From a virus: 20,294 nt of DNA. Each line of letters starts with the position of its first letter. Within the stretch, counting starts at the first letter, position 1. The position numbers and the translations under genes were made by a program. Shown here one piece after another: positions 1 to 20,294 of the stretch. The stretch covers positions 1 through 20,294 of IMG/VR virus record IMGVR_UViG_3300024520_000606; one strand, written 5' to 3'. The notes under the pieces were generated by a model. That model did not search any database and was not told the DNA's origin. It was given only the letters and a program-made list of their open reading frames with translations.

Positions 1-181
1 CCTTTATCTGAGTTCTTAACTCAAGACCTTCTTTGCCTTCAGTAAGGTACTGGTCGTTTTCCTTCAACCAAGCGATTAGCTTAGTCGGGTTAATCACAAG
101 ACTCGCTTTCACGAAATCAGGTGTTTTCTCGTTAGGTGTAAAGACGTTTACTCCGTCTATAAATACTACTTTGTTTTCCAT
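1..181 (-). CDS. Small protein of the recombination module, 3' end cut by the window edge
   Basis: An open frame starts at an ATG (179-181) and runs off the left edge, giving about 60 residues beginning MENKVVFIDGVNVF. Its start overlaps the stop codon of the YqaJ-type nuclease gene (TAATG), so the two are almost certainly translated as a coupled pair. The visible part contains PNEKTPDFVKASL, VINPTKLIAWLKEN and a charged stretch. I recall similar small proteins next to recombination and single-strand DNA-binding genes in Bacteroidota phages, but I cannot assign a biochemical function. Position and coupling suggest a role in DNA replication or recombination; that is inference from neighbours only. 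Confidence 0.75.
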   Translation of the reverse strand, partial: MENKVVFIDGVNVFTPNEKTPDFVKASLVINPTKLIAWLKENDQYLTEGKEGLELRTQIK

Positions 182-798
182 TATTTTGGGTTTATTAAGT
201 TACTAAGGTAATCATTTGCAAATTCTAAGCGTTCTCTGAGTTGCTCTTGCATTTCAAGGTCTTGCTCTACTCTAATCTCAATCAGTTTAAAGCGTTCGTC
301 CTTGATGCGTGGGTCGAAGCTAACGAACCGACAAGCTACCGCTCCAGTTGCCAGCATTTGCCCTTGCATCTGCCACATATACTTAGGGTCTATGTAACCT
401 TCAAAGGCAGTCTTGAGATGGTTGCTGGTGTTATACGGGCACTTGATTTCTATAAGTTCCCCGTTGACCATTCCGTCAGGACTTGCGCCTGAGTATTCGT
501 TAATCGGAACGAACGGCATCTCTTCAATGGTTAACCCAGTAGTCTCTTGGAAGTAAGCCTTGCAGATTGGTTCGTTTTCAGTCCCCCAGTCTAATGCGGC
601 TCCAAAGATTTCCTTTCGTTCTTCCGTCAAGAGTTCTGCTGCCTTCTCGTAAATGTAGCTTACTGCGGTTGCCCCTAGTACTTCATCTTTCTTTCGAGCG
701 TTGGTCATAAGTTCCCCGAATCGGGAAGCGGTAAACTTCCCCATTCTTTGCTTGTGCCATTCGTCAGTTCGTTGTTCTGTAAATAGTTCTTCTAACAT
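181..798 (-). CDS. YqaJ/lambda-exonuclease-family phage nuclease
   Basis: This 205-residue protein looks like a YqaJ-type viral recombinase, the alkaline exonuclease family (PD-(D/E)XK fold) that resects double-stranded DNA ends for single-strand annealing. Visible motifs in order are W14 and R18 in a DEWHKQR segment, TASRFGEL (residues 23-30), WGTENEP (71-77), the metal-binding aspartate in SPDG (D108), the E117-I-K119 catalytic pair in LIEIKCP, and a Gln-rich helix QMQGQML (143-149) matching the conserved glutamine of the family. Length is normal for phage members. The start follows the DUF551 gene stop by one base, and the stop overlaps the next gene. Two genes upstream is a candidate annealing protein, giving a Red-like pair. 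Family assignment is firm; its exact role in this phage is inferred. Confidence 0.9.
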   Translation of the reverse strand: MLEELFTEQRTDEWHKQRMGKFTASRFGELMTNARKKDEVLGATAVSYIYEKAAELLTEERKEIFGAALDWGTENEPICKAYFQETTGLTIEEMPFVPINEYSGASPDGMVNGELIEIKCPYNTSNHLKTAFEGYIDPKYMWQMQGQMLATGAVACRFVSFDPRIKDERFKLIEIRVEQDLEMQEQLRERLEFANDYLSNLINPK

Positions 799-799
799 C

Positions 800-991
800 T
801 TATTGTTCTTTTGGTGGTTCAGGTAGTGGCATCCAATGGGTAACGTATGAACCGTCCATAATCCACCCAGACTCTAAGTTTCTCCAGTCATTCCCAGAGA
901 TATATGCTATACTAATATCTCCGCGAAATTCAAACACTAAAACGTCATCTTCTTTTTCAGGCAATCTATCCTTTACATCTATCCATTCCAT
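800..991 (-). CDS. DUF551 domain protein
   Basis: The protein shows the DUF551 signature: MEWIDVKDRLPE at the start, a VLVF strand, a central Trp-rich segment, and VTHWMPLPEPP near the end. I chose the ATG at 989-991 (63 residues) because it is where the DUF551 domain begins and it follows the stop of the upstream gene by one base, a typical re-initiation arrangement. An ATG at 1030 would add 13 residues overlapping the upstream gene. DUF551 proteins are common small phage proteins with no established function. Here it sits between a putative annealing protein and the exonuclease, so it may be an accessory of DNA metabolism, but nothing in the sequence shows that. Confidence 0.85.
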   Translation of the reverse strand: MEWIDVKDRLPEKEDDVLVFEFRGDISIAYISGNDWRNLESGWIMDGSYVTHWMPLPEPPKEQ

Positions 992-992
992 C

Positions 993-1394
993 TTACTTGC
1001 GTTTAAAGTCGTCCGATTCATCTTCGCCAAATACTCCTACTTCGTAAAGCCCTGAGAGTTTTAGAACCACTCTTGACAAGGCTCGTTTCTCAGCCATAGC
1101 AACTGGGTATTTTTGTCTTGTGTTATCAGGTGCGGACTCTCCGAAGGTTTCCATTTGAACGGGTAAGCCGTTACCGTTAGACATCTCGCCAGTTGCTTTG
1201 ATAACTACGTGTTTAAGGTCTTCCGATAAGCTGACTACTTCATAGCTAACTCTGATACACTTGTGCGCTTGGATGCGCTCAATGCCTTGTCGGGTTATAA
1301 TTACAAAGCCTTGTGGGCTTTTGAAAAAGTGGTCTTTGTTTAGACCGTTTTCTTTTGCGAGACTCGTAAGCCTCTCTTTCTGCGTTTCGTTCAT
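993..1394 (-). CDS. Putative single-strand annealing or DNA-binding protein (Rad52-like pattern)
   Basis: A 133-residue soluble protein. The middle is beta-strand rich (CIRVSYEVVSLSEDLKHVV, then IKATGEMSNGNG), followed by the helix YPVAMAEKRALSRVVLKLSG and an acidic tail GVFGEDESDDFKRK. An ATGE-type strand followed by an AEKRA helix is reminiscent of Rad52/Sak/Erf-like annealing proteins (MAETRAK-type helix), and the gene lies two genes before a lambda-exonuclease-type nuclease, as annealing proteins often do. The protein is short for that family, so it may be a reduced member or a related DNA-binding protein. The ATG at 1392-1394 is preceded by an A-rich leader and a candidate promoter. The gene is clear; the function is a moderate-to-low confidence inference. 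Confidence 0.8.
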   Translation of the reverse strand: MNETQKERLTSLAKENGLNKDHFFKSPQGFVIITRQGIERIQAHKCIRVSYEVVSLSEDLKHVVIKATGEMSNGNGLPVQMETFGESAPDNTRQKYPVAMAEKRALSRVVLKLSGLYEVGVFGEDESDDFKRK

Positions 1395-1403
1395 CGTTCT
1401 GTT
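1389..1403 (-). repeat. 15-bp start-region repeat, copy A (leader plus first codons)
   Basis: On the minus strand AACAGAACGATGAAC spans the start codon of the putative annealing gene. The same 15 bases span the start codon of the gene at 1421-1669. It supports both start choices and may be a shared translation initiation element. Confidence 0.6.
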
Positions 1404-1415
1404 TTTGATGTTTAT

Positions 1416-1446
1416 TAAAGTTACGAATTTAAAGTTTGAATGTCAA
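1416..1446 (-). promoter_or_regulatory. Candidate Bacteroidota-type promoter before the annealing-like gene
   Basis: On the minus strand a TTG (1446-1444) is followed after 20 bases by TAACTTTA (1423-1416), five of six matches to the TAnnTTTG -7 element known from Bacteroidota. The start codon lies about 22 bases further on. It overlaps the last codons of the preceding small gene. This is a motif match only. Confidence 0.35.
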
Positions 1447-1669
1447 CCGCCGTTCTTTTGCAATCGTCATAAATACGAATAAAAGTGTAAGCCGATGACT
1501 TGATAGGCTTTGCTCTTGAATGCTTTACAATTTGCCAAAACTCGTTAGAGTCTGCGCTTATTGTTCCGCCACCGCATTGCAATTTCTGTATTGCTTTGTC
1601 TGCTAGTTTACGGGAGAATGCTGGTATCTGCATATCTGAAAGTCGCTCTTGAAATGTTAAGTGGTTCAT
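1421..1669 (-). CDS. Small unknown early-region protein
   Basis: I place the start at the ATG at 1667-1669, giving an 82-residue protein beginning MNHLTFQERLSDM. A longer reading to 1726 would translate the 36-bp promoter-like repeat and is rejected. The protein is soluble, mostly helical, with a Gly-rich QCGGGTISAD segment, a WQIVKHSRAKPIKSSAYTFIRIYDDCKR stretch split by basic residues, and several Cys. No family is recognised. It is expressed as the first gene after a promoter-like repeat and lies upstream of the recombination genes, so it is probably an early or middle gene; small genes in such positions often act on the host, but that is inference. Confidence 0.65.
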   Translation of the reverse strand: MNHLTFQERLSDMQIPAFSRKLADKAIQKLQCGGGTISADSNEFWQIVKHSRAKPIKSSAYTFIRIYDDCKRTAVDIQTLNS

Positions 1670-1678
1670 CGTTCTGTT
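1664..1678 (-). repeat. 15-bp start-region repeat, copy B (leader plus first codons)
   Basis: Identical to the 15 bases across the start of the annealing-like gene (AACAGAACGATGAAC on the minus strand). It covers the ATG at 1667-1669 and supports that start over the upstream one. Confidence 0.6.
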
Positions 1679-1692
1679 ATTAAATGTTTCGA

Positions 1693-1728
1693 CAAATATA
1701 TAAATAACCTTTTGAATAATCACCATAC
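1693..1728 (-). promoter_or_regulatory. 36-bp promoter-like direct repeat, copy 1
   Basis: The 36 bases are identical to 2116-2151 and lie in the same orientation relative to the downstream gene. On the minus strand the element ends in TATATTTG (1700-1693), a perfect TAnnTTTG -7 match; the start codon of the next gene is 24 bases beyond. No clear TTTG lies at the usual -33 spacing, so an activator or a phage-encoded factor may be needed. It contains the short direct repeats AATAA and GAATAAT (plus strand), which could be a protein-binding site. The stop codon of the 1720-1911 gene lies inside it. Confidence 0.65.
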
Positions 1729-1911
1729 CAATGCGTTTTTTTTTAGAAGTTTTTTTGCCTCCATCATTCCGCTCAATGTATAAACGTCTATTTTATACAA
1801 CTCTGCTAATTGAAAAACCTTGTGTAGCTGGTCAGAGTAGAACCAAACGACCTCGCCACTTCGCAAAGTGTGAGCCTCGTATAACTGACCTCTTTCGTCT
1901 ACTTTTCCCAT
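1720..1911 (-). CDS. Small unknown early-region protein
   Basis: A 63-residue open frame beginning MGKVDERGQLYEAH, with a RSGEVVWFYSDQLHKVFQLA segment and a basic helical end (MEAKKLLKKNALVW). The start overlaps the stop of the upstream small gene by 13 bases, so the two form a coupled pair. The stop lies within copy 1 of the 36-bp repeat. The sequence is soluble with no signal peptide or recognised motif. It may be a small DNA- or protein-binding factor; I cannot assign a function. Strand, coupling and composition support it as a real gene. Confidence 0.6.
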   Translation of the reverse strand: MGKVDERGQLYEAHTLRSGEVVWFYSDQLHKVFQLAELYKIDVYTLSGMMEAKKLLKKNALVW

Positions 1912-2090
1912 TGTACACCGTTCCAGTTATAAGTGAAAGACTTTTCAAGAACTCCGTTCACAAACTGTTGAACTGTGACGTTTGAAACAACACCTACTTT
2001 TTCAAGTCGGTTCATTTCTTCTTGAGTTTCTACAAATGTAGATTTCCATTCTGAAACTCCTTTTGGCGATGTGATAAGAAAAGCATTCAT
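1899..2090 (-). CDS. Small unknown early-region protein
   Basis: I place the start at the ATG at 2088-2090, giving 63 residues beginning MNAFLITSPKGVSEW. The frame is open to 2153, but that extension would translate the 36-bp promoter-like repeat. Starting at 2090, the leader from the -7 element is 25 bases, nearly the same as for the other gene downstream of a repeat copy. The protein is beta-rich (VSNVTVQQFVNGVLEKSFTY, then NWNGVQWEK) with an acidic helix in the middle (TQEEMNRLEKVG). No family recognised. Confidence 0.6.
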   Translation of the reverse strand: MNAFLITSPKGVSEWKSTFVETQEEMNRLEKVGVVSNVTVQQFVNGVLEKSFTYNWNGVQWEK

Positions 2091-2115
2091 AGCGTGTCCG
2101 TTTTTAATGACACCC

Positions 2116-2151
2116 CAAATATATAAATAACCTTTTGAATAATCACCATAC
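2116..2151 (-). promoter_or_regulatory. 36-bp promoter-like direct repeat, copy 2
   Basis: Identical over 36 bases to 1693-1728. On the minus strand it ends in TATATTTG (2123-2116), a perfect TAnnTTTG element, 25 bases before the start at 2090. It marks the junction between the late region (structural, lysis) and the DNA-metabolism region. The 34-base gap to the next gene upstream holds only AT-rich sequence. Confidence 0.65.
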
Positions 2152-2187
2152 AAAGCAAAGTTTTTTCAAATTATTTTTATTCTGAAC

Positions 2188-2388
2188 TTAATTCTGTCGA
2201 GAATAGGCGTTTAAAATAGCCTCTTGGTTTAACTCTATCTCACGGTTACGCTCCTCCGCGCTAACTGCCGCATCAAAGATAACGTCTTGAGTCTCCTCTA
2301 ACTGGCTGACTTTATAACCTATATAAAGAAGGAGCCCGACAACCAGTAAAAGAAGGCAAACGGAAACGGTTAGTAAGAAGATTATCAT
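2188..2388 (-). CDS. Small single-span membrane protein
   Basis: A 66-residue protein with an N-terminal hydrophobic segment of about 20 residues (2-24, Leu/Val-rich) followed by a charged helical domain (QLEETQDVIFDAAVSAEER) that may form a coiled coil. The start overlaps the stop of the metallophosphoesterase gene by four bases (ATGA), so it belongs to the late operon. It is the last gene before the promoter-like repeat. Possible roles are a second holin-like or lysis-regulating protein or a small inner-membrane protein; the sequence does not decide. Confidence 0.75.
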   Translation of the reverse strand: MIIFLLTVSVCLLLLVVGLLLYIGYKVSQLEETQDVIFDAAVSAEERNREIELNQEAILNAYSRQN

Positions 2389-3098
2389 AATTCCATTAGT
2401 TCATTAATTACAGTCTTGCCACCTATTACAACGGCACAACCAATTGCTGGCTTCTTTCCACGTTTGGCGTAAGCGAAAGCGTACTTGTCGAAGTCAATTC
2501 CGCAACCGACCTGAGTACCGAATACTTTAAAGTTCTGACCAACGTACCATTCCGAATAGCATTGAGTATGAAGATGTCCTTGAACCGTGCTTTGCATATC
2601 TGCGCGGCACTTAGTCCGAGCCGTTCCAGCTTCACCGTGAACGTACTGCACTCCATCGTAAGCCACCCTATCAACAAATCGCCAAGTCGGAGCGTTCAAG
2701 ACTTCGTTAAATGATTTAATCCACGCCTTCGGAATGCCGCCTGAGAAAGCCTTTCTTGAGATTATACGGTCGTGGTTTCCTATTGTTACGTCTGCAACTG
2801 GGAAAGCCTCCACCCATCTTTGAAGTCTTTGTATTGCAAGTTCAAGTTCTTGCCCTCCGCCTAAACCGTCTGGGTCTGTCTCGTGGAAACTTGAATAATG
2901 AGAATCAATGCAGTCGCCAATAAAAACCACTTGGTTACAGTTGTGCTTTCGGTAAGTGTCCTTGCAGAAGTCAAGGTAACCATCTAAACAAAACGGCTCG
3001 TGGAGGTCTCCTATTACTAAGATTCTACGCTCCTTCCGGGTTAGGTTATTCCAAGCAACTAGCATTTGCCCCTTAATTCGAGGTCTAAAGTCGCTCAT
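2385..3098 (-). CDS. Calcineurin-like metallophosphoesterase
   Basis: The 237-residue protein has the full metal-binding set of the calcineurin-like phosphoesterase fold: GDLHEP (D31, H33), GDCIDSH (D62), GNHDR (N108, H109), VHGEAG (H154) and GHLHTQ (H175, H177). These ligands bind two divalent metals and hydrolyse phosphomono- or diesters. Phage members include protein phosphatases, nucleases and cyclic-nucleotide or cap-related enzymes, and nothing here tells which. The gene overlaps its neighbours by four bases on each side (ATGA), placing it in the same transcription unit as the lysis genes. It is complete, without signal peptide, so probably cytoplasmic. Confidence 0.9.
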   Translation of the reverse strand: MSDFRPRIKGQMLVAWNNLTRKERRILVIGDLHEPFCLDGYLDFCKDTYRKHNCNQVVFIGDCIDSHYSSFHETDPDGLGGGQELELAIQRLQRWVEAFPVADVTIGNHDRIISRKAFSGGIPKAWIKSFNEVLNAPTWRFVDRVAYDGVQYVHGEAGTARTKCRADMQSTVQGHLHTQCYSEWYVGQNFKVFGTQVGCGIDFDKYAFAYAKRGKKPAIGCAVVIGGKTVINELMEL

Positions 3099-3289
3099 TG
3101 TGCCTGAACTATGTCCGCAAACTCAGCGTCTAGCGAACGAATTTCCCGTAGCAACTCCGCCCATTTAATCTTAACCTCAAAGCGTTCTAAATCAGTAGAC
3201 TCAGTACCAAGATTAGCTTGATTAGAAGCGTTCTTTTGTAGCAATTTGTCTATTGCTTCTCTTGTTATTGGGTTAGTATGGTATATCAT
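3095..3289 (-). CDS. Small unknown helical protein
   Basis: A 64-residue soluble, helical protein (IDKLLQKNASNQANL, then ERFEVKIKWAELLREIRSLD). Both ends overlap neighbours by ATGA junctions: its start with the stop of the spanin-like gene and its stop with the metallophosphoesterase start. It has no membrane segment or lipobox, so it is unlikely to be an outer-membrane spanin subunit. Function unknown. Confidence 0.7.
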   Translation of the reverse strand: MIYHTNPITREAIDKLLQKNASNQANLGTESTDLERFEVKIKWAELLREIRSLDAEFADIVQAQ

Positions 3290-3873
3290 CTGTTTATAAT
3301 GTTTCGACCAACGCCAACGCCTACAAAGTGTTGACCGTTAAAGCCATAGTTTGCGCTAATGTAAGTTCTTTTTATAGTTACTTGTAATCCAAGCCCAAAC
3401 AAAGGAGTGTAATTTTCGACAAAATCGCTCTGAAGCCCGACCAGTCCGTGAACGCCTAACGCCCACCCTAAAGGTTTCTTCCGTAATTCTACTTTCAAGT
3501 TCTCGGTTCTGTTCTGATAGTTGCTCCAAGTTAATCTAATGTCGTTTACTGTCGTGTCGTAGTTGGCTATCTCTGTCAGCCACGTTTCCACTATCTTAAA
3601 AGTGTCTATCAATAACATTGTATCTAAGCGAATAACTATTCTATCTTGGTAGATAGTGTCCCTTTGTGTTATTACTTTCTTAGAGACAAAGCGAACGGTA
3701 TCGGTGCGCCATCTGTCAACGTATTCAATAGTCGGGACTGGCTTCTCTATTACCTTTGTTATGGTTTTAGCTTCTGAGTTGCAGCCTTGCCAAGCCACTA
3801 TAAGACCAAGCAAGAAAGCAAGAATGTAAGGAAGAAACTCCTTAACTAAACGTATTGCGATGTCCCTTCCCAA
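3286..3873 (-). CDS. Membrane-anchored spanin-like protein
   Basis: The 195-residue protein begins with a positive segment and one hydrophobic span (about residues 14-29), ending in GC31NSEAK. It is followed by a charged, strand-rich periplasmic region (YVDRWRTDTVRFVSKK and similar) and a Gly/aromatic-rich end (WALGVHGLVGLQSDF, then LFGLGLQVTIKRTYISANYG, FVGVGVGRN) that looks like outer-membrane beta-strands. It overlaps the lysozyme gene by 28 bases in another frame, as spanin genes often do. The start is TTG at 3873; no ATG precedes the membrane span, so the start is uncertain. C31 gives a poor lipobox (WQGC), so a lipoprotein is possible but not favoured. Spanin function is inferred from position and layout. 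Confidence 0.7.
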   Translation of the reverse strand: MGRDIAIRLVKEFLPYILAFLLGLIVAWQGCNSEAKTITKVIEKPVPTIEYVDRWRTDTVRFVSKKVITQRDTIYQDRIVIRLDTMLLIDTFKIVETWLTEIANYDTTVNDIRLTWSNYQNRTENLKVELRKKPLGWALGVHGLVGLQSDFVENYTPLFGLGLQVTIKRTYISANYGFNGQHFVGVGVGRNIINR

Positions 3874-4334
3874 ACTGCGACTTCTTCTTCTCTTCTTCGG
3901 ATTAAACCTTTAAGAACTCTTCCTCCTCCTTTGTTCCATCTTCTGAACTGGCTCGGTATTTCTGAATAGTTAGGGTTTGAATTTAACCAAGCTAATAAAG
4001 TAGACTTTGAGAAGTTGCCGATTCCTACATTATATGTAAACGAAATTAGAGCGGCTAATTTGTGCGCTGGTAGTTTGACCTCCACAACATTCTTTACTTG
4101 CTTCTCTACGCTCTTTATAGTGTCCAGTAGCATCTTCTCCGCTTCCTTCTTGGTTATGTCTGAGTCGTCCATCGTAACCCGTTCACCGTTGGCGTACATT
4201 GTATTACCGTAGCCTATGGTTGGAATGTTAGCCGGGCACAAATAAGGTTCTGAAGAATAGCCCTCAAACTCTTTTATTACCTCTGCGGCTATCTTTGCCG
4301 CGTTTGCTCTTGGTTTCTTCTTTGCAGTTTCCAT
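3846..4334 (-). CDS. T4-type (GH24) lysozyme, phage endolysin
   Basis: This 162-residue protein is a glycoside hydrolase family 24 muramidase that cuts the glycan chain of peptidoglycan at lysis. The catalytic triad has the spacing E24-8-C33-5-T39 (EFEGYSSEPYLCPANIPTIG), the cysteine version known from some lambdoid endolysins in place of Asp. Later segments fit the family: the helix LPAHKLAALISFTYNVGIGN, FRRWNKGGGRVLKGLIRRR and the ending EEVAVWEG. The N-terminal 15 residues are basic (AKKKPRA) and not a hydrophobic signal, so export relies on the holin. It lies downstream of a holin-like gene and overlaps the spanin-like gene. Confidence 0.93.
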   Translation of the reverse strand: METAKKKPRANAAKIAAEVIKEFEGYSSEPYLCPANIPTIGYGNTMYANGERVTMDDSDITKKEAEKMLLDTIKSVEKQVKNVVEVKLPAHKLAALISFTYNVGIGNFSKSTLLAWLNSNPNYSEIPSQFRRWNKGGGRVLKGLIRRREEEVAVWEGTSQYV

Positions 4335-4373
4335 TTGTACACTTACATTCTACGGGTTGCCAAGCGCACCACT

Positions 4374-4601
4374 TTACATTTTGCAACGGTTCTCTTTAAG
4401 TTCGCCTCTCATCTCAACTAACGCTTTCGTGTTATCGGCAATTACATCGCTGAACTTGTCAACGTGTTTGTCATTCGCCTCTTGCCAATCCTTCCGTTCA
4501 TCTCTATGGATGTCTGTCAGCTTGTTTAAATAGAAGATAAGGACACCCAAAAAGACCCCAGCTATACCGTACTGCGTAAACGCTTCGATTAGTATTTCCA
4601 T
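4374..4601 (-). CDS. Holin-like small membrane protein
   Basis: A 75-residue protein with one hydrophobic span near the N-terminus (about residues 10-28, GIAGVFLGVLIFYLNKL) and a long charged, coiled-coil-like tail (HRDERKDWQEANDKHVDK and on). Single-span proteins with a charged tail (BhlA-like holins) are common before endolysin genes. The start overlaps the stop of the gene upstream by one base; a 39-base gap without an evident signal separates it from the lysozyme gene. Holin activity is inferred from topology and position. Confidence 0.7.
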   Translation of the reverse strand: MEILIEAFTQYGIAGVFLGVLIFYLNKLTDIHRDERKDWQEANDKHVDKFSDVIADNTKALVEMRGELKENRCKM

Positions 4602-4816
4602 TATAACACTAAGTTTCCTTGTTCGTCAATCTCAGGAACAATGCCCCAAACTAATAACTCAGCAATCCATTGCTCTTCGTCAGTAAATTCGTCAAAAATC
4701 CAAATCGTTTCAAACACTTGGTTTGGCTCAACCCATCCGTAGCTTTTAACTTCGGTTCGCTCGTCATCGAAACAGATGTAATAGGTTCTGACTGAAGGGT
4801 ATTTAATTTCGTTCAT
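4601..4816 (-). CDS. Small unknown acidic protein
   Basis: A 71-residue acidic protein (TYYICFDDERTEVKSYG, FETIWIFDEFTDEEQWIAE, PEIDEQGNLVL). It has no membrane span. It lies between the putative adhesin gene and the holin gene, with a one-base overlap downstream. Small proteins in this position in tail-fibre regions can be fibre chaperones, but I see no recognisable motif, so function is unknown. Confidence 0.7.
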   Translation of the reverse strand: MNEIKYPSVRTYYICFDDERTEVKSYGWVEPNQVFETIWIFDEFTDEEQWIAELLVWGIVPEIDEQGNLVL

Positions 4817-4826
4817 CTTGTTTTAT

Positions 4827-5741
4827 TTATGCTGCTCCACCGTCTGTAATGCCGCCCCACTTAGCGATGAGGCTTGTTCGTGCTGCTTCGGCTGCTCCTC
4901 CCGATGTGTATTTACTGCCGCCAAAGTTTACTGTGCCCGAGTAAGACATTGCTCCTTGTGCATCCCAAGCAATTAGTAGAGCATCATAGTTAGCAGTTGA
5001 TAATGTTACATCACTCATAAAGTTTCCGAAAGCCGTAACCTGACCAACAACCCAACTGCTTATATCTTGGTCAAATAAATAGTTGCGAAAAAACATCACA
5101 AGCATATCTGTTATGTTTGACGTGTCCCAAGTCGATAAGTCTTGGTTAAAGTTGTAGCAATAAGCAAACATTCTCCTAGTGTTTGTGGCATTAGTCATGT
5201 CCCAAGTAGACAACGGCTGGTCAAATAAGTAGCACGTTTCAAAACAACCCGAATTGTTTCCACTTGACCCGAATATTTCAACGCTAGACACATCCCAATT
5301 TGAAATATCACCGTTGAATATGGAACATTTTGAGAAAGTATAAGCCAATGAAGTTGTGGAAATTATAGGTGCGTCAGTTGCTGAAATATTTAGATTCGAA
5401 CAACCGTAAAAAGTGCTGGTGTTCGCTATATCAAATGTTCCCCAATTGCTTACGTCTGTAATTTTCCGTCTATCACCAGAGTTTGCAAAACGAAAGGTGT
5501 TAATAGTTCCCGAAATGGTAACCGTATAAGTACCACCAGCGGCATAAGTATGTGTATTAGTTGTATCAATATTTCCATCGCCCCAATCAACAGTAGGTCC
5601 AGCAGTCATAGGTAATACAATAGTGTCACTTGCCGACCCAGCTTGAGTAGTGTCCCAAGTTGAAACAAAATCGGGATTAGGTGCAGCACCCCCACCGCCT
5701 CCGCGAATTGGTCGAAGTCCTATTTTAGAACTGCCTATCAT
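4827..5741 (-). CDS. PKD plus BspA-like (DUF285) repeat protein, putative receptor-binding tail protein
   Basis: The 304-residue protein has a short basic N-terminus with a Gly-rich linker (residues 14-18), then a PKD-like Ig fold with VDWGDGN (51-57) and TYTVTISG (71-78). A BspA/DUF285-type repeat region follows with units FNGDISNWDVS (142), FDQPLSTWD (173), FNQDLSTWDTS (198) and FDQDISSWVV (223). The C-terminus is a small Gly/Ala-rich domain. BspA repeats are known in bacterial surface adhesins, and PKD domains bind glycans or proteins. No signal peptide is present, consistent with a virion protein. Its four-base overlap with the gene upstream and its place after the head-tail connectors suggest a receptor-binding fibre; this is inference. 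Confidence 0.8.
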   Translation of the reverse strand: MIGSSKIGLRPIRGGGGGAAPNPDFVSTWDTTQAGSASDTIVLPMTAGPTVDWGDGNIDTTNTHTYAAGGTYTVTISGTINTFRFANSGDRRKITDVSNWGTFDIANTSTFYGCSNLNISATDAPIISTTSLAYTFSKCSIFNGDISNWDVSSVEIFGSSGNNSGCFETCYLFDQPLSTWDMTNATNTRRMFAYCYNFNQDLSTWDTSNITDMLVMFFRNYLFDQDISSWVVGQVTAFGNFMSDVTLSTANYDALLIAWDAQGAMSYSGTVNFGGSKYTSGGAAEAARTSLIAKWGGITDGGAA

Positions 5742-5998
5742 TGGTTATAAACGATAACGCTTCCGCTTGTCAAAGTGATAGCAGTAATAGCTTCGCCACT
5801 TGGAACAACGATGTAAGCCCCAGCCTTTAGCGGAGTGCTTAGTCCGTAAGCCGCTAGTGAGTCAGTTGAGCCTACGGTAAAAACGGTTACAACAGTATCT
5901 TCTTGAGCGATAAAAGCATATCCCGTTAGTGAAGTGTGAGCCGCAGCACCGAGAACTTTACACCCTCTTCCGCCTAGTAATTTTTGTGAATCAGTCAT
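5738..5998 (-). CDS. Small structural-like protein (tail fibre or decoration type)
   Basis: An 86-residue protein rich in beta strands and small residues (AFIAQEDTVVTVFTVGS, PLKAGAYIVVP, AITAITLTSGSVIVYNQ). The pattern of short valine/threonine strands ending in a conserved hydrophobic tail recalls small head-decoration or fibre proteins of Bacteroidota phages. Its stop overlaps the start of the adhesin gene by four bases (ATGA), suggesting that the two are made together and perhaps act together. Function inferred only. Confidence 0.7.
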   Translation of the reverse strand: MTDSQKLLGGRGCKVLGAAAHTSLTGYAFIAQEDTVVTVFTVGSTDSLAAYGLSTPLKAGAYIVVPSGEAITAITLTSGSVIVYNQ

Positions 5999-6001
5999 TT
6001 T

Positions 6002-6430
6002 TTAAATTGGTATTTGGCACTTGTTATAATCGTATGGTTGAGTTATCGAAAGAACACAAGCGTGTCCGCTAACTTTGTCATCAAAGCGTTCGGTGAATGG
6101 TTCAAGTGTAACGCTCGGTTGTATGCTTAAATCGGTCGTGTGCAACTGTCGAAAGTATGCCACAAAGTCAAGCAAAACTTGAATCGTGTCGCTCATTACT
6201 TCTTGCTCGTTCTCTTCACCCGGTAAGACTCTGTCCATTGCCAAGAGTCGAATATTATAAGTTAAAGTTCGCTCAGAAAGAACAACGCTCTCCTCGATAG
6301 CCCACAAAACAAGGTAGTCAAGTTCCTTCGGGTTGATTTCCCAAACGTCCCCGTGACCGTACTGTTGCACCTGAAGATGAGCAGTCGCCTCGTTTTCTAT
6401 CAGAGTTAGTATTTCGTTGAGCGTGTACAT
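6002..6430 (-). CDS. Putative head-tail connector or tail completion protein
   Basis: A 142-residue protein with an N-terminal helix (MYTLNEILTLIENEAT), a GDVWEINPKELDYLVLW segment, a helical centre (NEQEVMSDTIQVLLDFVAYF) and a strand-rich end (SVTLEPFTERFDDKVSGHAC, LSITQPYDYN). The LEPFTERFDD and IxxPYDYNKC pattern recalls a family common next to portal and connector genes in Bacteroidota phages. Position, two genes after the portal, fits a neck or tail terminator role. Family recall is from memory. Confidence 0.7.
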   Translation of the reverse strand: MYTLNEILTLIENEATAHLQVQQYGHGDVWEINPKELDYLVLWAIEESVVLSERTLTYNIRLLAMDRVLPGEENEQEVMSDTIQVLLDFVAYFRQLHTTDLSIQPSVTLEPFTERFDDKVSGHACVLSITQPYDYNKCQIPI

Positions 6431-6453
6431 ATTTCTTTAACTTCTCTAAATTC

Positions 6454-7017
6454 TTAATATTTACGTTTACGCTCATATTTATCTTCAAGGCTTATGTTTC
6501 TTCTTGTGTTGCCTAGAAACATACCAGTCGTGTATGTTCTAGTATCGGGCTGGATTGTGTCAAGTCCGCTATTCGGGTTGGCGTAAGCTGGGTAATTCGT
6601 ACTGTTTTCGAGTAAGAAGTTAACCAGTCTTTCCGTGTACCATTCCGCTTTATCTCGGTACTTATGTTGAATGAAATTAATCTCGTCAAGTGATGCGTTT
6701 GAACTGTTCTCACTTGATTGTTGATGCAGTCCTTTGTTAAGGAACTTGTAGCTAATAGCCGTAGGTGCTTCTGACTGAACCCAATAAAGTAAAGACGGTT
6801 GTATGTAGTCCTCTAAAAGCGTGAGATTTGCAGCCGTTAAACTTGATGCCGTTATCTGCGCTTTGAGTTCATCGTATAAAGTAGTACCAATCTTGTGTTG
6901 GATGTGTATATCCTGACACATCAACACAACTGGTCGCAAGTATTTAAAGTCAATATTCTCGTGTAAAAGAGTATTGTCCTTTAGGAAAGTTTCGGATATG
7001 AATAATACGTTAGCCAT
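6454..7017 (-). CDS. Putative head-tail adaptor protein
   Basis: A 187-residue mostly helical protein starting MANVLFISETFLKDNTLL, with long helices through PVVLMCQDIHIQHKIGTTLY and TLLEDYIQPSLLYWVQSEA, then a tail ending in SLEDKYERKRKY. Its position directly after the portal (one-base gap) and its helical content fit the gp6-like adaptor that binds the portal ring; I recall a DUF6712-like family with this layout in Bacteroidota prophages but cannot verify it. A shadow frame inside it (6513-6713) is not a gene. Confidence 0.75.
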   Translation of the reverse strand: MANVLFISETFLKDNTLLHENIDFKYLRPVVLMCQDIHIQHKIGTTLYDELKAQITASSLTAANLTLLEDYIQPSLLYWVQSEAPTAISYKFLNKGLHQQSSENSSNASLDEINFIQHKYRDKAEWYTERLVNFLLENSTNYPAYANPNSGLDTIQPDTRTYTTGMFLGNTRRNISLEDKYERKRKY

Positions 7018-7018
7018 C

Positions 7019-8860
7019 TTACTTCTTTATACGCATTAGTTTCTGTTTCCAATAATGGCGACAATGGTAAGACTTGCCCCAAAAGCCACCGCCTCGCATC
7101 CATACATTTCTGTTATTGCTCACTCCGATGTCTTGAATTTCGTCAAGTTGCCAAGACTTATTTTCTTCCTCCACCAATTTAACCAGCTTCCTACAAAAGT
7201 CTCGAGTCGTTGGAATAATAGAAGCACCACTTGCTTCGGGTCGCTTCTCATAAGTGTAACGAATAACGAACTCTTCCTCTACTGGTGGAATCTCTTTAAG
7301 TAATCGTTCGCCTTCTTTGGTAATGTTAACGACTCGTTGGCTAGAGTCTAGCACTTCGCCAATTTCCAACACAATAGCGTTCGCTTCATTCAGTACCTGA
7401 AGCCCAGCCATAACTCTTTCAATTGAAAGTTGTAACTGTTCTGCAATTGCTAAGAATGGAGTGGCTGGATTCTCTTTTAAGATGTTTAAGATAGCCGTGT
7501 CAATCGGGTTAACTTCTGCGAACCAATACTTTCTATTAAGTTCTTCGTGTAGCTTTGCGGAGGTCTCGCTTTCAAAGTTCAAAGCCTTACCGTTTCCGAC
7601 TGGTTCGTAGTCTGTTGAGCCGCAATTCTTGAAGTGTTCAATAATTAAGTCGTCCTCGTCTTTTGAAGTTTTAGCCGCTTCAAGTGGTTTTTCAAGTTTT
7701 GGAAGTCCGACCTTCTCGCGAATTTCTTCTTGAGTCATTACAGACGTAACGGTAGCCTCTGAGAACTGCACCGAAATCGGCTCAGTATCTTGAATGTAAA
7801 GACGGTTAGAAAGCCCTTGCAAAGAAGCTAGTTCGTTAAACACCCTTTCGATAAATTGTTGGCGGTTGTTTATATAAGTGTTTTGAAACAACTCAAACGA
7901 ATCGACTAATTGATTTCTTGAAGTGAAGATTCCGTCCTCCTTAATTCCGAATAAAGCTGGGTCAGTTACTTGGTGACCAGCGTAGATTTCTCTTTGTACC
8001 GTCTTGTTTAATATATCGAAACGCTTGTCGAAGTCGTTTCCGTTTAGTTGCTGAATTTCTACGCCTCGTTCTTTAGAATCTGCAAAGTTTAGAACAATCG
8101 AGTTAGCGTTATCAGTCCCCGAAAATTTGCTAACTATCTGATTTTCAATCTGTTCTTGCTCCTCAAGCGTAGGTTCGCCATTGTGAAAAGATACGATAGT
8201 CCCGCCAACAAATCCCGATTTACAACTATTGAGATGGAAATTCGCAATTTCAGTATCGAGTTCAATGTAAGAAGTAGAACCCAAATAAGTCGGTAGTGGG
8301 TAGTATTTGCAGTCAGGCGAATAACCTTTAACGTAAAGTAGTTGTTTGCCGCTTGGCTCTTTCCAATTAAACGCCTCAATCTTCTCAACAACGGGGTTAT
8401 GTTTGCTCCAGTCCTCCGAGTAGTAATAGCAAGAGCCGTCTTCGTTGCTACGGTAACGTGCGAAGTCAGCGTGATATACTGCCGCAATCTTGTCGTTTAG
8501 TTGGTTGTAAACTATCTCAATAGCAAAGCCGTTGTAAAGTTCGTAATCGAGTGCGACCTTTTCCAAGATGTCGTTAAGGCTCTCGTATTGGTTCGGATGG
8601 TTGATGAACTCTTGTAACTTGGCAAGTCCCATAGTGTCCAATCCTTCAGCGTTAACCGCCCAACCTTGACCAACTACATAATCTTTTTTAGAGTTGATTA
8701 TAGCGTGGTTCTTTGCGCTTCTGCGATAAAGGTCAAGCAAGTATTCAGGATAGCGGTTCTTGTATTCGCCTTCGTCTCCGAATAGAATCCAATCTTTGCC
8801 CCTTGCCTCCTTGAAGGTTGGCACTTTCTGAGTACCGAAATTTAAAACTTTAAGAGCCAT
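7019..8860 (-). CDS. Portal protein with C-terminal winged-helix-like and Cys/His extensions
   Basis: The 613-residue protein has a portal-type N-terminal region (about 1-350): KDWILFGDEGEYKNRYPEYL, AIINSKKDYVVGQG, a stem-like DKRFDILNKTVQREIYAGH and DPALFGIKEDGIFTSRNQLV. Portals form the dodecameric DNA channel at one capsid vertex. After a linker, residues 452-522 resemble a winged helix (IDTAILNILKENP, FLAIAEQLQLSIERVMAGLQ, a wing, then VNITKEGERLLKE). The last 85 residues carry TTRDFC556 and YHC600RH602YW, which recalls the C-terminal domain of minor head (Mu gpF/SPP1 gp7-like) proteins. So a portal and head-morphogenesis function may be fused. The ATG overlaps the upstream gene by 11 bases. 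Confidence 0.85.
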   Translation of the reverse strand: MALKVLNFGTQKVPTFKEARGKDWILFGDEGEYKNRYPEYLLDLYRRSAKNHAIINSKKDYVVGQGWAVNAEGLDTMGLAKLQEFINHPNQYESLNDILEKVALDYELYNGFAIEIVYNQLNDKIAAVYHADFARYRSNEDGSCYYYSEDWSKHNPVVEKIEAFNWKEPSGKQLLYVKGYSPDCKYYPLPTYLGSTSYIELDTEIANFHLNSCKSGFVGGTIVSFHNGEPTLEEQEQIENQIVSKFSGTDNANSIVLNFADSKERGVEIQQLNGNDFDKRFDILNKTVQREIYAGHQVTDPALFGIKEDGIFTSRNQLVDSFELFQNTYINNRQQFIERVFNELASLQGLSNRLYIQDTEPISVQFSEATVTSVMTQEEIREKVGLPKLEKPLEAAKTSKDEDDLIIEHFKNCGSTDYEPVGNGKALNFESETSAKLHEELNRKYWFAEVNPIDTAILNILKENPATPFLAIAEQLQLSIERVMAGLQVLNEANAIVLEIGEVLDSSQRVVNITKEGERLLKEIPPVEEEFVIRYTYEKRPEASGASIIPTTRDFCRKLVKLVEEENKSWQLDEIQDIGVSNNRNVWMRGGGFWGKSYHCRHYWKQKLMRIKK

Positions 8861-9236
8861 ACACTACATAATTTGAGTTACCGCCTGAGTAGCTAGTAAC
8901 TGGTGTGGTTGTTCCCGTAACCTTTACGATTCCGCTTTCTAATTCAACCAATCCAGTTGGGTCTAGGTTAGAACTTGAGACGTTAGCGTAAACATAGTAA
9001 CGCCATTGTCCTTCTGTGGTCATTTCCACTTGAGCGTTTAAGTTGTCGGGGCTTGTTTGTTCTGTTATTGTAAACCTATTGTATCTATTCGGGAAAGAAC
9101 TAGAATCCGTTGCAATGCAATACTCCACCGCTTCGGTGTTATCGCTTTGGAACTTGAACAAGTAGTAAGTAGCCGTCCCCCTTTCTTTGAGGGTTAAGGC
9201 TATCTCGTTCGGGCTATTTCGTTCTATATTAATCAA
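8850..9236 (-). CDS. Small structural-like protein upstream of the portal
   Basis: A 128-residue beta-rich protein (NEIALTLKERGTATYYLFKF, SSFPNRYNRFTITEQTSP, EGQWRYYVYANVSSSN, ESGIVKVTGTT). The pattern of a YYLFKF strand, an RYNRFTI strand and a GQWRYYVY strand recalls a family of unknown function in Bacteroidota prophages near head genes. It overlaps its upstream neighbour by four bases (ATGA) and the portal by 11. Likely a virion or assembly protein; no specific role can be assigned. Confidence 0.75.
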   Translation of the reverse strand: MINIERNSPNEIALTLKERGTATYYLFKFQSDNTEAVEYCIATDSSSFPNRYNRFTITEQTSPDNLNAQVEMTTEGQWRYYVYANVSSSNLDPTGLVELESGIVKVTGTTTPVTSYSGGNSNYVVYGS

Positions 9237-9685
9237 ACTGCAAACACAACAAATTCAACGTCTACGTCTGCCGTGTCAGCTTGTGCTGAGATGTCGTCAA
9301 TGTCAACGAAAGCGCTGAATGCACTTGCGGTTGCATCAACGTCCATTGAACCAGTAGAAAGCATAAAGGTTGCGCCAGCATCAACTTTAACGTCTGCCGT
9401 TTCTGCTCCCGACTTCTTGAACCTTACTCTAATAAAGTTAGTATCGTCAAGGTTTGTAATTCTAATGTAACGAATTGCCGAGCGTACAAACTTCCCTCTT
9501 CCGTTAGCTGAGTTTAATTCGATAAGGTCAATCTCTCCTGAATGCGCTACGGTCATAACCCTACGGTCTGCCTCTGCCACGTTTGTAATTGTGCGAGTGT
9601 GTGAGCCTCCTCTATCTACGTTTCCGAGCGTTAGAGATTCTACTATTTGTACGGTTGCCGTTGCGGCAGTTACGGTTGAAGCCAT
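9233..9685 (-). CDS. Structural-like protein of the head/tail region
   Basis: I place the start at the ATG at 9683-9685 (150 residues, MASTVTAATATVQIV). The frame is open to 9748, but those codons would translate the U-tract and distal arm of the terminator hairpin. The leader (ATATAAAAACACA) is A-rich like the other starts. The protein is almost all beta strand (IRYIRITNLDDTNFIRVRFK, DVKVDAGATFMLSTGSMDVD, VDVEFVVFAV) without Cys, typical of capsid decoration or tail surface proteins. No family recognised. Being after a strong terminator, it is probably made in lower amount than the capsid protein. Confidence 0.75.
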   Translation of the reverse strand: MASTVTAATATVQIVESLTLGNVDRGGSHTRTITNVAEADRRVMTVAHSGEIDLIELNSANGRGKFVRSAIRYIRITNLDDTNFIRVRFKKSGAETADVKVDAGATFMLSTGSMDVDATASAFSAFVDIDDISAQADTADVDVEFVVFAV

Positions 9686-9730
9686 TGTGTTTTTATATAG
9701 ATAGCAAAATGTTGTTTTTGTGCCATCTGT

Positions 9731-9765
9731 AAAAAAAGAAACCCTCACCGAATGGCAAGGGTCTC
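9731..9765 (-). terminator. Strong intrinsic terminator after the tail-tube-like gene
   Basis: On the minus strand a 12-base-pair stem (9765-9754 with 9749-9738; G-U pairs at three positions), a four-base ATTC loop and then seven T (9737-9731). It lies 51 bases after the stop of the tail-tube-like gene. All the downstream genes (structural, portal, connectors, lysis) are on the same strand, so it either attenuates or ends the transcript of the capsid and tail-tube genes. Confidence 0.85.
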
Positions 9766-9815
9766 TAAACAGAACTAAGAAAGAACTCCCGAAAGAGAGT
9801 GTAAAGATAGTTAAA

Positions 9816-10352
9816 TTATGCTTGTACGGTACTTGTTACCAAATCAACTTCTGCCTGAGCAATAGACAAGACTGGTTCTTTTTCCATTCCTGAAAGTGTT
9901 AAACTGTAACCGCTTAAATCGCCAAATGCAGTCCCCGTTGCTGAAGTACCAGCGTTCAATTCAAGACCATTGTCGTAACCAGCAACCCAGTAAGAGCCAT
10001 CATTGCCTTCAACGATAGCCACAAGCCTTTGCTGAGCGAGAACTTTAATCTCGTTTCTTTTGGTAACGTCCAACTTTGATAGAACGATTACAACTTCAGG
10101 AGTGTAATAAACAGTTCCATTTTGTGAAGAACCGTTAATTGTTTCCGTTAGTGAAGATGTTTCTTTGAGTTGGTCGTATTTGAAGAACTCAAGAGCCGCA
10201 GAACCAAAGCCAGTAATTGCACCAGCCGCAACCGTTGCAGCCATTGCAGTATAGTCCTCAAGACTTCCCAATCTAACGCTCTTCACTCCGCCAACTGCAT
10301 CGCGGCAGTCAAGGTAAAAACCCGTAGTTAATGCACAAGAAGTATATGCCAT
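9816..10352 (-). CDS. Putative major tail (tube) protein
   Basis: The 178-residue beta-rich protein follows the capsid gene directly. Features are an N-terminal strand region (ALTTGFYLDCRDAVGGVKSV), a Ala-rich loop, an ETINGSSQNGTVYYTPEVVI strand pair, a helix (LDVTKRNEIKVLAQQ) and a C-terminal GLELNAGTSATGTAFGDLSG then YSLTLSGMEKEPVL. The asymmetric strand-helix layout and the Gly-rich DxxGYxxTLxGxE ending fit tail tube proteins of siphoviruses. Highly expressed position between the capsid gene and a strong terminator supports a major virion protein. It could alternatively be a capsid decoration protein. Confidence 0.75.
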   Translation of the reverse strand: MAYTSCALTTGFYLDCRDAVGGVKSVRLGSLEDYTAMAATVAAGAITGFGSAALEFFKYDQLKETSSLTETINGSSQNGTVYYTPEVVIVLSKLDVTKRNEIKVLAQQRLVAIVEGNDGSYWVAGYDNGLELNAGTSATGTAFGDLSGYSLTLSGMEKEPVLSIAQAEVDLVTSTVQA

Positions 10353-10374
10353 TTTGTTTTTGTTTTAGAGTGAA

Positions 10375-10394
10375 GGGGCGACCGAAGCCGCCCC
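10375..10394 (-). other. GC-rich UUCG-tetraloop hairpin between capsid and tail-tube-like genes
   Basis: On the minus strand GGGGCGGC-TTCG-GTCGCCCC forms an eight-base-pair stem (one G-U) with a C(UUCG)G loop, one of the most stable tetraloops. It begins six bases after the capsid stop. No T-run follows on the minus strand (TTCACTC), so it is unlikely to terminate; it may block 3' exonucleases or help set capsid mRNA level. Confidence 0.75.
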
Positions 10395-10400
10395 GTTAAA

Positions 10401-11354
10401 TTAAATTGCTACTTTACCAACTTGGTCAGGGTAAGCAAACTGCGTTCCCATAGTGAACTCTATTGCAACACGGTACTTTCTATCGTCTTGCGAATACCAG
10501 CTTTCAATTTTGCTTGAATCTGAATCCAAATCTACTCCCAAGAAAGCGTTAGCCATTGACATTCCGTAAGCCGCGTTGAATCCTTCAAGACCACCAACAC
10601 CAACTACTTCGATGTTTGTTCCCGGAAAGATAAGTCTTAGTGGGTCGAAGTCTGAAGTGTAGTTATTAAGTTGACCACCAGCTGAAGAAAGACCGTTTCC
10701 GTTCATCAAAGCCGCTGCAAGAGTTCTGAATTTATCAGTTCCTAAGAAGATTTTAAAGTCTGACTGAGCAACTGCCGCGCTTGGAGTTTCAACGTAGATT
10801 CTTTCAATTGCTTCTAAGATGTTTGAGATACTCAAACCAGTAGTAAGCGGTGTTGGGAAAGAACCAGTTGCCGCATTAGCATCCGTGAAAGAAGCCGTTG
10901 GAATCAAAAGCCCGTCAAACATTCCCAAGTTACCAACTCCAGTAGCAAAGTTACCACCCCAAATTACCTTTTCTATCTCGTCTTGAACTTTTTCAACAAG
11001 GTAGTTAGCAAACTGCTCTTCGAAAGGCAAAGCCTCTTGATGCGTTCCCGCTGGCATTTGTGTCCTCCAGTAATAAGCGTTCAAGTCTTTTGGACAGAAC
11101 TCCATATTGATTTTAACTTGCTTCGCATCAATTTCTCTTTGAGTCAAGTCAACATCACCAAGAGCATTCCAAGTACAACCTGAGCCGTCTTGCATCACCA
11201 CGTCAGAATCGAGTAGGTTAATTTTTGTTTTGCCTTTCACTCCGATTTGAGGTGTTAGCATTGAAGCCGTTCTTCCTCCAATGAGACTCTTTGTCACCAT
11301 CGGAAAAGATTGTTCGTCTATATAGGCGGTTAGCCCAGTTAAATCTAAAGCCAT
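10401..11354 (-). CDS. HK97-fold major capsid protein
   Basis: A 317-residue protein whose layout fits HK97-type capsid proteins of Bacteroidota phages: a short N-arm (MALDLTGLTAYIDEQ), KGKTKINLLDSDVVMQDGSG, a E-loop-like strand pair (DLTQREIDAKQVKINMEFCP), spine helix FEEQFANYLVEKVQDEIEKV followed by IWGG, LGMFDGLL, and a P-domain helix (ISNILEAIERIYVE). The end (RKYRVAIEFTMGTQFAYPDQ) is a beta strand typical of the subunit core. It follows the scaffold-like gene and the XkdF-type protease, and a stable hairpin lies just after its stop. The leader is A-rich, containing tandem repeats. The length is normal without a large delta domain, consistent with a separate scaffold. Confidence 0.88.
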   Translation of the reverse strand: MALDLTGLTAYIDEQSFPMVTKSLIGGRTASMLTPQIGVKGKTKINLLDSDVVMQDGSGCTWNALGDVDLTQREIDAKQVKINMEFCPKDLNAYYWRTQMPAGTHQEALPFEEQFANYLVEKVQDEIEKVIWGGNFATGVGNLGMFDGLLIPTASFTDANAATGSFPTPLTTGLSISNILEAIERIYVETPSAAVAQSDFKIFLGTDKFRTLAAALMNGNGLSSAGGQLNNYTSDFDPLRLIFPGTNIEVVGVGGLEGFNAAYGMSMANAFLGVDLDSDSSKIESWYSQDDRKYRVAIEFTMGTQFAYPDQVGKVAI

Positions 11355-11364
11355 TTTTTAAGGT

Positions 11365-11384
11365 TTTATAAGTTTATAAGTTTA
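11365..11384. repeat. Short tandem repeat in the capsid gene leader
   Basis: The plus strand shows TTTATAAG twice in a row plus a partial third copy (TTTA). It fills most of the 27-base gap before the capsid gene and reaches its upstream neighbour's stop. It may simply be AT-rich leader sequence keeping the capsid start unstructured. Confidence 0.5.
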
Positions 11385-11981
11385 TTTGTTTTGTTTCTGC
11401 ATTACTGCGCTAATCTTAGAAGCTAGTTCTGAGTAGTCAGTTCCTTTGTTAAAAGGATTAGCAACCTTCTTAGACGGTGCTTCCTTTGGAGTAGCTGCCA
11501 TCTTCTCAACAATATCTGTCATAAGACTAACCGCTTTCTCGATGTCGCTCACCTTGTCGTTCTTTGCGAATGAAGCCGCATCAATCTCAGATTTGATAAG
11601 GTTAGATACTGCTCCCAAAATGTCCTCTTTAAAAGAGTCAGCATCAAACGATGGAACTTCTGCGCTCATTTCTTCCTCTTTTTCTTCGTCCTTTGCTTCC
11701 TCTTCAACTTCTTCAGCTTCAGGCTCAAGAACTTCAACGATAACGCCCTCTTCGGTTCTTACTACTTCACCGCTTTCTAGTTCGTGTTGCCCGTCAGGTG
11801 CTGCTACAATCTCGCCATCTTCGCCAACTACGGAAAGAGTCGCTCCGATTTCTAAAGACTCGTAACGAATAATAGTACCGTCAACAAGTTTAGCATCAAC
11901 GAAAGCCTCTTCGGTTGTCTCGCTGAACAATAGTTTTTTGATTTCGGGAAGTTTTGCCCCGACAATTTCTGAAATGTTCAT
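11382..11981 (-). CDS. Putative capsid scaffolding protein
   Basis: I place the start at the ATG at 11979-11981 (199 residues, MNISEIVGAKLPEIKKLL) rather than the GTG at 12026, because the extra codons would lie in the divergent leader region. The protein has an N-terminal strand-rich part (VDGTIIRYESLEIGATLSVV), a very acidic linker (EPEAEEVEEEAKDEEKEEE), then helices (FKEDILGAVSNLIKSEID, DIEKAVSLMTDIVEKMA) and a basic C-terminal end (SKISAVMQKQNK). An acidic, helical protein with a basic end directly before the capsid gene and after a protease gene fits scaffolding proteins. Sequence alone does not prove it. Confidence 0.75.
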   Translation of the reverse strand: MNISEIVGAKLPEIKKLLFSETTEEAFVDAKLVDGTIIRYESLEIGATLSVVGEDGEIVAAPDGQHELESGEVVRTEEGVIVEVLEPEAEEVEEEAKDEEKEEEMSAEVPSFDADSFKEDILGAVSNLIKSEIDAASFAKNDKVSDIEKAVSLMTDIVEKMAATPKEAPSKKVANPFNKGTDYSELASKISAVMQKQNK

Positions 11982-12011
11982 AAGGTTGCTTTTATTGTAA
12001 ATAGCAATTGT

Positions 12012-12043
12012 TTTGAATTGTGCCACTTAGATTCGTACCTTGT
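12012..12043 (+). promoter_or_regulatory. Weak candidate promoter for the plus-strand nuclease gene
   Basis: TTTG (12012-12015) is followed after 20 bases by TACCTTGT (12036-12043), which keeps only part of the TAnnTTTG -7 consensus. The ATG at 12047 is so close that the transcript would be nearly leaderless. The 65-base divergent gap (11982-12046) must hold any promoter for this gene, but the match is weak. Confidence 0.25.
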
Positions 12044-12046
12044 AAT

Positions 12047-12529
12047 ATGGTCGAGATAATTATAAGCGAAGAGCAAAGAAAAAGAGCGCAAGAACTTTAT
12101 GACTTTGACGAGTTGAACAACTCAATAAGTAAAGGCTGGAGTAACAAATTCGGAGCAATCGGAGAGGTGATAACTGCCGACTATTTTAAAGAAAGAAAGC
12201 GGTCTGTTGATACCAATTCAACTTACGATTTCGACCTAATTGTTGACGGTCATAAAATAGATGTGAAGTCTAAACAAACCAACGTAAAGCCGCAACCTCA
12301 TTATTTAGCAACGGTAGCCAATTTTAACACTACTCAACAATGCAACTTTTATCTATTCACTCGAATACTTAAAGACTTATCTAAAGGTTGGTTGCTTGGC
12401 TATATTAACCCGGTCAAGTTTTACGAACTTGCAGACTTTGTAAGCAAAGGAGACCTAGACGTTAACGGTTGGGTGTTTAAAGCCGACTGTTATAACCTAC
12501 AAATTAAAGACCTCAACCCTTTATTTTAG
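12047..12529 (+). CDS. PD-(D/E)XK nuclease-like protein on the opposite strand
   Basis: The only plus-strand gene. From the ATG at 12047 it gives 160 residues (MVEIIISEEQRKRAQEL); a GTG at 12020 would add nine. The core fits a restriction-endonuclease fold: E40 in a helix (FGAIGEVITADYF), D61/D63 in YDFDLIVDG, and I-D72-V-K74 in the next strand, the D-x-K pair of PD-(D/E)XK enzymes. A later strand-helix part (NFYLFTRILKD, GWLLGYINPVKFYELAD) resembles the domain seen in many uncharacterised phage nucleases. It sits between two head assembly genes, divergent from the scaffold-like gene and overlapping the protease gene's end by nine bases. It could be a homing-type, anti-host or superinfection-exclusion nuclease; target unknown. 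Confidence 0.8.
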   Translation: MVEIIISEEQRKRAQELYDFDELNNSISKGWSNKFGAIGEVITADYFKERKRSVDTNSTYDFDLIVDGHKIDVKSKQTNVKPQPHYLATVANFNTTQQCNFYLFTRILKDLSKGWLLGYINPVKFYELADFVSKGDLDVNGWVFKADCYNLQIKDLNPLF

Positions 12530-13078
12530 AGCCTTCTCGATTTCTTCTATAATCATTTTGTCAACGTCCATTTGTCGGGACTCGGAAAACACGCCCTCAA
12601 CGCTGAAGCCGTTAAACGTGCCGTCCTTTACTTGCGCCCAAACTTCATCGTTGTCAACCTTATAAGAAACGAACCAAGAGCCGTTCGGTGCTTTGTCGAA
12701 ACCTTTAGGCGTTGGCTTTGTATCGTCAATTAGAAAAGACTCAAACATAAACACCCCGTCCACTTCTGTCTCGTGGTCTAAGTTGGTCGCGTTTGTCTTG
12801 CCTTCCTTCATAAACTTGTAGGCAATCTTCCGAATTGAGTCAGCATCAAAGACTACATAGTACTCCCGTTCGTCCTCGTCCTTTCGGTAGATAGGGTAAT
12901 CGGCAGTCATACAAATTCCGCTTACTATTTTCTTCTCTTCGTTGAGTGCGAACTTTTGTTTTTTATTAAAAGCCATCCAGTTACGCTCTATGGCTGGACG
13001 GTCAACAAGTGAGATTGCATCAAGACCCGTGTCGTGGTCGTCATCAATTGTTAAATATATTACTGGTAGTTTTTCCAT
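12521..13078 (-). CDS. XkdF-type prohead serine protease
   Basis: The 185-residue protein matches the XkdF-like peptidase family (S78-type, herpes-protease-like fold) that cleaves scaffold and capsid subunits during head maturation. Visible features are the N-terminal GLDAISLVDRPAIERNWM, the segment IVSGICMTADYPIYR, FDADSIRKIAYKFMKEGKTN with the likely catalytic histidine in LDHE (H102), and NGSWFVSYKVDNDEVWAQV leading to the nucleophile in NGFSVEG (S159). The start overlaps the stop of the tape-measure-like gene by one base (TAATG). Its stop overlaps the convergent nuclease gene. The link to the downstream scaffold-like and capsid genes fits a prohead protease. Confidence 0.85.
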   Translation of the reverse strand: MEKLPVIYLTIDDDHDTGLDAISLVDRPAIERNWMAFNKKQKFALNEEKKIVSGICMTADYPIYRKDEDEREYYVVFDADSIRKIAYKFMKEGKTNATNLDHETEVDGVFMFESFLIDDTKPTPKGFDKAPNGSWFVSYKVDNDEVWAQVKDGTFNGFSVEGVFSESRQMDVDKMIIEEIEKALK

Positions 13079-14844
13079 TATCCGAAATTTGCTTGTGATT
13101 CTATTTGGTTTACGTTGTTCTGATTTCCCGTTACTTCTGTCTCCACGACAAACGCCTGAATTGGTGCGAGTTGTGCTTGGTCTGCTCCTCCGAGTTCTGT
13201 TGTGTTTGTTGAAACAGAATCTATACTTGGTGCAGATGATTGAGGAACGCTTGAAGAACTTGGGATTGATGGACTGCCCCCACCGGGAACGGTTGCTAAT
13301 ATAGTTCCGACTTGAGCCAACGAACCTAATACTGTCGCAATCATTGAAGCAATAAATATCGGAGTAGTTACTGGCGCGGCAACTCCAGTTTGAGCACCAG
13401 CCTGAGTACCTCCAGCTATTGCGGCAGATATAGCCTTTGCAGTATCAATCGCTACTTGAGCAACCGCAAACGCTTTTTGAATTGCAACCGCTTCTTTTGA
13501 TTGGTCTCCACTTAATGCTACTAATTGACCCAGCGAATCTAATACCGAACCAGCAACTGATAAACCAGCCTCTCTTGCCTTTGACTTATCTTTTTCCGCT
13601 TTTATAGTTGCCGCAACGTCCTCGTCTCGGAACTTCTTACGGAGTTTTGCGAGTGCATCTTGCTTTGCCCCTTCGATGTCGGTGGCGTTGTCTCCAGCCA
13701 GTCGGGCTTGTTCTTCAAGAGCCGCGTAATATTGTTCAAGTTCAAGGAGTTCAAGTTCTCGGTTTTCCTTCCCAACCTTTGCGAGTTCTGTTTGTAGGTC
13801 GAATAGTTCTTTTTCGAGTGCCTTCTCGTTTGTTAGTTGTTCCGACTTTTGCCCTCCGATTCTTTCCTCAATGTCAAAGAGTTCTGTCTTTGCATCTTTT
13901 AGCGCAACTTGTAGGTCGATGTTGTTTTTATCAAGTGCGAGTTCTTTTTCTGCTAACTCAATTCTCTTGTTTGCTATCGCAGTTTCTTCGGCTAATTGCT
14001 TTGCTTGGATTTCTCCGAGTTTCTCGTTAGCCGCTATTCTGTCAGCAAGTGTCTGAGATATATCGTCCCGAATTTGCCTTTGGTCTTCCGCTTCCTTTTG
14101 TCGTACTAAAATCAAAGCCCGTTGGTCGGCTTCCAGTAGCTTAACCTCATTGCGAAGTTTCACAAGTGCATCAGCTTGGTTAACTGCCGCTACCGTTGCT
14201 TCTTTTACGTCAACCGCAAAGTTTTTTAAGCCATCAACTGCCGCCGCTTGTTGAACCTCATCTAAGCCAGTAGCTACCTGAATAGTTGCCGTTGCAAAGT
14301 CTTTCCCGGCTTCTTTTATCGCGTCTAAGTCTCTATCGAAAACGCCTTGAATAATTGCGCCAAGTGCCGTAAACTGGTTGGCAAGTCCTTCTATTCTGTT
14401 TGCAATGTTTTCTTTTATCGCTTCCCAAAGGTCAAGAACCGCTTGTTTAGGGTCAGAGAAAGCCGCCTTCATCGGTTCGGCTAATGCCGTAACCCTTTCA
14501 AATAGTTTTTGAAAAAGAATCTGCAAAGCCGTTGTCGCAACATTAAAAGCGTCAAGAATAACTTGATTCTGCATTAACAACTCCTTGAGGAAAATAAAGA
14601 CCTCTGCCGCAATAGCAATAAGACCCAAAGACTTGAGAACTCCACCTATTGAAGTTCCAAAGCCTTTCATTCCTTTACTTGCTCCCTTTGCTCCTTTCTC
14701 TGCCGCATCGAAGCCAGTCTTCATTTCGTTGCTGAGTTTCTCCTGAGTCTGTTTTACTTTCTCAAGTTCTTCTCTTAACGCTATTATGTCGTCACTAGCT
14801 TCACCAGTTTTAACGTCTACCTCTATCGCAACCTTTGTAGCCAT
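13078..14844 (-). CDS. Tape-measure-like tail protein
   Basis: The 588-residue protein begins with MATKVAIEVDVKTGEASDDI, typical for tape measure proteins, then a coiled coil (21-50), a Gly/Lys-rich segment and a hydrophobic span at about 67-91 (GGVLKSLGLIAIAAEVFIFL). The middle (about 230-430) is a long charged coiled coil, followed by an Ala-rich hydrophobic region (about 455-535: AVAQVAIDTAKAISAAIAGG, FIASMIATVLGSLAQ) and a Ser/Gln-rich tail. Tape measures set tail length at roughly 1.5 angstrom per residue, which would give about 90 nm. The Ala-rich ending is common in Bacteroidota phage tape measures. It could alternatively be a different injected tail protein, since five genes separate it from the chaperone pair. 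Confidence 0.8.
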   Translation of the reverse strand: MATKVAIEVDVKTGEASDDIIALREELEKVKQTQEKLSNEMKTGFDAAEKGAKGASKGMKGFGTSIGGVLKSLGLIAIAAEVFIFLKELLMQNQVILDAFNVATTALQILFQKLFERVTALAEPMKAAFSDPKQAVLDLWEAIKENIANRIEGLANQFTALGAIIQGVFDRDLDAIKEAGKDFATATIQVATGLDEVQQAAAVDGLKNFAVDVKEATVAAVNQADALVKLRNEVKLLEADQRALILVRQKEAEDQRQIRDDISQTLADRIAANEKLGEIQAKQLAEETAIANKRIELAEKELALDKNNIDLQVALKDAKTELFDIEERIGGQKSEQLTNEKALEKELFDLQTELAKVGKENRELELLELEQYYAALEEQARLAGDNATDIEGAKQDALAKLRKKFRDEDVAATIKAEKDKSKAREAGLSVAGSVLDSLGQLVALSGDQSKEAVAIQKAFAVAQVAIDTAKAISAAIAGGTQAGAQTGVAAPVTTPIFIASMIATVLGSLAQVGTILATVPGGGSPSIPSSSSVPQSSAPSIDSVSTNTTELGGADQAQLAPIQAFVVETEVTGNQNNVNQIESQANFG

Positions 14845-14845
14845 C

Positions 14846-15421
14846 TTACAGATTTATGATTCGGTAAGTAACATAAACGGTCATGTCGCTATCTCCTGAG
14901 TCTGGGTCGCCACTTGCTACGGTTACATTAAGCGCGGCATTTTCAACTAACTGAGTTGCCGTTGCAGAGCCTAAAGTTGTGGCATCCGCAAACCGTCTTA
15001 TTGTTGATGCTGAGTTCTTAATAACAGTTGATGCTTGTGAGTCTGTCGCTCCAGCAGTTATCAATTCAAGAGTGGTATTTGTGGCGTAGGTAGCCGAATT
15101 GTAAACCATCTTCATTGAGGCACTTATAACCTCAATAGCGTAACCAGCCCCCGGAGCAGCAACTATCTCAATCGGTGTGGTGTTCAAGGTTAGAACGTCA
15201 GCCGTTGCAATGGTTAGTTTTGCAGTACCTTGAATGCACTCAATTCCTGAGTCGCCTCGTGTCCACAAAACCCCGTCCGCTTGGTTGTAAAAGAGTTCGC
15301 CCTTATAAATGTCCGTAGCTATCCAAGTGCCGTCCGTATGGTCGTTAGAACTTGGTACGGTTGGAACGGTTGAATTTACCGTTGACCGTTTTATTTTTAT
15401 TCTTGAGTCTTGTGTTGCCAT
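14846..15421 (-). CDS. Small tail-fibre-like structural protein
   Basis: A 191-residue protein whose first 65 residues (IKIKRSTVNSTVPTVPSS, then YKGELFYNQADGVLWTRGDS) resemble the collar-binding domain found at the start of many phage tail fibres, where a polar PT..GEL pattern precedes a short strand. The rest is a Thr/Ala-rich beta domain (AKLTIATADVLTLNTTPIEI, IEVISASMKMVYNS, MTVYVTYRIINL), probably a jelly-roll-like fold. It starts one base into the stop of the 905-residue tail protein gene and ends one base before the tape-measure-like gene. Likely a small fibre or tail tip component. Confidence 0.7.
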   Translation of the reverse strand: MATQDSRIKIKRSTVNSTVPTVPSSNDHTDGTWIATDIYKGELFYNQADGVLWTRGDSGIECIQGTAKLTIATADVLTLNTTPIEIVAAPGAGYAIEVISASMKMVYNSATYATNTTLELITAGATDSQASTVIKNSASTIRRFADATTLGSATATQLVENAALNVTVASGDPDSGDSDMTVYVTYRIINL

Positions 15422-18138
15422 TAGTTTTCTCCGCCTTCTATTAAGTAAATAGCTGAATCGCTGAATTGTGTCTGAACTATGTCCTCTCCACCGTCAACCG
15501 TGAAGATGTTTGTGCCTCCATATAACGCTCTCACCGTGTCCTCTCCTCCATCTAAGACATCTAAGTTGTCTTGAGGTTTTCCATTTACATAAACGGTATT
15601 GCTTTCTTGAATATGAACCCCGTTACTATTTATTAACTGGACGTTGTGAAGCCCAGCATCTACCTCGTTGTCATTTCCAAAGATGGTTACGTTTTTAGTG
15701 CCTCCTCCGACTACGTTATTATCACCCTGAATTATAAACTTAACAGAACCTTCCCCTACTCTATTGTTACGACCTTGAACAGAACCAGCAAAATCGGGAA
15801 AAATATTACTTGAGCGTTTTAACTGTTTAACATTGGGTAATTTAACCTTATTAAGACCGTCCTCAATAACACCATTTTTGCCAAGTTCTAAATGTGTTTC
15901 GCTAAAAGTTACGGGTTCTTTTATTTTAATCAATTCAACCTTTGTTAAACTCTCGTTAAACGGGTTGTAGTTCATTATTTTGTTAAGCCTCCAGTAAGCG
16001 TTATCAATAACTATTTGGTCTCTGAAGTCTAGCTTATTTATATCGGTTGGTTCAAGGTAGAACTGTGCCTTCATAACCTTGCTATCCTTATCGGTTATTT
16101 CAAGAAAATAATTTCTGTGATATAAGTTAAATAGGTTAGCATTGGTTACTTGTAACGCTCCAGTATATGAATTAGCAGAATATCTAAGTTCTCTAGTTAT
16201 TCCGAAGTTTATATCAAGGCTCGGTGTTAATGGATTGTCCCAATGTCCAGCGTAAGGATAAAAGGATTGAAGCGTATCAATTGCTATTGATGGTTGGTTC
16301 TGTCCTTGCTGTTGTTGATACCTGAAAACCCATTGCGGAGAACTAGGTAATAAGCCGCCCCAATAGAGAACCCTGATATTGTGTTCAGTTTGTTCTATGC
16401 CCTCTTGAATATCCTCTGCATAAATCCTTCCAATAATCCGATTGCTATCTCTATCGTTAACCAATACGGTTGGACTAAACTCTATCTCCAGTTCCTTATC
16501 CGATTGTGTAAAGTCGTTGTCAACATCAACTCTTACGTCACCGTAAACTCTTCCGTATTTGCCTTCGTATTTTGAGTTATCGTAATCGTCATCTGACTGA
16601 TAAGTATATACATATCTCTTATCTACAAGTACGCTCGTTGGTTCAAGTATTATATCCTTGTCCCTTGCTAATTTATACGTCCAATCCTTTGTTCCTCCAG
16701 CCGCGTAAAAGTCGTCTCTTGTTTCAATAAGAAGATTTCTCTCATTTTCAGGGTCTACCTCGATATACAGATTGAACATCTTAATAACAGAAAGTAATAA
16801 ATCAGTCATTCCTATACTTGGAACTAGCGCGTTCATTGGAATGGTTTGACCTTGAGTAATCTGCCCAGCATCTGCACCAGTTGCAGCTTGAATAAATCCT
16901 CCCGTTATATTCGTTTGATATTGAACCGGGTTAACGGAATAAGCATATACCTCCATGTATATCTTATCTCCTATGTCTAAGCGGATGGACGGAAGAAAGT
17001 AAGCAAATGTCTCGGTGTGTGTTGCGCCGACAGTATAAGTTCCATCTCCTTGAATCCAATGCTGAACATCTGATACCATTGATATTTGCCCCGTTGCCGC
17101 TTGGTATCTCTTGAACCTTACCCTAACCCAAAAAATATTGTTAAGAGGAGCAACTGGAATGACGGGAAACGGTTCGTTAGCTATTCTTTCTGTTTGCCAC
17201 GTTAGTTGAGAATTAAAAACATAGTAACCATCTTGAGGGACTGTATACTCGTCATTCACATTAGACCAATTGTTGAACGGGTCAACCAGTTGGGAAAACT
17301 CCACCCTCCAAGAGTCTTGATAGTTGCCGAATACTGGATAATTTGGGTAGAACTCGGAGTTAACATCTATGGTAGTTTGAACACTTGCCGATGTTTCTCT
17401 TCGGGCTATCTCGGAGTCACTAACAACAAAGCCCTCGTTTGTGAACGGTATGATTAACCTTTTAAAAAATGCGGAGGTTAAGAATGAACTACTATAAGAA
17501 AACTCAGAGAAGCTAAATATCCTATCAAGTATCTCGTATAAAAATAAAGCTGGTCTAAATTGCTCAAGTCTCCACGCGTTAATGCCTTGAACGGTAAACG
17601 GTTCGTTGACTCCATAATCAAGCATTGGGTATACATAACCCGACGTATTATTCCAGCTTGAAGTTACTCGTCCAAAATCCCAATTGTGGTCTAGGTCGCT
17701 AAAGTCAACATAAGGAAGTCCGTTATCGTCTAAGCCGTTTAGTTCTTTATCTCCAAGTACTGAGAAGATGTTGAGCAACTTACCGATAAACACCACCTCG
17801 TAAGTGTAGGCGTGTCCCTTTTGGATTATCTTTCTTAGCTGAACAACTCCAGCCATAACCTCCACCCCGTCCGCTATTACTCTCGCCTCCGCTTTCTTAT
17901 TAGGGTTAAAATTGACATCAATGTTAGAAGTGTTAGCATCGTAATTGTTGCTTATGTTAACGTCATAAATGTGTCCGAAGAGCGCATCGTTAGACTTTGT
18001 TGCTGGGCACTTTATCGTCTTACTGTATTCCGTGCTTCGCTTCTCAGGATTGCGAATGTCAGCAATCCCGTAATTAAACGAGAAATCAAAGCCCTCAAAC
18101 ACATCTAACCTTTTGCCTTCTATCCTAACCTCAACCAC
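15421..18138 (-). CDS. Large tail or baseplate protein with C-terminal repeat region
   Basis: The 905-residue protein, with a GTG start at 18138 overlapping the previous gene's stop, has an N-terminal domain (IRNPEKRSTEYSKTIKCPAT, LFGHIYDVNIS, FNPNKKAEARVI) that I recognise from distal tail or baseplate hub proteins of Bacteroidota phages. The centre is a series of beta-rich domains (Ig or jelly-roll-like). Residues about 780-860 look like a short beta helix with NN turns (GRNNRVGEGSVKFIIQGDNN, GNDNEV). The last 50 residues contain DGGED at 863, DGGED at 882 and EGGEN at 901, spaced exactly 19 residues. It is probably a tail tip or receptor-facing protein. Confidence 0.75.
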   Translation of the reverse strand: MVEVRIEGKRLDVFEGFDFSFNYGIADIRNPEKRSTEYSKTIKCPATKSNDALFGHIYDVNISNNYDANTSNIDVNFNPNKKAEARVIADGVEVMAGVVQLRKIIQKGHAYTYEVVFIGKLLNIFSVLGDKELNGLDDNGLPYVDFSDLDHNWDFGRVTSSWNNTSGYVYPMLDYGVNEPFTVQGINAWRLEQFRPALFLYEILDRIFSFSEFSYSSSFLTSAFFKRLIIPFTNEGFVVSDSEIARRETSASVQTTIDVNSEFYPNYPVFGNYQDSWRVEFSQLVDPFNNWSNVNDEYTVPQDGYYVFNSQLTWQTERIANEPFPVIPVAPLNNIFWVRVRFKRYQAATGQISMVSDVQHWIQGDGTYTVGATHTETFAYFLPSIRLDIGDKIYMEVYAYSVNPVQYQTNITGGFIQAATGADAGQITQGQTIPMNALVPSIGMTDLLLSVIKMFNLYIEVDPENERNLLIETRDDFYAAGGTKDWTYKLARDKDIILEPTSVLVDKRYVYTYQSDDDYDNSKYEGKYGRVYGDVRVDVDNDFTQSDKELEIEFSPTVLVNDRDSNRIIGRIYAEDIQEGIEQTEHNIRVLYWGGLLPSSPQWVFRYQQQQGQNQPSIAIDTLQSFYPYAGHWDNPLTPSLDINFGITRELRYSANSYTGALQVTNANLFNLYHRNYFLEITDKDSKVMKAQFYLEPTDINKLDFRDQIVIDNAYWRLNKIMNYNPFNESLTKVELIKIKEPVTFSETHLELGKNGVIEDGLNKVKLPNVKQLKRSSNIFPDFAGSVQGRNNRVGEGSVKFIIQGDNNVVGGGTKNVTIFGNDNEVDAGLHNVQLINSNGVHIQESNTVYVNGKPQDNLDVLDGGEDTVRALYGGTNIFTVDGGEDIVQTQFSDSAIYLIEGGEN

Positions 18139-19432
18139 GTTGTCTCCTATTTTTAATTGAATAGCTTAACTCAAAAGTGTACTGCATTAGCTTATCATTT
18201 AGAGAAGTCTTTTTAACGATATTTCTCTGGTTTAGATTAACCGATATAAACTCGTTGCTATCATTTTCAATGTAGATATTGGGCGAAGTAACTAGGTCTT
18301 CCATCCATTCACTCTCCTCTTCGGTTAGGTAATTAGAGTTTATGGTAACCTTCTCCATTAGTTCCACGTTGTAAGTAGTCGTTCCCCTTGACTTCTTTTG
18401 GTAGTCGTAAGAATTAATTCCAAGCGTGTTAGTTTGCTGGTCGTACTTGTCCTTTTTTACGTCTATCTTCTCTATCGACTTCATATTAAAGTTGTGCGAA
18501 TCAAAACCACCTAAACGGTTGAGCCAAGCTACCCGGATTGGAGCGTACTTTGAACATTCTTGTTCTATGTTAAAAGTGAATTTTTCACTCGTCAATGCGT
18601 TGGTGTTATCTCTCAACTGAATAGTGTAACTAGCAGCACCTACTAAAATAGTCGAAGGTGTTATCGATACGGTCGGGGCAAGTGGCAACATATTAGCCGC
18701 ATCAAGCGTTACAATGTCAAGAGTTCCAACTGGAATGCGGAAATATCTCTTATCCCAAGTAGGGTTGGTTGATAGGTCGTTTGTTACTAACGCAGAGTTT
18801 AAAAGAGAACCTGAAGCGTTGTAACCCGAATACGCTTTTATGGCATAACTGTTTGCGCTAAACCTTTCCGTTAGTATAAACGAAAGAGCGTAGTGCTGAG
18901 ATGAATCTATCTTAATCGTTCTCGGTGAATCAGTTAGGAACTTATGAGCAGTTGAGAAGCCATCTATTTGGTAATCAGTATAATCAAAGTCTAGCCAATC
19001 TATCTCGTTTCTAACTCCATTCCAAACGCTTTTAATATCAGTAAAGATAGACTCGTTTTCGTGGTAAACGCCTTGTGCATCTTTGTCCTCCTCAGTTATT
19101 TTAAGGTAGTATTCCTTGTGGTTTGTGTTATCGTAAAAGAATCCTTCCGTGCTTGTTGCGCCTATATCCACAACCCCTTCAAGATACGACTGCAAGAATC
19201 TCGATGGGTCGAAGAAAGCACTAACCGCAAAGGTCGGAAGAAGTGAACCGCTTTCACCTTGCACGGGGTAAACTCTTACTGTTCCAATCTTCGGTTCTGA
19301 CGGGTAAGTTTCGGGCAGAATGTCAATCTTGAACCGTACTGTCGGAGTTAAGTTTGTAGTCTTAATAACGTAAGCGTTATCGTTGAAAGCTAACCCGTAC
19401 TGCTCAGGCTCTTGCGTTAAATAAATAGCCAT
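18131..19432 (-). CDS. Tail structural protein (distal tail-like)
   Basis: The 433-residue protein starts MAIYLTQEPEQYGLAFNDNA and is beta-rich: YVIKTTNLTPTVRFKIDILP, FFDPSRFLQSYL, a domain with HYALSFILTERFSANSYA, and a C-terminal region (GTTTYNVELMEKVTINSNYL, EEESEWMEDLVTSPNIYIEN, LMQYTFELSYSIKNRRQRG). The last part recalls a family found before baseplate genes in Bacteroidota phages. Its start overlaps the upstream stop by one base. Together with the 905-residue protein it probably forms the tail tip. Role inferred from order and fold type. Confidence 0.7.
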   Translation of the reverse strand: MAIYLTQEPEQYGLAFNDNAYVIKTTNLTPTVRFKIDILPETYPSEPKIGTVRVYPVQGESGSLLPTFAVSAFFDPSRFLQSYLEGVVDIGATSTEGFFYDNTNHKEYYLKITEEDKDAQGVYHENESIFTDIKSVWNGVRNEIDWLDFDYTDYQIDGFSTAHKFLTDSPRTIKIDSSQHYALSFILTERFSANSYAIKAYSGYNASGSLLNSALVTNDLSTNPTWDKRYFRIPVGTLDIVTLDAANMLPLAPTVSITPSTILVGAASYTIQLRDNTNALTSEKFTFNIEQECSKYAPIRVAWLNRLGGFDSHNFNMKSIEKIDVKKDKYDQQTNTLGINSYDYQKKSRGTTTYNVELMEKVTINSNYLTEEESEWMEDLVTSPNIYIENDSNEFISVNLNQRNIVKKTSLNDKLMQYTFELSYSIKNRRQRG

Positions 19433-19971
19433 TATCCTTCTATAATTCTTTTGATTTCTTCGAATGTTATTTCTATATCTTCAGCTATTGCCGCCTCGAC
19501 TATTCCGCCAACCTTGCTCATCATTTTGTCAGTAGCTGGTTTAATCCACTTCTTGCCCTTGTAACCTTTCTTAGCTATGTTCCTTCCGATAACCGTAGCT
19601 AACGCCCATCTGTGACCGTCCTCAAGTTGTTTATCTGAACCCATAAGCCTAGACAAAGTGTTTGGGTAAGTTAGCCAACCCATAGCTATTGCGTTTCTTA
19701 TTTTCTTCGGGTCGCCTCCCGGTCCGCGTCCTCTGTCAAGAATTAAACCGTAACCCTCCATTTTTATCTGCATTCGATAGATTTGCCCGAATACTTTAAC
19801 CTTTGGTTGTACCTCAATCTTCAAAGACTCGCCTAATTTACCTGAAGAAGTATGTCCTTGACCTTGCCCTTCGCTTCCAGCACTTGAGCCTCCATTAAGT
19901 GAAAGGTTTAATTCGCTTACATATTCCGCTCGGAACTCGTTAAGAGCATCTATCAGTTTATCGAATGCCAT
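19432..19971 (-). CDS. Putative tail completion (HK97 gp10-like) protein
   Basis: A 179-residue basic protein. It has an N-terminal helix (MAFDKLIDALNEFRAEYVSE), a Gly/Ser-rich loop, a SGKLGESLKIEVQPKVKVFG stretch, then IKMEGYGLILDRGRGPGGDP, a helix with RWALATVIGRNIAKKGYKGK and KWIKPA. SGxLxxS...Y...l..GRGPG...WIxxA is a pattern of HK97 gp10-like and related neck proteins. The ATG at 19971 lies inside the end of the frameshifted chaperone frame (14-base overlap). Family assignment is moderate. Confidence 0.7.
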   Translation of the reverse strand: MAFDKLIDALNEFRAEYVSELNLSLNGGSSAGSEGQGQGHTSSGKLGESLKIEVQPKVKVFGQIYRMQIKMEGYGLILDRGRGPGGDPKKIRNAIAMGWLTYPNTLSRLMGSDKQLEDGHRWALATVIGRNIAKKGYKGKKWIKPATDKMMSKVGGIVEAAIAEDIEITFEEIKRIIEG

Positions 19972-20294
19972 TTTGCTTCTGTTGGTGATATTCGTGAGAT
20001 TGCTTCGCCTTTTGAAAACTAATAAGGTTCAAGAACTCCCGAAGCGGAAGCGCAAAGAAATAACCCCACTTTGTCGCATCGTTATTTGATAGATTGTTAA
20101 CCACGTTTAACCATCCGTATTTTGTTTCAAACGTCTCAACTTTCTTTCCGCTTGTTTCTTTATCTTCTCCGCTTTCCGCACCGAAGATTCCAGTATATGT
20201 TTTGCGGACATTAGATAACTGCTCAAAAAAAAAGCGGACAAAGGTTGTACGATTGTCATAGGTGCTTGAAGCATTGCCTCAGCTACCTCCTTGT
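19958..20294 (-). CDS. Tail assembly chaperone, -1 frameshift product (GT-like), 5' end outside the window
   Basis: The upstream part is read in the 0 frame (KEVAEAMLQAPMTIVQPLSA) up to the T9 run, then in the -1 frame from 20224 to the stop at 19958-19960, adding about 88 residues (FEQLSNVRKTYTGIFGAE, KYGWLNVVNNLSNNDATKWG, FALPLREFLNLISFQK). The -1 frame has a stop at 20279-20281 and no start codon before the slip site, so it cannot be a stand-alone gene of this length. The WLxxxxxLxNxDxxKWxxxxxLPLREFLxxL pattern resembles the T part of gpG/gpGT chaperones, which use -1 frameshifts. Inference from sequence and position. Confidence 0.65.
20107..20294 (-). CDS. Tail assembly chaperone, 0-frame (G-like) product, 5' end outside the window
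   Basis: The 0 frame is open from the window edge to TAA at 20107-20109. Without slipping, ribosomes read past the T9 run for another 39 codons, giving a strongly basic end (ESSVRKAEKIKKQAERKLR, then RLKQNTDG). This would be the G-like form, normally the more abundant of the two. The basic tail could be a by-product of the frame or could have a role. Confidence 0.55.
   Translation of the reverse strand, partial: KEVAEAMLQAPMTIVQPLSAFFLSSYLMSAKHILESSVRKAEKIKKQAERKLRRLKQNTDG
20224..20233 (-). promoter_or_regulatory. Candidate -1 ribosomal slippery site (T TTT TTG)
   Basis: On the minus strand nine T and a G give the 0-frame codons GCT TTT TTT TTG. The last seven bases (20230-20224) are T TTT TTG, a canonical X XXY YYZ heptamer in the right phase for a -1 shift into the GAG-led frame that encodes the T-like part. 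Confidence 0.65.

Follow-up and report, generated by a model that had tools for sequence, protein, structure and literature searches.

Near the right end of this viral contig, on the minus strand, two reading frames overlap at a run of thymines, which raises the question of whether they belong to one gene expressed as two proteins, by what kind of slippage the frames are joined, and what the products do. The window is the entire IMG/VR contig of 20,294 bases. A sequence-only reading had proposed that a programmed -1 frameshift links the two halves of a tail assembly chaperone at this site. The features of the junction are as follows.

20225..20233, minus strand: T9 slippery run, in the phase GCT TTT TTT TTG (A9 on the plus strand)
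20107..20292, minus strand: 0-frame ORF of the short product, its 5' part cut by the contig end, with a basic helix at its end
19958..20233, minus strand: -1 frame extension of the long product, with a coding pattern of substitutions

Of the N part, the window contains only some 20 codons, compared with 164 codons ahead of the slip in relatives. The 0 frame stops at 20107-20109, 39 codons past the slip, and its terminal residues are KKQAERKLRRLKQNTDG. The -1 frame is read from 20233 to 19961, comprising 91 codons including FFF and thus 88 new ones, and stops at 19958-19960. The overlap of the two frames at T9 and the counts of 39 codons and 88 residues were re-derived from the window sequence and agree with the sequence-only reading. 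Two in-phase heptamers are contained in the run, T_TTT_TTT and, right after it, T_TTT_TTG. The heptamer originally named, T_TTT_TTG, is present and in phase, but T_TTT_TTT alone is kept in relatives, and the slippery heptamer is most likely T_TTT_TTT. Another homopolymer junction, with A9 (minus strand) at 1736-1744, is found close to where an ORF of 63 aa (1720-1911) has its 3' end and just before the ATG of the next ORF at 1726.

Viral contigs were scanned with the -1 product, and all 63 relatives retrieved carry T9 (63/63). Profile scans added further viral groups, down to about 27% identity, all with T9 and all -1. After removal of duplicates, 118 of 118 distinct viral junctions from IMG/VR relatives have exactly nine T and the same -1 direction, a conservation count that, like the others across relatives, ignores phylogeny. 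Identity of the -1 extension drops to about 25% while T9 stays fixed. The codon phase is divided, with 55 junctions in one phase and 63 in another offset by one base; the two phases are GCT TTT TTT TTN and xTT TTT TTT TGC, and both hold an in-phase T_TTT_TTT. In 320 kb of the relatives' loci, 70 T9 runs were counted against 4 T8 and 14 T7, indicating that T9 at the junction is more than chance, and 63 of these 70 T9 are the junction site. Independent contigs stand in here for read-level support of the run length. The gene, with T9 and the -1 direction, is likewise found in two cultured Nonlabens (Persicivirga) phages, P12024S and P12024L; the run is located at 23578-23586 in P12024S. Flavobacterium phage 6H, a fold relative, was left out, its junction being unclear with a possible indel.

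The -1 frame had been described as lacking a start codon of its own, and this is borne out. No ATG, GTG or TTG occurs in the window between the last -1 frame stop and T9. A start codon before the run is absent in 106 of the 118 viral junctions, and those in the remainder are not conserved. An independent start for the -1 frame was thus rejected. Collectively, there is strong support for a programmed -1 frame change that joins the two halves of a single gene.

Substitution patterns bear on whether both frames are used. In the -1 frame after the 0-frame stop, variable sites number 17/4/42 at codon positions 1/2/3 (approximately 50 sites each), and a second well-sampled group gives 14/7/39. By this pattern, the -1 frame is evolving as a protein. 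Within the overlap, variability at -1 third positions falls to 20/38 and 21/37 in the two groups (Fisher p 0.002 and 0.014), which indicates that the 0-frame tail is constrained as well. Since both frames are constrained in the overlap, both products, including the basic 0-frame tail, are probably used and not noise. The 39-codon 0-frame tail with its basic end, which had been remarked on as unusual, is therefore real and itself under constraint. In the L054-L064 subgroup, the 0-frame tail is 84-85 codons long compared with about 42, nearly equal to the -1 extension.

The gene was also retrieved from Bacteroidota prophages. A genome scan identified it in a Hymenobacter pini prophage with T9 and the -1 direction; this locus has 62% GC, and its T9 is the sole A/T run of at least 7 in 12 kb. 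Profile searches identified the gene in 13 of 204 genomes of the Hymenobacter family, 5 of 291 genomes of the order of the Hymenobacter genome, 6 of 395 genomes of a phylum sample (the H. pini genome being one), and 58 of 300 genomes of another Bacteroidota order, that of genome G592. Within the Hymenobacter family, every copy with two intact frames has T9. Thirty loci from the order of G592 (L350-L379, some being re-fetched copies of genomes from the earlier profile search) comprise 24 T7, 2 T8 and 4 T9, and three loci of the other order (L382-L384) have T9, T7 and T9. Combined, these 33 prophage loci contain T7 in 25, T8 in 2 and T9 in 6, with a single phase and all -1, and an in-phase T_TTT_TTT is found at the same aligned place in 33/33, at run lengths from 7 to 9.

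A few prophage copies depart from this arrangement and bear on another explanation, namely that what looks like two frames reflects a decayed gene or an artefact of sequencing or assembly, and that the true gene is single-frame. The prophage L335 (genome G024) has ten T and one open frame of 267 codons, which may be a real variant, a phase change or a homopolymer error. L336 has T8 and is decayed, and L339/L344 and L343 are broken or partial. Two broken prophage copies besides L335 count on the side of an artefact, as does contig L002 with an additional base upstream. Runs of eight or ten T restoring a single frame had been named beforehand as evidence against a frameshift; T10 with a single frame does occur in L335 and T8 in the decayed L336, whereas the viral relatives hold T9 without exception. 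Against an artefact, nine T recur in metagenomes independent of one another, in both cultured phages and across several lineages of prophages, seven T elsewhere preserves the phase, and purifying selection acts on both frames. An artefactual origin is accordingly regarded as highly improbable. For the family, a single-frame gene with a sequencing error was rejected, the two-frame arrangement being conserved.

How the frame is changed is less certain. Ribosomal -1 slippage is favored because T_TTT_TTT is invariant in the intact two-frame groups while the run length varies in prophages, and because the uniform -1 direction, under the direction rule of Antonov et al. (PMC3711429), suggests ribosomal frameshifting. 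On these grounds, ribosomal slippage is quite probable for the window contig. Transcriptional slippage would instead have RNA polymerase add an extra U at T9, so that U10 messages yield the long protein by ordinary translation; on this explanation, it would replace or supplement ribosomal slippage in the T9-only phage lineages. Several observations are consistent with it. The run length is nine in all viral relatives although the codon phase differs. In the xTT TTT TTT TGC phase, a C in place of the eighth T would leave the products of both frames unchanged, yet none was observed; in the GCT TTT TTT TTN phase, the run is followed by G, A or C and in no case by T. According to Baranov et al. 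(PMC1088944), a run of nine whose length is conserved marks purposeful slippage, and Shigella mxiE, which slips at a T run likewise, provides a transcriptional precedent. No other stimulator is visible in the window's lineages.

Other observations argue against transcriptional slippage. The aligned site in prophages of another order is mostly T7 or T8, and T7 falls below the usual run-length threshold for transcriptional slippage, 9 bases (PMC1088944). Every intact two-frame relative is -1, to which the rule of Antonov et al. (PMC3711429) again applies. Both shift directions among orthologues, an mxiE-like trait, were not found, and the lone T8 in the Hymenobacter family is decayed. Any T9 includes an in-phase T_TTT_TTT, so that its presence does not discriminate between ribosome and polymerase. 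Weighing both sides, transcriptional slippage is considered possible but on the whole unlikely. Rather unlikely, too, is a divided scheme in which the forms of the tail assembly chaperone would be set by polymerase slippage in the T9-only phages and by the ribosome with an upstream stimulator in the T7 prophages; if true, a single gene family would use both slippage mechanisms.

The candidate stimulator is GTAACGGAGGC, located approximately 19 bases upstream of the run and conserved at the nucleotide level in the T7 prophages of L350-L379. Within it, GTA and GAG are fixed and the Thr codon is ACG in 25/25, compared with 20% elsewhere. It is absent from most T9 members, and the association of T7 with GGAGG gave a Fisher p of 1.5e-4 from a 2x2 table that was tallied by eye and ignores relatedness. 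Bacteroidia ribosomes sequester the anti-Shine-Dalgarno and do not recognize Shine-Dalgarno sequences (PMC9976891), a point that also counts on the side of transcriptional slippage. Because of this sequestration and the long spacing, a role of GTAACGGAGGC as a Shine-Dalgarno-like stimulator is doubtful. In the window's lineages, there is no Shine-Dalgarno-like element near the run, no excess synonymous conservation at the junction, and no flanking hairpin more stable than shuffles. A search of window positions 18800-20294 gave no Rfam match.

The gene neighborhood was then considered with regard to function. The genes downstream of the frameshift gene are as follows.

19432..19971, minus strand: following gene, 179 aa, unnamed; its position alone suggests a neck/tail-completion-like product
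18131..19432, minus strand: 433-aa protein, probable tail protein by synteny
15421..18138, minus strand: 905-aa protein, probable tail protein (phrog_38559, E 1.7e-12; synteny)
14846..15421, minus strand: 191-aa protein of the same module by synteny
13078..14844, minus strand: 588-aa tape-measure-like protein, encoded by the fifth gene after the frameshift gene

The 179-aa gene starts before the -1 ORF has ended, its ATG giving an overlap of 14 bases, and its product has no Pfam or PHROG match. The 588-aa protein matches phrog_9483 (tail length tape measure, E 8e-5) and phrog_21537 (virion structural protein, E 8.5e-21), and its gene is syntenic in relatives. Three full-length IMG/VR relatives and P12024S share the order TerL, frameshift gene, short neck/tail-like gene, two long tail proteins and tape-measure-like gene. 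Four genes separate the frameshift gene from the tape-measure-like gene in the window, and three to four do so in the mapped IMG/VR relatives. The distance of five genes, also noted as unusual in the sequence-only reading, is thus real and a conserved feature of the group. Protease and capsid genes come right after the tape-measure-like gene in the IMG/VR relatives; the P12024S record begins at the protease-like gene.

Some other genes in the window are also worth recording. At 12020-12529 on the plus strand, a lone opposite-strand ORF of 169 aa interrupts the structural operon between the scaffold-like and protease genes; it has no Pfam match, appears nuclease-like by eye, and is absent from the syntenic interval of relative G001. 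A portal-like protein of 613 aa (7019-8860) has a C-terminal winged-helix (HTH_24/AsnC-type, residues ~451-485), which is unusual for a portal. A 304-aa protein with DUF285 repeats (4827-5741) is possibly a receptor-binding or decoration protein.

By sequence, no named chaperone family matched the frameshift gene product significantly, there was no Pfam chaperone match, and profile searches of PDB sequences gave no match. The AlphaFold2 model of the N part has a pLDDT of 87. Compared with the PDB, its VIA top chain is 2ob9, the HK97 tail assembly chaperone, a weak match (Z 3.5, 64 residues) whose Foldseek E is 3.2; a Z under 8 may reflect merely a common arrangement. The close BFVD neighbors of this model are uncharacterized Caudovirales proteins, one neighbor being named tail assembly chaperone (E 0.04). 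When the -1 extension was folded by itself, the model was weak (pLDDT 71) and yielded no useful match. Given the architecture, the position in the tail module and the weak 2ob9 match, a gpG/gpGT-like role explains the gene best, and on these three points the proposed identity as a tail assembly chaperone is likely.

The frameshift could also be real and the pair be another two-form morphogenesis protein of the packaging or neck region by the terminase. The gene adjoins TerL, ahead of the neck/tail genes, and known chaperones show no significant match beyond the weak fold match, both of which speak for this assignment. The -1 two-product architecture near the start of the tail gene module points the other way, as do the HK97 chaperone as top, though weak, fold match and the BFVD neighbor annotated as tail assembly chaperone. 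In an unsystematic look, the same arrangement was seen in no other gene of the full-length relatives. This assignment is judged unlikely.

Taken as a whole, a two-protein gene with a ribosomal -1 slip and a gpG/gpGT-like tail role is the probable reading. Most ribosomes would stay in the 0 frame and produce a short protein of approximately 205 aa, consisting of the N domain and a basic tail of about 40 residues. A minority would shift back by one base at the U run, most likely a ribosomal event in which two tRNA-Phe re-pair on U_UUU_UUU, and produce a long protein of approximately 256 aa that retains the N domain and ends in a different, conserved C-terminal domain. The ratio of short to long product would follow the slip frequency. 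By analogy with lambda gpG/gpGT, tail assembly would have the tape measure protein coated by the shared domain and the tail tube subunit recruited by the frameshift domain. From sequence, we infer the ribosomal rather than transcriptional nature of the slip, the product ratio and the chaperone function.

Two products made by -1 slippage are already known from other tailed phages. An open-licence literature search found no earlier description of this protein family, and it appears that neither the family nor its precise slippery site or broad distribution has been reported before. The analysis provides a probable identity and a programmed frameshift for a gene that is widespread in phages and prophages of Bacteroidota, the phage of this window included, and mostly lacks annotation. 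Gene finders overlook or split the long product; in P12024S, for example, P12024S_39 is part of the -1 extension that is annotated as a gene of its own, starting at an internal ATG. Natural pairs, T7 with the upstream element and T9 without it, offer frameshift tests on ribosomes with a sequestered anti-Shine-Dalgarno and are also useful for separating ribosomal from polymerase slippage.

Among the closest known systems, PHROG 32199 / P12024S_38 is a homologous 0-frame protein with the same T9 and the same -1 extension, which is annotated as hypothetical with unknown function and without the frameshift. Shigella mxiE resembles the present gene in that a T run links overlapping frames, with an insertion leading to the longer product; unlike mxiE, the T7 relatives of the present gene hold the in-phase heptamer and the direction. 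In lambda, gpG/gpGT are two products of one gene, made by a -1 shift near its 3' end (PMC5009743). The present gene has in common with gpG/gpGT a shared N domain and a separate domain that extends the long form (PMC5009743), as well as overlapping frames and a -1 shift at an in-phase heptamer conserved among relatives. It differs in that no sequence homology to gpG/gpGT or HK97 was found and T_TTT_TTT replaces the lambda heptamer. The N domain is longer (164 codons) than in lambda and the 0-frame tail is long and under selection. Whereas the typical place of such a gene is directly before the tape measure gene, the present gene adjoins TerL. By analogy, the gene most likely works like gpG/gpGT, and it is compared with that system here rather than filed as a member of it.
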